This document shows, one piece after another, positions 1 to 64,000 of a stretch of DNA of 64,000 nucleotides. Below the pieces are notes generated by a model. That model saw only the letters and a list, made by a program, of their open reading frames with translations, was not told the DNA's origin and did no database searches. How positions within the stretch are numbered: position 1 is the first letter of the stretch; every line of letters begins with the position of its first letter. This stretch comes from Cytophagaceae bacterium (GTDB lineage: Bacteria > Bacteroidota > Bacteroidia > Flavobacteriales > Flavobacteriaceae). The stretch is from the NCBI GenBank assembly GCA_002710685.1, contig PALD01000071.1:1-64000 (forward strand). Direction: 5' to 3'. The position numbers and the translations under genes were made by a program.

Positions 1-599
1 CGGCAGATATATGGTATTTCAAGATAAAATCTGAAGGTGCCGTTGCAGCAGGTGTGCGTAGAATTGAAGCAATGACGGGCGATGCCGTGATGAATTATTT
101 TGCAGACCAGGATGCGCAGATGACCCAGATAAGATCTGCTTTGAACAATACCAAAGAACCTGCAAAAGCCATTGAGAACCTACAGGAAGAAAACAACAGC
201 CTTAAAAAGCAGATAGAGGTTTTGCTTCAAGAGAAAGCCATGAACGTGAAGGGCGAACTCAAGAATGAAGTTGAAACCGTAAACGGAGTTAATTTCCTTG
301 CAAAAGAAGTTGACCTCGACGCCACCGGTATGAAGGATCTGGCATTTCAGTTGGGTGGAGAGATTGATGACCTATTCTTGCTTTTGGCTTCAAGCCAGGG
401 TGGCAAAGCATTGTTGAGCTGTTATATCTCTAAAGATTTGGCTACAGCCAAAAACCTGAACGCAGGGACCATAGTGCGCGAGCTTGGTAAATTTATCCAG
501 GGAGGCGGTGGCGGTCAGCCGTTTTTTGCAACTGCCGGGGGTAAAAATCCTGAGGGGATTGCAGGGGCGCTTGCTGAGGTGAAGAATTACTTGATATAG
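1..599 (+). CDS. alaS: alanyl-tRNA synthetase, C-terminal part (5' end outside window)
   Basis: The frame is open from the window edge and ends in TAG at 597-599. The first visible residues include the block SEGAVAAGVRRIEAMTG, which matches the end of the AlaS editing (SAD) domain. A coiled-coil stretch (LQEENNSLKKQIEVLLQEK) follows, then the DHHA1-type C-Ala domain with its glycine-rich GGGGGQPFFATAGG segment near the C-terminus. AlaS charges tRNA-Ala in the cytoplasm and hydrolyses mischarged Ser/Gly-tRNA-Ala. Only about 199 residues are present, so the catalytic domain lies outside the window. A GSCFA-family gene follows on the same strand after 77 nt. Confidence 0.95.
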   Translation, partial: ADIWYFKIKSEGAVAAGVRRIEAMTGDAVMNYFADQDAQMTQIRSALNNTKEPAKAIENLQEENNSLKKQIEVLLQEKAMNVKGELKNEVETVNGVNFLAKEVDLDATGMKDLAFQLGGEIDDLFLLLASSQGGKALLSCYISKDLATAKNLNAGTIVRELGKFIQGGGGGQPFFATAGGKNPEGIAGALAEVKNYLI

Positions 600-676
600 A
601 TTCTAGTACAGAGTACAAGGTATTAAGACTGTAAGTAAGGCCGATAAACTAACTACGAAGAACAAATAATTAAACT

Positions 677-1624
677 TTGAAACTTCAAACCAGCATTCTG
701 CTTGAAACTTCAAGAGTTCAGATTGACTATGGCTCTAGGGTATTGATGCTGGGTTCTTGTTTTGTCGAGAACATGGGCGCCAAGCTTAAAGAGCATAAGT
801 TTCAGGTTGAGGTTAATCCATTTGGGATTTTGTTTCCCCCCCTGGCAATAAGCAGGTTTGTTGATCTGGTGGTCAAGAACTATAGCTTTGCGCAAGATGA
901 TCTGTGGTTAGTGAACGGGCGTTATCATTGTCCGCATGCGCATAGTGACTTTAGTGACGGGGATGCTGAGAAGGTGGTGGGCAACCTCAATACCGCCATT
1001 GAAAACACGGCAAGTTATCTTAAAAATACCACACATGTAATCTTGACCCTGGGCACGGCCTGGGGCTATCGTTATAAAGAAAGTGGCGAGATCGTTGCCA
1101 ATTGCCACAAAGTACCACAAGCCAATTTTGATAAAGAATTAGCTTCGGTCGATGAAATCAAGCTTGCGCTAAAAACCACGATTGAAAACCTCAAGATCCT
1201 CAATCCTGGCCTTGAGGTTGTTATTACCGTTTCTCCCGTAAGGCATATCAAGGATGGTTTTGTTGAGAACCAGCGTAGCAAGGCACATCTTATTGCCGCG
1301 GTGCATGAACTTATGGAGCAAGAAGTTGTTGCAACTTATTTTCCCGCTTATGAAATCATGATGGATGAACTGCGCGATTACCGTTTTTATGACCGCGACC
1401 TCGTGCACCCCAATGCTCTGGCAATAGATTATATCTGGGAAAAGTTTATTGAGGTCCACCTTTCGGCGAAAGCCAAAAAAATCCTTCCTGAAGTTGTCTC
1501 CATCCTGCGGGACATGCAGCACAGACCCTTTGATACAGAGAGCGAGGGGCATAAAAAATTTCAGCGCAAGCTAGAGGAAAAAAAGGCAAAACTCAGCCAG
1601 GTCCTGCCACATATATCATTTTAA
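677..1624 (+). CDS. GSCFA domain protein (SGNH/GDSL-like)
   Basis: This 315-residue protein carries the family signature GSCFVENMG at residues 27-35 and a C-terminal DRDLVHPN block, the Asp-x-x-His type motif of SGNH hydrolase-like folds. The GSCFA family is common in Bacteroidota and its substrate is not established. The start is TTG at 677: an in-frame TAA lies at 671-673, and the next ATG (residue 24) would remove the conserved N-terminal segment that normally precedes the signature. There is no signal peptide, so it is probably cytoplasmic. A CTTTCGGCGAAAG repeat (1460-1472) lies inside the gene. Confidence 0.85.
   Translation: MKLQTSILLETSRVQIDYGSRVLMLGSCFVENMGAKLKEHKFQVEVNPFGILFPPLAISRFVDLVVKNYSFAQDDLWLVNGRYHCPHAHSDFSDGDAEKVVGNLNTAIENTASYLKNTTHVILTLGTAWGYRYKESGEIVANCHKVPQANFDKELASVDEIKLALKTTIENLKILNPGLEVVITVSPVRHIKDGFVENQRSKAHLIAAVHELMEQEVVATYFPAYEIMMDELRDYRFYDRDLVHPNALAIDYIWEKFIEVHLSAKAKKILPEVVSILRDMQHRPFDTESEGHKKFQRKLEEKKAKLSQVLPHISF
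1460..1472. repeat. iterated palindrome CTTTCGGCGAAAG
   Basis: A perfect short palindrome-like element (B type) within the GSCFA gene, one of about 15 related copies in this window. Confidence 0.7.
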
Positions 1625-1643
1625 ACTGCTTTTTATGAACTAA

Positions 1644-1691
1644 ATAGGGCAACTGCCCTATGTTTTGGTCCTTGATGGGGCTATACTTTTA
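1644..1691 (+). promoter_or_regulatory. palindromic operator plus -7 box before lipoprotein gene
   Basis: The 18-bp palindrome ATAGGGCAACTGCCCTAT (1644-1661) has perfect 8-nt arms. It is followed after 22 nt by TACTTTTA (1684-1691), one mismatch from the Bacteroidota -7 box TAnnTTTG. The ATG at 1718 lies 26 nt further on. The same arrangement with the same 22-nt gap occurs at 2361, 7177 and 10710. The palindrome centre would fall near -43, a usual activator position. Confidence 0.75.
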
Positions 1692-1717
1692 TCCCTGTAA
1701 TCAAAAACCAGATCAAT

Positions 1718-2230
1718 ATGAAATTTTCAAGAAAAACGGTATTGGCCATGCTTGTTGTGGCACTGTCCTTCACGGCCTGTAAAAGTGATGATGATGGCGG
1801 TACAAGCGCCTCTGCAAATGGAGAACTAACCGCTAAGGTTGACGGTCAATCTTATGAATCCATGCGCGAGGCCACCACGGCAGAAGAGAGCAATGCCGGC
1901 GGTGTTAGCACCATTGCCATTACGGGCGGTAGTGCTGATAGTGAGAACATACAGTTTATTATCATAGGCTTTGACGGTGAGGGCACATACCAGCTCAACA
2001 ATATCAACCTGGGTACCTATACCTACCTGGCAGACCCTGGTGATTATATGAGCGCGGTGCTGTTTTCTACCGTGACTGATGGCTCATCAAACGGGGAGAT
2101 AAACATATCCTCTTACACCCCTGGTGAGAACGTGCAGGGCACCTTCAACTTCACGGGTTACAACAATCAGGACATAAGCGATACCCGGGTGGTCAGCGAG
2201 GGTTCTTTTAATGTTGATATCAGGAATTAA
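1718..2230 (+). CDS. small surface-type lipoprotein, DUF6252-like
   Basis: The 170-residue product has a lipoprotein signal peptide with lipobox FTAC (Cys20). KSDDDGG follows the cysteine, an acidic run resembling the Bacteroidota lipoprotein export signal, so the protein is probably displayed on the outer membrane surface. The remainder is a small beta-rich domain containing ANGELTAKVDGQSYES, similar in style to DUF6252 proteins; the family assignment is tentative. No catalytic residues are recognisable. The gene lies under a palindromic operator (1644-1661) shared with three other promoters, so it is probably a target of the response regulator at 10790. Confidence 0.75.
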   Translation: MKFSRKTVLAMLVVALSFTACKSDDDGGTSASANGELTAKVDGQSYESMREATTAEESNAGGVSTIAITGGSADSENIQFIIIGFDGEGTYQLNNINLGTYTYLADPGDYMSAVLFSTVTDGSSNGEINISSYTPGENVQGTFNFTGYNNQDISDTRVVSEGSFNVDIRN

Positions 2231-2306
2231 ACGTATATAAAATCTCAATTGTTGAGGTTTTTAAGCGGGGGCCGGACGGGATTCTTTCCTTTTCGGTCCT
2301 TTTTTG

Positions 2307-2323
2307 TTTGGCTTAAAGCCAAA
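2307..2323. repeat. iterated palindrome TTTGGCTTAAAGCCAAA
   Basis: A 17-nt inverted repeat (A type, GGC/GCC variant) in the 2231-2431 intergenic region. A poorly formed T-rich hairpin area precedes it. Confidence 0.75.
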
Positions 2324-2360
2324 ATGATCAATGCTTCATCTTGAGAGGCTTAGGGCATAA

Positions 2361-2408
2361 ATACGGCAATTGCCCTATTGAAGGAGATGGGGATTTCCAC
2401 AATCTTTG
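2361..2408 (+). promoter_or_regulatory. palindromic operator plus -7 box before propeller gene
   Basis: ATACGGCAATTGCCCTAT (2361-2378) differs at one base from the consensus palindrome ATAGGGCAATTGCCCTAT. An extra half site TAGGGCA begins at 2351. After 22 nt comes AATCTTTG (2401-2408), one mismatch from TAnnTTTG. The preferred start codon is ATG 2432, 23 nt downstream. The start at 2378 would overlap the operator and is therefore unlikely. Confidence 0.75.
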
Positions 2409-2431
2409 ATTCAGATTTAAAAACCTCGATT

Positions 2432-4327
2432 ATGAAAAATATTTTACAATTATGTGTTGCGGTTTTCTCCATCGCGGCAGCATTTGGTCAAAAGGCCGAA
2501 GAACCCAATTATAGGTATGATGTGGGTGCAAATATCAATGATATGACCCTTACCCTTGCAGGAACCCTTGTGGTTTCAACAAATGATGGGCTGGTGGGCA
2601 TCAAGCCAGGTTCTAACGAGCTCGTATTCAACTTTACCGATTATGGTAGTGTAAAGCCAGAAGAAGTACAGTACATCCCTAACTCGCCATACCTTATGGT
2701 TGACCAGTCAGGTGTGGGCGGTATCAAGGCCCTCTCTGCGCTATCCAGTAAAAAGGCGTTGATAGATTATATATCTGGCAAGGTCATCTTTAGCACAGAA
2801 AAAAATGACTGGAAGACCGTGCAGACCGCCGATGTTATCATGCCAGATAATAAACTGGTGATAAGTGGCCTTCAAAAGGGAGGTGGTAAGGCAGAAAGCG
2901 TGACCACGAAGATTGCGGTCTATGACCTGGCAACGGGCAACCTGGACTATTCTTTTTTTCTTATTGAGCCAGGCAAGACCACGGCACGTGTGTGGATGGT
3001 AACGGGCACCCCGCTACTGCTCAAGGATAAACTTTTAATACCCACATCTCAGGGAATCGTCGCAAAAACCCATGACGGTAAGACCCTATGGGAAAATGAT
3101 GTAAAAAACGCCCAGTGGATGACCACAACAGAAGATGAAAAGGATATCTATGCCTTTGAGACCAACCCCAACAAGACCAATACCGAAATCTATAAAATAG
3201 GAACCGGGGGAGCAGAGGTCTGGAAGGACGCTGCCAAGGTGCAAGGCGTGGTCTCCAGGTTTGAAATACTACCGCAAGGACTGGTTGTGGTAAGTGATAA
3301 AGATACCGCCGGTAAATCTGTTTTGGCAGGAAGGTCTGAGTCCAAGATCATGCTTTTTAGCGCAAGCAATGGAGAAGACCTGTGGGACAAAGCGCCAAAA
3401 ACTAAAGGTTTTGTTCAGCATTTTTATACCATGGATGATGGGGTGCTCTTTGGGATTTATGAGGGCGGTATCAACAAGGTGTCTTATGACGGGCAGGCAT
3501 TGTTTAAAAAACCATTAAAAACAGGTGAGAATATCTTGACTATGGCCGAGACGCCCAAGGGACTCATATACATCACTAGTGAAGATGCTAATATTGTTGA
3601 TCTTAAGACGGGAGACCAAGTATGGGACAAACCCTTGAAATATAAAAAAGCAAGTGCTGTTACCAGTGGATATGATGCCAAGAACAAGAGGTACCTTATC
3701 AATGCTGATGATGAGCTGTTTGCGGTTGATGAAGCCAGTAGTGAAGTCTCAACACTGGCCCAGGTGAAGTTTGATGAAAAAGAAAACCCAACCTCGCTAC
3801 AGGTGCGTGATAACGGGATTTTCCTGGGCAGTGATCAAAATGCGGCCTTACTGGGTTTTGATGGGGATGTGGCCTGGCAAGAATATTACAAATCCCCGGG
3901 GCGCAGTACCTTTGGAAAAATCATGGGCGGCATAGCAGCCGTGGCGACCACGGCCCTCACGGTTACCATGGCGGCACAGGCAGGAGCTAACAGGAGCGGG
4001 TATGACATGAACAGCCTGGACTCTTACAATGAAACGGGAAAGCAAGCCAAAATGGCCCAGGATATGTTTGCCGGCATGGCCAGCGCTTCATTTGATTACC
4101 TGGCAACCCGTTTTAAAGCTACCGCGGCTACTGAAGATGCACAATTTACCCTTACAAAGCTTGATGATGGAGTGGGTCTTGTAAAGCTTGACAAGAACAC
4201 CGGTGAAGTCACAAAAGAAATCGTCCTTAAAGATAAAAAACCCGAATATGAGGTAGATGAACTGGGTGGTATGCTGTACTACAAGGCAGATAACAAGACC
4301 ATTTATGCTTACGATTTAACCAAATGA
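2432..4327 (+). CDS. secreted PQQ-type beta-propeller repeat protein
   Basis: The 631-residue product begins with a clear signal peptide (MKNILQLCVAVFSIAAAFGQ). It then contains repeated blades of the PQQ-like propeller type, for example residues reading GKTLWENDVK, GEDLWDKAPK and GDQVWDKPLK, with the W-aromatic anchor recurring. A small hydrophobic Ala/Thr-rich patch (about residues 515-535, IMGGIAAVATTALTVTMAAQ) interrupts the repeats and may be a membrane or insertion loop. The ATG at 2432 was chosen over 2378 because it starts the signal peptide and leaves the operator outside the gene. Such propellers usually serve as binding or scaffold domains; no enzymatic role can be inferred. The gene is preceded by the shared palindromic operator. 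Confidence 0.8.
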   Translation: MKNILQLCVAVFSIAAAFGQKAEEPNYRYDVGANINDMTLTLAGTLVVSTNDGLVGIKPGSNELVFNFTDYGSVKPEEVQYIPNSPYLMVDQSGVGGIKALSALSSKKALIDYISGKVIFSTEKNDWKTVQTADVIMPDNKLVISGLQKGGGKAESVTTKIAVYDLATGNLDYSFFLIEPGKTTARVWMVTGTPLLLKDKLLIPTSQGIVAKTHDGKTLWENDVKNAQWMTTTEDEKDIYAFETNPNKTNTEIYKIGTGGAEVWKDAAKVQGVVSRFEILPQGLVVVSDKDTAGKSVLAGRSESKIMLFSASNGEDLWDKAPKTKGFVQHFYTMDDGVLFGIYEGGINKVSYDGQALFKKPLKTGENILTMAETPKGLIYITSEDANIVDLKTGDQVWDKPLKYKKASAVTSGYDAKNKRYLINADDELFAVDEASSEVSTLAQVKFDEKENPTSLQVRDNGIFLGSDQNAALLGFDGDVAWQEYYKSPGRSTFGKIMGGIAAVATTALTVTMAAQAGANRSGYDMNSLDSYNETGKQAKMAQDMFAGMASASFDYLATRFKATAATEDAQFTLTKLDDGVGLVKLDKNTGEVTKEIVLKDKKPEYEVDELGGMLYYKADNKTIYAYDLTK

Positions 4328-4353
4328 AAGTAGAGTAGATTTTGGTTTTGATT

Positions 4354-4393
4354 AGGCCGTACACGTTAGGGGGTTGTGCGGCCTTTTATTTTT
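4354..4393 (+). terminator. rho-independent terminator after the propeller gene
   Basis: The stem 4354-4363 pairs with 4375-4384 (AGGCCG/CGGCCT plus four further pairs including one G-T). It has an 11-nt loop and is followed by a T-rich tail up to the next start codon. Confidence 0.75.
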
Positions 4394-4397
4394 TTAA

Positions 4398-5126
4398 ATG
4401 ATGTTCAAGGATATTGTACAAATCAATGAAGCAAACCGTGCCGTTTATCTTAATGCACTGTTTTTGCTCTTTCTGCTCCTGGTAGGTGTTGCTGATGCCT
4501 TTGCAATTGTTATTGCCTACTTTTTTGAGACCATTGTCATAGGGTTGATCCATGTGGTTAAGTTGTACCTTACGGTGAGATATGGAAGACCATCATCACC
4601 TCAGTCCAAGGGGATGGATGGCTATGGTATCATTCCCTTTTTTATGGTGCATTATGGCCTGTTTGTGGGTGTTCAGTCCATTTTTGTAATTACTTTTTTT
4701 GCACCATCCATGTTTGAGGATGTATCGCCCAGCAATATCGTGGAGAACTATGGTGATACGTTGCTCACATCTGGCATGCTGGTCGTACTGGCCTCCATCA
4801 TTTTTACAAACCTGGCCTATTTCTACACAAATTTTCTCAACCCTAAAAGATATGAGGCCTATGCACCAGATGAGATTTTCATGAAACCCTACCTGCGTAT
4901 CTTTATACAGCAGTTTGTGGTCATACTCGCAGGATTTTTCTTTATCATCCTGGATGCGGGCATGGCTGCGGCATTGTTTCTTGTCCTGATCAGGACGTTT
5001 GTTGACCTCGTGATTGTGGGTATACGCAAGGATAGTACCTTGGTGGGTGTCCTGGCGCATAAGTTGGCTAGGTCTCATGAAGAGGTCCCCAAAATCGAGA
5101 AAACCCTGCAACAGCTTTCTGAATAG
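4398..5126 (+). CDS. multi-spanning membrane protein, DUF6498-like
   Basis: The 242-residue protein has about six hydrophobic segments. The first pair (residues 18-55) contains AYFFETIVIGLIHVVKLYL, which resembles the conserved (Y/F)xxEnvviGlxnvlk motif of DUF6498 inner-membrane proteins of unknown function. The charged C-terminal tail (RSHEEVPKIEKTLQQLSE) should be cytoplasmic. ATG occurs at 4398 and 4401; I list the first. The start lies just after the T tail of the preceding terminator, and no palindromic operator is seen before it. The functional assignment is limited to membrane protein. Confidence 0.65.
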   Translation: MMFKDIVQINEANRAVYLNALFLLFLLLVGVADAFAIVIAYFFETIVIGLIHVVKLYLTVRYGRPSSPQSKGMDGYGIIPFFMVHYGLFVGVQSIFVITFFAPSMFEDVSPSNIVENYGDTLLTSGMLVVLASIIFTNLAYFYTNFLNPKRYEAYAPDEIFMKPYLRIFIQQFVVILAGFFFIILDAGMAAALFLVLIRTFVDLVIVGIRKDSTLVGVLAHKLARSHEEVPKIEKTLQQLSE

Positions 5127-5233
5127 TAAACTTCATGCAAAAAACAACCCCGTAAATTATTGTTGACCACCATCATGTCAAAACATTTCAAAAATTATTT
5201 ATTTTTAGGAATTGCCTAAACCAACCATATTAA

Positions 5234-7180
5234 ATGAATTTCATCAAATTGCCCCTATTGCTTTCCATTTTCATGGCTTGCCTGCTTGACCTATATGCGC
5301 AACCTTCTCAACAAAACAACCCACTTGCCCAGGTTCATGAACTTTACAAAGAGGCGCAGCCTTACCTTGCCACACGGGATAGTGCGGGTTTGGCTTTCGC
5401 CGAAAGGCTAGAAAAACTGGCCGCTGAGCAGGATGATCCCACCGCCGTGCGCTATGCTGTGTTGTCACGGTACAAGGTGCTTAAAAATTATGACCGTTAC
5501 AGGACCGTGGATGGCATCAAGGATGACCTTGAGCTACTAGAAAGTACCCGTGATACCATACTCTCTGATGCCTATTCACTGTATTCTGGATTGCTCACAA
5601 ACCTGGGGGAGTTTCCTGATGGTCTCAAGTATGCCTTTGAGGCGGTGGGTATTGACCGCGAGGTGGGCGATGGGTACCGGGAGGCTCGAGACCTTTCTAC
5701 GGTAGGGTTCATACATGACAGGATGTATGAGTTCAGGGAGTCCATAAAATGGAGCAAGCAGGCTCTGGAGATTGCCCTTAAAAACGATGACCTCAATGGG
5801 CAGGCAGACGCATACAATAACATAGGCATAGCGTATGATGAGCTTGCAGAACAAAATGGTTTTAACCGGCAGCTTTTTGACAGTGCATTGTACTACAACA
5901 AAAAATCCCTGGCCATACAGGAGCAAAAAAAGGATTACGGCAGCATGCGGGTGGACTATTCAAACATTGGCAACACATACAGTAAGTTGGGCGAGTACGG
6001 CATGGCCGAAGAATATACTCAAAAAAGCCTTGCCGTACCGGGATTTGAGGAGCGCAAGGGGGTGACACTGGTCAACCTGGGCAAGATATATCTTGAAACC
6101 GGCCGTTATGTAGAGGCCCGCAAGATACTTGATAGTGCCCTGCAGAATACCATAACCTATGGCACAAAGAAATTTCAACTGGAGGCATATTACCGTATGC
6201 ATGAGCTAGACATAAAACTGGGTAATTATGAAGGTGCGCTCAAAAATTATATACAGTACAAGAGTATTGAGGATTCACTGGTCAACGAGCGCAAGAACTT
6301 GCAGGTCGTGGAGATGAATACCCGTTTCAAGACCGCTGCACAAGAAAAACAACTTGCCGAGACGCGCGCTGACCTGGCAGAGCAGGAACTGAGCAACCGT
6401 AAGCAAAAGATGATTTTATTTGGCGGTGGTGGGCTTGTGCTCATACTTGCCATGGTGAGCTATTTGCTATACAATCAACAAAAACTCAAAAACCGCCAGC
6501 TTAAAAAGGAAAATGAACTCAAGGTCGCCCTGGCAAAAATAGAGACGCAGAACAGGCTTGAAGAGCAGCGTTTGCGTATTTCGCGCGATCTACATGATAA
6601 CATAGGGTCGCAGCTTACCTTTATTATTTCAGCAATAGGAAACTTGAAGTTTTCCCTGGGAGGGGATAGCGCAATAGCCCATAAGCTTGATGATATAGGC
6701 GATTTTACCACCAGGACCATCAGGGAATTGCGCGATACCATCTGGGCCATGAACAAGACACAGGTCACCATGGCAGAACTGGCCCCCAGGATTGCAGATT
6801 TTATACATAAAGCTGAAAAATCGACCGAAGGGATCACCTTTAAGTTCAATATGGATGATACCATACCCGATGCGCTGACATTTACGTCTGTAGAAGGTAT
6901 AAACATGTACCGTATTGTACAGGAGGCGGTAAACAACAGCATTAAATACGCCGGCCCATCACTGATTGCAGTGAGCTTTTCTAGCTATGGCGAGGAATTG
7001 ATTTTTACCATCATTGATGACGGTAGCGGGTTTGATATCAAAGATCATCTACCGGGTAATGGCTTGCGCAACATGCGCAAACGGGCACAAGAAATAAATG
7101 CTGTCTTTGACCTTGACAGCACGCCGGCCGGTACCTCTATCAAGGTTGTCTGTGCTGGTTTGGCCTTAGCCAGAGAATAG
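5234..7180 (+). CDS. TPR sensor histidine kinase (HisKA_3, NarX/LytS-like)
   Basis: The 648-residue sensor has a signal peptide (ends near LYAQ), a periplasmic TPR-rich region (about residues 30-370, repeats such as AYNNIGIAYDELAE and DYSNIGNTYSKLGEYGMA), one membrane helix (about 393-413), then a cytoplasmic coiled linker. The HisKA_3 block RISRDLHDNIGSQL follows, with predicted phospho-acceptor His454. The HATPase domain shows the N-box (IVQEAVNNSIKYA), G1 box (DDGSGFD) and GNGLRNM. HisKA_3 kinases phosphorylate NarL-type regulators, so the regulator at 10790 is the obvious partner. The linker and DHp segment is almost identical to that of the kinase at 7543. Confidence 0.92.
   Translation: MNFIKLPLLLSIFMACLLDLYAQPSQQNNPLAQVHELYKEAQPYLATRDSAGLAFAERLEKLAAEQDDPTAVRYAVLSRYKVLKNYDRYRTVDGIKDDLELLESTRDTILSDAYSLYSGLLTNLGEFPDGLKYAFEAVGIDREVGDGYREARDLSTVGFIHDRMYEFRESIKWSKQALEIALKNDDLNGQADAYNNIGIAYDELAEQNGFNRQLFDSALYYNKKSLAIQEQKKDYGSMRVDYSNIGNTYSKLGEYGMAEEYTQKSLAVPGFEERKGVTLVNLGKIYLETGRYVEARKILDSALQNTITYGTKKFQLEAYYRMHELDIKLGNYEGALKNYIQYKSIEDSLVNERKNLQVVEMNTRFKTAAQEKQLAETRADLAEQELSNRKQKMILFGGGGLVLILAMVSYLLYNQQKLKNRQLKKENELKVALAKIETQNRLEEQRLRISRDLHDNIGSQLTFIISAIGNLKFSLGGDSAIAHKLDDIGDFTTRTIRELRDTIWAMNKTQVTMAELAPRIADFIHKAEKSTEGITFKFNMDDTIPDALTFTSVEGINMYRIVQEAVNNSIKYAGPSLIAVSFSSYGEELIFTIIDDGSGFDIKDHLPGNGLRNMRKRAQEINAVFDLDSTPAGTSIKVVCAGLALARE
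5394..5406. repeat. iterated palindrome CTTTCGCCGAAAG
   Basis: A B-type copy inside the first TPR kinase, where it encodes the peptide AFAER. The same peptide arises from the copies at 56101 and 58405. Confidence 0.7.
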
Positions 7181-7224
7181 GTCAAATGCCCTATGTGGCA
7201 ATGGGTTTCAAATCTTCAAATTTG
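7177..7224 (+). promoter_or_regulatory. palindromic operator plus -7 box before small membrane protein/kinase operon
   Basis: ATAGGTCAAATGCCCTAT (7177-7194) differs at two bases from the consensus and overlaps the stop codon of the upstream kinase. After 22 nt comes CAAATTTG (7217-7224), one mismatch from TAnnTTTG. ATG 7238 follows 13 nt later. Confidence 0.7.
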
Positions 7225-7237
7225 TATTGTATAAGAT

Positions 7238-7537
7238 ATGAAGATGGTTGATATCCAGTTATTTGTTTGGTTTGGTGCAGTCCTGTTAAAATGGGGCTAT
7301 GTGAGCTGTACAATCTGTTTGGGCCTGTTGATGCTATGTGTGCTGTCATGGCATTATGTAAGAGTATACGCCTTGCGGCAAAAACACGTGCACATGGTAA
7401 AAGAAATGAAGGACAGGTACAATCTAGAACATGAGCAGGTAAAATTGCGGCAAGCAGGCCTGGATATGTATGATTTGATGGGATATAACCTGGCCGAGGC
7501 ACTTGTGGTGCAAAATGAAATAGAACTTAAACCTTGA
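7238..7537 (+). CDS. small membrane protein coupled to histidine kinase
   Basis: I do not recognise this 99-residue protein. Its N-terminal 45 residues are strongly hydrophobic (one long or two short membrane segments, with Trp and Cys residues). The C-terminal half (VYALRQKHVHMVKEMKDRYNL) is charged and helical, probably an amphipathic or coiled-coil region in the cytoplasm. Its end lies immediately before the kinase gene at 7543, with a TTG at 7534 overlapping its stop, so the two are almost certainly translated from one mRNA. It sits between two paralogous kinases and directly under the shared operator, which suggests an accessory to the sensor; that role is inference. Confidence 0.7.
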   Translation: MKMVDIQLFVWFGAVLLKWGYVSCTICLGLLMLCVLSWHYVRVYALRQKHVHMVKEMKDRYNLEHEQVKLRQAGLDMYDLMGYNLAEALVVQNEIELKP

Positions 7538-7542
7538 TATTG

Positions 7543-9507
7543 ATGAAATCCTGGTGTGTTGCATTGCTTATTTTAATGGGTGCTGCCGTGTATGCGCAAG
7601 ACCCCGTCAAGCTCATAGACAGCTTAAAAATAGAACTTGCCAAAAACCCCAGGGATGAGGCCAGGGCAAAGATCTATGCAGACCTTACTTGGTATTATGC
7701 CATGGTGTCAACTGATAGTGCCGTGGTATATGGTGATAAGGCCTTGGCCTTGGCCGGTAAGCTTGGGGATTCTGTTTTTTTGGCGCAAGCCTTAAATGAT
7801 TATGGCACCGTCAATTTTGTACGTGGCGAGTTTAATACATCCATAAAACAATTTAAGCAGTCCCTGGCCATAAGAAAGAACCTCAAGGACACACTGGGGC
7901 AAGCGGCCGTGTATTCTAAAATGGGCAACAGCTATTACCGCAAGGCCCAGTTTGACAGTACCATGAGCTGTTATCTCAATGCATTGAGGATTTTTGAAAA
8001 AAAAGATAGGATCCAGGAAGCGGGTATCGTACGCAGCAATATAGCATCTCTGTACCTGGAGATGAAGGATTACAACAAGGCACTCACCTATAATAAGGAG
8101 AGTGTAGGTTTTTTTAAAGAACACAACTTGAGGGAGCAGCAGGCCAATTCAGTGGTCAATACGGGTATTGCGCACCTTTTTTTAAAAGATACCCTGGCTG
8201 CTGAAAAAAGTTTTAAAGAAGCCATAGAGCTAGGCGAGAAGATAGCCGCTGCAAGGCCCCTGGGCGCAGCTTACAATAACCTGGCAAATATCTATATGGG
8301 CCGCGGGGAGTACACCCGGGCAAGACGGGCAATCATAAAGTCCATTGAACAAAGGGGCAAGCTGGGCATGCTCAGCCTCGTTGAGAGTTCACGTATCACA
8401 CTGGCACAGATTGAGACCGCCCTGGGTAATCACAGGGAAGCCTATACATTGCTGCTGGATGCCAAGAATCATGTTGATGAGCAGGAGTACAACGAGAAAT
8501 TGCCCATGCTTTACGGTACCATGGTGCAGGTGCATGCCGCCATGGCAAACCTAGACAGCGTGAGCCATTATAACAACCTCTTGCTGGAGGTGTACAACAA
8601 GAAGAGCGAGCGGCAGATACAGGAAGTAACCGCAGAGATGGACGCAAAATATGAAACCGAAAAAAAAGAGAACCAGATCCTTGCCCAGCGTGCCGAGATA
8701 GCCGAAAAAGAACTACAGGTTAAAAGAAAGGATACCCAGTTATATGGGAGCATAGGCTTTATCCTTGTCCTGGCAGTAATAACATACCTCATCTACAATC
8801 AACAAAAGCTCAAGAACCGCCAGCTCAAAAAGGAAAATGAACTCAAGGTTGCCCTGGCAAAGATCGAGACACAAAACAGGTTGCAGGAACAACGGTTGAG
8901 GATATCGAGGGACCTGCACGACAACATAGGCTCACAGCTCACATTTATCATAAGCAGTATAGATAATTTAAGTTATGCCCTTTCAGAAAAGAATGAAAAA
9001 ATTACTGAAAAGCTCTCATCTATAAGCAAATTTACCGCCAGCACGATCAATGAGCTGAGAGATACCATCTGGGCAATGAACAAAGAAGAAATAAGCTTTG
9101 AAGACCTGGAGACCAGGATTTCTAACTTTATTGAGCGTGCCCGGGCCGTGACCAGGGATATAGAATTCAGGTTTGTCAAGGATCAAGAAGTGGCAGAGGG
9201 CCTGGTATTTTCTTCACTGGAGGGCATTAACATCTATCGCATTATTCAAGAAGCGGTAAACAATGCCCTCAAGTACGCATCAGCACAAACAATCACCGTC
9301 AATATTTCTGGGAGGCAACCGTTAAAAATCTCTATTGTAGATGATGGCCGCGGGTTTGACCTGGTGGCACATGAGCCCGGTAATGGCCTGCTCAACATGC
9401 AGCGCCGGGCCAGGGATGTGGGCGGGGAGCTTTCCGTTGATTCTGCACCCGGCAGGGGTACAACAGTTGACTTATTGGTACGCTTGCGCGAAAACCACTC
9501 TGCTTAA
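7543..9507 (+). CDS. TPR sensor histidine kinase (HisKA_3), paralogue of 5234
   Basis: The 654-residue sensor has a signal peptide (MKSWCVALLILMGAAVYAQ), TPR repeats over about residues 25-370 (for example AAVYSKMGNSYYRKAQFDS and AYNNLANIYMGRGEYTRA) and one membrane helix near 400-419. The DHp motif RISRDLHDNIGSQL carries predicted His459, and the HATPase has IIQEAVNNALKYA, DDGRGFD and GNGLLNM. The ATG at 7543 was preferred to TTG 7534 because it begins the signal peptide. From YNQQKLKNRQLKKENELK to the DHp the protein nearly matches the first kinase, whereas the TPR sensor regions clearly differ. This fits two inputs to one regulator. Confidence 0.92.
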   Translation: MKSWCVALLILMGAAVYAQDPVKLIDSLKIELAKNPRDEARAKIYADLTWYYAMVSTDSAVVYGDKALALAGKLGDSVFLAQALNDYGTVNFVRGEFNTSIKQFKQSLAIRKNLKDTLGQAAVYSKMGNSYYRKAQFDSTMSCYLNALRIFEKKDRIQEAGIVRSNIASLYLEMKDYNKALTYNKESVGFFKEHNLREQQANSVVNTGIAHLFLKDTLAAEKSFKEAIELGEKIAAARPLGAAYNNLANIYMGRGEYTRARRAIIKSIEQRGKLGMLSLVESSRITLAQIETALGNHREAYTLLLDAKNHVDEQEYNEKLPMLYGTMVQVHAAMANLDSVSHYNNLLLEVYNKKSERQIQEVTAEMDAKYETEKKENQILAQRAEIAEKELQVKRKDTQLYGSIGFILVLAVITYLIYNQQKLKNRQLKKENELKVALAKIETQNRLQEQRLRISRDLHDNIGSQLTFIISSIDNLSYALSEKNEKITEKLSSISKFTASTINELRDTIWAMNKEEISFEDLETRISNFIERARAVTRDIEFRFVKDQEVAEGLVFSSLEGINIYRIIQEAVNNALKYASAQTITVNISGRQPLKISIVDDGRGFDLVAHEPGNGLLNMQRRARDVGGELSVDSAPGRGTTVDLLVRLRENHSA

Positions 9508-9573
9508 AACACCAGTTGTCATAGGATTTCAGGATGTTTCAAGTATTTTTGGTGAAAACCAAAAATTACCACC

Positions 9574-10713
9574 ATGCGCCTCTTGCTCCTTTTTTTTATT
9601 GCGTTCATTGCCCTCTCCTGTGATTCACAGAACAATCCTGCAAGCGAAGGCCCGCAACCATCACCGGCTGAACAGGAAATATCCTTCTATGTAGGGGCTG
9701 ATCTTTCATATGTAAACGAGATGCTGGACTGTGGCGCAAAGTATAAGACCGCAGGTGGGCAGGTTGAAGATCCATATAGGATATTTGCGCAAGCGGGAAC
9801 AAACCTTGTGCGCGTGCGCCTGTGGCACCATCCCCGGTGGACGGACTATAGCAATCTCGCCGATGTCAAGAAGACCTTGAAGAGGGCAAAGGACGCCGGG
9901 ATGCACACCTTGCTCGATTTTCATTATTCTGATACGTGGGCAGACCCAGAAAAACAGGAAATACCCGCCGCCTGGGAAACACTCCTCAATGATGTCCCTA
10001 CCTTGGCAGATACCCTGTATGCATATACCTATTCAACCCTTATGGAGCTCAAGCAGGAAGGCATCGTGCCACAGATGGTGCAGGTGGGCAATGAGATCAA
10101 CGGTGAGATATTGAGGCACGGTGAGCCCACGTCCATCAACTGGCAGCGCAACGCCACACTAATCAACAAGGGCATCGCTGCTGTAAGGGATTTTAGTAAA
10201 AATGAAGGTTTTCAAATACAGGTGATGTTGCACATTGCCCAGCCAGAAAACGCTTTGTGGTGGTTTAAGGAAGCCTTTGATGCCGGGGTGCTCGATTATG
10301 ACATTATAGGGTTATCATATTATCCACTGTGGTCTGAGTTTAAACTGGATACTGCTGGTAAGGCCTTTAAGAAGCTGATAGGTACTTATAATAAAAAGTT
10401 GATCGTGGTTGAAACTGCATATCCCTTCACGCTTCAAGATCAGGATGGGGCGGGCAACATCCTTGATGAAGATGCCCTGGTCGAAGGTTATCCCGCAACC
10501 CCACAGGGCCAGCTGGATTATCTTTTGGCTCTGGCCAAAATAATAAAGACCGCAGGTGGTGATGGCCTGGTATACTGGGAGCCAGCCTGGGTGTCCACCC
10601 CTTGCCATACGCTATGGGGGCAAGGTTCTCACTGGGATAATGTAACTTTGTTTGATAAAGATGTGCGGGCTAACAAAGCGATGGACTTTTATGCACGGGC
10701 AGGAAAAGAATAG
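9574..10713 (+). CDS. GH53 endo-beta-1,4-galactanase lipoprotein
   Basis: The 379-residue enzyme belongs to glycoside hydrolase family 53, which cleaves beta-1,4-galactan or type I arabinogalactan side chains of pectin. The family fold is visible from FYVGADLSYVNEM through NLVRVRLW and LLDFHYSDTWADP. The acid/base is Glu174 in QVGNEING and the nucleophile is Glu280 in VVETAYP. The lipobox IALSC puts Cys16 at the membrane anchor. A perfect -7 box TATTTTTG lies at 9544-9551, but without the palindrome found at neighbouring promoters. Its position between a sensor kinase and the response regulator is unusual, since no SusCD genes lie beside it. Confidence 0.9.
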   Translation: MRLLLLFFIAFIALSCDSQNNPASEGPQPSPAEQEISFYVGADLSYVNEMLDCGAKYKTAGGQVEDPYRIFAQAGTNLVRVRLWHHPRWTDYSNLADVKKTLKRAKDAGMHTLLDFHYSDTWADPEKQEIPAAWETLLNDVPTLADTLYAYTYSTLMELKQEGIVPQMVQVGNEINGEILRHGEPTSINWQRNATLINKGIAAVRDFSKNEGFQIQVMLHIAQPENALWWFKEAFDAGVLDYDIIGLSYYPLWSEFKLDTAGKAFKKLIGTYNKKLIVVETAYPFTLQDQDGAGNILDEDALVEGYPATPQGQLDYLLALAKIIKTAGGDGLVYWEPAWVSTPCHTLWGQGSHWDNVTLFDKDVRANKAMDFYARAGKE

Positions 10714-10757
10714 TGCAATTGCCCTATTTTAGGGATTACATTTAGTATGTATGTTTA
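10710..10757 (+). promoter_or_regulatory. palindromic operator plus -7 box before response regulator
   Basis: ATAGTGCAATTGCCCTAT (10710-10727) has one mismatch to the consensus palindrome and overlaps the stop codon of the galactanase gene. After 22 nt comes TATGTTTA (10750-10757), one mismatch from TAnnTTTG. ATG 10790 is 32 nt downstream. This arrangement would allow autoregulation. Confidence 0.75.
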
Positions 10758-10789
10758 ACTTGTAGCATCAACACCATAACCCAGCAGCC

Positions 10790-11440
10790 ATGAAGATCAA
10801 GACCGCCATAGTGGATGACAATAGTTTTTTAAGCAAAGCCATAACCGAAAAACTGTCCTTTTTTGATGATTTTGAAATTAAGTTCATCGCTGTTGACGGC
10901 GCCCATCTCCTTGAGAAACTTGAGGCCAACCACAATATAGATATCATACTGATGGATATTGAAATGCCGGTGCTCAATGGTATAGAGGCTACCCAGGTCG
11001 TAAAACAAAAATTTCCACATATCAAGATCATCATGCTCACGGTGTTTGACAATGATGAGAATATCTTCAACGCCATCAAGGCAGGCGCTGATGGTTACCT
11101 GTTAAAAGAAGTTACGCCCGGCGAATTGCAAAAGGGCATCCTGGAAACACTTGATGGTGGTGCGGCCATGAACCCCAGCATCGCGATGAAGACCTTAAAG
11201 CTGCTTCGCAATCCAGAAGCCATAGAAAATAGCCAAGACCGTGAAGAAATTTCGCTGTCAAAGCGGGAAATAGATGTTCTGGAACAGCTCTCAAAAGGAT
11301 TGAGCTATACCTTGATTGCCGAAAACCTCATACTTTCTCCCAGCACCGTGCGCAAGCATATAGAGAACATCTATAAAAAACTACAGGTGCACAGCAAGAT
11401 TGAAGCCGTGCAAAAGGCAAAAAACCATAATCTCATCTAG
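10790..11440 (+). CDS. NarL/LuxR-family response regulator
   Basis: The 216-residue regulator has an N-terminal receiver (residues 1-125): the acidic pair Asp9/Asp10, phospho-acceptor Asp56 in LLMDIEMP-type context, the MLTVF segment and the conserved Lys of GYLLKE. A C-terminal LuxR-type HTH follows (LSKREIDVLEQLSKGLSYTLIAE and STVRKHIENIYKKL). NarL-type regulators bind short inverted repeats as dimers. The two HisKA_3 kinases upstream are the natural partners, and the gene has a palindromic operator in its own promoter. I infer that it binds the four ATAGGGCAATTGCCCTAT-like sites. Confidence 0.92.
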   Translation: MKIKTAIVDDNSFLSKAITEKLSFFDDFEIKFIAVDGAHLLEKLEANHNIDIILMDIEMPVLNGIEATQVVKQKFPHIKIIMLTVFDNDENIFNAIKAGADGYLLKEVTPGELQKGILETLDGGAAMNPSIAMKTLKLLRNPEAIENSQDREEISLSKREIDVLEQLSKGLSYTLIAENLILSPSTVRKHIENIYKKLQVHSKIEAVQKAKNHNLI

Positions 11441-11535
11441 TTAGGGAAGATTTAACTTGCTTCTGCGATCTATTCCTTAAATTTAACCATGATGCGTCTG
11501 GCTGTTCATAAACGGCAAGGCGGTTAATCAAGGCT

Positions 11536-12147
11536 ATGAGAAAAATACTTTTAGGAGCTGTGGTGACGCTTATCGTCATATTCTCAATCTATTATGTGGT
11601 CAAAAGGTACCGCGATTCAGATAGGCTGGTGGCTGATACGGCCCTGATACAGGAGCAGATTTCAAACGTGGGGAAGCTCGTGGTCACAGAGGGGCACTTC
11701 TCCCAGGTTTTTACCTATGAAGATTCAAAAAAGTTTTATCTTGATGTGCTTTCGGCAAAAAAAAAGGCAATCATCATCATCAATGCTGACGTCACCATTG
11801 CGTATGACCTGCGCCAGCTAGAAACCGTGGTGGACCAGGAAAACAAGATAATAAACATAAAATATATTCCAGAGCCCGAAGTCAAGATCAATCCGCAAAT
11901 TGATTTTTATGACATAGAACAGGACTATCTCAACCAGTTTAGGGCAGAAGATTACAACAAGATACGTCAACGTACCAACAAGATCGTGGGCGATAAGATC
12001 AAGTCATCGGGCATTAAGGAAAATGCCAGGAATAGGCTGATTACCGAATTGTCAAATATTTATATCTTAACACGGTCATTAGGCTGGAAGCTACAGTACA
12101 AGAATGAAGAGATAGCCTCGCCACAATCCATTGAACACCTATTATAA
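11536..12147 (+). CDS. DUF4230 domain membrane-anchored protein
   Basis: The 203-residue protein has one N-terminal membrane anchor (residues 4-22) and a DUF4230 domain, recognisable from ISNVGKLVVTEGHFSQVFTY, KKAIIIINADVTIAYDL and the conserved PEPEV segment. The function of the family is unknown; the topology places the domain outside the cytoplasmic membrane. The gene begins 95 nt after the response regulator and ends 23 nt before the PAS kinase, so it may be cotranscribed with either. Confidence 0.85.
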   Translation: MRKILLGAVVTLIVIFSIYYVVKRYRDSDRLVADTALIQEQISNVGKLVVTEGHFSQVFTYEDSKKFYLDVLSAKKKAIIIINADVTIAYDLRQLETVVDQENKIINIKYIPEPEVKINPQIDFYDIEQDYLNQFRAEDYNKIRQRTNKIVGDKIKSSGIKENARNRLITELSNIYILTRSLGWKLQYKNEEIASPQSIEHLL

Positions 12148-12170
12148 GTCCATCTATTAGCAATTAGAAA

Positions 12171-13946
12171 ATGAAAGATTTAAGCGGTCTGGAAGTGCTT
12201 TCAAAATTTATACATGAACTCCCCATCACAATGGCATTGATAGATGAAGAGGGAAGGATACAAGAATGCACAAAAACCTGGAAGGAAGAATTTAAGGATA
12301 TTGAGTATGTGCATGAAACCAAGTACATCAACCGGCCCGAACTGGAAAAAGCGATCAAGCTTACCCTAAAAACGGGCGATGCCTTTGTGATGGGCGAGGA
12401 CGAGATACATTCCATAAGCTATAAATGGAAGCTGAAAACCTTTGGCGAAAGCCAGATATATGTGCAGTGGGTAACCATCCTCACGGGACGTGAGTACCGC
12501 CTGCAACGCCTGCGGGAAATGGCAAACAAGGTGGCTGACATAGGGTACTGGGAGGTAATCCTTGATAACGATGAGATTTTCTGGAGCAGCGTCACAAAAA
12601 AAATCCATGGGGTCCCTGAAGATTTCAAGCCCAATATGGTAAATGCCCTGGCATTTTATACCGAGGAGGACACGGTATTGCTCAACCATGCCATGGAAAA
12701 GGCAATCAATGATGATGTACCGTACAATATCGACCTGGTCATCACAAATCTACAGGGTAAACAGGTAAATGTCAATGCACGTGGAAAAGCTGATTACTGG
12801 AAGGGAAAACCGGTAAGGCTAGTAGGTACGTTCCAGGATATTACAGAGCGCACCCGTAGAAAGGAACTGCTGGGCCGCGCAAAAGAGCGTTATGAGAAGG
12901 TATTGAACAATGCCCTGGTGGGCTTTGTGATTATGAACCTGGAGACTAACAAGATCGTGAGCGTGAACAGGCCCATACTCAAGATGTTTGAGGCAAAAAT
13001 AGATGAACTTGTGGGCAAGGGCCTTATTGAGTTTATAAGTGAAGAAGATAAGGAACCCTTGATCAATGATTTTTATAAACTGCTTCATGGGGAAAAGGCC
13101 GCTTTTGAAAGGCGCATTGAGCTAAGGACCTTAAAGGGAAACACAATCACGGCTGACTGTTACCTGTACATCAATACCAATGAAGCTGAAGAAGCCACTG
13201 AACTTGTGGTGCAGATAAGTGACATTACACAACTGGTCAAGACGACCCGTGAGAATGACATCTATGTAGATATGCTTACAAGGCAAAACGATAGACTGGT
13301 CAATTTTGCACACATAGTTTCGCACAACCTTAGGTCACATACCAGTAATATATCCATGTTGCTGGGCTTGATGGAGTTTGAAGAAGACCAGGATGAGATA
13401 CATACCCAGCTCATGATGCTCAAGAAGGCCTCAAACATGCTCTCAGAGACCATACAGCACCTCAATGAGGTAATAGCCATTGATATAGATACTAAAGAAA
13501 AAGAACGCTTGAACCTTAAGGAGCACATTGATAAATCCATCGAGGCCTCACAAGGCCTTATCACCGGCAAGGAGATACAGGTCAACAATGCGGTAGCAGC
13601 AGATGTTGAAGTTGAAGCCGTGCCCGCATACCTGGATAGCATTGTGCTCAACATGCTCACAAATGCCATAAAATATTCTTCAAAAGAAAGGGATTCTTAT
13701 GTTAATTTTAAAGCCCATAAAGAAGCAGGTTCAACCATGCTGGTAGTGGAGGATAATGGGCTGGGTATTGACATGGCAAAATATGGTCACAAGATTTTTG
13801 GCATGTACAAGACGTTTCATGACAATAAAGAATCAAGGGGGCTGGGACTTTACATGACCAAGAGGCAAATAGAGATAATGGGCGGTACCATAAACGTGGA
13901 GAGCCAGGTAGGCAAGGGGACCACTTTTAAAATTGAATTTATATGA
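12171..13946 (+). CDS. cytoplasmic PAS-domain histidine kinase
   Basis: The 591-residue kinase lacks membrane segments. An N-terminal PAS-like region (about 10-100) is followed by a PAS/PAC unit (about 120-225, with DIGYWEVILDNDEIFW and VGTFQDITERTRR) and another PAS (about 240-355). The H-box HIVSHNLRSH carries predicted His385. The HATPase_c domain shows MLTNAIKYSS (N), DNGLGID (G1) and GLGLYMTKRQIEIMGG (G2). The stop overlaps the start of the receiver gene at 13943 by 4 nt, so the two are translationally coupled and probably partners. The stimulus cannot be read from the sequence. Confidence 0.92.
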   Translation: MKDLSGLEVLSKFIHELPITMALIDEEGRIQECTKTWKEEFKDIEYVHETKYINRPELEKAIKLTLKTGDAFVMGEDEIHSISYKWKLKTFGESQIYVQWVTILTGREYRLQRLREMANKVADIGYWEVILDNDEIFWSSVTKKIHGVPEDFKPNMVNALAFYTEEDTVLLNHAMEKAINDDVPYNIDLVITNLQGKQVNVNARGKADYWKGKPVRLVGTFQDITERTRRKELLGRAKERYEKVLNNALVGFVIMNLETNKIVSVNRPILKMFEAKIDELVGKGLIEFISEEDKEPLINDFYKLLHGEKAAFERRIELRTLKGNTITADCYLYINTNEAEEATELVVQISDITQLVKTTRENDIYVDMLTRQNDRLVNFAHIVSHNLRSHTSNISMLLGLMEFEEDQDEIHTQLMMLKKASNMLSETIQHLNEVIAIDIDTKEKERLNLKEHIDKSIEASQGLITGKEIQVNNAVAADVEVEAVPAYLDSIVLNMLTNAIKYSSKERDSYVNFKAHKEAGSTMLVVEDNGLGIDMAKYGHKIFGMYKTFHDNKESRGLGLYMTKRQIEIMGGTINVESQVGKGTTFKIEFI

Positions 13947-14323
13947 CAAAACTCAATAAAGTCTGTGTCATTGATGACGATGAGATTTTTGTTTTCGCAT
14001 TTAAGAAAATCCTGAAGATATCAAGGTTTTGCGAAGAAGTCACTGTTTTCTATAATGGTGAAGAAGCCCTTGACGGCCTTCAAAACACTAACGAGGTTCA
14101 GGCCCTGGACTTGATTTTCCTGGATATCAACATGCCCATTATGGATGGATGGGGCTTCCTGGAAAATTTTGAAAAGAGAAAAATAGATAAGAACATCCCC
14201 ATATACATGTTGACAAGTTCAATTGACAAGTTTGACCAGGTAAGGGCACAGAATTATGAACTTGTTTCAAAATATCTTGTGAAACCCCTTACGGTAGAAG
14301 ACCTGGCTACGCTTGAGGTCTAG
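13943..14323 (+). CDS. single-domain response regulator
   Basis: The 126-residue protein is a stand-alone receiver: acidic triad Asp11-13, phospho-acceptor Asp61 in LIFLDINMPIMDGW, the MLTSS switch residues and Lys in YLVKPL. There is no output domain, so it acts by protein contact or phosphorelay. It overlaps the upstream kinase by 4 nt (ATGA). Its 3' end overlaps the convergent hydroxylase gene by 17 nt. Confidence 0.92.
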   Translation: MTKLNKVCVIDDDEIFVFAFKKILKISRFCEEVTVFYNGEEALDGLQNTNEVQALDLIFLDINMPIMDGWGFLENFEKRKIDKNIPIYMLTSSIDKFDQVRAQNYELVSKYLVKPLTVEDLATLEV

Positions 14324-16085
14324 GTGCATCACTGTTCACAAGGCTCAGGCCATCCTCGATCAAATGTGCGATTGCCGGCCTGCGTCTCTTAACACGATCT
14401 AGATGCTCCAGGACCTGCTGCATAAAATCCCTGCGTTCACTTTCATGGGCAATCTCATAAAGCTCAATACCCAGCAACCAGTCTTCAGGATGTGATTTTT
14501 GAAGTATATCCAGTATGCCTTGCGGCGAAAATTTGACCGTCTTGCCCGCTCTGTAGTTTCTTGCATCAAGGTACAGGGCTTCCAGCTCCTCCCTCTTTGC
14601 GTTTTTAAGTCCTTTAGCAGTACTGGTGCTTGAAACATGGGTAATCAGGTCAAATGACCTATGGTCAGCAGGCCCGGCAAAAGCCGAGACTATCTTCTTG
14701 CCCACCGCCATGTCATATTGCCCCCATGCGGGTTTAAATAGTATTTTGTCATGATGGGTCACCGTGCAATCCTTAAAGCTTATCAAGAGTATCTTGCCCA
14801 TAAGGTTGCGCGTGCCCGTGATGATCTCACCCTCCACGGTTATGCCTCCTTCAAACTCCAGTGATACCCTTTCGCCCTCATAGATCTTGTATGCCTTTAA
14901 ATCCCGTGGGCTCATGTCTTCTATGGCAAGGTTGATGCCCTTGAGTTTGCCCAGGGCCGTGCCATATCCCTTGGGATGGTCATATCTTCCATGCCCCACC
15001 AGCTCTTTCTCACGGTAGGCAAGTGCCGTTTCGCTAGTGGTCTGCAGGTAAGATACCCGGTTGCCACTTGTTGCCATGTACTCAAATACCCCCGAAACCT
15101 GCAGGCCCGTGCTTAGTTCTACCGTGCCCAGGGCTTTTGATTTTATCAATTTATCGAGTCCTGCGGGTCCGCCCGTGCGCAGGGCCATGGTGCTGGCAAA
15201 CTCTTCCAGGACCTGGCTCAAAAAGGCAAAATCAGGTGTAACGTAGAGTTGTGGTTGCGGTTGCGTGATGTCAAATTCCTGCGCTGCGGCCGCAATACTG
15301 TATTTGATTTTCTTGACCTTGTCCGTCATGCACCACTGGCTCTCGCCTATTGATGAGAGCAGCCCCGCACCATATATTTTGGGATTTTCTGGAGTTCCTA
15401 TCAGGCCATACTCAACGGTCCACCAGTGCAGGTTGCGTATGCGGGCCATCTCACTGGCCTCGCCCATGTTGTTCTGAAGCTGGTTTACTTTGGCTTCAGC
15501 TAAATCAATTTTTTCCTGTTCTGTATTCTCTGCTTCTTTTAAGATTGAAAGTGACCTTACGGCCTCATAAAGTTCATAATCCTTCGCCGAGGAAATGGCC
15601 TTGCAACCTATTTCGCCAAAGCGTCTAAGATATTCAGCATATTCAGGATTTGCGATGATGGGTGCGTGGCCGGCACCTTCATGTATAATATCTGGGGCCG
15701 GGGTATATGCTATATGTTCCAGTTGGCGTATGTCTGAAGCGATGACCAGCACGTTATATGCCTGAAACTCCATGAAGGCACTGGGCGGGATAAAGCCATC
15801 CACGGCAACTGCCGCCCAGCCTATCTCCTTTAATATGCGGTTCATGCCATACATATTGGGGATATGGTCTATGGAAATGCCGGTCTTTTTTAATCCGTCC
15901 AGATAGGATTGATGGGCTACCTGGCTGAGGTAATCCACGTTTTTGCGCATCACATATCGCCACACTGCCTGATTGATGGGGGTGTACTCTTCATAATTTT
16001 GCGGTTTTATGAATTGCTTTAAATGCGGTGGCAACCTATCAATAAGTGGATTGCTTTTTATATTTTCATCGAGTGGACCGGCCAT
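14307..16085 (-). CDS. aromatic amino acid hydroxylase (phenylalanine 4-monooxygenase-like), long form
   Basis: The 592-residue protein contains the pterin-dependent aromatic amino acid hydroxylase core. The non-haem iron ligands are visible as His135 and His140 in DIIHEGAGHAP and Glu225 in WWTVEYGLIG. The family converts phenylalanine to tyrosine with tetrahydropterin and oxygen. Bacterial enzymes are usually near 260-300 residues; this one carries about 260 extra residues after the core, a long form seen in Bacteroidota. The ATG at 16085 starts MAGPLDEN; an upstream in-frame ATG at 16151 would add a segment that looks untranslated. The 3' end overlaps the receiver gene by 17 nt. Confidence 0.88.
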   Translation of the reverse strand: MAGPLDENIKSNPLIDRLPPHLKQFIKPQNYEEYTPINQAVWRYVMRKNVDYLSQVAHQSYLDGLKKTGISIDHIPNMYGMNRILKEIGWAAVAVDGFIPPSAFMEFQAYNVLVIASDIRQLEHIAYTPAPDIIHEGAGHAPIIANPEYAEYLRRFGEIGCKAISSAKDYELYEAVRSLSILKEAENTEQEKIDLAEAKVNQLQNNMGEASEMARIRNLHWWTVEYGLIGTPENPKIYGAGLLSSIGESQWCMTDKVKKIKYSIAAAAQEFDITQPQPQLYVTPDFAFLSQVLEEFASTMALRTGGPAGLDKLIKSKALGTVELSTGLQVSGVFEYMATSGNRVSYLQTTSETALAYREKELVGHGRYDHPKGYGTALGKLKGINLAIEDMSPRDLKAYKIYEGERVSLEFEGGITVEGEIITGTRNLMGKILLISFKDCTVTHHDKILFKPAWGQYDMAVGKKIVSAFAGPADHRSFDLITHVSSTSTAKGLKNAKREELEALYLDARNYRAGKTVKFSPQGILDILQKSHPEDWLLGIELYEIAHESERRDFMQQVLEHLDRVKRRRPAIAHLIEDGLSLVNSDAPRPQA

Positions 16086-16192
16086 ATCCAAATTTAAAGA
16101 TATAAATGGCACCTGGCACGACCTTAAATATAAAATTCTTATAAAAATCATTATATTTTTGTGACATTTATAATGAAGATACAGTTTGTACT

Positions 16193-16948
16193 ATGAAAAA
16201 TGACTTTTCTGTTGATGTAACGATTAAAGCAGGTGTGGGAACGTTGACCTTTAGCACTCCAGACCATAACGCTCTTCCTTCTTTCGCTTTAAGCGAAATT
16301 GAATCTGGATTGCTCAGATTATCTCAGGATGCTACTGTTAAGGTTATCGTGTTGAAAAGTGGGGGCGACAGGACTTTTTGTGCGGGTGCATCGTTCAAGG
16401 AATTGATTGCCATTGAAGATGAAGGGCAGGGCAAGGGGTTTTTTATGGGGTTTGCAAAGGTCATCCTGGCCATGCGCAGTTGCCCGCAATTGATTATTTG
16501 CCGGGTACAGGGCAAGGCGGTGGGCGGTGGTGTGGGCCTCGCTGCCGCTGCCGATTATTGCCTGGCGACCAAACATGCAGCTGTTAAGCTCAGTGAGATA
16601 AGCATAGGGATAGGGCCGTTTGTGATAGGGCCGGCGGTAGAGCGGAAAATGGGTGTTTCGGCATTTTCACAACTGTCCATCGACGCGACTGAATTCTATA
16701 GTGCAGACTGGGCCCACGCAAGGGGCCTCTATGCTGAGGTTTTTGAAGATGCACAGTCCATGGATGCGGCCGTGGAAGCCTTGAGCAAAAGGTTGTCCAC
16801 CTATAATCCAGAAGCATTGAGGGCATTGAAGACCATGTTTTGGCAAGGTACTGGGGGCTGGCCACAACTTTTAGAAGAACGGGCAGCGCAAAGTGGTAAG
16901 CTGGTGCTATCCCGGTTTACAAAAGATGTGCTTGCGGGATATAAATAA
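16193..16948 (+). CDS. enoyl-CoA hydratase/isomerase family protein
   Basis: The 251-residue protein has the crotonase fold: the oxyanion-hole strands appear as DRTFCAGASFKEL and VQGKAVGGGVGLAAAADYCLAT, followed by LSEISIGIGP. In typical hydratases two Glu act in this second region; here the residue following GIGP differs, so the exact reaction is open (methylglutaconyl-CoA hydratase-like is one candidate). It is divergent from the hydroxylase at 16085, and a TATTTTTG-like -7 box lies between them. A 17-nt iterated palindrome (16282-16298) is embedded in its reading frame. Confidence 0.85.
   Translation: MKNDFSVDVTIKAGVGTLTFSTPDHNALPSFALSEIESGLLRLSQDATVKVIVLKSGGDRTFCAGASFKELIAIEDEGQGKGFFMGFAKVILAMRSCPQLIICRVQGKAVGGGVGLAAAADYCLATKHAAVKLSEISIGIGPFVIGPAVERKMGVSAFSQLSIDATEFYSADWAHARGLYAEVFEDAQSMDAAVEALSKRLSTYNPEALRALKTMFWQGTGGWPQLLEERAAQSGKLVLSRFTKDVLAGYK
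16282..16298. repeat. iterated palindrome TTTCGCTTTAAGCGAAA
   Basis: An A-type copy (CGC/GCG variant) within the crotonase gene. Confidence 0.75.
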
Positions 16949-16951
16949 AAA

Positions 16952-16977
16952 AACAACCCCGCCATGGCGGGGTTGTT
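16952..16977 (-). terminator. bidirectional terminator between convergent genes
   Basis: A perfect 26-nt palindrome with 13-nt arms (AACAACCCCGCCA and its complement). The A-run before it (16947-16953) gives a T tract for minus-strand transcripts, so it best serves the DUF4136 gene. It can also stop the crotonase transcript. Confidence 0.85.
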
Positions 16978-16998
16978 CAATGTTTTAAAGCAAGAAAA

Positions 16999-17547
16999 TT
17001 AGTTGCTGCTTGCCATTTGTGGAGGGTATTCTTGCAATATTTCGCCCACGATTTCATTGATTCTATTCTGTTTTTTGTCCATTTTCCTGGCTAGGTAACC
17101 GGTACCTTGACCTTGCCATACCAGTTCTTTCTTCTCGGCATCGATGAGGTCGATGTATAAGGTGCCTTCAGTGGATGTTGACACAGAGTTGCCCCCAAAG
17201 CCTCCGTAGCCCCATGGACTCCATGGTCCCCAGGCTCCCCAGCCCCAGCCGTAATTATTGTAAACATTGACACGTTGTTGTGCCGTGGTGAATATGCTCA
17301 CGAGTACCGCGGGATTTTCAGATTTAGTGAATCCTTTTGAGAGCATTTCTGCTTCAATGGCCTTTAATATCCTTTTTTTATCAAGGTCTGAAATCTCGGC
17401 CTTGTCTATTCCCGGTTTGAAGAACGCAAATGTCTTGTAATTGTTGAAGTTTGCACTCTGGTCATAATCTGATGCTACCCTTACACTGCTGCATGATGCC
17501 AATAGCCCCACAGAGAATAGGAGTATAACTGCCTTAATTGCTTTCAT
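16999..17547 (-). CDS. DUF4136 lipoprotein
   Basis: The 182-residue protein has a lipobox (LLASC) and the DUF4136 pattern VRVASDYDQSANFNNYKTFAFF near the N-terminus. A Trp/Gly-rich stretch (residues 98-118) follows, then TLYIDLIDAEKKELVWQGQGTGYL near the end. It is an envelope lipoprotein of unknown function. It lies 94 nt downstream of the DUF5522 mini-gene on the same strand and ends at a strong hairpin. Confidence 0.88.
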   Translation of the reverse strand: MKAIKAVILLFSVGLLASCSSVRVASDYDQSANFNNYKTFAFFKPGIDKAEISDLDKKRILKAIEAEMLSKGFTKSENPAVLVSIFTTAQQRVNVYNNYGWGWGAWGPWSPWGYGGFGGNSVSTSTEGTLYIDLIDAEKKELVWQGQGTGYLARKMDKKQNRINEIVGEILQEYPPQMASSN

Positions 17548-17640
17548 AAAATCTTTTTTTAATTTGAAATATATACCGTTCTTCTAACCTGGTGATATGT
17601 TGATTAGAGTAAATAATTACATCAACAATTATACCAAGGT

Positions 17641-17823
17641 CTAGAGATTGTCTTTTTTAGGGTCAAACCCATAGGGACAATGCCTGCAGCCACTCTTGCA
17701 GCAATATCCCCGCTTAAGGTGATATTGTTCAGTAAAGCATCTATACCCTTGTGGTGTAAGGTAATAATCGCCTTCTTCTATTTCTATCCTGTTTTTGATC
17801 CTAGGCTTATTACACTCCCTAAT
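17641..17823 (-). CDS. DUF5522-type Cys-rich mini-protein without a canonical start codon
   Basis: The minus-strand frame between the TAA at 17826-17824 and the TAG at 17643-17641 encodes about 60 residues ending YHLKRGYCCKSGCRHCPYGF-DPKKDNL. This is the conserved core of DUF5522 proteins, with the C-C-(x)3-C-(x)2-C pattern that suggests metal binding. The frame has no ATG, GTG or TTG. The only possible starts are ATT at 17823-17821 (overlapping the stop of the PA14 gene) or ATA codons before EEGDYYLTPQGY. Either translation begins at a rare codon, or the 5' end was lost when the PA14 gene came to lie directly upstream. The core itself looks intact. Confidence 0.7.
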   Translation of the reverse strand: MRECNKPRIKNRIEIEEGDYYLTPQGYRCFTEQYHLKRGYCCKSGCRHCPYGFDPKKDNL

Positions 17824-19642
17824 TTACAAAAAAATCTGTTGCTTTTATAGTGCCTGTCTTACCATCTGGATTAGAACCCCAAGAAAAGGTAAATCTTCTG
17901 GGGCCTTGGTATTGAAAGTAGTAAATAACGATTTTGTGTTTTCCTTTTTTAAGGTTTATCCCCCCGCTGGCTACGTTATCATTGCCTCCAGTTGCATCAT
18001 CCCAAAAATTTACAATAAGACTTCCATCAACATAAATCCTATATCCATCATCTGCTGCAACATTAAAATTGAAAACGCCATTGTTGTTCGCGTATAATGA
18101 TCCTGTCATTTTTATAATAAAGCCATTATCGTTTGAAGGTTTCATGGTTACAAAGGCCCCAGTGTTTTGATTGGCGGTGAGATTGCCTCCATAATAGCCA
18201 CTTTTTGCAATAGGATTTTCAGTTTCTATGGTAAATAAATCTGGGGATTTGCTTTGTGTAATGTTATAGGAATAATATTGCAATCCTGTACTAGGTGTAG
18301 AATTTGTGGTCTTGATGGGATTCCACTTACTATTGTACCAATAATAAAATCCTTCAGTTACGGCATTAGTGCCTGAGCCGGCGTTTGCAGTGTTATATAC
18401 AAGCAGGCCATTTTGTTCTGTCCCAATGACCGTATCCGTGTCTAGGGCACCTGTTAATGAAACTTTATTGACTTTAATTCCTTGATTTGTACGTCCCATA
18501 TCAATGGAAGCACTTATGCTGGGAGTATTATTGTTGATTCCCAGAGAACCGGATGAGTTGATGTTTATGTCGTCTTGAAAATTTGTGTTAGGGGTATCGT
18601 TAGTAGTGCCCAATTCAAGCACATTCCTAGCTCCTGTGCCATCAGATGAAGAAGGATAATAACGAATGTAACCTGAGTCAGACCCACGGTTAACGGCGCT
18701 GGTAAATACAATTGAATTTTCAGTGTTGTCATTGCGTTCCAGTAGGACGGTTCCACTATTGAAGCCGGCCACCGCGCTGCTGGGGTCATACACGTTTAAA
18801 GTGCCTAGGGCACTCATTCTGTTAATGGCTACGTTGCCATTAGTATAAATATTTTGATCAATGCTGGTGGGTGCGGCAGTTGTATTTTCTACATACCAGT
18901 CGTTATTTGAAACTGCACTTGATAAGGCTGCTTCAATCTTTACCAGGTTGCCCGGCCCATTAATTCCCAGATAGTGCGTAAGGGTAGAGGCGCCATCTTT
19001 TGTATTGTCTATGCCACCATAGCCTGGAAAATTAATACTGCGGTCATTATTGAGAATTAGTGACGGCTCTAGATCATCAGCAAATCTTTGATTAAGACCA
19101 GTATATAAAGTTAAAGGCGCATTGTTGCCCGAGCCCAAAGTAAAAGTTGCATCATAGAAGTTTCCTGAATTTCTTAATCCCAAGCCTATTTCGGCGGTAG
19201 GAGTTGCTTTCTTCAAGATAAAACTAGATTGACCAAAATCACTCAATATTGAGAATGTATTGCCATTTGCCGTGATGATCCGGTCACTGGGAAGTGCACC
19301 ATCTTTCGTGTAAACGTTATTTGTACCCGTGGAAAAATAATCCCAACTGGTACTTCCTTCTCTCCAGTAGTAAAAACCTTTTCCTCCAGCTAGAGAAGTA
19401 TTGGTATTGTAAATCAAGAGGCTCTCGACCATGGTGCCTGTTATGGGGCCTCGGCTCCCTATGCTGGGAAGATTGATTTTAGGCAAAAGAAAGCCTCCCG
19501 AGGCATTGATTTCGCCCACTTGAAGCAATGTTGCACTGCTGGGGTTTGATGTGCCTATCCCTACCTGGGCTTTCGCCAAAAGGGGTAATAGCATAATCAA
19601 GGTAAGGGTCAAGAAATTTGTATTTCGGAATAACAATTTCAT
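17819..19642 (-). CDS. secreted repeat protein with C-terminal PA14 domain (second of tandem pair)
   Basis: The 607-residue protein has a signal peptide ending AKAQ followed by VGIGTSNPSSATLLQVGE, the usual start of flavobacterial surface proteins that resemble tail-fibre stalks. The middle is Asn/Ser/Gly-rich and recalls trimeric or beta-helical stalk sequence. Residues 465-605 form a PA14 domain (DGYRIYVDGSLIVNFWDD and FTFSWGSNPDGKTGTIKATD), a carbohydrate-binding fold. It is the same length as the gene upstream (19650-21473), ordered alike and 7 nt away, so the two form a tandem duplication and probably an operon. Adhesion or glycan binding at the cell surface is likely; the ligand is unknown. 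Confidence 0.8.
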   Translation of the reverse strand: MKLLFRNTNFLTLTLIMLLPLLAKAQVGIGTSNPSSATLLQVGEINASGGFLLPKINLPSIGSRGPITGTMVESLLIYNTNTSLAGGKGFYYWREGSTSWDYFSTGTNNVYTKDGALPSDRIITANGNTFSILSDFGQSSFILKKATPTAEIGLGLRNSGNFYDATFTLGSGNNAPLTLYTGLNQRFADDLEPSLILNNDRSINFPGYGGIDNTKDGASTLTHYLGINGPGNLVKIEAALSSAVSNNDWYVENTTAAPTSIDQNIYTNGNVAINRMSALGTLNVYDPSSAVAGFNSGTVLLERNDNTENSIVFTSAVNRGSDSGYIRYYPSSSDGTGARNVLELGTTNDTPNTNFQDDININSSGSLGINNNTPSISASIDMGRTNQGIKVNKVSLTGALDTDTVIGTEQNGLLVYNTANAGSGTNAVTEGFYYWYNSKWNPIKTTNSTPSTGLQYYSYNITQSKSPDLFTIETENPIAKSGYYGGNLTANQNTGAFVTMKPSNDNGFIIKMTGSLYANNNGVFNFNVAADDGYRIYVDGSLIVNFWDDATGGNDNVASGGINLKKGKHKIVIYYFQYQGPRRFTFSWGSNPDGKTGTIKATDFFVN

Positions 19643-19649
19643 AAATGTT

Positions 19650-21473
19650 TTATTCTATTGTTAGATCACTGCCTTTTATTGTTCCGGTTTTGCCATCAGG
19701 ATTTGTCCCCCATTCTATGGTAAATTGCTCATTACCGGCATTTTCATAATACCACCATTCAAATTTGTGCTTCCCCTTTGCCAGTGATATGGAGTTAGAA
19801 TCAATGGTGGCATACCCACTATCAATCCAATCAGTAAAGACAAGAGAACCATCTATGTACATCCTCGCACCGTCATCAGATCCTATTCTAAATGTAAAAT
19901 TACCTTCTGTCTTAACTTCATAGGTTCCTATTATTTTTACGACAAAACCGTCCTTGCCCGAAGTAGTGGGATATAGCGCATTCATAAACTCAGAGTTGTC
20001 TGCGCCAGCAAGGTTTTTAGTATAATATCCAGTTTTATTGGGGACAATCGTGTCTCTAAGGGCTCTTAAATTTGGACTTGCTCTATTAGAAGAAAGTTTG
20101 TAGCTAAAATATTGCACCCCGGTATTTGTATTGTTGACAACTAGAGGATTCCACCTGCCGTTGTACCAATAATAAAATCCTTCGGTAACATTGTTGGGAT
20201 AATTGCCTGCCGTTGCGGTATTATAGACAAGCAGTCCATTAGTTTCTGTGCCTGTAATAGTAGCTATATCAGTAGTTGACGTTAGCGTGACCCTATTTAT
20301 TAAAATACCTTGATTAGTTCTTCCTAAATCTATTGAGGCGCTAGGGTGCGGGGTTGAGTTGTTGATGCCTAAAGACCCCGAGGCATTAATATTGACATCA
20401 TCCTGATATATTGAGCCCGGAGTATTATTCATCACTCCTATCTCGAGCAAACTATTTTCAGAAGTTGAACCATTGCCACTACCATCATCCTGATATTTGA
20501 TATACCCATAATCACTGCCGGCGTTCTGGTTACTTCTAAAGACGATGGACGACTCGCCCCCGGGGTTACCATGTTCTAGGACCAATGTACCCGCATTAGG
20601 GGAAGCAGCTGTGCCATTTGGCTCGTATATGTGTAGTGTGCCCTCTGAAATATTGTTTGTTCCATTTGGCAAAGACTTGTTTATACGTACTTTGCCATTG
20701 GTATAAATATTATCATCAATACTGTTTGGCGCGTTTGTGCTATTTTCCCTAAACCAGTCTTTATTTGCATTGGTATACGCATCAGATGAACTTATTTCTT
20801 TTACATCTCCATTTGCATCTACTCCTAGGATATAACTGGGACTCCCTGAATGATTGTTTGCCCCATAATCGTTAAAGGTTATGGAGTTGTCCTTATTCAG
20901 TGTAAGCGTGGGTGTAAGATTGTTCACATCTGCATTTTCACCTCCCGTAGCAAAAACAATTTCTGAGTTTGGGCCACTACCCATGAAGATGCTCGCTCCA
21001 TAGGTGTCATCGCTGTTTTGAAAGGATATCCCTATATTGTTGTTGTTGTTTGACCTTTTAAGGTTAAAGGCGTTTTTGCCAAGGTCGCTGACAACCTGTA
21101 AGAAATTACCTGAGGCTGTGATTGTCCTGTTGCTGTTTAAAGTCCCGTTGGCACTATAAATATTATCAGGAGTTCCCGTGTTTAATTTGATCCATTGGGT
21201 TGCCGTGTTGTCCCAATAATAAAATCCAGCACCCGTTGTGGTATTAGTATTATATACTAAAATACCATCGGTCATGGTTCCTACAATGGGGGCCTGTGTA
21301 TTTAAATTGGCAATATCTACCCGAGGCAATAAAACACCTTTGTCTCCATTGTTGTTATGTACATCTAAGAGTGAAGATGGAGCAGGGTCAATGTTACCTA
21401 TACCTACTTGTGCATGAGAAGATAGTATGGGTAATGAGCATACTAAAAAAAGAAAATGTAATTTTTTAATCAT
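19650..21473 (-). CDS. secreted repeat protein with C-terminal PA14 domain (first of tandem pair)
   Basis: The 607-residue protein has a signal peptide ending SSHAQ and the same VGIG-xxxPxxSxLLDV opening as its downstream paralogue. Shared segments include LLVYNTATAGN, TEGFYYWYNGRWNP and the ASIDLGRTNQGI block. A PA14 domain occupies about residues 470-605 (DDGARMYIDGSLVFTDW, FTIEWGTNPDGKTGTIKGSD). Codon use is AT-rich compared with the flanking housekeeping genes. No sorting domain of the T9SS type is seen at the C-terminus. Confidence 0.8.
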   Translation of the reverse strand: MIKKLHFLFLVCSLPILSSHAQVGIGNIDPAPSSLLDVHNNNGDKGVLLPRVDIANLNTQAPIVGTMTDGILVYNTNTTTGAGFYYWDNTATQWIKLNTGTPDNIYSANGTLNSNRTITASGNFLQVVSDLGKNAFNLKRSNNNNNIGISFQNSDDTYGASIFMGSGPNSEIVFATGGENADVNNLTPTLTLNKDNSITFNDYGANNHSGSPSYILGVDANGDVKEISSSDAYTNANKDWFRENSTNAPNSIDDNIYTNGKVRINKSLPNGTNNISEGTLHIYEPNGTAASPNAGTLVLEHGNPGGESSIVFRSNQNAGSDYGYIKYQDDGSGNGSTSENSLLEIGVMNNTPGSIYQDDVNINASGSLGINNSTPHPSASIDLGRTNQGILINRVTLTSTTDIATITGTETNGLLVYNTATAGNYPNNVTEGFYYWYNGRWNPLVVNNTNTGVQYFSYKLSSNRASPNLRALRDTIVPNKTGYYTKNLAGADNSEFMNALYPTTSGKDGFVVKIIGTYEVKTEGNFTFRIGSDDGARMYIDGSLVFTDWIDSGYATIDSNSISLAKGKHKFEWWYYENAGNEQFTIEWGTNPDGKTGTIKGSDLTIE

Positions 21474-21738
21474 AATCTGGGGTCAAAAAGATGATTTTAG
21501 CCGACAAAACTAACAAAAAACTCCTAAATTATACTTGTATTTAACATATCATTGTACTGGGGGCTAATGTTTTAATTTTCTGTTTGGCAGTTTTAGAGCA
21601 TCACTTAATTCGTTTTTGTTAATTTGATTAAGGAGATTAAGGCGTTATCACTATTGTATATACGTTAATTAAAATAGTACGGTTTTTAAATATCATTTAA
21701 GGTTTTTTTGGCTTTGTATAATTTCATATATAGATACT

Positions 21739-22062
21739 TTGTTCATACTCTCGGGTAAAATCTGTCCCGCACACATAGATGGTATCACCATATGGCCCTT
21801 TATTATATTGAGGCATAAAAAATTGATGAATGACACTACATTGATCAACCATGAAAAAATCCATTTAAAACAACAACAGGAATTGCTGGTCATACCCTTC
21901 TATATATGGTACGGTGTAGAATATGTAATTCGCCTGGTACAGTTCACAACACACGACCGGGCATACCGCAACATTTCCTTTGAGAAGGAAGCCTATACCC
22001 ATGAAATGGATTTTACATATCTTAAAAAAAGAAAATACTGGAGCTTTCTCAAATACCTATGA
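21739..22062 (+). CDS. small membrane-associated HExxH protein
   Basis: The 107-residue protein contains INHEKIHLKQQQELL, an HExxH zinc-metallopeptidase motif, followed by a hydrophobic helix (LLVIPFYIWYGVEYVIRLV) and SFEKEAYTHE, whose Glu could be a third ligand. The arrangement recalls very small M48/M56-like membrane proteins found in flavobacteria. TTG at 21739 is the only ordinary start before the hydrophobic N-terminal part (ITIWPFIILRHKK). The stop overlaps the next start by 4 nt (ATGA at 22059), so it is coupled to the PLP enzyme gene. Whether it is an active protease is not known. Confidence 0.65.
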   Translation: MFILSGKICPAHIDGITIWPFIILRHKKLMNDTTLINHEKIHLKQQQELLVIPFYIWYGVEYVIRLVQFTTHDRAYRNISFEKEAYTHEMDFTYLKKRKYWSFLKYL

Positions 22063-23012
22063 ACCTTCAAGAAAAAAATACCGTTGAAAACATCCTTATC
22101 CAGGACATAAATGGCATTGGCCTTTATCTCAAGCGGGAAGACCTGCTGCACCCCCAGGTTTCGGGCAATAAGTTCAGGAAGCTTAAATATAATCTGGCTT
22201 TCGCCAAAAAAACGAATAAACAGACCCTCCTCACCTATGGAGGAGCTTTTTCAAACCATATTGCGGCCACTGCCGCCGCTGCAAGCTTACAGGGCTTAAG
22301 GAGTATAGGTATCATCCGTGGAGATGAACTGGCAAAAAAAATCAACACCGTCCTGGAAGAGAATACCACCCTGCAAACCGCTTATGAAAACGGTATGAAA
22401 TTGATTTTTGTAAACCGCGGTCAGTACAGAAAAAAGGACAATATACCCTTCACCGAATTCTTAAAGCACGACTCTTTTGCAAAAAAGGATTTTAGGGTCG
22501 ATCCCAGCGATGTATATATAATCCCCGAAGGCGGGACCAATGCACTCGCCGTGCGGGGATGTGAAGAAATACTGCAAGAAGGCGATACGGGCTTTGATTA
22601 CATTTGCTGTCCCGTGGGTACGGGTGGCACCATTTCCGGTATCATTAATGCTTCCGCCCATAAGCAAAAAATTCTGGGGTTTCCAGCGCTCAAGGGAGAT
22701 TTTCTCACGGCCGAAATCAAGAAATACGCTCGTAAGGATAATTGGCAACTTATCACGGATTATACCTTTGGTGGGTATGGAAAAATCAATACCCAGCTGG
22801 TGGATTTTATAAATACCTTCAAGAAAGAACATAAAATCGCCCTTGATCCCGTTTATACCTCAAAGATGCTCTATGGCATCTGTGATATGGTCAATAATGG
22901 CTATTTTCGCGCAGGCGCAAATATCCTTGCAATCCATACCGGAGGATTACAGGGCATCGCGGGATTCAACAGCTTATTGAGTAAAAAAGGTTTGCAAACT
23001 ATAGATACATGA
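22059..23012 (+). CDS. ACC deaminase/D-cysteine desulfhydrase-family PLP enzyme
   Basis: The 317-residue protein belongs to the PLP fold-type II family of 1-aminocyclopropane-1-carboxylate deaminase and D-cysteine desulfhydrase. It has YLKREDLLHPQVSGNKFRKL with predicted PLP-Lys38, the substrate loop TYGGAFSNHIAATAAA and the phosphate-binding glycines in CPVGTGGTISG. The exact substrate cannot be decided from the sequence. It overlaps its neighbours on both sides by 4 nt, giving a tight operon with the HExxH protein and the glucosaminidase. Confidence 0.85.
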   Translation: MNLQEKNTVENILIQDINGIGLYLKREDLLHPQVSGNKFRKLKYNLAFAKKTNKQTLLTYGGAFSNHIAATAAAASLQGLRSIGIIRGDELAKKINTVLEENTTLQTAYENGMKLIFVNRGQYRKKDNIPFTEFLKHDSFAKKDFRVDPSDVYIIPEGGTNALAVRGCEEILQEGDTGFDYICCPVGTGGTISGIINASAHKQKILGFPALKGDFLTAEIKKYARKDNWQLITDYTFGGYGKINTQLVDFINTFKKEHKIALDPVYTSKMLYGICDMVNNGYFRAGANILAIHTGGLQGIAGFNSLLSKKGLQTIDT

Positions 23013-23845
23013 TTAAAAAAATAGTTGTTTTAATGCTTCTTGCCGTCTTCTTGGCAAGCTGTGGAGGAGCAAAAAGGGCAAAGAAAAAAGGAGTGGTCTT
23101 CAGGCCATCAAACAGTACAAGAGAAAAGCTTGAAGACCCTGCCGATGTTCCTGAGCAGACAGAAAAAGCTTTTGAGGCGGCACCCTACACCACCGTTGAA
23201 GGATATATTAACGCTTACGCGGAAATCGCTAAAGAAGAAATGCGCAAGTTCAAGATTCCGGCAAGCATTACCATGGCACAGGCCATCCTGGAGAGCGGCG
23301 CCGGGCATGGCGAGCTCACCACAAAGGCAAATAACCATTTTGGTATCAAATGCCATGACTGGCAAGGAGATTCTGTAACCCATGATGATGATGAGAAGGG
23401 AGAATGCTTTAGAAAATATGTACACCCCAAGGAGTCCTTTGAAGACCACTCCACCTTTCTCACGGGCAGGAGCAGGTATGCGTTTTTGTTTGACCTGGAG
23501 ACTAATGATTATGTAGGCTGGGCAAAGGGCTTGAGGCAGGCCGGCTATGCAACTGACAGAAAATACCCCGAAAAGCTCATCGCGCTCATAGAACGCTATG
23601 AGCTCTATAAATTTGATGAAGAAGTTACCGGCAGAGAATATGTAAAACCCGAAGTCATGGAAGCGCTTGCGGCCTATGACAATGCCGGGTCAGCTTCTCA
23701 AAAAAAATATACGGTCGTCAAGGGTGATACGCTCTACAGCATAAGCCGAAAGTATAACATTACCGTTGACGAACTTAAAAAATACAATAACCTGAGCGGT
23801 AATACCATTGAAATAGGACAGGTGCTCAAGGTGTCAAAAAAATAA
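23009..23845 (+). CDS. peptidoglycan glucosaminidase (GH73) lipoprotein with LysM
   Basis: The 278-residue protein has a lipobox (FLASC, Cys18) and a glucosaminidase domain (about residues 68-205). Visible landmarks are [18 protein letters not shown] with the catalytic Glu and [14 protein letters not shown]. One LysM repeat lies at the C-terminus ([23 protein letters not shown]). It cleaves between GlcNAc and MurNAc in the cell wall and should act in the periplasm. It overlaps the PLP enzyme by 4 nt and the hemL start by 1 nt. Confidence 0.9.
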
Positions 23846-25137
23846 TGCACATGATTTATAAAAGGAGTAGTGAACTCTTTGTTGAGGCAAAAAAGGTGAT
23901 CCCGGGTGGGGTAAACTCACCGGTCAGGGCTTTTAAGGCCGTGGGGGGAGACCCTGTTTTTATTAAAAAGGCCCAGGGGGCCTACCTTTATGATGAAGAT
24001 GATAATAAACTTATAGACTATATAAATTCCTGGGGGCCCATGATTTTAGGACATGCCCAAGAGGATGTGGTAAATGCCATCGTTGAGCGTACAAAACTGG
24101 GCACTTCCTTTGGCGCGCCCACAGAGCTGGAAACCAAGATTGCCGAGCTTGCGGTTTCCATGGTGCCACATATTGACAAGATACGTTTTGTAAACAGTGG
24201 TACGGAAGCCTGTATGAGTGCCGTGAGGTTGGCGAGAGGCTTTACGGGCAGGGACAAGATCATCAAGTTTGCCGGCTGTTACCATGGCCATTCAGATTCA
24301 TTTTTGATTCAGGCGGGGAGCGGTGCGATGACCTTTGGCACGCCCAACAGCCCCGGGGTGACTAAAGGTACAGCCCAAGATACCGTGCTTGCTGATTATA
24401 ATAACCTGGACCAAGTGGCAGAGATCATGGGCAACAACCACGGTGAGATTGCCGCTATAATCCTGGAGCCCATTGCTGGTAACATGGGGTGCATTCCTCC
24501 TGCCGCGGGTTTTGTTGAAGGCCTGAGGGCGTTATGTGATGAGCATGGTACCTTGCTCATCTTTGACGAGGTAATGACCGGTTTTAGGTTGGCCAGGGGT
24601 GGTGCACAAGAATTGCTGGGCATCCAGGCAGATATTGTGACCTTTGGTAAGGTAATAGGAGGTGGCCTACCGGTGGGTGCTTTCGCCGCAAGGCAAGAAA
24701 TCATGGACCATCTTGCGCCAGTGGGGCCTGTTTATCAAGCGGGTACGTTGAGTGGTAACCCCCTTGCCATGGCTGCGGGATATACAACTTTAAAGATTCT
24801 TAATGAGGATGGAGCTATTTATAAAAGGTTGCACGATAAAACCGAATATCTGCACAAGGGCATCGCTGCGGCATTGAGCAAGCACGGTGTGGAGCATACC
24901 ATTAACCAGGTGGGTTCCATGATTTCGGTGCATTTTGCCCGTGAGGCAGTTGTAGATTTTGGCTCTGCGGCCAAAGGTGACAATGCAACCTTCAAGAAGT
25001 TCTTTCATGGGTTGTTGTCCCGGGGTGTTTACATCGCCCCCAGTGCATATGAAACCTGGTTCTTGACAGATGCGCTCACCTATGACGACCTGGATAAAAC
25101 CATTGGTGCGGTAGAAAGGACCGCAAAAGAATTATAA
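23845..25137 (+). CDS. hemL: glutamate-1-semialdehyde 2,1-aminomutase
   Basis: The 430-residue PLP enzyme converts glutamate-1-semialdehyde to 5-aminolevulinate in haem synthesis. Diagnostic parts are [36 protein letters not shown], the FDEVMTGFR block and PLP-Lys269 in [16 protein letters not shown]. Length is normal. The ATG at 23845 overlaps the preceding stop by one base; a second ATG at 23851 is also possible. A strong hairpin terminator follows at 25141. Confidence 0.96.
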
Positions 25138-25140
25138 TAA

Positions 25141-25166
25141 AAAACCCGGCCTATGCCGGGTTTTTT
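25141..25166 (+). terminator. bidirectional terminator after hemL
   Basis: The stem 25141-25150 (AAAACCCGGC) pairs with 25155-25164 around a 4-nt loop, followed by a T run. The A run on the left serves the convergent gene at 25177. Confidence 0.9.
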
Positions 25167-25176
25167 ATTGCATTAT

Positions 25177-25635
25177 CTAGTTGCGCTTATCACGGTGGCC
25201 CCTGTCTTTTCCTCTTTCTTTTCCTTTATCTCCACCTGCCATTTTACGATGGCTGCGCATCTTGCGCCATTGATCAAACTGCTCTTTAGTAAGGATGTCC
25301 TGCATTTTTTCCTGATGGGCAATTTGAGCATCTATCATTGCGCCATACATGGCTTTACGCTCCTCTTCGGTGGGTTTTTCTCCACTTTCCTTAGCAGCCT
25401 TGCGCTCTTCCATTTTAGTTTTGAACTTTTTGGCCTGTTCCAGTTCTAGGTTGTACACTTTTTTTTGCTGTGCATCGTCAAGTACTAGGGCGAGGGTCAA
25501 TCTTTTCGTCTGCATCTGGGCCATTTCTTCAGGGGTTGCATTCATCATGCGCTCTCCACCTCTTTTACCCGGGCCCTCCTGGGCCACCATTACCGCTGAG
25601 AACATCACCGCGGCTATTAAAAGCATTTTTTTCAT
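25177..25635 (-). CDS. periplasmic Spy/CpxP-like protein (DUF4890 type)
   Basis: The 152-residue protein has a signal peptide ending VMVAQ and a helical, Met/Lys-rich body. It contains ATPEEMAQMQTKRLTLALVLDD and ILTKEQFDQWRKM, the LTxxQ-like repeats of Spy-type periplasmic chaperones, and a very basic tail rich in Gly, Lys and Arg. It may bind unfolded or envelope proteins; Spy-like function is inference. Confidence 0.75.
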   Translation of the reverse strand: MKKMLLIAAVMFSAVMVAQEGPGKRGGERMMNATPEEMAQMQTKRLTLALVLDDAQQKKVYNLELEQAKKFKTKMEERKAAKESGEKPTEEERKAMYGAMIDAQIAHQEKMQDILTKEQFDQWRKMRSHRKMAGGDKGKERGKDRGHRDKRN

Positions 25636-25740
25636 AATAATAGTTTTTAATTGTTACCCCTATATGACCCAGTAGGATATAAAAGGTTTAGTCTTTATGG
25701 TCATTTTATTAATTAAACGGTTTGGACAACGTTTTTTAAC

Positions 25741-25768
25741 AAAAAAACCAGCTCGGGATGAGCTGGTT
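25741..25768 (-). terminator. rho-independent terminator of lysS
   Basis: The stem 25746-25754 pairs with 25760-25768 (AACCAGCTC/GAGCTGGTT) around a 5-nt loop. A run of seven A at 25741-25747 gives the T tract on the minus strand. Confidence 0.9.
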
Positions 25769-25781
25769 TATCCGTGTATGC

Positions 25782-25794
25782 CTTTCGGCGAAAG
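25782..25794. repeat. iterated palindrome CTTTCGGCGAAAG
   Basis: A B-type copy just downstream of lysS, before its terminator. Confidence 0.7.
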
Positions 25795-25800
25795 CCTATC

Positions 25801-27492
25801 TTACTCAATAAAGGTGACGGTAAGGGCATCGTCAGTTTTCTCGACCTTGGCGATTTTTTGCTTGGTAAGGCCCTTGATGGCCTTGTCCCATTTTTTGTTG
25901 CTGAGGCCAGATTGTTCCTTGAGCATATCCAGCGGAAGTTCTTTTGCATCCTTCAAGATCTTGAGGACTGCTTTTTCTTCTTCGGTAAGGTCGAGGGCTT
26001 TTTTCTCTGGTTTCATCTGTGGGAAGAACAGTACCTCTTGTATGGATGAATTATTGGTCATTAACATCACCAGGCGGTCAATACCTATGCCTATTCCCGC
26101 TGTGGGGGGCATGCCATACTCCAGGGCGCGCAGGAAATCCTGATCTATAAACATGGCCTCGTCGTCTCCTTTTTCGCTTAAAGCGAGCTGGTCTTCAAAA
26201 CGTTTTCTTTGCTCCACGGGGTCGTTAAGCTCAGAGTAGCAGTTTGCCACTTCCTTGCCATTGATCATGAGTTCAAAGCGCTCGGTCAACGCCGGGTTTT
26301 CACGGTGCTCCTTAGTCAATGGGCTCATTTCTTTTGGGTAGTCAGTGATAAATGTGGGCTGGATATACAGGTGCTCACACGTTTCACCAAAAATCTCATC
26401 AATCAATTTACCCACACCCATGGTGTCATCTGTCTCGATACCCAGTTCTTTACAGATGGCCTTGAGTTGGGTTTCATCTTTGCCGGCAACGTCAAAACCG
26501 GTGTGTTCTTTTATGGCGTCAAGAATGGGCACACGAGGATATGGTGCCTTAAACTCAATCTCGTTGTTGCCCACTTTTATCTTGCTGCTTCCTGTGGCTT
26601 GAACCGCGACTTTTTCTAGCAGTTGCTCTGTCATGCCCATCATCCAGTTGTAGTCTTTATAGGCCACATACAGCTCCATCACGGTAAACTCTGGGTTGTG
26701 GGTGCGGTCCATACCCTCGTTGCGAAAGTCTTTTGCAAACTCATAAACACCGTCAAACCCGCCCACGATGAGCCTTTTAAGGTAAAGCTCATTTGCGATT
26801 CTTAAATATAAAGGAATGTCTAGCGCATTGTGGTGAGTCATAAATGGGCGTGCAGCAGCTCCTCCTGGTATGGGTTGCAAGATGGGCGTTTCTACCTCCA
26901 GATATCCTTTGTCGTTAAAAAACTCACGGATGGTATTGGTGATTTTGGTCCTGGTTATAAACGTGTCCTTGACCTTTCGGTTTACGATGAGGTCCACATA
27001 ACGCTGGCGGTAACGCTGCTCAGCATCTGTAAAGGCATCATGTACCTTGCCCTCAGCATCAGTGCGGGGCTGCGGTAATGGTTTTAGTGATTTGCTCAAT
27101 ATTTTAAAGCCCTTTACAAGAATGGTCTTCTCGCCCACCTGGGTCTTGAACAATTCTCCCTCAAGACCTATGATGTCGCCTATATCAAGCAATTTTTTAT
27201 ACACATCATTGTACAGGGCCTTGTCATCACCGGTGCAGATCTCATCCCGGTTGAAGTACACCTGTATGCGGCCTTCAGCATCCTGCAGCTCAGCAAAAGA
27301 GGCTTTACCTTGTATCCTACGGGACATTAACCTGCCCGCAACAATCACCTTCTCGCCATCCTTAAAATCATCCTTTATCTTTTGCGTGGTGTGGGTAAAT
27401 GTAAATTGCTCCGCGGGATATGGGTCTATATTCATTTCGCGTAAAGCAGTAAGTTTTTCCCTTCTTACTATTTCCTGTTCTGAAAGTTGCAT
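25801..27492 (-). CDS. lysS: lysyl-tRNA synthetase, class II
   Basis: The 563-residue synthetase charges tRNA-Lys. It has the N-terminal OB-fold anticodon domain, class II motif 2 ([23 protein letters not shown]) and motif 3 ([10 protein letters not shown]). Beyond the standard end at about residue 500 it carries about 65 extra residues ([29 protein letters not shown]) that look like a small winged-helix domain, as found in Bacteroidota. An iterated palindrome (26174-26186) lies within the gene. Confidence 0.96.
26174..26186. repeat. iterated palindrome TCGCTTAAAGCGA
   Basis: An A-type copy with shortened arms inside lysS. Confidence 0.65.
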
Positions 27493-27601
27493 TTAGCTCT
27501 TGATTTTAGCCCGCAAAGATAGTTACTCACAATGACAAATCAATACGTGTAACATAAGCTTGTGCAATGCGACTTATCCATATCATCAATCGATAATCAA
27601 A

Positions 27602-27760
27602 ATGAGTTTTTTAAGAGCACTTGTTGCTATTTTTCTCCCGCCCTTGTCTGTGCTTGACAAGGGGTGCGGCTCTGTCCTGCTGGTCACCTTGTTGTGGTTT
27701 TGCGGTTGGATACCAGGGGTCATCGCGGCCCTTGTTATCGTAAACAACCCTAGGCGGTAG
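27602..27760 (+). CDS. Pmp3/YqaE-family small membrane protein
   Basis: The 52-residue protein has two hydrophobic segments and the family pattern AIFLPPLSVLDKGCG followed by LLWFCGWIPGVIAALVIV. Pmp3/UPF0057 proteins are small inner-membrane proteins linked to membrane potential or salt stress in other organisms. The ATG at 27602 begins the conserved region; an in-frame ATG at 27560 would add an unlikely leader. It lies 60 nt upstream of lipB. Confidence 0.85.
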   Translation: MSFLRALVAIFLPPLSVLDKGCGSVLLVTLLWFCGWIPGVIAALVIVNNPRR

Positions 27761-27808
27761 TGGTTTTTTTGGCTATGGCCAAAAGAAATATTGCTGTATC
27801 AATTGTTG

Positions 27809-27816
27809 TATCTTTG
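27809..27816 (+). promoter_or_regulatory. -7 promoter box of lipB
   Basis: TATCTTTG is a perfect match to TAnnTTTG and ends 4 nt before the ATG at 27821. A transcript starting from it would have almost no leader. Confidence 0.6.
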
Positions 27817-27820
27817 TGGT

Positions 27821-28537
27821 ATGAACAAGAAGATATTTGTTGAAGATCTGGGTCGCAGGGATTATAAGGAAACCTGGGATTATCAGGAGCTTTTGTTCAA
27901 GCAGACCCTGGATCAAAAAGTAAGGAACAGGCGAGAAGATACGGCTCAACCTACACAGAACCATTTTCTGTTTGTAGAGCATCCGCATGTCTATACCCTG
28001 GGTAAGAGTGGTGATATTGCAAACCTGCTCGTGGATGAAGACCAGCTCGCCGCAAAGGGGGCAACCTTTTATAAAATTAACCGTGGTGGGGATATCACAT
28101 ATCACGGCCCGGGGCAAATCGTGGGCTATCCCATCCTGGACCTTGATAATTTTTTTACCGACATACATAAATACCTGAGGTTGCTTGAGGAGACCATCAT
28201 AGCAACGCTTGCCGAATATGGCCTGAAAGGAGATAGGTCACCCGGGGAGACAGGAGTGTGGCTTGATGTGGGAACTCCCTTTGCGCGTAAAATATGTGCT
28301 ATGGGCGTGCGTGCCAGTAGGTGGGTGACCATGCATGGCTTTGCCTTTAATGTTAATGCAGATCTAGGGTATTTTGACAATATCATCCCATGTGGGATAC
28401 GGGGCAAGGCTGTGACTTCGCTTAATGTTGAACTAGGCGTGCCACAGGTTGACCTTGAAGAAGTAAAGCAAAAACTGCTGAAGCATTTTAAAACACTCTT
28501 TGAAGCAGAGCTTATTAAAGAAAAAACCGAGGCTTAA
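27821..28537 (+). CDS. lipB: lipoyl(octanoyl) transferase
   Basis: The 238-residue enzyme moves octanoyl groups from acyl carrier protein to lipoyl domains. Conserved parts are RGGDITYHGPGQIVGYP, the catalytic Lys157 in RKICAMGVR and catalytic Cys191 in IIPCGI. The ATG at 27821 is preferred over TTG 27791 because a perfect -7 box lies between them and the conserved N-terminus follows 27821. Its stop codon lies in the loop of a terminator hairpin. Confidence 0.95.
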   Translation: MNKKIFVEDLGRRDYKETWDYQELLFKQTLDQKVRNRREDTAQPTQNHFLFVEHPHVYTLGKSGDIANLLVDEDQLAAKGATFYKINRGGDITYHGPGQIVGYPILDLDNFFTDIHKYLRLLEETIIATLAEYGLKGDRSPGETGVWLDVGTPFARKICAMGVRASRWVTMHGFAFNVNADLGYFDNIIPCGIRGKAVTSLNVELGVPQVDLEEVKQKLLKHFKTLFEAELIKEKTEA

Positions 28538-28550
28538 ACCTCGGTTTTTT
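28523..28550 (+). terminator. bidirectional terminator at the end of lipB
   Basis: The stem 28523-28532 pairs with 28539-28548 (AAAACCGAGG/CCTCGGTTTT) around a 6-nt loop that contains the lipB stop codon. It also faces the convergent minus-strand gene. Confidence 0.9.
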
Positions 28551-28582
28551 ATTGCAATCTAACTATACAACACAATCATACC

Positions 28583-29950
28583 TTAGTTCAACCTAGCTTC
28601 AAGCTTTGCTAGCCTTTCTTCAAGGGACTTGATTTTCTTTTCTTGGTCCCTTATGATTTGCTGTTGCTCTTGTATCCCTTTTAACGCTATTACAGAAAGC
28701 TGGCTGTAATTTACCTGCATCATGGTCTCGGGGCTGCCTTCTTCAATCTGTCCTTCTGAAACCACATCAGGAAATAAATCTTTAGCCTCCTGAGCCATTA
28801 TACCATTATATCTTCTATCAGTAGAGCTCTTGTATTTATAATTGTAGGTCTTAAGGTTCATGATATTTTCAAGAACGTCATCCATCTCAGCAATATCTTC
28901 TTTAAACCTCCTGTCAGAAGCTTGACTATATGCCCCATTTTCATCAAAGGTTCCCTTCCAGGATCTATGGTTAACTCCAGATGTAGAATTTTCAACATCA
29001 GTAAAATATAATCTAAGGTGTCCAGGTGCTGAGGAGAGGTTAGCTAGGTAGAATTCCCATCGATATCTTTTTTGACTTTCAATCATGGCCACACCATAAA
29101 ATCCTTGACCTTGTGTTGCAGCGATAGAATAATTACGTGTAAAAATCTCTGGATTATCTCCCACGGTAAGTTGCTCAGTTTGTAGTCTAAGGGGGTTCTT
29201 TTCCTAAACCTATAGCATTTTCTGTAGCAATTGTATTTACACCACCTATTGATGAAATATGCAACCTCCTAGGGCTAGTTGTATTGTAGCCTAAACTGAT
29301 TGCACCACCAGTGGCAGTAGAATTAGAGCCAACGGTCATTGCTGGAACGCTCCAGTTCATGCCCAGATTAGTGCCTATTACAAGCTCTTCATCAGGATTT
29401 GTATTAGCAATACCCACATTACCTTCATAATATAATTCTCCAGATGCTTCCGTCCATGGGCTTTCAGCTACATCACCTGGCGTCCAGGTTGAGCCATTGT
29501 ACTGCAGATAGTTGCCAGTATTTGCTGAGCCAGATACATCAGTAAGGTCTGAAAGTTTTGTGTCATATGATTTTCCGCTTGCAAGGGCGTAAGGAACGGC
29601 TAGAATCTCAGGAGATCCCATTTCTGAGCCATTTACACTTACGGTTACATAGGTTTGATCACTGCCCCAGTCTAAAGCTTCATAAGAGCCTGAAACAACA
29701 CTTCCGGTACCTATTGCTAGATTAAAAACCCCTGCAGGATCTGTCGTTACAGCGTGTGTCTCAACATAGGATGCGGAACTTGATGGGCTGCCAAATTTAA
29801 TTGCGAATTGAACATTAACCGATTGATTAACAATGGGTCACCGCTAGAATTTCTTGCGATGGCCTGATAGTTAATTGCTGTTGACTGAGCAAATGATACC
29901 GCACATATAAATAGCATCACGATTGTAGAATATATGTATTTGAGTTTCAT
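28583..29950 (-). pseudogene. frameshifted secreted protein with C-terminal S74 (endosialidase chaperone-like) domain
   Basis: Three minus-strand frames join into one protein of about 455 residues, paralogous to the intact gene at 30491. The N-terminal part (signal peptide ending SFAQ, then STAINYQAIARNSSGDPLL) is followed at about 29828-29836 by a one-base loss: reading on in the right frame gives NQSVNVQFAIKFGSPSS. At 29190-29195 a C run is one base too long, interrupting GLGKEP before LRLQTEQLTVGDNPEIF. The last part holds the S74 domain (DRRFKEDIAEM, NGIMAQEAKDLFPDVV) and a C-terminal coiled coil (EQQQIIRDQEKKIKSLEERL). The two shifts compensate neither locally nor functionally. A real pseudogene or two sequencing errors are both possible. 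Confidence 0.75.
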
Positions 29951-29959
29951 TTTGAGTGA

Positions 29960-30448
29960 TTAATTTTTGATGATTTTAAAAGTTTTTTGTGTGCCCTGTT
30001 CTGCATTTACCCTAATGAAATAATAACCCGAACTAAGATTTGATAGGTCGAGTTGATCTTGATTGTCGTTAAGGTCTTTTCGCAAAAGCGTTCTTCCATT
30101 AATGTCGATTACCTGCGCGCTTAGATTGTTTATTCCTTGAAATTTGAGAAATAGGACATCTTTGACGGGATTAGGAAATACCGCTATACCGTTGAGGTCT
30201 TTTTTTAAAGTATTAACATCTAGGGTTTCACCGGCCGCGGCACCTGCCCAAAATCCCTGTCCCAGGATAGGACCCCCACTAGAAATATTGCCCACGATGG
30301 GTTCACCAATGGTAAAGGACAACGTCGTGCTGCTGGATGCAAGTTCTCCACCACCGCTAGAAAATGTGTGTCTTTCAATAGATTGAGCTGCAATGTTGCT
30401 TGCTGAGAAGAGCAATATTAAAATGAATAAATTCTTGAAGATGTTCAT
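29960..30448 (-). CDS. secreted protein with type IX sorting domain
   Basis: The 162-residue protein has a signal peptide ending IAAQ, a short N-terminal domain (FSSGGGELASSSTTLSFTIGEP) and a C-terminal type A sorting domain: the FPNPVKDVLFLKF block, VIDINGRTLL and SSGYYFIRVN. The sorting domain sends proteins through the T9SS. The body is only about 60 residues, so it is a very small cargo. It lies 9 nt from the S74 pseudogene and 42 nt from the intact S74 gene, probably one transcription unit. Confidence 0.85.
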   Translation of the reverse strand: MNIFKNLFILILLFSASNIAAQSIERHTFSSGGGELASSSTTLSFTIGEPIVGNISSGGPILGQGFWAGAAAGETLDVNTLKKDLNGIAVFPNPVKDVLFLKFQGINNLSAQVIDINGRTLLRKDLNDNQDQLDLSNLSSGYYFIRVNAEQGTQKTFKIIKN

Positions 30449-30490
30449 TTATTACTTATTTAAATTATAGAATGGTTATAATGCTGGGTA

Positions 30491-32299
30491 CTACTTTTTT
30501 TCGAGTACCTCAATGCGTTTTTTCAAATCTTTGATGATTTGCTGTTGCTCTTTGATGGCTTTTAGGGCAATTGCAGTTAATTGACTATAGTCAACTAGAT
30601 AAACACTTTCCTCGCCTTCTCTAGAAGGTTTGTTGTTGACTATTTCTGGGAATATTTCAGCAACCTCTTGTGCAATTACCCCATTGTATGTTCTAGAAGG
30701 ATTGGTTTTGTAATTGTATTGATATACCTCTAGTTCGTCTAGCTTATCAAGAACAGCTGGTCCTTTTGTAATATTGGTTTTTAGATTTCTATCTGATGTT
30801 GCTGAATAATTACCACTTACTGCATCAAATACTCCTCTTCTACTATTCGCATAATAGATTGACATATCCCCATCAGCCACAGATGGTTGTGATACAAAAA
30901 ATTCCCATTGTGCATCGGTGTCATTCCCATTGATTAAGTTTAAACCAAATGCACCGCCCTGTCCCCCTATATTCTGGACTACGCGTAGTGGATATGTTCT
31001 TGCTGTATTAACTCCTGGGCTTCGGCCTATGCTAAGTTGCCTTGTGCGCATCTCAACAAGTCCTTGACCAAATCCATTAGTAGGATCAGTGGCTATAATT
31101 CTTGCCCTTTGAAATACAGAACTTGACTCCGCTGAAAATTTATACTCCGTATTACCTACCTGTACAACGCCTCCAGTAGGTCCACCTACGGTTGCAGCAG
31201 GGAAGGTCCAGCCTGATCCCAGGTTTGTTCCTATTACTAATTCTTCATCAGGTTCTGTGTTATTAATTCCCACTCTGCCATTTCCTCTTAGGGTAAAAAC
31301 ATCGTTAGACCCGCCAGAACCTTTAAAATTAAAGTTCATTGCACTTTCACCTACTTCAGTGGCCCCACCATCAAATGAAGTCGCACCTATTTGCCAATTG
31401 GATATCGTATTTGCTGTATTTGAAAATTGTAATCTTGCTTCGTCCTCACCTTCTTCCTGAAGTAATAGGTTTGCCTTTGACCGCGCTGAATTGCTTTTTA
31501 AATGAGCCCACGCTGAGGGGGTTGATACACCTCCCGTTGAAAATTCACCTTGGTCATGAAAGCCAAAATGATTTGTGAAAGACTCAGAACCGCTAACCCT
31601 ATTTCTGAGAATGAGATTAGCTCCAGAACCCGAAGTTTCAAATTTCCATACATTACCACCATCTGGATAACCTATGTTAAACCCACCGACGTTGCTTTGA
31701 ACAAAGAGGTCTCCACTCACGTGTAATTTATAATCAGTATCAGGGCTAGCTGTGCCGATGCCTACGGAGCCTGTGGTTCTATAGATTGAAGATCCATTCT
31801 CGCTCCATAAGCTTGAGCCGGCAGCACTAGAGGGTGTCCAGTTTGTACCGTCAAATGAAAGTAGGTCTCCAGAGCTAGGAGTGCCAGAAATATCGGTCAG
31901 GTCAGACAATTGCATTGATGTCGCTTTCGCGGAAGCGAGTGCATAGGGAACTGCATTTAATTCGGTCGTGCCTACCTCGGTTCCATTCACCGAGGTTGTT
32001 ATGAAGACATCTTCCAGCCCCCAGTCTAATGAGGCATAATTTCCTGAAATCGCGGTCCCGGTACCTATCTGAATTGAGAACACGCCTGAGGCATCGGTGG
32101 TGACCGAATGATTTTCAGAATATTCTGCGGCCCCTGAAGCCGAATATTTTAAAGCGAGGGTCAAGCCTATGGTTTCTTCAGTGAGTAAGTCTCCATCAGA
32201 ATCACGGGCAATACCTTGATAGTTGATAGCATCACTTTGGCTAAAGCCAAAAGCGAAACTGAACAAGGTGAAAAATAGAACAAAGTAATTTTTTTTCAT
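30491..32299 (-). CDS. secreted tail-fibre-like protein with S74 domain
   Basis: The 602-residue protein has a signal peptide ending GFSQ. The N-terminal stalk region (SDAINYQGIARDSDGDLLTEET) resembles the frameshifted paralogue downstream. The middle is beta-rich, with SVGIGTASPDTDYKLHVSG and DEELVIGTNLG segments. The end is an intramolecular chaperone of endosialidase (peptidase S74) type domain with DRNLKTNITKGPAVLDKL and NGVIAQEVAEIFPEIV, then a coiled coil (KEQQQIIKDLKKRIEVLEKK). S74 domains trimerise fibre proteins and cleave themselves; whether the catalytic residues are active here is not decided. An iterated palindrome (32236) lies near the 5' end. Confidence 0.85.
   Translation of the reverse strand: MKKNYFVLFFTLFSFAFGFSQSDAINYQGIARDSDGDLLTEETIGLTLALKYSASGAAEYSENHSVTTDASGVFSIQIGTGTAISGNYASLDWGLEDVFITTSVNGTEVGTTELNAVPYALASAKATSMQLSDLTDISGTPSSGDLLSFDGTNWTPSSAAGSSLWSENGSSIYRTTGSVGIGTASPDTDYKLHVSGDLFVQSNVGGFNIGYPDGGNVWKFETSGSGANLILRNRVSGSESFTNHFGFHDQGEFSTGGVSTPSAWAHLKSNSARSKANLLLQEEGEDEARLQFSNTANTISNWQIGATSFDGGATEVGESAMNFNFKGSGGSNDVFTLRGNGRVGINNTEPDEELVIGTNLGSGWTFPAATVGGPTGGVVQVGNTEYKFSAESSSVFQRARIIATDPTNGFGQGLVEMRTRQLSIGRSPGVNTARTYPLRVVQNIGGQGGAFGLNLINGNDTDAQWEFFVSQPSVADGDMSIYYANSRRGVFDAVSGNYSATSDRNLKTNITKGPAVLDKLDELEVYQYNYKTNPSRTYNGVIAQEVAEIFPEIVNNKPSREGEESVYLVDYSQLTAIALKAIKEQQQIIKDLKKRIEVLEKK
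31921..31938. repeat. iterated palindrome, extended form (TCGCTTTCGCGGAAGCGA)
   Basis: An 18-nt copy with long arms and one internal mismatch inside the S74 gene, related to the other B-type elements. Confidence 0.55.
32236..32251. repeat. iterated palindrome TTTGGCTAAAGCCAAA
   Basis: An A-type copy with perfect 7-nt arms near the start of the S74 gene. Confidence 0.65.
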
Positions 32300-32459
32300 C
32301 TTTTGAATATTAGTTTGTTATACCATTTAAATTAAACAAAACCAAGTGGTTACCTTTTTATATTGGTATAAAATTAAGGAGGTGGTAGCAGGATTGTAAG
32401 GGGTATAGGCTCCTTAATGAATAGGGGTTTTTCCCCTTTTTTTCATTTTGGAACAAAAA

Positions 32460-32484
32460 AAATCGGTGTGTGCAACACCGATTT
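32460..32484 (-). terminator. rho-independent terminator of TapB-like gene
   Basis: The stem 32460-32469 pairs with 32475-32484 (AAATCGGTGT/ACACCGATTT) around a 5-nt loop, with a T tract on the minus strand. Confidence 0.88.
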
Positions 32485-32509
32485 AAAGATTGGATTTTTG
32501 GATGTTTTT

Positions 32510-33193
32510 TTATTGAGCAAAACGTGTAAGCAGGTTCATTCCTGCCACTTTGCCGTTGTGGTCATAATCAATTTGTTTGACCAGTCCCACACCTTCAGCT
32601 ATCCACTGCTTTGCCGTGCCCTGGGCCTTAAACCCATTTTCAAACTGGGTGTCATAGGTGATTACCTTGCATTTAAAAACCCCTGCGGGTGTACTCAAGG
32701 TCTCCATTTCGCCCACTTCGCGGTTTGTCATCTTATATTTTACATTCATGATTATGGGGGCAACGCTCACATTCATTTCAATTTCTGCATCAGGTAGCTC
32801 TTCGCCCTCATCTAACTGGTTGGGTATAACCATATCTGAATGTACAACCTCATAATCCAAATTGGCATATTTTTCTAAAAGAAAACCAGGCACCACAGAT
32901 TTATAATTGATGGTGATTGCATTGTTTGAGCATTGCAGCTCAAGCGCGGGGTGACCTCCCGTATTATCAGTGCCGTCTTGTACAAAGGCCGTTATCAATG
33001 CCTTGTCCCCGGTCGTGGTATGCCATACGTCATTGATCTGATATTGTGTTATGGCAATTAATTTATCATCCCTGCCAAAGGACCTGATCTCATATTTAAT
33101 GTCCTCTTTAAACGGGTAGTAACGGCTACAATTGTCTTGTGCAAAGGCAGTTAGCGAGAAGAGTGTGATAAGTGGCGCAATAAATCCTTTCAT
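32510..33193 (-). CDS. TapB/DUF3108-like secreted protein
   Basis: The 227-residue protein has a signal peptide ending TAFAQ and a single beta-rich domain in which YYPFKEDIKYEIRSF, LSTPAGVFKCKVITYD and IAEGVGLVKQIDYD match the TapB/DUF3108-like pattern. The family has the lipocalin-like look of envelope proteins; its function is not known. It stands alone, with its own terminator. Confidence 0.7.
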   Translation of the reverse strand: MKGFIAPLITLFSLTAFAQDNCSRYYPFKEDIKYEIRSFGRDDKLIAITQYQINDVWHTTTGDKALITAFVQDGTDNTGGHPALELQCSNNAITINYKSVVPGFLLEKYANLDYEVVHSDMVIPNQLDEGEELPDAEIEMNVSVAPIIMNVKYKMTNREVGEMETLSTPAGVFKCKVITYDTQFENGFKAQGTAKQWIAEGVGLVKQIDYDHNGKVAGMNLLTRFAQ

Positions 33194-33415
33194 AACGATT
33201 ACTTATTAAAGTTAACCAGATTAATATTCTAAGTATGATGTTAATCTAGGGGGATAGCTTGATGAACAATGCTTAAAAACTTAACTATGTAATAGATAGC
33301 AAGGGTTTTTCTTTTTAATGTAAAGGGGGCAATTATTTTAAACCAAATATAATGAATGCGTGGTATGATTTTGGGAAATCAGTATTTTTTAACATTATAT
33401 ACGATTTGTAAATCC

Positions 33416-35899
33416 TTATTGATTAAGTTGATATAATAACACAGTGTCAGGCTCTCCTTGAACCACAATGCCTATATTCTTGTTCTTTTCCAGGTAATCA
33501 AGGCTGGCTGGTGAAGTGCCATAGATGGGAAAATTGTCCAGAAGTTTCCCTTTTGAGTCAAAGGCATACACCTGTTTGGATTGATCATCCATGAGGAGGA
33601 TAATTTCATTTTTGCCCACTTTCTCGATTTTTAGGCCCGTGTACAGGCCAAAATCAAGCTCAGTTGTATTGCCATTTATATTAAGTTGATTACCGGCCAA
33701 TAGTGCGGTGGTGCTTGAAGTAGAGGTATGTTGAAGCTCATTGCTAAGGCCGGTATTTTCTTTTTTGATTTTACCACTTTCAGAAATCGTGAAGTGGTTT
33801 GCATTGATATCATACAGGCTAAAGCCTTTGTTTTCTTGTTGCACGCTGGTATTGCCAAAGTCAAATTTATCGTCCACCTTAATGCGTACATCACCCGTTC
33901 TGTCAAGAATCTTCAATCCTCCATTGGCAAGCTGGGCGACTATATAATCTTTAGTGCCTATCCTTATATGTTTAGGCGGAAAAAGGAAAGCGCCCGGCGC
34001 ATCAGTATATTTAAAACCGTTCACGATTTTTGCATCGCTGTTGTACATGAGCAGATTATCTCCCTGAACCACGACCAATCTATACCGGCGGGTACCGTCA
34101 TAATCAAAAAGTGCCAGCGGTTGTGTTACCTTGTCCTTAAAATCTATGGGGTAGGGTTTGACAGCATTACCTTCACGGTCTATAACCTGTAATGAGGAGG
34201 GGGTGGTAAAAACCAGTTGGAGCCTGCCATTCTTATAGAGGTCTATTTGCTGGATCTTCCCCAGGACCCTATCTTTTAATTGCTTTTTCCAGAGAATCTT
34301 GCCCTTGTTGCTTATGAGGTAGAGGGTGTTGTCCACATCTTGAACCACGATATCACTGCCCTTTGTACGGTGGTTGGTTACAAATTGTGGGGGTATGGCA
34401 AGGGCAGCATCAAGTTTGATTGATGCTAGCTGTGAGACCGCACCTGCCTGTGGTTTTATGGTATTGCGCCGTGCAAGTGCATTGATGTGCATAAAACCAT
34501 TTTCTTCAGTAAGCTGGATGACGCCAAAGGGGTAACTCTCCAGGTTGAGTTTTTCAAGTTCAGGTTGCGCTTCCGCGGAAACAGATTCCCTTAGACGGCC
34601 AAGCAACTGGTCTGTGTTGCCAAAAAACTGAAGGGATGTCTGGCTGGCAAGGTGTGGTTGCAGGTTTTCAAAATTTGATTGATGCTCCAGGTAAGAATTG
34701 TTCTTGATGTTTGTGATAAAGGTTTTCAATATGGTCTTGCTTTTGGCGAAAGCCATATAATCATCTGTGCTGCACATATAGGAAACCGTGGGTGGGTTCA
34801 TGATCTCCTTGAACGCATCGTGCATGAATGTTGAATCCTGAAGTTTGTAGATGGGTGTTTCCCGGAAGGTTTCATCTTCCTCGAGTATGGGGGCGATGAA
34901 CTCCATGGAGGCTTCCACATCTGGAAATGCAAGTGCCGTGACTTTACCGTCGTTGAGGTAGAGGGTGGATATTTCGGTGGCGTTTGACAATAGGTCTTCT
35001 TCGGCAAGCTGCAACTGGCCCAGCTGTAGCCCCCGGTATGCCGCAAGGTTCTGCTTGTACTGCGCCCAGTTATCATAGTTAAAAGAATATGAGCCCAGGG
35101 CAGCTGAGGGCAAGATGCTTGCGATTTTTATGGAGGTGGGGCGTACGCCGCGCAGGAGGGCAAGTGTTTTTTTATTATCCTCACCAGGGAGCAACACGCC
35201 ATTGAGCTGTATGGAAGAGTCCTTGTCGTAAAGGTCGAGACCCACCCAGGAAAAGCGGTTGTTGAGCATGCCCTTTTCATGTGGAAATAACTCGTTAAAC
35301 AGGTTTGCTGCACGGTCACCGGGCATAAAGATGTTTGCCAGGGCACCGTTATCTGCAGAGCTTTCTATCTTGTTGAATTCTTCGGGGAGATAATCTTTTT
35401 GTTCTTTGTTGCGTATTGCATTTTCCAGCAGCAGTGATGATGTGCTGCCCATGAAGGTCTTGCCCCACCGTATGAAGTGCATGGTATTGCCGTTTTCTTC
35501 AAGTGTGGATATGGCGGTGCCTTCATAGTCCCTAATGCTGATGTTCTTTTGGCGCAAGCTGTCTATTTTAATGTCTTTGTCATCCAGGTCCGTGATCATG
35601 GTGACATCATATTCTGCCTTGCCCAGGGGTACAAAACATAGCCATACCGTGCCCTGGGGATGTATGTCCTTAAAATTTTGTGCTTTTTTCTTAATGAGTT
35701 GAACTGCGGGAAGGCCCGTGAGCGCTTCTGTAAATAGATTTGAGTTGAGGGAGTTGTTAAGGTCATCCCAGTCATTGACCTTGATGATTGCCTGTGATTG
35801 CAAGGGGATAAGGTTAAGGTGGCTGGATGTTTCCCTATTGTTTTTTGAGCAGCTGGTGCATAGGCAAAGAATCAAAATCGCCAATAGAAGTTTTTTCAT
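33416..35899 (-). CDS. large lipoprotein, beta-propeller-like C-terminus
   Basis: The 827-residue protein has a lipobox (CLCTSC). No named family can be given with confidence. The first half (about 20-480) is a mixed region with repeated beta segments. The second half reads like a propeller (VVVQGDNLLMYNSDAKIVNGF, LKILDRTGDVRIKVDD, KQVYAFDSKGKLLDNFPI). The ATG at 35899 is chosen because it begins the signal peptide; 35926 would add nine residues ahead of it. It lies 83 nt downstream of rnhB on the same strand and may share its transcript. A cell-envelope location is likely. Confidence 0.7.
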   Translation of the reverse strand: MKKLLLAILILCLCTSCSKNNRETSSHLNLIPLQSQAIIKVNDWDDLNNSLNSNLFTEALTGLPAVQLIKKKAQNFKDIHPQGTVWLCFVPLGKAEYDVTMITDLDDKDIKIDSLRQKNISIRDYEGTAISTLEENGNTMHFIRWGKTFMGSTSSLLLENAIRNKEQKDYLPEEFNKIESSADNGALANIFMPGDRAANLFNELFPHEKGMLNNRFSWVGLDLYDKDSSIQLNGVLLPGEDNKKTLALLRGVRPTSIKIASILPSAALGSYSFNYDNWAQYKQNLAAYRGLQLGQLQLAEEDLLSNATEISTLYLNDGKVTALAFPDVEASMEFIAPILEEDETFRETPIYKLQDSTFMHDAFKEIMNPPTVSYMCSTDDYMAFAKSKTILKTFITNIKNNSYLEHQSNFENLQPHLASQTSLQFFGNTDQLLGRLRESVSAEAQPELEKLNLESYPFGVIQLTEENGFMHINALARRNTIKPQAGAVSQLASIKLDAALAIPPQFVTNHRTKGSDIVVQDVDNTLYLISNKGKILWKKQLKDRVLGKIQQIDLYKNGRLQLVFTTPSSLQVIDREGNAVKPYPIDFKDKVTQPLALFDYDGTRRYRLVVVQGDNLLMYNSDAKIVNGFKYTDAPGAFLFPPKHIRIGTKDYIVAQLANGGLKILDRTGDVRIKVDDKFDFGNTSVQQENKGFSLYDINANHFTISESGKIKKENTGLSNELQHTSTSSTTALLAGNQLNINGNTTELDFGLYTGLKIEKVGKNEIILLMDDQSKQVYAFDSKGKLLDNFPIYGTSPASLDYLEKNKNIGIVVQGEPDTVLLYQLNQ

Positions 35900-35982
35900 A
35901 AAAGTGATTTGAAGCGAAATTAACAAGGAGTAGGGGTCATATGTCTATATAACCCCATTATTAATAAAATATTTTTCAACAT

Positions 35983-36585
35983 TTAAAATGGAAGGGAAAG
36001 CTGCTCTGGCAATAATCTAAAACTCTTGCGGTGGTAGGGGGTTGCACCATGTGCCCTGATGGCTTCGCGGTGCTCTTTAGTAGGGTAGCCCTTGTTTTTT
36101 GCCCAGTTGTATTGTGGGTATTCTTCATGGATTTTCTGCATATAAAAATCCCTCTCGGTCTTGGCGAGTATGGAGGCCGCCGCAATAGATAGAAACCGCC
36201 CATCACCTTTTATAAAACACTCGTGTGAGCAGGTTGCATAGGGTTTAAACCTATTGCCATCCACAATGATATGTTTGGGCTTGTTAGTGAGTTGGTCAAT
36301 GGCCAGGTGCATGGCCTTTATGGATGCATTGAGAATATTGATCTTATCGATTTCCTCAGGATATACATGAGCCATGCCATAGCAGATAGCCTGCTCCATT
36401 ATAATTGACCGCAAGTCAACACGTTGCTTGTGCGTAAGTGTTTTTGAATCGTTGAGCAAGGTGTTTTTGAAATCTGGAGGTAAGATTACAGCAGCAGCGG
36501 TAACAGGTCCTGACAGGCAGCCCCTTCCGGCTTCATCTGTGCCACATTCTATTAACATACTTTGACTAAATAACTTGAGTTTCAT
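35983..36585 (-). CDS. rnhB: ribonuclease HII
   Basis: The 200-residue enzyme removes ribonucleotides from RNA-DNA hybrids. The active-site carboxylates are visible as Asp17 and Glu18 in [13 protein letters not shown], Asp109 in IIVDGNRF and the late KTERD block. The preferred start is ATG 36585; ATG 36597 is also in frame. Length is normal. An AT-rich intergenic region of about 300 nt separates it from the divergent susC gene. Confidence 0.93.
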
Positions 36586-36784
36586 TTTGTTAATCACAAA
36601 AAAGTACCGAAAAGGTTTGATTAAATTATAGAATTCACAAAGATGTTATGTTAAAATTAAATTTAAGTAAATTTTAGGATTTAATAATGAGTATAAATTT
36701 AACTTCAATAAAATATTATTTTAAAATACACACATATTAATTATACATAATTCAATAATTAACCAATATTACTGATAATATCTT

Positions 36785-36792
36785 AATTTTTG
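36785..36792 (+). promoter_or_regulatory. -7 box of first susC gene
   Basis: AATTTTTG, one mismatch from TAnnTTTG, lies within a sequence similar to the promoter of the second susC (ATCTTAATTT followed by a T-rich stretch). The rest of the 36586-36885 gap is AT-rich and shows no other gene. Confidence 0.5.
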
Positions 36793-36851
36793 TTTTTAGA
36801 CAGGTGTTTTCATTATGGGATTTCTTTGTTTTCTTAATAAAAGATTATGAA

Positions 36852-36872
36852 GTTTGCCGCTGGCTAATTCAA
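36852..36872 (+). promoter_or_regulatory. conserved susC leader element (copy 1)
   Basis: The 21-nt sequence beginning GTTTGCCGCTGGCTAATTC differs at one base from the element before the second susC gene (41852-41872). It lies 13 nt upstream of the ATG, well downstream of the predicted promoter, and so is probably part of the mRNA leader. Confidence 0.65.
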
Positions 36873-36885
36873 TAAATAACATTTT

Positions 36886-39800
36886 ATGAAATCAAAATTT
36901 TTTTGGTGCTTGTCGCTGGGATTGCTGTTTTTTACTCAGCTTTCTTTTGCACAAGAACAATCAATTAGCGGTACGGTAACCGATGGTTCTGGAGTACCGC
37001 TTCCCGGTGTGAACATTGTTCTTAAGGGAACAACAACGGGTACACAATCTGACTTTGACGGAAATTACAACATTTCTGCAAGTCAAGGGGATGTACTTGT
37101 TTTTACCTATGTAGGTTTTGCCGATCAAGAAGTGACGGTAGGAGCCACATCAACAGTCAATGTTTCCCTAGAGGCTGGGGAAGCACTCGATGAGGTCGTG
37201 GTTACGGCACTTGGTATTTCCCGTGAGAAAAAAACCCTGGGTTATGCAACTGAAGAGGTATCTGGTGAACAAGTTAGTACGGTTACCCAGGGAGGTAATA
37301 TTGCTAACTCCTTATCTGGTAAGGTTTCTGGACTTCAGATTAAGCGTAATAGTAACATAGGTGGTTCTACTAACGTATTGCTTAGGGGTACTAATTCCTT
37401 GACGGGAAATAACCAGGCCTTGTTTGTGGTAGATGGCGTTATTATTGACAACTCTAATACAAATGGTACCTCACAGCAGCAGGCGGGCGCGGGATTTGAC
37501 TACGGTAATGCCGCATCTGATATAAACCCTGACAATATTGAGTCTGTAAACGTGCTTAAAGGTGCTGCGGCAACTGCATTATATGGTAACCGTGCTTCTA
37601 ATGGTGCGATTATCATAACTACAAAGAGTGGTCAAAAATCTGAAGGGATTGGCGTGACCATCAATTCAGGTGTGCAGATAGGGCGTGTGAATAAAGAGAC
37701 TTTCCCTACTTATCAAAGTCAGTATGGTGCTGGGTATGGTGCTTTTTATGGTGGTACAGATCCTTATTTCTTTGAGGGTGATGTTGATGGAGATGGAAAT
37801 GATGATTTGATTACTCCCCTCTCTGAGGATGCGTCTTATGGTGCGGCTTTTGATCCTAATCTTTTAGTGTATCAATGGGATGCTTTTTTTGATCCTACCA
37901 GCCCTAACTTTAATACTCCTACTCCATGGACATTTGCAGGTGATAATGGGCCTATTTCTTTCTTTGATACGGCAGTTACACTTACAAATAGTGTTGCGGT
38001 ATCTGGCGGGACTGAGAAATCGGCTTTTCGTTTAAACTATTCTAAGTTTGATGCTACGGGAATTATGCCTAACAGCAAACAAAACAAGAACACGATCAAC
38101 TTTAATGGTTCTCATGATTTTTCTGATAAGTTTTCTATTTCAACAAATTTCAACTTTGTAAACCAGAAGACCCTAGGAAGGAACGGAACGGGATATAGTG
38201 ATAACATTATATCAAACTTTCGCCAATGGGCACAGACCAATGTAAACTTTGAAGATCAAAGAAGGGCTTTTGAGCGTACAGGGCAAAACTATACCTGGAA
38301 CTATACCTCGGCAAGTAATGCTACTCCCATTTTCTGGGACAACCCATACTATATACGTTATAGGAACTTTCAAAATGACGAGCGTAACCGTGTTTATGGT
38401 AATTTAGCACTTTCATATGATGTTTCAGACTGGTTTAACGTGCTTGCGCGAGTAACCATGGACTCTTACGATGAGTTCCAGGAAGAGCGTACCTCTGTAG
38501 GGAGTAATCCTGTTTCAAAATATTCAAGGTTTAATAGGACGTTCAGGGAGTATAACTATGACCTGATACTTAATTTTGATAAGGATATATCTGATGACAT
38601 CAGCTTCAATGGACTTTTAGGTACTAACATTCGCCGTAATGACATCAGGTCAATCTATGCAATTACCAATGGTGGACTGGTTGTTCCAGGTATTTTTTCA
38701 TTGGCTAATTCTCAAAACCCTATTGAGGCTCCAATTGAGCAAGAAGAAGAAATAGGTGTTGATGGAGTGTATGCACAAGCAAGTTTTGGATTTTACAATA
38801 CTTTTTTCTTAGAGGGTACAATAAGGAGAGATGCCACTTCAACCCTTCCGGAAGCGAATAACTCTTTCTATTATCCATCTGTAACTGGTAGTTATATATT
38901 TTCAAATAATATAGATGCTAGCTGGTTGAGCTTTGGTAAACTTCGTCTGAATTATGCAGAAGTAGGTACTGGTGCGGAATTTGCGCAGCTACGTGACGTT
39001 TTTGCAAAACCTACTCCATTTGGAAGTGCTAACCTGTTTTCGGTTGGTAGCACAAAGAGAAACCCAGATCTTAAAGAAGAAAGGTTGACCAGTTATGAAG
39101 CAGGTCTAGAATTAGATTTCTTCAATAGAAGGTTAGGTCTTGATGTTTCTTTGTACAAAACAAACACCACAGATCAGGTACTACCACTTAGGGTTTCTGG
39201 TTCAACCGGGTATACAACCAAAATTGTAAATTCAGGTGAACTTGAGAACAAGGGTATTGAAGTTTCGCTTAATGCAACACCGGTTCAAACAGAAGATTTT
39301 GAATGGAACGCAAGGGTGAATTTTGCAAGAAACAGAAACAAGCTCCTATCGCTTTTTGAAGGTACTGACAACTTGGTTCTGGGAAGTTTTCAAGGAGGGG
39401 TGACTTTAAATGGAACAATAGGACAGCCTTATGGAGTTATTAAAGGTACTGATTATGCCCGTGATAATAACGGTAATAAGTTAATCGATGAAGATGGTTA
39501 TTACATCCAGACAGGACCTAATACTGAAATAGGAGATGTGAATCCAGATTATACCGGTGGGGTGTTCAACTCTTTTAGGTATAAAAACCTTAGCTTGAGT
39601 TTCTTGATCGATATTCAAAAAGGTGGTAGTGTATTCTCATTAGACCAATACTATGGTCAGGCTACTGGTCTATATCCTAATACTGCATTCACAAACGACC
39701 TGGGTAATCCTGTAAGAAATTCTATTGAGAATGGCGGAGGGGTTGTTTTTGATGGTGTCACTGAAGATGGGTCGCCCAACACGACCAGGGTGGATGTAAG

Positions 39801-40098
39801 TTCATTTGGGGTTTTTGGTTATCAGACTTTCCCCAATTCAGAGTTTGTTTATGATGCTTCGTATGTTAAACTAAGGGAAGTTGCATTGAGCTATGACCTA
39901 CCATCACAGTTTCTTGATGATATTTTCTTTACAAAAGCAACTTTTACACTTACTGGATCTAACTTGTGGATAATTCATAAGAATGTTCCTTATGCTGATC
40001 CTGAAGCAGGTCTTAGTTCTGGAAACCTTCAAGGTTACCAGAGTGGTGTTTTGCCTACGACAAGAGACTATGGTTTTAACGTAACACTACAATTCTAA
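36886..40098 (+). CDS. SusC/RagA-type TonB-linked outer membrane transporter
   Basis: The 1070-residue protein has a signal peptide ending SFAQ, a carboxypeptidase regulatory-like domain (about 26-105, GTVTDGSGVPLPGVNIVLKG and DFDGNYNI), and a TonB-interacting segment with the plug (from LDEVVVTALGISREKK to about 240). A long beta-barrel follows, with the final aromatic residue (LQF). SusC proteins import glycans or peptides together with a SusD lid. The downstream susD gene starts 11 nt later. Codon use is more AT-rich than in the surrounding housekeeping genes. The substrate cannot be told from the sequence. Confidence 0.93.
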   Translation: MKSKFFWCLSLGLLFFTQLSFAQEQSISGTVTDGSGVPLPGVNIVLKGTTTGTQSDFDGNYNISASQGDVLVFTYVGFADQEVTVGATSTVNVSLEAGEALDEVVVTALGISREKKTLGYATEEVSGEQVSTVTQGGNIANSLSGKVSGLQIKRNSNIGGSTNVLLRGTNSLTGNNQALFVVDGVIIDNSNTNGTSQQQAGAGFDYGNAASDINPDNIESVNVLKGAAATALYGNRASNGAIIITTKSGQKSEGIGVTINSGVQIGRVNKETFPTYQSQYGAGYGAFYGGTDPYFFEGDVDGDGNDDLITPLSEDASYGAAFDPNLLVYQWDAFFDPTSPNFNTPTPWTFAGDNGPISFFDTAVTLTNSVAVSGGTEKSAFRLNYSKFDATGIMPNSKQNKNTINFNGSHDFSDKFSISTNFNFVNQKTLGRNGTGYSDNIISNFRQWAQTNVNFEDQRRAFERTGQNYTWNYTSASNATPIFWDNPYYIRYRNFQNDERNRVYGNLALSYDVSDWFNVLARVTMDSYDEFQEERTSVGSNPVSKYSRFNRTFREYNYDLILNFDKDISDDISFNGLLGTNIRRNDIRSIYAITNGGLVVPGIFSLANSQNPIEAPIEQEEEIGVDGVYAQASFGFYNTFFLEGTIRRDATSTLPEANNSFYYPSVTGSYIFSNNIDASWLSFGKLRLNYAEVGTGAEFAQLRDVFAKPTPFGSANLFSVGSTKRNPDLKEERLTSYEAGLELDFFNRRLGLDVSLYKTNTTDQVLPLRVSGSTGYTTKIVNSGELENKGIEVSLNATPVQTEDFEWNARVNFARNRNKLLSLFEGTDNLVLGSFQGGVTLNGTIGQPYGVIKGTDYARDNNGNKLIDEDGYYIQTGPNTEIGDVNPDYTGGVFNSFRYKNLSLSFLIDIQKGGSVFSLDQYYGQATGLYPNTAFTNDLGNPVRNSIENGGGVVFDGVTEDGSPNTTRVDVSSFGVFGYQTFPNSEFVYDASYVKLREVALSYDLPSQFLDDIFFTKATFTLTGSNLWIIHKNVPYADPEAGLSSGNLQGYQSGVLPTTRDYGFNVTLQF

Positions 40099-40109
40099 AA
40101 TATATCATA

Positions 40110-41561
40110 ATGATTAAGAAAATATTTTTAATAGGTCTGGGACTTGTGCTTGCACAGTGTTCTAATGACCTTGAAGAACTAAATGTGAATGAAAAGGCAT
40201 TCACTGATGTTCCTGCTGAGACACTTATGTCAAACGGTCAGCGCGAACTTGCAGATCAATTGGTCAATACAAATGTAAACCGCAATGTTTTTCGCCTGTT
40301 TGCCCAGCAATGGAGCGAGGCAACTTATACGGATGAGGCGAGATACAATATCTTGACAAGGTCTATACCTGAAAGTCATTGGAATATAATTTACAGGGAT
40401 GTACTGAAAGATTTTGATGAATCCTACAAAAGGATAGAAGCAGAAGAAATCGTAGAGGTAACCCCTGAACAATTTGCCACTGATACAGCCGTAAAGACTA
40501 ATAAACTTGCGATTATACAAATTCAACAAACACTGGCATGGTCAATATTGGTAGATACCTTTGGTGATATCCCATTTACAGATGCTTTGGATATTGATAA
40601 TATAAATCCCACCTACACAGATGATGAGGAGATTTATATGACGATTATAGATAACCTTGAATCAGCATTGGATATGCTTGATGCTTCTTATGACAGCTTT
40701 GGAGGTCAAGACCTTTACTATCAGGGCGATGTATCAAGCTGGATAACTTTTGGAAATTCATTAAAGCTAAGATTGGGGATGCATCTTGCAGATGTTAACC
40801 CCACAAAAGCAGAGCAAATGGTTTCTGAAGCTGCTTCTGATGTGATTTTGACAAATGCTCAAAATGCTACAATCTCCTACTTTAGTACTACACCTAACAC
40901 AAACCCACTTTGGGTTGACCTGGTGCAGAGTAATCGTAGGGATTTTGTTCCTGCAGATACATTCGTGACCGCACTTAACGATCTTGAAGACCCCAGGAGG
41001 CCGGTGTTTTTTCAAGACCCTGTTGATGGAGAATTCCTTGGGGCACCTTATGGAAGCACCGTGACCTATGATAATTATTCTCATATAGGTGCTTTGTTTT
41101 TTACTCCAGATCTTGAGGGGGTGATTTTTGACGCTGCTGAAACCAATTTTCTTTTGGCAGAGGCCGTAGAGAGAAATTTCATAGCAGGAAGCGCTGAAGA
41201 TTATTATGACGCGGCAATCACTGCAAATATGGAATATTGGGGAGTGAGTAATGCTGACACGGCTGCGTATTTGGCACAGGCCGATGTTGCATATAGCACC
41301 GCAGCTGGTGATTTTAAACAAAAAATAGGGGTTCAAAAATGGATAGCTCTTTATAACCGTGGATTTGAAGCGTGGACTGAGTTTAGGCGTCTAGATTATC
41401 CACAGCTGGAAGCTCCCGTGCAATCTGCATTTGATGCAGTTCCTAAACGGTTTACTTATCCAGTAATTGAACAAAACCTGAACAATTCAGGATATTCTGC
41501 TGCTGCTTCTGCCATAGGCGGAGACGAGTTGAGCACTCCGGTTTTTTGGGATGTTGACTAA
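40110..41561 (+). CDS. SusD/RagB-type surface lipoprotein
   Basis: The 483-residue lipoprotein has a lipobox (VLAQC, Cys17) and the helical SusD/RagB-like fold: SNDLEELNVNEKAF after the cysteine, YRDVLKDFDESYKRI, LVDTFGDIPFTDALD and KQKIGVQKWIALYNRGFEAWTEFRR. It covers the SusC pore on the cell surface and binds substrate. It pairs with the upstream SusC and ends at the terminator at 41585. It resembles the SusD-like_2 branch used for glycans or oligopeptides. Confidence 0.9.
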   Translation: MIKKIFLIGLGLVLAQCSNDLEELNVNEKAFTDVPAETLMSNGQRELADQLVNTNVNRNVFRLFAQQWSEATYTDEARYNILTRSIPESHWNIIYRDVLKDFDESYKRIEAEEIVEVTPEQFATDTAVKTNKLAIIQIQQTLAWSILVDTFGDIPFTDALDIDNINPTYTDDEEIYMTIIDNLESALDMLDASYDSFGGQDLYYQGDVSSWITFGNSLKLRLGMHLADVNPTKAEQMVSEAASDVILTNAQNATISYFSTTPNTNPLWVDLVQSNRRDFVPADTFVTALNDLEDPRRPVFFQDPVDGEFLGAPYGSTVTYDNYSHIGALFFTPDLEGVIFDAAETNFLLAEAVERNFIAGSAEDYYDAAITANMEYWGVSNADTAAYLAQADVAYSTAAGDFKQKIGVQKWIALYNRGFEAWTEFRRLDYPQLEAPVQSAFDAVPKRFTYPVIEQNLNNSGYSAAASAIGGDELSTPVFWDVD

Positions 41562-41584
41562 CAAATAAGTACATATATTATATT

Positions 41585-41618
41585 AAAAGCCACCCTGATT
41601 AGGGTGGCTTTTTTTATT
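41585..41618 (+). terminator. terminator after first susD
   Basis: The stem 41585-41596 (AAAAGCCACCCT) pairs with 41601-41612 around the 4-nt loop GATT, followed by a T run. The rest of the 41562-41887 gap holds only the second susC promoter and leader. Confidence 0.92.
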
Positions 41619-41820
41619 AGTTAAAACCAATATTCTTCTTTAACTTAATTTTAATGTGAGTGATTGATGTATTTGTAAATTGAAAGCTTAAAAATTTGTC
41701 AATTTTGAATATTTGATAATTTATTGCATAGCATAATCATTTTTGCATAAAAAAAGTATTAATGGTCATCTTGTGAAGATTATTTAAAGTATATCGAATT
41801 TAGTTACAAGAATCTTAATT

Positions 41821-41828
41821 TATTTTTG
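41821..41828 (+). promoter_or_regulatory. -7 box of second susC gene
   Basis: TATTTTTG is a perfect TAnnTTTG match, about 60 nt before the start codon. The flanking sequence resembles the first susC promoter. Confidence 0.6.
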
Positions 41829-41851
41829 TTTTATAACAAAAAATTAAGGAT

Positions 41852-41872
41852 GTTTGCGGCTGGCTAATTCAA
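41852..41872 (+). promoter_or_regulatory. conserved susC leader element (copy 2)
   Basis: This element begins GTTTGCGGCTGGCTAATTC and matches copy 1 at 20 of 21 bases. It lies 15 nt before ATG 41888, in the mRNA leader by promoter position. Confidence 0.65.
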
Positions 41873-41887
41873 ATTTAAATACGAAGT

Positions 41888-44800
41888 ATGAAAACAAAGT
41901 TTCATTTTCTGCTGACGCTCATGTTAGCGTTAGTGGCGCAAGTCTCGTTTGCGCAAACAAAAACAGTGACGGGAACCGTTACTGATGACAGCAATGTACC
42001 CTTACCTGGGGTGAATATTGTGGTTAAGGGAACTTCTAACGGAACTCAGACCGATTTTGACGGAAATTATTCCTTGGTGGTCAATACGGGGGATGTGTTG
42101 GAGTTTACCTATGTGGGCTTTACGGATAAAGAAATAACCGTAGGTTCTACCAATACCATAAATGCACAACTGGTTGCTGGGGAATCATTAGATGAAGTGG
42201 TGGTAACCGCAGTTAATATTTCCAGAAAACCAAGGGAACTTACCTCTTCAGTATCAACATTAGATCCTGAGCAATTGACACAGACTAAAGCGGTCAACGT
42301 GGCCACGGCTATCGTGGGTAAGGTTTCAGGTTTACAAATCAATACCGTAAACAATGGTGTAAATCCCAGCACGCGTGTTGTGCTAAGGGGTAACCGTTCA
42401 TTATTGGGCAACAACGAAGCCTTGATTGTTGTAGATGGTTTTCCATCTTCAAGAGGCGTTCTTGATAGGATTAACCCTAATGATATTGAGAGTATCAACG
42501 TACTAAAGGGTTCTAATGCAGCTGCTCTTTATGGTACAGATGCAACTAACGGTGTTATTGTTGTTACCACTAAAAGAGGTAGCGGTAAGCTGTCAGTGAC
42601 ATACAATACGATTTATCAACAGGAATCAGTAGCATACATGCCAGAATTTCAAGAAGAGTTTGGTGCTGGAGGTTTTCCTGATGGTACGTTATATCCGCTT
42701 GAAAATGTTAACTGGGGGCCTAGATATGATGGCAGGTTGATTGATGCTAGTGAGACACTTGACAACGGTGAGGTTCTTCAAGTTCCTTTTTCTCCTATAA
42801 AAGATCGTAACAAAAAGTTTTTTGATACCGGTCGCACAATAAGAAATGGTGTAACTGTAAGCGGTGGAGATGACGTGAGTGATTTCTTGTTATCTGTTGA
42901 TCATACCAATGTTGAGGGTATTGTTCCCAGGGATAGGTATAATAGGACAAACATGCGTTTAAAGGCTAGCCGTACTTATGGTAAGCTTGAAGTGGGCGGT
43001 AACCTGTCTTTTTTCCGTCAACACTCTAATACTGTAAGTAACTCAGCAGGTAGGCAAGGTCGTCCAGTTTATTGGAACGTGATAAACACACCTCTCCATA
43101 TAGACTTATCTGACCCTATGTGGAAAAACTGGAGAACTGGGAAATTCACTAGAAATGAAGTTTCTTATTATCGTTTCTATGAAAACCCATATTTTATTAT
43201 TGATACCCAGAGGGAGAAAAATGACCTATATGAGTTTAATATTTTGGCTAATGCCAAATATAAGTTTACTGATTGGTTAGATATATCTACCATAGTTGGT
43301 TATACAGGTAGTACAAGCAGGTTTAAAAGAGAATTTGGTGCTTTTACTTATGATTTCCATTTGCAGAACACATATTCTGAAATTGATGAGTATGGTGCAT
43401 CTACTGCAGATAATATAGGAAATAGTGAGCGTTTTAACAGCGACGTGCTCTTGACATTTGATAAGAGTCTAACAGATGACTTTACTGCAAAGCTTATCGT
43501 GGGTAATAACCTTAGAATCACAAATTCTAAAAGCGTCAATGTTTCTGGGACTAACCTGATTATACCAGATTTTTATAATGTTTCTACAAGGACTGGTGAA
43601 TTAAATGGAGGTGAAAGTTCAACACAGTTTAGGAGAATTGGTCTTTATGGGGATTTAACATTGGGTTTCAGGGATTATCTTTTCTTGAACGTAACAGGAA
43701 GAAACGATTGGTCTTCAACACTTATCAAAGATCAGAGGTCTTTCTTTTATCCTAGTGCAGGTTTGTCTTTTGTTGCAACTGATGCTTTCCCAGTTCTTAA
43801 AGGGGATAATGGTCTAAGTTATCTTAAGGCAAATGTTAGTTATACAAAAACGGGTAATGATCCTTTGGTATATGCAAACCAAAATGTTTTTAGCGCTCCT
43901 GGGAACTTCCCTTATGGGTCAACAGCAGGACTTACGCTTTCTAACATTGAGAGAGATAGATTTTTAAAGCCTGAATTTACCACTTCTTATGAAGCAGGTG
44001 TTCAAATGAGCTTTTTTAAGAGCAGGTTGAATATAGACGCAACAGTTTATAAAACTAATTCAACTGATCAAATAATCCCAATCAATACTTCCTTTGCCTC
44101 TGGAGCTTCACAAGCATATATTAACGTGGGAGAAGTACAGAATAAAGGTATTGAGCTTGACTTGAATGGGACCATCTTAAGAAATGAGAATTTCTCATGG
44201 AATTTAGGTGTAAACTATTCTGGCTTTGACTCTGAAGTATTATCGCTAATCGAAGGTGTTGATGAAGTGGAAATAGGCGGATATGCTGATGCGCAAATTG
44301 TAGCTAGGGTAGGCGAGCCGTTTCCGCTTATTAGGACTTCCTCTTATTTAAGAGATCCACAAGGTAGGGTGATTGTAGGTGATGATGGAGACCCTATTAG
44401 GGATTCAAACAACCAGACACAAGGTAAAACTTCACCTGATTATATAGTAGGTTTAAATACCACAATACGTTATAAAAACTTATCCCTCTATGCAGTTGCA
44501 GATTATAGGACGGGGCATGTATTCTTTAATGATATTGTAAATGCACTTGAATTTACTGGATTGACTAAGCATAGTGCATCATCTGGAAGGCAGCCTTTTG
44601 TATTTCCTAACTCTTCATATTCTGATGGAAACGGTGGTTACACAGCTAATACAAACCGCCTAACCTCAGGGGGTGGAAATGCTTTTTGGGATGCTTATAA
44701 TGATGTTAAAGAAAACTATGTTACAGATGCTACCACACTAAAAATAAGGGAGATAGCGCTTAATTATGATTTGAGCACCAATATGTTGGATGCAATCGGG

Positions 44801-44977
44801 GTAGAGCGTTTTACAGTAGGTCTTTACGGAAGGAATCTACTTACTTTTAGGCCTAAGGATAACGTTTATACTGATCCTGAATTCAACTTTACCACAGGTA
44901 ATGCGATTGGTGTTGGAACACAGTCTCAGACTCCGCCAACAAGAAATTATGGACTAAGTCTTTCTGTAACCTTTTAA
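41888..44977 (+). CDS. SusC/RagA-type TonB-linked outer membrane transporter
   Basis: The 1029-residue transporter has a signal peptide ending VSFAQ, then GTVTDDSNVPLPGVNIVVKG with DFDGNYSL (regulatory-like domain), the plug beginning LDEVVVTAVNISRKPRE, and a beta-barrel ending in LSLSVTF. It resembles the first SusC in the N-terminal 130 residues but diverges in the barrel, suggesting a different substrate. A susD gene starts 5 nt after its stop. Confidence 0.93.
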   Translation: MKTKFHFLLTLMLALVAQVSFAQTKTVTGTVTDDSNVPLPGVNIVVKGTSNGTQTDFDGNYSLVVNTGDVLEFTYVGFTDKEITVGSTNTINAQLVAGESLDEVVVTAVNISRKPRELTSSVSTLDPEQLTQTKAVNVATAIVGKVSGLQINTVNNGVNPSTRVVLRGNRSLLGNNEALIVVDGFPSSRGVLDRINPNDIESINVLKGSNAAALYGTDATNGVIVVTTKRGSGKLSVTYNTIYQQESVAYMPEFQEEFGAGGFPDGTLYPLENVNWGPRYDGRLIDASETLDNGEVLQVPFSPIKDRNKKFFDTGRTIRNGVTVSGGDDVSDFLLSVDHTNVEGIVPRDRYNRTNMRLKASRTYGKLEVGGNLSFFRQHSNTVSNSAGRQGRPVYWNVINTPLHIDLSDPMWKNWRTGKFTRNEVSYYRFYENPYFIIDTQREKNDLYEFNILANAKYKFTDWLDISTIVGYTGSTSRFKREFGAFTYDFHLQNTYSEIDEYGASTADNIGNSERFNSDVLLTFDKSLTDDFTAKLIVGNNLRITNSKSVNVSGTNLIIPDFYNVSTRTGELNGGESSTQFRRIGLYGDLTLGFRDYLFLNVTGRNDWSSTLIKDQRSFFYPSAGLSFVATDAFPVLKGDNGLSYLKANVSYTKTGNDPLVYANQNVFSAPGNFPYGSTAGLTLSNIERDRFLKPEFTTSYEAGVQMSFFKSRLNIDATVYKTNSTDQIIPINTSFASGASQAYINVGEVQNKGIELDLNGTILRNENFSWNLGVNYSGFDSEVLSLIEGVDEVEIGGYADAQIVARVGEPFPLIRTSSYLRDPQGRVIVGDDGDPIRDSNNQTQGKTSPDYIVGLNTTIRYKNLSLYAVADYRTGHVFFNDIVNALEFTGLTKHSASSGRQPFVFPNSSYSDGNGGYTANTNRLTSGGGNAFWDAYNDVKENYVTDATTLKIREIALNYDLSTNMLDAIGVERFTVGLYGRNLLTFRPKDNVYTDPEFNFTTGNAIGVGTQSQTPPTRNYGLSLSVTF

Positions 44978-44982
44978 AAAAT

Positions 44983-46479
44983 ATGAAAATGAAAATAAAA
45001 AAATCAATATTCCTTATTGCATCACTTTTGTTGATGTCTGTAGGGTGCAGTGATTATTTAGAGGTTAACGATAACCCAAATGATCCGCCGATATCGACAC
45101 CTAGTTTGTCATTGCCAGTGGCGCAACAGAATTTTGCATCACTTAATGGTACATCTATGGTTTATTTAGGACAGTTTATGACCTATAATTGGACTACTCC
45201 ATCTAACTGGTCAGCAAATCAAGCTTTGATACGTTATACTATAACAACATCATTTTACAGTAATATTTTTGAATCCTCATATCTTTCAGTGTTTAAGGAT
45301 TTGACCTATATTCAAAATTACGAGGATCCTTCCGGATCCATAGACTATAGTGCATATTATGCAATAGCAGATATTGTAAAAGGATTCCAATATCAACTTT
45401 TGGTTGATTTATATGGTGATGTTCCTTATACAGAAGCTAATTTGAGGGCTGAAAACAGAACTCCTGCTTATGACGATGCTGAAACCATCTATAAGGATGT
45501 TATCGATAAGTTGACTGCTGCTGCTAGTTTGGCACTAAGCTTGCCTGCAAATGCTGAGAATCCTATGGATCAAGATATCATTTTCTATGGCGATATGACA
45601 AAATGGGCTCAATTTGCAAATACCATCAAATTGAGGATGCTTGTAAGGCTAAGTGGTACAGGTCAAGATGCATATATTCAGGAGCAGGTTGCTTCAATAA
45701 ATGCAAATGGAGCTGGTTATATCACAGAAGATGTATCTTCTAATCCTGGTTATTCTGATGATGCTGGAAAGCAAAGTCCTTTTTATGGATATATAGGAAA
45801 AGGTCCTAACAATACAGAAATTGACAGGAATGATTATACTGTGGCCACAGATTATACAATTGATTATTTGTCAAATAGAAATGATCCAAGGCTTACTAGG
45901 ATTTATGCAGAAGCAGACAATGGGGGGTATCATGGAGCTGAACAGAGCACAATACTTCCTGGGTCTGGGTTTACTTCAGATGATTTATCAAAAGTTGGCC
46001 CTGGCCTTTTAACCAGTTCAACTCAAGATCAACCCATTATGTTAGTTTCAGAGGCTTTGTTCATTCAAGCAGAAGCAGCCTTAAATGGATATATTTCAGG
46101 AGGTGACTCTGTTGCTCAGCAACTTTACAATCAAGCTATAGAAGAATCATTTGTTTTCTTGGGAGTTGAAGATGCTGTTAATGAAGCACAGACATACTAC
46201 ACCCAGGACCTTCCTAACGTTTCCTGGACGAGTTCTCCTAATAAACTTGAAGCCATTATTACTCAAAAATGGATTGCCCTTAATGGAACCGCATCCATAG
46301 AATCATGGATTGACCTGACAAGGACCGGTTATCCTTCAGGACTTCCCATTCCCGAAGAATCAGATGGCGTTAGACCTGTAAGATTATTATATCCAGACAC
46401 TGAAGTAGGTAGGAATAGTCAGAATGTTCCTCAGCAGACAGGTAGTGATGCTTTTACTGATGAGCCTTTTTGGAATTAA
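44983..46479 (+). CDS. SusD/RagB-type surface lipoprotein
   Basis: The 498-residue lipoprotein has a lipobox ending SVGC (Cys22), then SDYLEVNDNPNDPP, a typical SusD start. Fold landmarks are LVDLYGDVPYTEAN, NTIKLRMLVRLSG and QKWIALNGTASIESWIDLTRTGYP. It is the partner of the SusC just upstream and belongs to the SusD-like_2 branch. A further lipoprotein gene follows after 12 nt. Confidence 0.9.
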   Translation: MKMKIKKSIFLIASLLLMSVGCSDYLEVNDNPNDPPISTPSLSLPVAQQNFASLNGTSMVYLGQFMTYNWTTPSNWSANQALIRYTITTSFYSNIFESSYLSVFKDLTYIQNYEDPSGSIDYSAYYAIADIVKGFQYQLLVDLYGDVPYTEANLRAENRTPAYDDAETIYKDVIDKLTAAASLALSLPANAENPMDQDIIFYGDMTKWAQFANTIKLRMLVRLSGTGQDAYIQEQVASINANGAGYITEDVSSNPGYSDDAGKQSPFYGYIGKGPNNTEIDRNDYTVATDYTIDYLSNRNDPRLTRIYAEADNGGYHGAEQSTILPGSGFTSDDLSKVGPGLLTSSTQDQPIMLVSEALFIQAEAALNGYISGGDSVAQQLYNQAIEESFVFLGVEDAVNEAQTYYTQDLPNVSWTSSPNKLEAIITQKWIALNGTASIESWIDLTRTGYPSGLPIPEESDGVRPVRLLYPDTEVGRNSQNVPQQTGSDAFTDEPFWN

Positions 46480-46491
46480 AAAAATAGAATT

Positions 46492-47274
46492 ATGAAAAAT
46501 ATATTAAACAAATTTAAAGTAGCTTTCTTGCTATTGGTAAGTAGCTTGATAATGCAATCATGCCTACTTGATGACGATGTTACTGATTTTGGTACTGGTC
46601 CCGTACTGGTTCAATTTTCAAACTTAACAGCATCACAAAACTTTTTACAGACAGAGGCTAACACGGTATATGAATATGACATACCGGTAAGTATCTTTGG
46701 AGGTAGGAATGTTGCTCTTGATAGAGATGTTGATTTTACAGTTTCAACAAGCTCAGAATCTACAGCAACTGAAGGAGTAGAATTCAATTTTCTTGGAGGC
46801 AAATCTTTTACAATACCAGCGGGTAGCCTTCAAGCTAACGTTAAGATAGAAGTTTTGTCTGAAAATCTTGATTCGGCTAATCCTCCAACATTGGTATTGC
46901 AGATTGATTCATCAAGCGAAGCGGTTTCTGATATTAATACGACAAAAATCGTATTACAGGCCATATGTCCATCCAACTTGGCTGGAGCTTATGAATATAC
47001 AAATCTTCCTCCAGGAGCATATCCTGTAACAGTTACAGAAACTGGTGCAGGTACCTATTCTGTAAGCAGGGACAATTATTTTGGAGGTTCATATGCTTTT
47101 AATATTTCTGATGTATGTGGAGTTATCACCATTACCGGAGGAACCCTAACTGATAGCTTTGGTATAGCTACTGAAGGAGGAGGAACCGTTGATGCAGATA
47201 CAGGTATCATTACCTTCACTTATACTGCAGATGGCTATTTTAGCAATAGAACGATGACCCTAGTGCCTCAATAA
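46492..47274 (+). CDS. lipoprotein of the second SusCD operon, Calx-beta/DUF1735-like
   Basis: The 260-residue protein has a lipobox (IMQSC) followed by LLDDD, an acidic run compatible with surface export. The body contains a Calx-beta-like or DUF1735-like strand pattern (DRDVDFTVSTSSESTATEGV, VLSENLDSANPPTLVLQID) and a small C-terminal beta domain. Surface lipoproteins in this place usually bind the substrate of the SusCD pair; this is inferred from context only. Confidence 0.72.
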   Translation: MKNILNKFKVAFLLLVSSLIMQSCLLDDDVTDFGTGPVLVQFSNLTASQNFLQTEANTVYEYDIPVSIFGGRNVALDRDVDFTVSTSSESTATEGVEFNFLGGKSFTIPAGSLQANVKIEVLSENLDSANPPTLVLQIDSSSEAVSDINTTKIVLQAICPSNLAGAYEYTNLPPGAYPVTVTETGAGTYSVSRDNYFGGSYAFNISDVCGVITITGGTLTDSFGIATEGGGTVDADTGIITFTYTADGYFSNRTMTLVPQ

Positions 47275-47296
47275 AATCTTATTTAGGTCTTAATAT

Positions 47297-47325
47297 AAAA
47301 ACCACCTCGATAGAGGTGGTTTTTT
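47297..47325 (+). terminator. terminator of second SusCD operon
   Basis: The stem 47297-47307 (AAAACCACCTC) pairs with 47313-47323 around a 5-nt loop, followed by a T run. Confidence 0.92.
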
Positions 47326-47327
47326 CT

Positions 47328-47344
47328 TTTGGCTTAAAGCCAAA
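47328..47344. repeat. iterated palindrome TTTGGCTTAAAGCCAAA
   Basis: An A-type copy between the SusCD terminator and prfA. It is the first clear copy after the copy-free SusCD region. Confidence 0.75.
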
Positions 47345-47412
47345 TTAACACCCACCGCACACATGGCATAAACCTAAAAATTTCCGTAAATTCGCACACT
47401 ATTCCACAAAGC

Positions 47413-48489
47413 ATGCTAGACAAACTCAATATAGTTAAACAACGTTTTGACGAGGTAAGTGACCTTATCATTCAACCAGATGTAATAAGTGATCAAAAGC
47501 GCTACATCGAGCTCAATAAGGAATATAAGGACCTGCGCGCATTGATGGACGAGCGCGAAAAGTATGTTACCCTACAGGACCGTATCACTGAAGCTGAGGA
47601 GATAATTGCTGATGGCAGTGATGCTGAGATGGTCGATATGGCAAAGATGCAAATGGACGAGGCAAAGGAGCAACTGCCCGCACTAGAAGAAAAAATACGT
47701 TTCCTGCTGGTGCCCAAAGATCCTGAAGATGCCAAGAATGCCGTTATGGAGATACGTGCGGGAACCGGTGGTGACGAGGCAAGTATCTTTGCGGGAGATC
47801 TATACCGCATGTATGCCAAATATTGTGAGAGCAAGGGCTGGAAGACCAATGTCATAGACCTTAACGAGGGTACCAGTGGCGGATATAAGGAAATCCATAT
47901 GGAGGTTACTGGTGAAGATGTCTATGGCACATTGAAGTTTGAGGCTGGCGTGCACCGCGTACAGCGCGTGCCACAAACAGAAACACAGGGCCGTGTACAT
48001 ACTAGTGCGGCAACGGTGATGGTTTTTCCCGAGGCTGAAGAATTTGACGTACAGATAGACCCTAAGGACGTGCGCATTGACTATTTCTGTTCATCAGGAC
48101 CGGGGGGGCAATCAGTAAACACCACCTACTCGGCAGTAAGGTTGACCCACGAGCCCACAGGTATCGTGGTACAGTGCCAGGATCAAAAATCACAACATAA
48201 AAACAGGGAGAAAGCCTTTGGGGTTTTACGCTCCAGGATTTATGATAGGGAGTTGGCAAAACGCCAGGAAGAAGAATCGGCAAAGCGTGGTAGCATGGTG
48301 ACCAGTGGTGACCGTAGTGCTAAGATACGCACATATAACTACCCGCAGGGACGTGTTACGGACCACCGTATCAACCTTACCTTGTATGATTTGTCAAACA
48401 TCATCGATGGTGATATTCAAAAGATTATTGACGAACTTCAACTGGTTAGCAATACAGAGAAGCTCAAAGAGGCAGGAGAAACATTTTAA
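47413..48489 (+). CDS. prfA: peptide chain release factor 1
   Basis: The 358-residue protein has the RF1 pattern: the GGQ motif at residues 231-233 ([12 protein letters not shown]), which triggers peptide release, and the PQT tripeptide at 187-189 in [13 protein letters not shown], corresponding to the PxT anticodon motif that reads UAA and UAG. pyrF follows after 9 nt. Length is normal. Confidence 0.96.
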
Positions 48490-48498
48490 GACAATACA

Positions 48499-49323
48499 TT
48501 GACCACAGCACAGCTTTTTGAACAGATAAAAATGAAAAAATCCATGCTCTGTGTGGGGCTGGATGTTGACCTGGCAAAAATCCCGCAATATTTGCTGGAT
48601 GGAGAAGACCCTATCTTTACGTTCAATAAAGCAATAATAGATGCCACGCATCAATATGCGGTTGCTTACAAGCCCAATACCGCCTTTTACGAGGCTCATG
48701 GCCTCAAGGGGTGGCAATCCCTGCAAAAGACAATTGACTATCTCAATGCAGAATACCCTGAAATTTTTACCATCGCTGATGCAAAACGGGGAGACATAGG
48801 CAATACCAGCCGTATGTACGCCAAGGCTTTTCTCGAAGATATGTGCTTTGATTCAATTACCGTGGCGCCCTATATGGGCAAAGATTCAGTTGAGCCATTT
48901 TTGTCTTTCGACGAAAAATATGCCATCCTGCTCGCGCTTACCTCAAACGCGGGAGCTTTTGATTTTCAGACCAAAACAAGCGAGGATGAAGAACTCTACA
49001 AAAAAGTACTCAAAACCTCCCAAGAATGGCAGGGTAGCGATAAGCTCATGTATGTTGTGGGGGCCACAAAAGCCGAATTCTTTGCTCAAATACGTAAAAT
49101 CATCCCACACGCTTTCCTGCTCGTGCCGGGTATAGGCGCACAAGGAGGTGACCTCGCCTCGGTTTGTGAATTTGGCATGAATGACCAGGCAGGCCTGTTC
49201 ATCAATTCTTCCAGGGGCATTATCTATGCTTCAAACGGAGAAGATTATGCACAAGCGGCAGCAAGAGAGGCCGGCAACCTGCAAGCGCAGATGGCCCAGA
49301 TTCTTTCGGCAAGATTCAATTAG
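48499..49323 (+). CDS. pyrF: orotidine 5'-phosphate decarboxylase, long type
   Basis: The 274-residue enzyme decarboxylates OMP to UMP. The catalytic DAKRGD motif lies at residues 94-99, followed by [14 protein letters not shown] and the phosphate-binding [10 protein letters not shown]. Translation starts at TTG (48499), since the conserved beginning [17 protein letters not shown] needs it and no ATG is available upstream. The context ACATTGACCAC is almost the same as at the kmo start. Confidence 0.95.
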
Positions 49324-49335
49324 GGGTCAAAGACA

Positions 49336-49515
49336 TTATATTATTGACAAGATAATCTGAGGATTCTTGTCAGAGTCCATCAATAGGATCTTCTTGAGCA
49401 ATTGTTGCGCCTCAAAGTCATAATAATCACTTTCAGAGGGTGATGAAAAACGCAGGTTGTATGCCAGTTCCAAGGCTTGTTTGTATTTGGTTTCCAGCTT
49501 TTCAATGATAGACAT
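49336..49515 (-). CDS. 59-residue hypothetical protein
   Basis: A short minus-strand ORF with an ATG at 49515 encodes a helical, charged protein beginning MSIIEKLETKYKQALELAY. It contains FSSPSESDYYDFEAQQLLKK and ends at TAA 49336. The pattern of an amphipathic helix, a short SxSD break and a second helix is faintly like DUF6435 (Lacal_2735-type) mini-proteins, but the match is too weak to name. It is convergent with pyrF, 12 nt apart. I consider it a plausible real gene, not proven. Confidence 0.5.
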   Translation of the reverse strand: MSIIEKLETKYKQALELAYNLRFSSPSESDYYDFEAQQLLKKILLMDSDKNPQIILSII

Positions 49516-50036
49516 AAGCAGTAAATTTAGGGGTTAACATGGTCATGAACCACACCTCAATTTAAATAAAAATTGTTTTGGTTTTTATGCATTACAAATA
49601 GTTTAACACATTGACAGTCAATATCTAATAAACGTATCTGCAACATTTGTTGATTTTGTTTGTAGGATGTTATGGTAAAACCTGCAATTACTGGGGTTTA
49701 TAACATTTTCGCTTAAAGCGAAATAAATGGCTACTCGTTAAATTTTAACTTTTTGATAGAGGTGAAGTTGCTGTACAAATCCCGGCTGGGCTTAAAAAAT
49801 ACTTGTGCTATTCATACTTCTGTGCCTTTATGGACGGGGATGAAGAGATATCTGCATATGAAACACATTATATTTATTCAGTAAATCATGGGAGTCTTGC
49901 CTTTATAAAATTGTAAACCGCAAATTCCCTTTGGGGAAAATGGAGGTATTATAAAAAGCAAAACCCAGAAATGATGGGAGTAATGGGAACAATGTGGAAA
50001 TGACCAATAGTATCAGCTTTGAAAGAATACATGGTC
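49516..50036. other. 521-nt intergenic region with no convincing gene
   Basis: Only short frames of 28-40 codons are present and none has a recognisable domain. One iterated palindrome lies at 49707. The region separates convergently and divergently placed genes and may contain an undetected regulatory RNA or gene remnant. Confidence 0.5.
49707..49723. repeat. iterated palindrome TTTCGCTTAAAGCGAAA
   Basis: A perfect A-type copy in the non-coding region downstream of pyrF. Confidence 0.75.
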
Positions 50037-51011
50037 TTACCCATAGCTCTCTTCCCGTATCTTTTCGGTTTCAGGGGCGCTTTTAAAGACATCCCAGTCC
50101 TTACCTTGTGTTCTCCTGGCGCCCAGGATGTTTGCGTACTGCCCCGCAAGGATGGGGTCTTTGAATTTTGCAAAACCATATGCAAGGCCACCGGCAAAGC
50201 TGTCTCCACAACCTGTGGTGTCCACGACCTTGTTTACCTTGACCGAAGATATCCAGTCTTTGACCATTTGACCATCTTCTTTATGGTAGAGCACGCAGCC
50301 ACGTGAGTCCATCGTGATATAAAAGTACTTTACGCCTTTTTTGAGCACATGTTCGGCCAGGGCATCTAGGTGTTCTGTCTTGTTCTCGTCATAAATAGAG
50401 GGTATCTCACCTTCATACTCATTGGCAAACCACATGCACTGGGATTCTTCCAGGTTCATTTTGAGCACATCGATGTACGGTAACCATTCATCACGGTCTA
50501 TCCAGAATTTACGATGCCTATGACCTTTTACGTCCATTGCTGTGGTCGCGCCGTGTGCATCAAAGATTATGGGGGCTTCACTGTTTGCTTTGATAAACAT
50601 CAGCGTGCTCAGTGCAATCTCAAAATCAGTTATGGGCACAAATACAAAGGCATGGGCATCCAGGTGGGGTTCAATATGGTCTGGGCGTATGGGGTTCATG
50701 CAGGCCAACTGCTTTTCTTCACGGTTGTTTTGATCTTTAAAGTCCAAGAAGATCACCGTGCCCCGGTCTTCATCGCTATTGATGCCAGAAAAATCTATGT
50801 TGTCATGCCCTGAGAATTCTTCAATGATGTTTGCCTTGTCCTTTTTATGAATGTTGGAAATGGGTACAACGGTGCCTTCTTCCCTTAATAATTTCGCAAG
50901 AGCGATAACAGGATGGGTAACACAGCCATAGCGGGTAATGATAATGTTTTCATAGGTAGATATGGTATCACGCGGTATGGGCCCAGCCACAACAACTTTA
51001 ATAGAACTCAT
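50037..51011 (-). CDS. PfkB-family carbohydrate/nucleoside kinase
   Basis: The 324-residue protein is a ribokinase-type kinase, with the anion hole and catalytic Asp in VVDTTGCGDSFAGGLAYGFAKF (about residue 270) and an N-terminal VVVAGPIPRDT. The substrate cannot be assigned: it lacks a clear sugar-specific signature. It begins 3 nt after the DUF4197 stop on the same strand, so the two are cotranscribed. Confidence 0.85.
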   Translation of the reverse strand: MSSIKVVVAGPIPRDTISTYENIIITRYGCVTHPVIALAKLLREEGTVVPISNIHKKDKANIIEEFSGHDNIDFSGINSDEDRGTVIFLDFKDQNNREEKQLACMNPIRPDHIEPHLDAHAFVFVPITDFEIALSTLMFIKANSEAPIIFDAHGATTAMDVKGHRHRKFWIDRDEWLPYIDVLKMNLEESQCMWFANEYEGEIPSIYDENKTEHLDALAEHVLKKGVKYFYITMDSRGCVLYHKEDGQMVKDWISSVKVNKVVDTTGCGDSFAGGLAYGFAKFKDPILAGQYANILGARRTQGKDWDVFKSAPETEKIREESYG

Positions 51012-51014
51012 AAT

Positions 51015-51716
51015 TTAATCTTGTAATGCAAAAACACGCTGCAACAAAGATGTTGTGCGTGCGGCAATGTTATTTCTTATATCCTTTTCTTCAACGGCAA
51101 TCATGGTAAAGACCCCATCCAGGGCCTCATTGGTGACATAGTCTGTAAGGTCTGGATTGACGTTGTTCACAAAGGGGATTTGATTGTAGCGTGTAATGAG
51201 CTGCTGCCAGATGGCATCAGCCCCTACCTTTTGAAAAGAGTTTTTTATCACGGGGTTAAACTTTGCATACAGTGAGCTCGTGGTCCTGTTCTCCAGGTAT
51301 GTCGTGGCTGAACGGTCATCGCCCAGCAATATGTTTTTGGCATCGGCAAAGGTGATGCCCTTTACCGCATCCACAAAAATGGGGGTGGCCTCGCTCACGG
51401 CATCTTCTGCAGCGCGGTTGAGTAACTTTAATCCCTCATCAGCAAGGTTGCCCAGTCCTATATCCCGTAATGTTTTATCTACTTTTTGCAGTTCGGGGGG
51501 AAGCAGGATCTTGACAAGGCCATTGTTATAAAAACCATTTTCTTGGGTAAGCTTTGTAACTTCTTTGTCAATGCCCAATTGTAATGCCTGTTTCAGCCCA
51601 CTGGCAATCGTGGTATTATCCAGGCCCGTTTCACTGGGTAGGCTTCCTATGACCGAGTTGAGTTCTGCACAACTGGTGGCGGCAAGGATCATCATTAGGG
51701 CTATGATTTTTTTCAT
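51015..51716 (-). CDS. DUF4197 lipoprotein
   Basis: The 233-residue protein has a lipobox (AATSC, Cys16) and the DUF4197 domain, recognisable from GLKQALQLGIDKEVTKLTQENGFYNN, PPELQKVDKTLRDIG and LLGDDRSATTYLENRT. The function is unknown; a periplasmic or outer-membrane location is expected. It is coupled to the PfkB gene. Confidence 0.88.
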   Translation of the reverse strand: MKKIIALMMILAATSCAELNSVIGSLPSETGLDNTTIASGLKQALQLGIDKEVTKLTQENGFYNNGLVKILLPPELQKVDKTLRDIGLGNLADEGLKLLNRAAEDAVSEATPIFVDAVKGITFADAKNILLGDDRSATTYLENRTTSSLYAKFNPVIKNSFQKVGADAIWQQLITRYNQIPFVNNVNPDLTDYVTNEALDGVFTMIAVEEKDIRNNIAARTTSLLQRVFALQD

Positions 51717-51791
51717 AAGTTGGATTTAGATAGGAATTTACGAATTATTGCCAAGTATAACCAAGGCAAAGTGTATTTGCGGTAGATTTCT

Positions 51792-51808
51792 TTTCGCTTT
51801 AAGCGAAA
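51792..51808. repeat. iterated palindrome TTTCGCTTTAAGCGAAA
   Basis: A perfect A-type copy directly after the purU stop codon. Confidence 0.75.
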
Positions 51809-52663
51809 TCAACTAAAGATCACCGTCTTATTGCCATACACCAGGACCTTGTTCTCGATGTGCGCCCTTATGGCCCTGGCCAAGACCATTTTTTCAAGAT
51901 CGCGCCCCTTCTCGATAAAATCCCTGACCGTGTGCACATGGGAAACACGCACGATCTCTTGCTCGATGATGGGGCCTTCGTCCAGGTCTGCAGTGGCATA
52001 GTGGCTGGTGGCCCCTATGATTTTCACACCGCGTTTAAAAGCGGCGTGGTAGGGCTTTGCGCCTATGAATGCCGGAAGGAAGGAATGATGAATATTTATG
52101 ATCTGGTCTGGAAATTGACGTACAAAATCATTGCTCAAGATCTGCATGTAGCGCGCCAGGATAATGAGGTCAATACCGTGTTCCTTGAGGAGTTCAGTAT
52201 GTTTTGCCTCGGCTTGTGGCTTGGTCTCCTTAGTTACCGGCACGTGCTTGAAGGGTATGTCAAACCGCTTTGCCACAATCTCTAGATCGGGATGATTGCT
52301 TATGATTAGCGGAATCTCAACCTTTAACTCACCAGAGGCATAACGCCCTAAAATGTCATACAGGCAGTGGTCGTATTTTGAGACAAAAAGTGCCAATCTG
52401 GGCGTGTAATGTGCGTCAAAGATCTTATAGTCCAGTTTAAAATCTTCTTTAAACTTGTCTTTAAATTGCTGTTCAAAAACTTCCTGCTTGAACGCTGGGC
52501 TGTCAAATTCACACTCCAGCCGCATAAAAAAAACCTGCTGCTCGCGGTCAACATGTTGATCAAGATATACGATATTACCATTGTCTTCCAGGATAAACTG
52601 GGTAATGGTTGTGACGATTCCCTTTTTATCTGGGCAGTTGATGAGTATGGTAAGTTTTTGCAT
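51809..52663 (-). CDS. purU: formyltetrahydrofolate deformylase
   Basis: The 284-residue protein has an N-terminal ACT domain (LTILINCPDKKGIVTTITQF) and a C-terminal formyltransferase fold, with INIHHSFLPAF carrying the catalytic His and the conserved Asp in ADLDEGPII. It hydrolyses 10-formyl-THF to THF and formate, balancing the one-carbon pool. Its stop is followed directly by an iterated palindrome. Confidence 0.94.
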   Translation of the reverse strand: MQKLTILINCPDKKGIVTTITQFILEDNGNIVYLDQHVDREQQVFFMRLECEFDSPAFKQEVFEQQFKDKFKEDFKLDYKIFDAHYTPRLALFVSKYDHCLYDILGRYASGELKVEIPLIISNHPDLEIVAKRFDIPFKHVPVTKETKPQAEAKHTELLKEHGIDLIILARYMQILSNDFVRQFPDQIINIHHSFLPAFIGAKPYHAAFKRGVKIIGATSHYATADLDEGPIIEQEIVRVSHVHTVRDFIEKGRDLEKMVLARAIRAHIENKVLVYGNKTVIFS

Positions 52664-52787
52664 GCGTCAAGCTTTATGACTAAGCTAAAACTTTCTTGAA
52701 AATAAGAAAATTGAAATAACTTAAAATAAAAGCCATTTAGTTGTCAAATCCTTAAATTAGCAACGCATATAAGCATTTTTTTTACGA

Positions 52788-55700
52788 ATGGAACAAATAG
52801 CACCGTACACGCCAAAAAATAAAATACGAATTGTAACCGCAGCGTCGCTTTTTGACGGCCATGATGCCGCCATCAATGTGATGCGCCGCATCATTCAGGC
52901 CACGGGTGTGGAGGTGATTCATCTGGGTCACGACCGCAGTGTGGACGAAGTGGTAAATACCGCGATTCAAGAAGATGTGCATGCTATAGCGATGACGAGC
53001 TATCAAGGCGGTCACATGGAATATTTTAAGTACATGTATGACCTATTGCAGGAGCGCGGTGCTGGCCAAATCCAGATTTTTGGTGGCGGTGGCGGTGTGA
53101 TCCTTCCAGAAGAAATCGAAGAATTGCAAGCGTACGGCATCACCAGAATTTATTCTCCAGATGATGGCCGTGAGCTGGGGCTTCAGGGTATGATAAACGA
53201 TCTTGTGGAAAAGTGCGATCACCCGGTAGGTGATTTGGCTTTAAGCCAAAATATAACCCCTGCACTACAGGCTAAAAACACAAATGTAATCGCGCGTCTC
53301 ATCAGCTTGGCAGAAAATCGCCATGATGCGTTTGAAAAACATTTTAAGCCTTCTGGTAAAAAGGTGCCCGTGCTGGGGATTACCGGTACGGGTGGTGCGG
53401 GTAAATCGTCTTTGGTCGATGAACTGGTGCGCAGATTTTTAAGTGATTTTGAAGATAAAACGCTTGGAATAATTTCGGTTGATCCTTCTAAAAAGAAAAC
53501 CGGCGGCGCTTTGCTGGGCGATAGGATCAGGATGAATGCCATCAATTCGCCACGAGTGTATATGCGTTCGCTGGCGACGCGTCAAAGCAATTTGGCACTA
53601 TCAAAACACGTGCAGGAAGCGGTTGAAGTTCTCAAGGCGTCAAAGTTTGACCTTATTATCCTTGAAACCTCCGGGATAGGGCAGAGTGATACCGAAATTT
53701 TAGATCACAGCGATGTATCGTTGTACGTGATGACACCAGAATTTGGAGCGGCAACCCAACTGGAAAAAATAGATATGCTTGATTTTGCAGACCTGGTTGC
53801 CATCAACAAATTTGATAAGCGTGGTGCTGTGGATGCTTTGCGAGACGTGAAAAAACAATACGCCCGCAACCATCAGTTATGGAGTGCAAAAGATGATGAA
53901 CTGCCTGTTTTTGGCACGATTGCTTCCCAGTTTAACGACCCGGGGATGAACCAGCTCTATAAGGCCGTGATGGACGAGCTAGTTGAAAATACAAAGGCAG
54001 ATTTAAAAAGTTCTTTTGAGATTTCAGATGAGATGTCTGAGAAGATTTTCGTGATTCCGCCGGCACGCACGCGCTATCTCTCTGAGATTGCAGAGAGCAA
54101 CCGCCATTATGATAAAACAGCTTCAGAGCAGGCTGAGGTCGCGCAAAAACTTTACGGCATTTTCAAGACGGTTTGTACAGTTGCTGGTTTGTCTTTCGGC
54201 GAAAGCGAAAATGCGCTTATCACCAAGAACGGCTTAGATGCTGATGCTTTAGTCAGCCAAGTTCAACAGGAAGACAAAAAGGAGTTGGTTGAGTTGCTTC
54301 TCAAAGAATTTGACCGCATAAAAATGAGTCTCAACCCATATAACTGGGAAGTGATCGTGGGCTGGGATGAAAAAGTGAACCGGTACAAGCAACCGGTGTA
54401 TAGCTTTAAAGTTCGTGATAAAGAAATTAAGATAGATACGCACACGGAGTCGCTGTCACATTCTCAAATCCCAAAGGTTGCCTTGCCCAAATACCAGGCC
54501 TGGGGCGATATTTTAAAATGGGTCTTGCAAGAGAATGTTCCTGGGGAATTTCCATACACTGCTGGGCTTTATCCTTTTAAAAGAACAGGTGAAGACCCCA
54601 CGCGCATGTTTGCCGGCGAGGGTGGCCCAGAGCGTACCAACCGTCGCTTTCATTACGTGAGCCTGGGCATGGCGGCAAAGCGACTTTCTACGGCGTTTGA
54701 TAGCGTGACATTGTACGGTAACGACCCAGATTATCGCCCGGATATTTATGGGAAAATAGGGAATGCGGGGGTCTCCATCTGTTGTCTTGATGATGCTAAA
54801 AAACTCTATTCTGGATTTGATTTGAGTGACCCGATGACCTCGGTGAGCATGACGATCAATGGTCCCGCGCCCATGTTGCTGGGGTTTTTCATGAATGCCG
54901 CCATTGACCAGAACTGTGAGAAATACATCAAAACAAATGGTCTGGAAGATAAAGTTGAAACGAAGCTAAAAGAGCTTTATGATGACAAGGGAATAAACAG
55001 GCCGGCGTATAAAAATTTTGCCGCTCAAGGCGAAAATCTCAATGACAAAAACCTGCCAGAAGGTAACGATGGTCTGGGCTTGATGTTGCTGGGGCTTACG
55101 GGGGACCAGATTCTCCCGGCAGATGTTTACCAACAGATCAAAATGGAGACTTTAAACAAGGTCCGCGGTACCGTCCAGGCAGATATCTTAAAAGAAGACC
55201 AAGCGCAGAACACCTGTATTTTCTCTACCGAGTTTGCCTTGCGCTTGATGGGCGATGTTCAGGAATATTTTATAGGGCAGCAGGTGCGCAATTTCTATTC
55301 GGTTTCTATTTCTGGGTATCACATTGCAGAGGCTGGTGCAAACCCCATTACACAGTTGGCCTTCACGCTTTCTAATGGTTTCACTTACGTGGAATATTAC
55401 CTGAGCCGTGGCATGGATATCAATAAATTTGGCCCGAATCTTTCGTTCTTCTTTAGCAACGGCGTTGACCCGGAGTATGCGGTTATAGGTCGTGTGGCGA
55501 GAAGAATTTGGGCGAAAGCCCTAAAAGAAAAATACGGTGCTAATCCACGTGCGCAAATGTTGAAATATCACATTCAGACTTCGGGAAGATCACTGCATGC
55601 CCAGGAGATTGATTTCAACGATATTCGCACAACTTTACAGGCATTGTATGCAATCTATGATAACTGCAACTCGTTGCACACCAATGCATATGACGAGGCG

Positions 55701-56264
55701 ATTACCACGCCTACCGAAGAAAGTGTGCGCCGCGCGATGGCAATACAGTTGATCATAAACAAAGAACTGGGACTGGCAAAAAACGAAAATCCCATTCAGG
55801 GGGCTTTTATTATTGAAGAACTTACTGACCTTGTGGAAGAAGCTGTGTTGTTAGAATTTGATAGGATAACAGAGCGCGGTGGCGTGCTGGGCGCCATGGA
55901 AACCATGTATCAGCGCAGCAAGATCCAGGAGGAAAGCCTGCATTATGAAACCCTAAAGCACACGGGCGAATATCCCATCATAGGTGTAAATACTTTTTTG
56001 AGCAGTAAAGGTTCTCCCACCATCAAGCCCATGGAGGTCATACGGGCAACAGAAGCCGAGAAAAAATCCCAGATCAATACACTGGAGGATCTTCATCAGG
56101 CTTTCGCCGAAAGGCAAACAACAGCATTGAAGGATCTACAGGAAGCCGCCATAAACAATGATAACATCTTTGATAAACTTATGGAAGCGACCAAGGTTTG
56201 CTCACTGGGACAGATTACAAATGCACTGTTTGAAGTAGGTGGGCAATATCGCAGGAACATGTAA
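52788..56264 (+). CDS. icmF: fused isobutyryl-CoA mutase (IcmF)
   Basis: The 1158-residue fusion combines three parts. An N-terminal B12-binding domain (1-140) has FDGHDAA with predicted cobalt-ligand His25 and the GGGGG loop. A MeaB-like G-protein chaperone (about 190-450) has the P-loop GTGGAGKS at 200-207 and NKFDKRG. The mutase barrel begins near 570 with [20 protein letters not shown] and TNRRFHYVS. These barrel residues fit IcmF (isobutyryl/butyryl-CoA) more than methylmalonyl-CoA mutase, which has different residues at the acyl-CoA site. Three iterated palindromes lie in the gene (53234, 54193, 56101). Confidence 0.94.
53234..53250. repeat. iterated palindrome TTTGGCTTTAAGCCAAA
   Basis: An A-type copy inside icmF, between the B12 and G-protein domains. 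Confidence 0.75.
54193..54205. repeat. iterated palindrome CTTTCGGCGAAAG
   Basis: A B-type copy inside icmF (encodes LSFGES). Confidence 0.7.
56101..56113. repeat. iterated palindrome CTTTCGCCGAAAG
   Basis: A B-type copy near the 3' end of icmF (encodes AFAER). Confidence 0.7.
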
Positions 56265-56305
56265 ACCAGTAGTTTTTAAAAAATTGCAGGAAAACTTGAT
56301 AAACA

Positions 56306-56338
56306 CGACATAAATTAATAAATTTGTGACAAATGTCG
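56306..56338 (+). promoter_or_regulatory. promoter and inverted-repeat operator of RES/Xre module
   Basis: The 6-nt arms CGACAT (56306-56311) and ATGTCG (56333-56338) flank a perfect -7 box TAAATTTG (56319-56326). The predicted transcription start lies inside the repeat, a typical arrangement for autorepression by the antitoxin. Confidence 0.6.
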
Positions 56339-56343
56339 CTTCA

Positions 56344-56847
56344 ATGAAAGATTATGGTTCACATCAAGAAATAGGCAATGCCGTTAAGGAGCCGGCATCA
56401 ATCTATAAATTAGAAAATAGATATGACCGTATGGTAAGCCTGCTGGGAGGAAGCCGTATGGTGGGACAGGTGGTCAACAGTGATGTAGATCTTGTTTCAT
56501 TGTCAAGGCACGGGCTCCCCAAAAGCACGGCAAGCAACCTCAGCGAGGTGCTGGGGCTTAGTATGGAGCAGTTCAGCAAGTTGCTGCACGTGTCACTGCG
56601 CACCCTTCAGCGCAAGGATGATAAAGAGCTTCTTAGTGTTTACAGTACAGAGCAGCTCTTAGAAATCGCAAGCTTGGTTTCACGGGGTATAGAGGTATTT
56701 GCCACCCTTGAAAATTTCAAGAGCTGGTTACATTCTTCACCATATATCCTCAATGGGCAACGGCCCGTTGATTTTTTGGATACGAGGTTTGGCATACACT
56801 ACCTTAAGGATCTCATGGGCCGCATTGAGCAAGGTATCCCGTCGTAG
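56344..56847 (+). CDS. Xre/MbcA/ParS-type antitoxin (DUF2384)
   Basis: The 167-residue protein has an N-terminal DNA-binding region (about 55-100, ending in LRTLQRKDD) and a C-terminal DUF2384 domain with ALLEIASLVSRGIEVFATLENFKSWL-like sequence and GIHYLKDLMGRIE. It neutralises the RES toxin encoded next. The ATG at 56344 is used because a GTG at 56326 falls inside the predicted -7 box. The toxin starts immediately after its stop. Confidence 0.9.
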   Translation: MKDYGSHQEIGNAVKEPASIYKLENRYDRMVSLLGGSRMVGQVVNSDVDLVSLSRHGLPKSTASNLSEVLGLSMEQFSKLLHVSLRTLQRKDDKELLSVYSTEQLLEIASLVSRGIEVFATLENFKSWLHSSPYILNGQRPVDFLDTRFGIHYLKDLMGRIEQGIPS

Positions 56848-57306
56848 ATGCGTATCTTTAGGATTGCAAGAACAGATTATATTCATGACCTTTCTGGAGA
56901 GGGAAGCCGTCTCTACGGTGGACGGTGGAACGAACGCGGGGATGCCGTGGTGTATTTTGCCCAGCATCTTTCTTTGTGTATGCTTGAACTTCTCGTGCAC
57001 CTCGATTATAAAAACGTGGTGGACGATTATTCTTTTATCGAGGCCGAAATACCGGACATGGCCATTGAAATCCTGGAGGATGTGGAAAAACTGGACGCAA
57101 ACTGGCAAAGGGTGCCTTCTCCCGGTTCCTTGGCAAGTTATGGTTCTCAATGGATACTGGAGAAACGCTCGCTAGCCTTGCAAGTGCCATCAGGTTTGTT
57201 GCAATGGGAGCATAATGTTGTTGTAAACCCTGCACACCCAGATTTCAAGAAACTCAAGATAATACGCATTAAAAGCCTGAGCATTGACCATCGCTTGATT
57301 GCTTGA
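56848..57306 (+). CDS. RES-domain toxin (NAD+-degrading type)
   Basis: The 152-residue protein carries the RES fold signature: Arg in EGSRLYGGRWN, a Glu in LELLVHLDYK and the late Ser region. RES toxins of type II modules deplete NAD+ and stop growth when not bound by antitoxin. It abuts the antitoxin gene without a gap, so the two are cotranscribed. The protein has the usual length and intact motifs. Confidence 0.92.
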   Translation: MRIFRIARTDYIHDLSGEGSRLYGGRWNERGDAVVYFAQHLSLCMLELLVHLDYKNVVDDYSFIEAEIPDMAIEILEDVEKLDANWQRVPSPGSLASYGSQWILEKRSLALQVPSGLLQWEHNVVVNPAHPDFKKLKIIRIKSLSIDHRLIA

Positions 57307-57341
57307 TGGTTTTTTTCAATATCTTTAAGTAAAAGAGTACC

Positions 57342-58460
57342 GTGCAAACTATTATTGAATATGCTGTTACCACCATTGTCTGCCTCATCTCAGCAGTCGT
57401 CATCCAGCGTATTTTTTATAAAGAACAACAGCGAGGGGCAAATCAAAGTGCCATTGAGGGAATTAAATGGTTTGGACTGGCTATTTTTTCCTGGGGTATG
57501 GGGGCATTTGTTGATTTATTGCTCATCTCGGGTTGGGGCTTTTCCCCACATGCACGATTGATTATATATTGGGGTGTTTTTGTTTCTTTGGCAAACTCAC
57601 TATTCATAATCCTTTCTCTACCTTCCATAGAGCATAAACGTTCCCGAGGGATTCTCGTAAGGCTGGTGCAACGTTTTAGTGTCAGGGAATTTATTGGTCT
57701 TTATAGTGGCGTGCTGGCCATGATTGTCTTTGTTTTTTTAGCCACATCGTATAACAATACGGCCATCAGCAATAATTTTATCTGGCTTATTGATATCCCT
57801 ATTTCTGTAGTGGTGGCTTTTTCTTTGTTGGGCGAGCTCAACAAGGCCTTTAAAGATCGTAACATGAAGTTTATGTACCTGCCCACTTTTTCTCTTTTTG
57901 CACTCATCTTGATCGCGGTTTCTTACCGTATTATCCCTCAAGATAGGGCCGTGCAGGTTATAGATCAAGGGTTTTGGTCCCTTGCGGGGAGTATAACGGC
58001 CATTTCATTTAAGTTTTTGTTTATACTGCTCTTTTCAATCCTGTTGTATAGCTGGAAGTTCCTGTCTGAAAAAGAAGCACAACAATCTCTTGCCACAAAA
58101 CTCGCAAAAGAGAATAAAGATTTAAAGCATAGCCTGGAACATGCTGAACTTAGTGTAGAAAGCCATCTGGATACCATAAAGACCATGAAGAAGGAACTTT
58201 TTGAGCTCAATGAAAGTTCTAAAATCGCACTTAGTGAACGTCAAAGAGAGGTCTTGGGATATTTGGCCCGATATGGGAAGGAAAAATCCTATCATGAGAT
58301 TGCTGATGAAATGCATATAAGCCTTGATGGTTTTCAAACCCATATCCACCAGATAAAAAAACTTCTCAACATTAGTGGTACAGGGGGAAAGCAACAATTG
58401 ATAGCTTTCGCCGAAAGGCACAATCTCGCAGATATAATCACCTATAATAAAGAAGTCTAA
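57342..58460 (+). CDS. 7-TM membrane protein with C-terminal LuxR-type HTH
   Basis: The 372-residue protein has about seven hydrophobic segments between residues 1 and 240, a coiled coil (about 245-290, LATKLAKENKDLKHSLEHAELS), and a LuxR-type HTH at the C-terminus (LSERQREVLGYLARYGKEKSYHEIADEMHISLDGFQTHIHQIKKLL). It may be a one-component membrane sensor binding DNA directly. Translation starts at GTG 57342; a -7 box (TATCTTTA) lies at 57320-57327. The ligand is unknown. An alanine/glycine symporter gene follows. An iterated palindrome (58405) encodes AFAER near the end. Confidence 0.8.
   Translation: MQTIIEYAVTTIVCLISAVVIQRIFYKEQQRGANQSAIEGIKWFGLAIFSWGMGAFVDLLLISGWGFSPHARLIIYWGVFVSLANSLFIILSLPSIEHKRSRGILVRLVQRFSVREFIGLYSGVLAMIVFVFLATSYNNTAISNNFIWLIDIPISVVVAFSLLGELNKAFKDRNMKFMYLPTFSLFALILIAVSYRIIPQDRAVQVIDQGFWSLAGSITAISFKFLFILLFSILLYSWKFLSEKEAQQSLATKLAKENKDLKHSLEHAELSVESHLDTIKTMKKELFELNESSKIALSERQREVLGYLARYGKEKSYHEIADEMHISLDGFQTHIHQIKKLLNISGTGGKQQLIAFAERHNLADIITYNKEV
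58405..58417. repeat. iterated palindrome CTTTCGCCGAAAG
   Basis: A B-type copy in the 3' end of the membrane LuxR-HTH gene (encodes AFAER). Confidence 0.7.
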
Positions 58461-58464
58461 GCTT

Positions 58465-58507
58465 ATGGTTAACCATACTGTTCAATGATTATAAGCAGTG
58501 GTTAACC
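58465..58507 (+). promoter_or_regulatory. paired GGTTAACC sites upstream of AGCS symporter
   Basis: The core GGTTAACC occurs at 58467-58474 (within the 12-nt palindrome ATGGTTAACCAT) and again at 58500-58507. They are 33 nt apart centre to centre, about three helical turns, and 53 nt before the symporter ATG. This suggests paired operator sites. Confidence 0.5.
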
Positions 58508-58559
58508 TTGAGGTTGTAATGATTTTGAATGAATTTGGCCAAAACCAAAACCTACATTC

Positions 58560-60137
58560 ATGGTCATTCAAGAACTTACCTTTGATGAAAAGATAAACAA
58601 TGCATTTGATGGGGCCACCAGTTGGTTCACAGACGCCATCTTTGCCGAAATACCGCTAGGGGGAAACCTGGGCATTCCATGGGTGTTGGTAGTGTTAATT
58701 GTTGGTGCCGCTTTTTTTACCCTTTATTTTCGGTTTGTAAATTTTAGAGATTTTTTTACAGCCATAAAGGTTGTAAAAGGAGATTATGATGAGCTTGAGC
58801 AAGGGAATGCTGTAGAAGTTTCAGATGCAGTTTCAACAGTAGATGGTGACAATCCTGACACTATAAGAGTTGAGGGTGATGGTGAGGTAAGCCATTTTCA
58901 GGCCTTGACAGCCGCGGTTTCTGCAACCGTGGGCCTAGGAAACATAGCAGGGGTGGCGATTGCCCTGTCGATAGGTGGGGCAGGCGCAACGTTCTGGATG
59001 GTCCTGGTGGGACTGCTGGGGATGTCGTCTAAATTTGTGGAGTGTACTCTGGGTGTTAAGTACCGTGAGGTAAATGCCGGCGGGACGATTTTTGGCGGGC
59101 CCATGTACTATCTCAGCAAGGGGTTAAATGATAAGGGCCTGAAAAAATTGGGCAAGGTCCTGGCAGTGGTTTTTGCGGTGATGTGCATAGGCGGTTCCTT
59201 TGGAGGTGGCAATATGTTCCAGGTCAACCAGGCGTTTAAGCTTTTTGAATATGTTACAGGGGCTGAGGATAGCTTCATAAGTGGTCACGGTTGGATATTT
59301 GGATTGGTGATGGCCATTCTTGTGGGTATAGTAATCATTGGCGGAATCAAGAAAATCGCCAAGGTTACCGATAAAATCGTCCCGGTAATGATGGTGCTCT
59401 ACATATTGGCAAGCCTTACGATACTGGGGCTCAATTATAACGAGATACCCCATGCATTCACTGAAATCTGGAAAGGTGCCTTTAGCCCCCAGGGGGTCAC
59501 CGGCGGTTTTGTGGGGGTGCTCATACAGGGTTTTAAAAGAGCAGCATTTAGCAATGAAGCCGGTATAGGTTCTGCTTCCATCGCCCACAGTGCGGTAAAA
59601 ACGCAATATCCTGCAAGCGAGGGGCTAGTGGCGTTACTAGAGCCGTTTATCGATACAGTGATTGTTTGCACCATGACGGCACTGGTGCTCATAATTACAG
59701 GACAGCTCAACGTGGGCGCGCAACTTAGTGATGAAGAAGGTGTCATACTCACCGCTACGGCACTCGAGACGGGTATATCCTGGTTTCCCTATTTGCTTTC
59801 GGTTGCAGTGGTCTTATTTGCATTTTCATCGATGATCTCATGGTCATATTATGGGTATCAGGCATGGAGTTATCTCTTTGGCAGGGGTAAAAGAACAGAG
59901 TACATATACAAGATCCTGTTCTGTATTTTTACTGTTGTGGGTGCGGCAGCGACCCTGGGCGCCGTTACAGACTTTAGCGATGCCATGATATTTGCCATGC
60001 TGGTGCCTAACATGATTGGGCTGTTCATTTTAAGAAAGAACGTATGGGAAGAATTGAAAAGGTACAGGCAGTTGATAAAAAATGGATATTGGCTTAAAGC
60101 CAAAAAAAATCCCGCTATTCATAAAAACATAAAATAG
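58560..60137 (+). CDS. alanine/glycine:cation symporter (AGCS family)
   Basis: The 525-residue transporter shows the AGCS pattern: [25 protein letters not shown], then [11 protein letters not shown], and further [20 protein letters not shown]. About 10-11 membrane segments follow a short N-terminus; an unusual acidic insert ([22 protein letters not shown] region, residues 75-110) lies between the first two. It should take up alanine or glycine with sodium. Two GGTTAACC sites precede it. The 3' end overlaps the terminator hairpin of the gene at 60167. Confidence 0.92.
60089..60103. repeat. iterated palindrome TTGGCTTAAAGCCAA
   Basis: An A-type copy at the 3' end of the symporter gene (encodes YWLKAKK). 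Confidence 0.7.
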
Positions 60138-60140
60138 CGG
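60102..60140 (-). terminator. minus-strand terminator overlapping symporter 3' end
   Basis: CCGCTATT (60112-60119) pairs with AATAGCGG (60133-60140) around a 13-nt loop. The A run at 60102-60109 forms the T tract on the minus strand. It ends transcription of the gene at 60167 inside the last codons of the symporter. Confidence 0.7.
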
Positions 60141-60166
60141 AAAACAAAAAATTAGGGGTGAAATTG

Positions 60167-60550
60167 TTATAAGGTCATTGTCCACACGCGGTGCATGCGG
60201 TTAAATTTTCTTATTTCCTTGCGAAGTAGCTTTACAAAATCCTTACCGTTGCTCTCAGCACGTTCCAGTCGCTCACAGGTTTTGTACAGGCGCTGGCTTA
60301 ACCTGCTTACTGAATCTGCATATCTTAAGCGTTCATGCTGGTAAGGGTGCATCTCGGCTTTTTTTATCTCAGGTGCCAGTGAATCTGAGTCCCTGATGAT
60401 GTCGCCGGTAAAATAGATGCTATGGTCCTCACTACCGTCTTGTTTAAGAGATGAAAGGTCATAGGCCAAACAGTCTGAAATATTGCGAGATAAGTGCAAT
60501 ATTTCTAGCGCGTGGTTATAAAGCCTGATATTTCCCGGTATTCTCTCCAT
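60167..60550 (-). CDS. 127-residue conserved-looking hypothetical protein
   Basis: I do not recognise this helical, Arg/Glu/His-rich protein (MERIPGNIRLYNHALEILHL at the start, RKEIRKFNRMHRVWTMTL at the end). There is no signal peptide, membrane segment or catalytic motif. It is divergent from the lrp-type gene at 60663 and ends at a terminator. A real gene is likely because of its own terminator and typical spacing. Confidence 0.6.
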   Translation of the reverse strand: MERIPGNIRLYNHALEILHLSRNISDCLAYDLSSLKQDGSEDHSIYFTGDIIRDSDSLAPEIKKAEMHPYQHERLRYADSVSRLSQRLYKTCERLERAESNGKDFVKLLRKEIRKFNRMHRVWTMTL

Positions 60551-60662
60551 AGCATTTTGTATCTCAAATTTACTATGAATTAAAAAGCATTAACTTTACA
60601 TTTTAAAGCATATTTCATTTTTTGCTTTAACTTTTAATTTTTTTGATACATAAAAATTTGTA

Positions 60663-61109
60663 ATGAAAATTGATTCAACAAACTGGAAGATTTTGCAATG
60701 CTTACAGCAAAATGCGCGCATGAGCAATGCAGAGATAGGTAGGAAAGTAGGCATTACATCACCGGCAGTGGCAGAGCGCATAAGGAAAATGGAAGATGCC
60801 AATATCCTTACGGGCTATAGGGCAGAGGTCTCCCACTGGCATGTAGGCCATCAAATGAAGGCTATCATTACCGTGCGCGCGTTCATGGGGAGGTTGAAAC
60901 CTTTTCTTGAAAAAGTATCTGATTTTCCCGAGGTGCTCAACTGCTACCGCATTACGGGGAACGAGAATATCATCATGGAGGTCGTGCTCTTTGACCAGTT
61001 TCATCTGGAAGAATTTATTGATAAGCTCATAACCTATGGGGAGACAAAGACACATATCGTGCTCTCCACCGTGGTCGAGAATGCCCCCATACGTACAAAA
61101 AGGATATGA
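60663..61109 (+). CDS. Lrp/AsnC-family regulator
   Basis: The 148-residue regulator has an N-terminal winged HTH (STNWKILQCLQQNARMSNAEIGRKVGIT, then VAERIRKMED) and a C-terminal RAM ligand-binding domain (KAIITVRAF through CYRITGNENIIMEV). It senses an amino acid or related ligand. It is convergent with the kynurenine operon, 2 nt from the SDR stop, so it could sense tryptophan catabolites; this is inference. A TTTG box directly before the ATG suggests a very short leader. Confidence 0.9.
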   Translation: MKIDSTNWKILQCLQQNARMSNAEIGRKVGITSPAVAERIRKMEDANILTGYRAEVSHWHVGHQMKAIITVRAFMGRLKPFLEKVSDFPEVLNCYRITGNENIIMEVVLFDQFHLEEFIDKLITYGETKTHIVLSTVVENAPIRTKRI

Positions 61110-61111
61110 TA

Positions 61112-61900
61112 TTACATGGAGTTCAACCTGCCGCCGTCAACCGCGAGGCTCACTCCGTTGATGTAACTTGCTGGCTCGCTGGCCAAAAATACAATGGCAT
61201 TTGCCGTTTCTCCTGGATTGGCAAAACGCCCCATGGGGATGGCATTTTTCCAGCTGTTCTCTTCTTCGGTGATGCTGTGTCCTCCTTTTTTTGCACGGGC
61301 TTCTATCAAGCTGGAAAGACGCGCTGTTGCCGTTGCCCCGGGTAGGACATTGTTTACGGTTATCCCAGATTCTGCCACCTCATTGCTCAGGGTTTTTGCC
61401 CAGCTGGCAACTGCCCAGCGCGTAGTGTTTGACACGCCCAGCCCAGGGATGGGTTCTTTTACAGAGGTTGAGATGATGTTGATGATTCGGCCGTAATTGG
61501 CTTCTTTCATTCCGGGTATTATGGCTTGCGCCAAAAGGTGGTTGCATTTAAGATGCCGCGTCAAAGCTGTTTCAAATTCTGACACATCAGCTTGCAGGAT
61601 GGGCCCACCGGCAGGCCCACCAGAATTGTTGACCAGTATATGAACCGGACCGTTTTTCTTTAAAAATTCCGTGACAACGGCATTTACATACTGCGGATTG
61701 TCAAAATCTGCGGCAAGCATCGCGTGCATTTGTCCGGTGTCAGTATCCAGTTCAGCTAAAGTTGCCTTGAGTTTGTTTTCATTTCGCGCAAGCAAAATAA
61801 CATTTGCACCTTCTTTTGCCATGAGCAGGGCGGTTGCCTTGCCTATGCCAGCGGTGCTACCACATACCAGTGCGTTTTTACCTTTGAGTCCTAGGTCCAT
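61112..61900 (-). CDS. SDR-family oxidoreductase, atypical active site
   Basis: The 262-residue protein has the Rossmann signature GSTAGIGKATALLM, NNSGG and the C-terminal GVSLAVDGG end. The usual YxxxK catalytic motif is absent: the corresponding place reads LGVSNTTRWAVASWAKTL after IISTS, keeping a Ser but lacking Tyr and Lys. It is a divergent SDR branch and may have lost or altered activity. The gene lies 2 nt behind kmo on the same strand, so it belongs to the kynurenine operon; its step in the pathway is unknown. Confidence 0.82.
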   Translation of the reverse strand: MDLGLKGKNALVCGSTAGIGKATALLMAKEGANVILLARNENKLKATLAELDTDTGQMHAMLAADFDNPQYVNAVVTEFLKKNGPVHILVNNSGGPAGGPILQADVSEFETALTRHLKCNHLLAQAIIPGMKEANYGRIINIISTSVKEPIPGLGVSNTTRWAVASWAKTLSNEVAESGITVNNVLPGATATARLSSLIEARAKKGGHSITEEENSWKNAIPMGRFANPGETANAIVFLASEPASYINGVSLAVDGGRLNSM

Positions 61901-61902
61901 AA

Positions 61903-63309
61903 TTAATCTTCTTCTTCCATTTCATTGAGCACGGCCTCATCGTGAAGCATGCTTTTTATTTGTGCTTTTACGATGTTCAGTTTTTCGCGCAAGCTTAAAG
62001 AGTCTGGCAGTTTGCCGTCATAGATGAGGTTAAGGATTGCCTTGTCCTGTAGCCTACCGCGCAGCATGGCCTCTGTGTAACGCAGGTCTTCCCTAAAGGT
62101 CACCAGTGAATATTTACTGTAATATTCAGTGGGGAAATGCTCTTCAAAAGCAATTTCAAGCTTGCGCTTTTCCTGAAAGATAGGACGGGCGGTGTGTGCT
62201 TTCATCTCATGAAAATTATCAACGGCAAGGTCTGCGATGGCATCTGTATCGTCCTTGCGCACCGCTTGATATTCCTTAAAAACCGTGCTCCAGTCGCCCT
62301 GGTGCTTATCTATAAATCCATCCAGCACATGAATATCTTCAAAGGCGCTGTTCATCCCCTGGCCATAAAAAGGCACTATACCGTGTGCGGCGTCGCCTAT
62401 TAAAAGCGTCTTGCCATAGGCGTGCCATGGCGAGCATTTTATGGTTCCCAAAGGTGATGTGGGGTTGTTCTCAAATTCTTCAACAAGGTTGGGCATCAAC
62501 TTCAAGGCATCAGGAAACTCTTCTTCAAAGTATCTTGTCACCGCTTCCGCAGAATTTAATTTTTCAAAACTGTTGGGCCCTTCATCCCAAGATAGAAAGA
62601 GCGTAACGGTAAAACTACCATCCAAGTTGGGCAACGCAATCATCATGTCCTTGCCGCGGGGCCAGATGTGCAAAGCATTTTTAAACACCTGAAAGTCGCC
62701 ATCATTGCCCGCCGGAAAAGACAGTTCTTTATACCCGTGCGTCAGGAAATGCTGCCCATAACTGAACAGGAATTTTCTATGCGCCAGCATGCTTTTTCGC
62801 AGCATACTGCCCACGCCATCAGCACCCATGATCACATCTGCCTGAAAGGTCTTTTTCTCCTCGCTTACAAAATGCTGAAACGTCGCCTTGCCCTCTTCAA
62901 GGTTTACATCTACACATTTCATGTTAAAGTGTGTCTTGATGTTGGGCATCTTGTCACATTCATCCAGCAACATCTTGTTGAGGTCTTCTCGCGAAATACT
63001 GTTGATAAATTCCCCACGACCACTATAAGGACTCATAAAAGTTTCGCCCTCGCGGTCATGAATCATACGACCTTGCATCGGGATGCAAAGCGGTTTTACT
63101 TTATCTTCAAGCCCGGTGAGGCGCAGGCCTTTCATACCGCGGTCAGAAAAGGCAAGGTTGATGCTACGGCCAGAGTCTAGGGACATGATTCTTAAATCTG
63201 GGCGTTTTTCCATTACGGTTACCCGGTATCCACGTTGTGCCATGCGCAGTGCTAGGAGCGAGCCGCATAGTCCGGCACCTATTACGAGTATATGTTCGTT
63301 AGTGGTCAA
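61903..63309 (-). CDS. kmo: kynurenine 3-monooxygenase
   Basis: The 468-residue FAD monooxygenase turns kynurenine into 3-hydroxykynurenine. It has the dinucleotide site GAGLCGSLLALRMAQRG (Gly11-16), the GRSINLAFSDRGMKGL motif, and the GDAAHGIVPFYGQGMNS FAD segment. The start is TTG at 63309-63307; in context ACATTGACCACT it is nearly the same as at pyrF. It follows kynU after 28 nt and precedes the SDR gene by 2 nt. There is no C-terminal membrane anchor. Confidence 0.95.
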   Translation of the reverse strand: MTTNEHILVIGAGLCGSLLALRMAQRGYRVTVMEKRPDLRIMSLDSGRSINLAFSDRGMKGLRLTGLEDKVKPLCIPMQGRMIHDREGETFMSPYSGRGEFINSISREDLNKMLLDECDKMPNIKTHFNMKCVDVNLEEGKATFQHFVSEEKKTFQADVIMGADGVGSMLRKSMLAHRKFLFSYGQHFLTHGYKELSFPAGNDGDFQVFKNALHIWPRGKDMMIALPNLDGSFTVTLFLSWDEGPNSFEKLNSAEAVTRYFEEEFPDALKLMPNLVEEFENNPTSPLGTIKCSPWHAYGKTLLIGDAAHGIVPFYGQGMNSAFEDIHVLDGFIDKHQGDWSTVFKEYQAVRKDDTDAIADLAVDNFHEMKAHTARPIFQEKRKLEIAFEEHFPTEYYSKYSLVTFREDLRYTEAMLRGRLQDKAILNLIYDGKLPDSLSLREKLNIVKAQIKSMLHDEAVLNEMEEED

Positions 63310-63337
63310 TGTTTTTTGATTGATTGGTTAGCAATAA

Positions 63338-64000
63338 TTAGTTGTTGAGCAGTTCGCGCAGGCGTACCGTCATTTCATAAACATCTTCAAAATTGTTGTA
63401 GATGGGTGCTGGTGCCACCCGTATCACATCAGGTTCGCGCCAGTCGCAGATGATGCCGGCCTCCATAAAGCCATCAAACATGCTCTTATCTGCATCTTTC
63501 ACCTGGATTGAAAGTTGGCAGCCGCGCTCTTCCGGGTTTTTTGGGGTAATGATATTGATGCGGTCATCGTTGATCTCGTTGATGAGAAACTCCAGGAAAC
63601 CCGTTAATTTTTTAGATTTCTTCCTGATGTTTTTAAAACCCGCTTCCGCGAAAACTTCTAGCGAAGCCCTTACCGCGGCCATGCTCAAAATAGGAGGGTT
63701 GCTCAACTGCCAGCCGTCTGCGCCATAGGCCGGGTCAAAATCGAGGCGCATATTAAAACGCGTTTCCAGTTTATGGCCCCACCAGCCCGTAAATCGTTGA
63801 ATTTCTTTGTTTTCTGCATGACGTTCATGAACAAAACAGCCACCAAGGCTTCCCGGGCCACTGTTTAAATACTTGTACGTGCACCAAACAGCAAAGTCGG
63901 GGCCGGTTTCATGTAAATCTGCATCGATGTTGCCAACACCGTGAGCCAGGTCAAAACCTACCATTGCGCCGTGTTTGTGACCTAAATCGGTTATTTTTTT
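63338..64000 (-). CDS. kynU: kynureninase, C-terminal part (5' end outside window)
   Basis: The 221 visible residues read through to the window edge. They include KITDLGHKHGAMVGFDLAHGVGN, the PLP-Lys in VWCTYKYLNSGPGSLGG and the GWWGHKLETRFNM block characteristic of kynureninase. The enzyme cleaves kynurenine or 3-hydroxykynurenine to alanine plus anthranilate or 3-hydroxyanthranilate. With kmo downstream it forms the lower kynurenine pathway. Confidence 0.95.
   Translation of the reverse strand, partial: KKITDLGHKHGAMVGFDLAHGVGNIDADLHETGPDFAVWCTYKYLNSGPGSLGGCFVHERHAENKEIQRFTGWWGHKLETRFNMRLDFDPAYGADGWQLSNPPILSMAAVRASLEVFAEAGFKNIRKKSKKLTGFLEFLINEINDDRINIITPKNPEERGCQLSIQVKDADKSMFDGFMEAGIICDWREPDVIRVAPAPIYNNFEDVYEMTVRLRELLNN

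Follow-up and report, generated by a model that had tools for sequence, protein, structure and literature searches.

The 21-nt element that stands before two neighbouring susC genes of this flavobacterial genome consists, judged from sequence comparison, of two halves, the -7 box TTTG of a promoter and then a part that by analogy belongs to the mRNA. The most probable reading, for which there is good though not conclusive support and no experiment, is that it forms the junction between promoter and mRNA 5' end on a set of susCD operons, and that it is targeted there by a trans-encoded small RNA (sRNA).

In the window, the whole stretch of 64,000 nucleotides analysed, the element occupies positions 36852-36872 (GTTTGCCGCTGGCTAATTCAA) and 41852-41872 (GTTTGCGGCTGGCTAATTCAA), with 20 of 21 bases the same and a single mismatch. 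The copies end 13 nt upstream of the ATG at 36886 and 15 nt upstream of the ATG at 41888, as the initial annotation had described. When up to 3 mismatches were allowed, a scan of the window returned these two copies only, and 100 shuffles of the window gave 0.01 matches on average and never reached two, so the near-identity is real. The own genome (4.99 Mb; assembly listed at 8.79% contamination) holds, besides the two window copies, one 3-mismatch match to the 21-mer, and a profile model found a third leader copy, one base shorter, at C32:65633-65686(-).

Both copies precede a susCD operon on the forward strand. The first comprises susC1 (36886-40098; SusC/RagA TonB-linked outer-membrane protein, OMP; TIGR04056, 596 bits) and susD1 (40110-41561; SusD-like_2, PF12771), the second susC2 (41888-44977; TIGR04056, 578 bits) and susD2 (44983-46479; SusD-like_2). 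A terminator-like hairpin with 12 pairs, a loop of 4 and a T-rich tail (41585-41612, forward strand) separates susD1 from the susC2 promoter, and a 451-base stretch here yielded 2 such hairpins, both strands counted, against 0.2 expected. The tandem arrangement, together with 68% DNA similarity between susC1 and susC2 over 250 nt, from the -33 box to the signal-peptide codons, could suggest that the element is merely left over from a recent duplication. This explanation, which had been named beforehand as a possible refutation, has practically nothing left in its favour, because the two SusC proteins share no more than 33% identity and the leader occurs in most of the family genomes searched.

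A model of the leader matched 281 of 299 Flavobacteriaceae genomes at E<=0.1 and about 233 of 299 at E<=1e-4. A search at the level of the phylum gave 13 matching genomes, all 13 of them in Flavobacteriaceae. All 60 further high-scoring leader sites stand before SusC-type N-termini, as do 118 of the 120 sites collected with a pattern that held no SusC information; in building the first profile, 27 of the 78 pattern sites retrieved had been excluded because no SusC-type N-terminus lay downstream. The objection that no other susC gene carries the element thus fails. The SusC bodies behind these leaders diverge, with 25-50% identity in tblastn outside the window pair. The search upstream of the genome's own susC genes, which the initial annotation had proposed, added the third copy but no more, and just 3 of 52 SusC genes exceed the leader-model cut-off. 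A general SusC element was rejected on this count; the element marks one subset of SusC genes, and the leader-bearing susCD operons would form a family-wide, probably housekeeping, set. Two loci from another family, with the element before an nrdB-like gene and no SusC, were taken as unrelated or chance. The homologues also bear on a tiny upstream open reading frame, M(K)FAAG*, as a leader peptide. Both window copies do read ATG..TTT GCS GCT GGC TAA, but homologues lack an ATG there and codons vary at all positions, which largely refutes this reading; the FAAG* peptide was rejected for its unconserved codons and has next to no weight.

The promoter architecture and the conservation of the leader are directly visible in the alignments. 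The initial annotation had predicted -7 boxes 55-90 nt before the ATG; these were not confirmed, and the conserved -7 box TTTG is the element's own first part. In all 49 distinct leaders a TTG lies 24 nt before TTTG without deviation, and the TTG column had been left out of the pattern by which these leaders were collected. The box itself has A at -3 in 48/49 leaders and TTTG or TTCG in 49/49, with the first T of its TA mostly replaced (G in 29, C in 18, T in 2). In a larger count, with gaps of 22-26 nt permitted, the distance from TTG to TTTG is 24 nt in 110 of 110 leaders, and that from TTTG to CTAATTC is 7 nt in 108, with one base different in the other 2. The TTAA in the promoter spacer is conserved as well. 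Apart from that first T, the leaders show the features expected of a sigma-A promoter in Bacteroidota, a TTG near -33 and the box TAnnTTTG at -12 to -5; the consulted part of PMC9723704 gives this box, TAnnTTTG at -12 to -5, and the offset to the transcription start site for sigma-A of F. psychrophilum. In the window, all on the forward strand, the -33 TTG falls at 36826-36828 for susC1 and at 41826-41828 for susC2, and the -7 box NAnnTTTG, which includes the 5' part of the element, at 36849-36856 and 41849-41856.

Transcription and its start site are inferred. With the box placed at -12 to -5 and the F. psychrophilum offset (PMC9723704, as far as the consulted part goes), +1 would be at about 36861 for susC1 and about 41861 for susC2. 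The predicted 5'UTRs are 36861-36885, where the sRNA target GGCTAATTCAA starts at 36862, and 41861-41887, with the target GGCTAATTCAAAT. By this analogy RRCTAATTCAAA is the putative mRNA start, and the susC transcript would begin just before GGCTAATTC; a start site further upstream of the element is not excluded. The claim that the element is transcribed is expected to hold for its 3' part only, because the TTTG of the 5' part is the conserved promoter box.

Two other readings take the conservation as a matter of DNA or of initiation alone. In the first, the element is a core promoter with an unstructured, translation-friendly 5' leader, its 3' half being kept for transcription start or Shine-Dalgarno-less initiation and the complementary RNAs being incidental. 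The rigid spacings agree with it, as do the A-rich region before the ATG and the openness of the start region, 0.677 versus 0.644 with shuffled downstream codons (in 41 of 56 cases the native value exceeds the mean of its shuffles), a slight difference. In the second, a DNA-binding regulator has its operator across +1, in line with sequence that is strongly conserved through the start site and with the TTAA kept in the spacer. This second reading is very improbable: no conserved dyad was seen by eye, the distance to TTTG shifts by one base in 2/110 leaders, the element also occurs, by eye, behind other promoter contexts, and its complement is located in sRNA-like genes.

A search for the leader's complement led to a candidate sRNA of about 100 nt, with a terminator, whose antisense stretch measures up to 26 nt and is able to span the susC 5'UTR. 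Among 33 distinct intergenic complement sites outside leaders, a terminator lies within 100 nt in the sense direction in 22 and in the antisense direction in 4, and random positions gave 18/201. An sRNA model at E<=1e-5 matched 24 of 299 genomes, 14 of them outside the model, and family-A matches mostly number one per genome. Terminator hairpins are present in the predicted folds of the candidates; in that of the own sRNA the seed is mostly paired, with the TTAGCC end in a loop. The own gene (G000:C68:108024-108156) follows a gene for an outer-membrane beta-barrel protein (PF14905). The model matches it only weakly (E 0.008), and its main support is synteny within the genus. Ten of 13 own-genus genomes, the own included, have the candidate at one syntenic locus; the flanks are shared, and both ATTnGAnTTAGCC and the terminator remain alike there. 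An ECF-type promoter motif (AAC-N15-18-[CA]GTC) precedes 28 of 38 sRNA loci against 0.92 expected, but it was found in only 1 of 9 tested at the own-genus syntenic locus, the own genome alone (AAC-N16-CGTC), and in 3 of 12 own-genus loci overall. The anatomy is that of a trans-encoded sRNA, intergenic with its own promoter and an intrinsic terminator, and an sRNA with a complementary seed, whose existence the initial annotation had proposed to check, now has a sequence-based candidate in the own genome also. Conservation of the seed is partly ascertained: the search patterns already specified 12-15 of its 16 invariant bases, and the model includes these too.

Several groups of complement sites were kept out of these counts. 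Sites inside a same-strand gene fall in lysC (aspartokinase) in 15 of 21 cases; the lysC 3'-end sites, tried as a second sRNA family, were rejected as coding, and 6 more same-strand and 6 opposite-strand sites in open reading frames were likewise not counted. In GACTAATTC-type genomes the complement sites lie mostly at the lysC 3' end, in other genes or without a terminator, and sites of these kinds were excluded. A genome-by-genome match between leader (GGC/GAC) and complement (GCC/GTC) variants was dropped, as it rested largely on lysC. Among the weak R2 matches (E 1e-4 to 1e-2), ten coincide with leaders on the opposite strand and were left out of the count. An Rfam scan of the window and 12 loci gave no family at gathering score, and no report of the leader or the sRNA was found in the literature searched, which did not extend to subscription papers, preprints and supplements.

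In the own genome, the predicted pairing energies of the sRNA with the three leaders are -31.0, -22.5 (susC2) and -18.1 kcal/mol (susC1), and the best among 47 other own SusC leaders is -17.1. The susC1 pairing is modest when set against 500 shuffles (mean -9.3, lowest -21.1). Across 25 genomes, own pairs average -27.6, swapped pairs -25.1 and shuffled sRNAs -6.8 kcal/mol; the own genome was represented by its best-pairing leader copy. The fit is on average better within than between genomes, and 0 of 5000 permutations matched it, with shared ancestry uncorrected. The own leader ranks best of 25 for 12 of the 25 sRNAs; for 5 others it is placed 14th or lower, and for that of G012, one of these, it comes last. 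The longest exact complement is 26 nt, and that of G149 extends to the AUG. The suggestion that the element is an sRNA target on SusC mRNAs is thereby supported by a terminator-bearing candidate, its long complement and the own-genome fit. A core promoter with incidental complements leaves unexplained why these are intergenic, terminator-bearing and in conserved synteny, and why they fit better within genomes; we regard it as unlikely.

In the preferred reading, a sigma-A promoter meets the 5' end of the susCD mRNA within the element, and the transcribed RRCUAAUUCAAAU...AUG would be the target of the sRNA, whose gene has a putative ECF-sigma-type promoter in most extra-genus homologues and the own genome and an intrinsic terminator at its end. 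The antisense stretch would pair with the short 5'UTR up to the AUG, and over it in one genome, and should block the Shine-Dalgarno-less initiation region and/or accelerate mRNA decay. Repression and its signal are inferences: most members would repress in response to an active ECF sigma factor, the simplest trigger being envelope or OMP-assembly stress.

The signal-peptide codons may carry a further layer. Hairpin H1 (41912-41933, forward strand; susC2 codons 9-16) rests on stem covariation in homologues and the predicted fold of the window copy. At nt 30-41, a FastTree built from the SusC bodies gives 15 of 16 independent contrasts in agreement and 0 against, as expected of compensatory change, and just 2 contrasts are supported on a tree of the cassette itself. 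Hairpin H2 (41936-41954, forward strand; codons 17-23) has weaker support, a double change at pair 50-66 in 5 of 78 rows, and its covariation was not significant in the tree test. Folding of these codons in 56 leader-bearing genes has a mean z of -1.64 (p<=0.05 in 48%), versus -0.61 (21%) in 47 other own SusC genes with guessed starts; part of the excess is therefore unspecific. In the leader-bearing genes the choice of amino acids in the signal peptide, Thr/Ala versus Thr/Val, is seen to follow a predicted RNA structure.

A wider proposal, which we advance only tentatively and would not yet back over its negation, is a family-wide outer-membrane surveillance circuit in which an ECF sigma factor drives a conserved sRNA, evolved independently of RybB/MicA, that shuts off OMP synthesis in response to envelope stress. 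The sRNA would be a near-complete antisense of the housekeeping SusC 5'UTR and in some genomes would act on other exported proteins too, and the conserved signal-peptide-codon hairpin would belong to the same mRNA control region. RybB and MicA have their target site at the mRNA 5' region. The available part of PMC1804206 describes them as sigma-E-dependent sRNAs of Enterobacteria, and the likeness lies in a short sRNA with an ECF-type promoter and OMP mRNAs as predicted targets. They belong to another phylum, whereas the present candidate is near-complete antisense to the 5'UTR, and no Rfam family reached gathering score in 7 sRNA loci. Closer in phylum, FopS sRNAs of Bacteroides thetaiotaomicron, with RbpB, bind near the SusC start codon and repress translation (PMC11697453, consulted in part). 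FopS, according to the same portion, has 14 copies that carry canonical sigma-ABfr promoters and the R1 seed, unlike the present candidate with mostly one family-A match per genome and an ECF-type promoter in most. The candidate resembles both systems, and homology to either is not shown. Rfp18 of Flavobacterium psychrophilum is also a sRNA of Flavobacteriaceae but acts on metalloprotease mRNAs (PMC9723704, same part).

SusCD transporters are the main nutrient gates of Bacteroidota, and their post-transcriptional control has, in the literature examined, parts of it only, been described from Bacteroides. For Flavobacteriaceae as a whole, there is now a named candidate regulator with its target and the bases by which the two would pair. 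Should the proposal hold, ECF-sigma-driven sRNA control over outer-membrane proteins would have been invented a second time, in a group that initiates translation without Shine-Dalgarno pairing.

The element, a 21-mer at 36852-36872 ahead of susC1 (ATG 36886) and at 41852-41872 ahead of susC2 (ATG 41888), differs in one base between its copies, which stop 13 and 15 nt upstream of the start codons, as the initial annotation had described. Shuffled versions of the window give a mean of 0.01 matches with at most 3 mismatches. The two susC/susD pairs, both with a SusD-like_2 partner, are flanked by RNase HII on one side and prfA/pyrF on the other, and look like separate units because a terminator-like hairpin (41585-41612) lies between susD1 and the susC2 promoter. 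SusC1 and SusC2 share 33% protein identity, and on the upstream side their DNA is alike from the promoter onward, at 68% over 250 nt counted from about 36825.

The element pattern, with one mismatch tolerated, was run on 397 Flavobacteriaceae genomes and was present in 86. A SusC-type N-terminus follows at 51 of 78 sites examined, the other 27 being discarded, and a leader profile was built from 49 distinct sites with such an N-terminus. In columns outside the search pattern, all 49 leaders carry TTG at −27 to −25 relative to TTTG and AA following TTC, and 48 have A at −3. Among 110 distinct leaders, the TTG gap is always 24 nt (selection demanded TTG at 22-26 nt), and TTTG is separated from CTAATTC by 7 nt in 108 leaders (6 nt in the other 2) and from ATG by 27-31 nt. 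Excerpts of a study on F. psychrophilum place the sigma-A box TAnnTTTG at −12 to −5 and give a median 5'UTR of 24 nt (PMC9723704); by analogy with that species, the predicted +1 of the susC mRNA should be the fifth base 3' of TTTG, and RRCTAATTCAAA should be its first bases.

R1, a leader model using sequence only, had matches at E≤0.1 in 281 of 299 family genomes and at E≤1e-4 in about 233 of them (hand count), and strong matches separate from noise in the eight genomes given a deeper search. All 60 further sites drawn from the best R1 matches precede a SusC-type N-terminus, called from sequence pattern and not by HMM. A pattern free of SusC information gave at least 120 sites in at least 118 named loci; among the matches listed, 118 of 120 sites lie ahead of SusC, 1 is cut off by the stretch end and 1 is a chance match. 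Leader-bearing genera include Aequorivita (itself Flavobacteriaceae), Maribacter, Aquimarina, Zobellia, Nonlabens, Mesonia and Salinimicrobium, and the SusC bodies that follow the leader, compared in 12 stretches, show 25-50% identity with the window's SusC. A search of 247 genomes across the phylum reached E≤1e-4 in 13, every one of them Flavobacteriaceae, and the two closely inspected order-level matches outside the family (L233, L239) were not SusC. These two loci, from another family (f8), carry TTG-N24-TTTG plus CGGCTAATTCAA and a long leader, then an nrdB-like gene (named by eye).

Non-SusC genes also follow the element in some GACTAATTC-type genomes; inspection by eye placed it before an OMP-like N-terminus (L436), a lipoprotein-like N-terminus (L475) and further exported-protein genes (L478, L499). 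At locus L262 (G247:C2 near 10321, minus strand), a terminator-like hairpin and its T-run lie no more than about 60 nt behind promoter and element, and a second element copy then stands ahead of susC; the arrangement is possibly an attenuator or short RNA.

The own genome, with a listed contamination of 8.79%, holds 52 SusC genes above the family cut-off. The idea that the element precedes its susC genes generally was dropped: three carry the leader, including a third copy found by model search (C32:65633-65686, minus strand), and the remainder lack it. A different motif, roughly AAAACCC.GG.TGGTAA, is common to the leaders of own SusC genes L090, L124 and L126, at most 45 nt from the start.

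A small RNA with a complementary seed had been suggested, and the search for one returned terminator-bearing intergenic complements, on sequence evidence without expression data. The complement TTTGAATTAGYC occurs at 28 places in 10 genomes; besides leaders, several are intergenic and upstream of terminators. TTATTTGAATTAGYC, which also matches leaders on the opposite strand, was matched in 158 of 299 genomes, with 13 control matches (hand count). Only a part of its sites was inspected, yielding 60 distinct non-leader sites: 21 in same-strand ORFs (15 lysC), 6 in opposite-strand ORFs and 33 intergenic. Within 100 nt of these 33, a terminator lies in sense at 22 and antisense at 4, compared with 18 of 201 random positions in the same loci. 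At the lysC 3' end (e.g. L571, L572), codons TTT GAA TTA GTC of the aspartokinase C-terminus ...YLFELVTL* complement the element, and 12 of the 15 sites have a terminator behind them; this could be a 3'-derived sRNA or chance. A second own-genome intergenic site (G000:C66:10712, L418) carries an exact TTTATTTGAATTAGTC, with no terminator within 100 nt.

Alignment of ten homologues gave a box GTCTAT, a stem CCTAA/TTAGG in most, an invariant TTTATTTGAATTAGCC (mostly demanded by the search) and a terminator of varying sequence. At E≤1e-5, R2, the model of the sRNA candidate, has matches in 24 of 299 genomes, ten of which contributed to the model itself; 29 readable matches have TTTGAATTAGCC in 24, ...GTC in 2 and a deviating sequence in 3. 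Some of this evidence rests on sites picked for complementarity.

Every one of the 13 genomes of the window's genus gives an R2 match at E≤0.5. Ten sit in common flanking DNA, including the own C68:108024-108156, and those of G007 and G012 share a second location; the islands conserved across the ten syntenic loci are ATTnGAnTTAGCC and the terminator. An OMP_b-brl_3 gene, preceded by a CoA-binding gene, lies 5' of the candidate, and a convergent 131-aa ORF and a clpB-like gene lie 3' in the own genome. In G136, which belongs to another genus, the neighbourhood shows an OMP_b-brl_3 gene, a similar small gene (by eye) and a fabH-like gene on the 3' side. Directly upstream of the own candidate stands GTGCAAC-N16-CGTC. 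The form AAC-N15-18-[CA]GTC was found at 28 of 38 loci versus 0.92 expected from shuffles (25/26 outside the genus, 3/12 inside), and at the syntenic genus locus in 1 of 9, the own genome. Excerpts of PMC9723704 describe an ECF-sigma motif of F. psychrophilum characterised by a CGT box.

Pairing was predicted for 25 genomes having both sequences, with one leader apiece and the best copy for the own genome. The mean was −27.6 kcal/mol for own pairs, −25.1 for swapped pairs and −6.8 with shuffled sRNAs, and 0 of 5000 permutations matched the own-pair result, without correction for ancestry. The own leader ranked first of 25 in 12 genomes and 14th or worse in 5 (G239, G288, G136, G062, G012). The longest exact complement is 26 nt, the AUG is reached in G149, and G122 has only 12 nt; leader variants of G108, G088 and G003/G009 are mirrored by sRNA variants. 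The own candidate is predicted to pair at −31.0 kcal/mol with the third copy, −22.5 with window copy 2 and −18.1 with copy 1, and with 47 other own SusC leaders at a mean of −10.4 (best −17.1; starts guessed).

Two hairpins, H1 and H2, were considered in the signal-peptide codons, the H1 stem being formed by codons 9-16. The H1 positions nt 30-41 link a silent Thr codon choice (ACG/ACA) to an amino-acid-changing one (Ala GCG/Val GTG): 56 rows comprise 34 ACG-GCG, 12 ACA-GTG and 10 with other codons, without any mixed Thr pair made of those four codons, and in 173 rows ACG-GTG and ACA-GCT turn up once each. When independent contrasts for nt 30-41 are counted on a FastTree built from SusC bodies, 15 of the 16 favour the linkage and none goes against it (sign test 6e-5); a cassette-based tree leaves only 2 in support, so transfer of the cassette as a block cannot be ruled out. 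Ancestry correction was applied to H1 only, and the evidence for H2 is weaker. H1 is present in window copy 2, and the fold of copy 1 differs. L008 and L069 show that leader and hairpin can be separated, since both carry the leader and lack the folding excess.

As far as the excerpted sources go, RybB and MicA are sigma-E-dependent sRNAs of Enterobacteria that clear omp mRNAs during membrane stress (PMC1804206), and the FopS sRNAs of Bacteroides thetaiotaomicron repress SusC translation close to the start codon (PMC11697453). On these partial accounts, the proposed Flavobacteriaceae sRNA resembles the former in its ECF-type promoter and the latter in having SusC mRNA as target. Envelope stress would raise the sRNA, an inference solely from promoter type, and the sRNA, judged by its coverage of the susC 5'UTR, would repress SusC; expression data are lacking for both steps. 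Homology to either system is not shown, and the Flavobacteriaceae circuit would join the promoter type of RybB and MicA with the target type of FopS.
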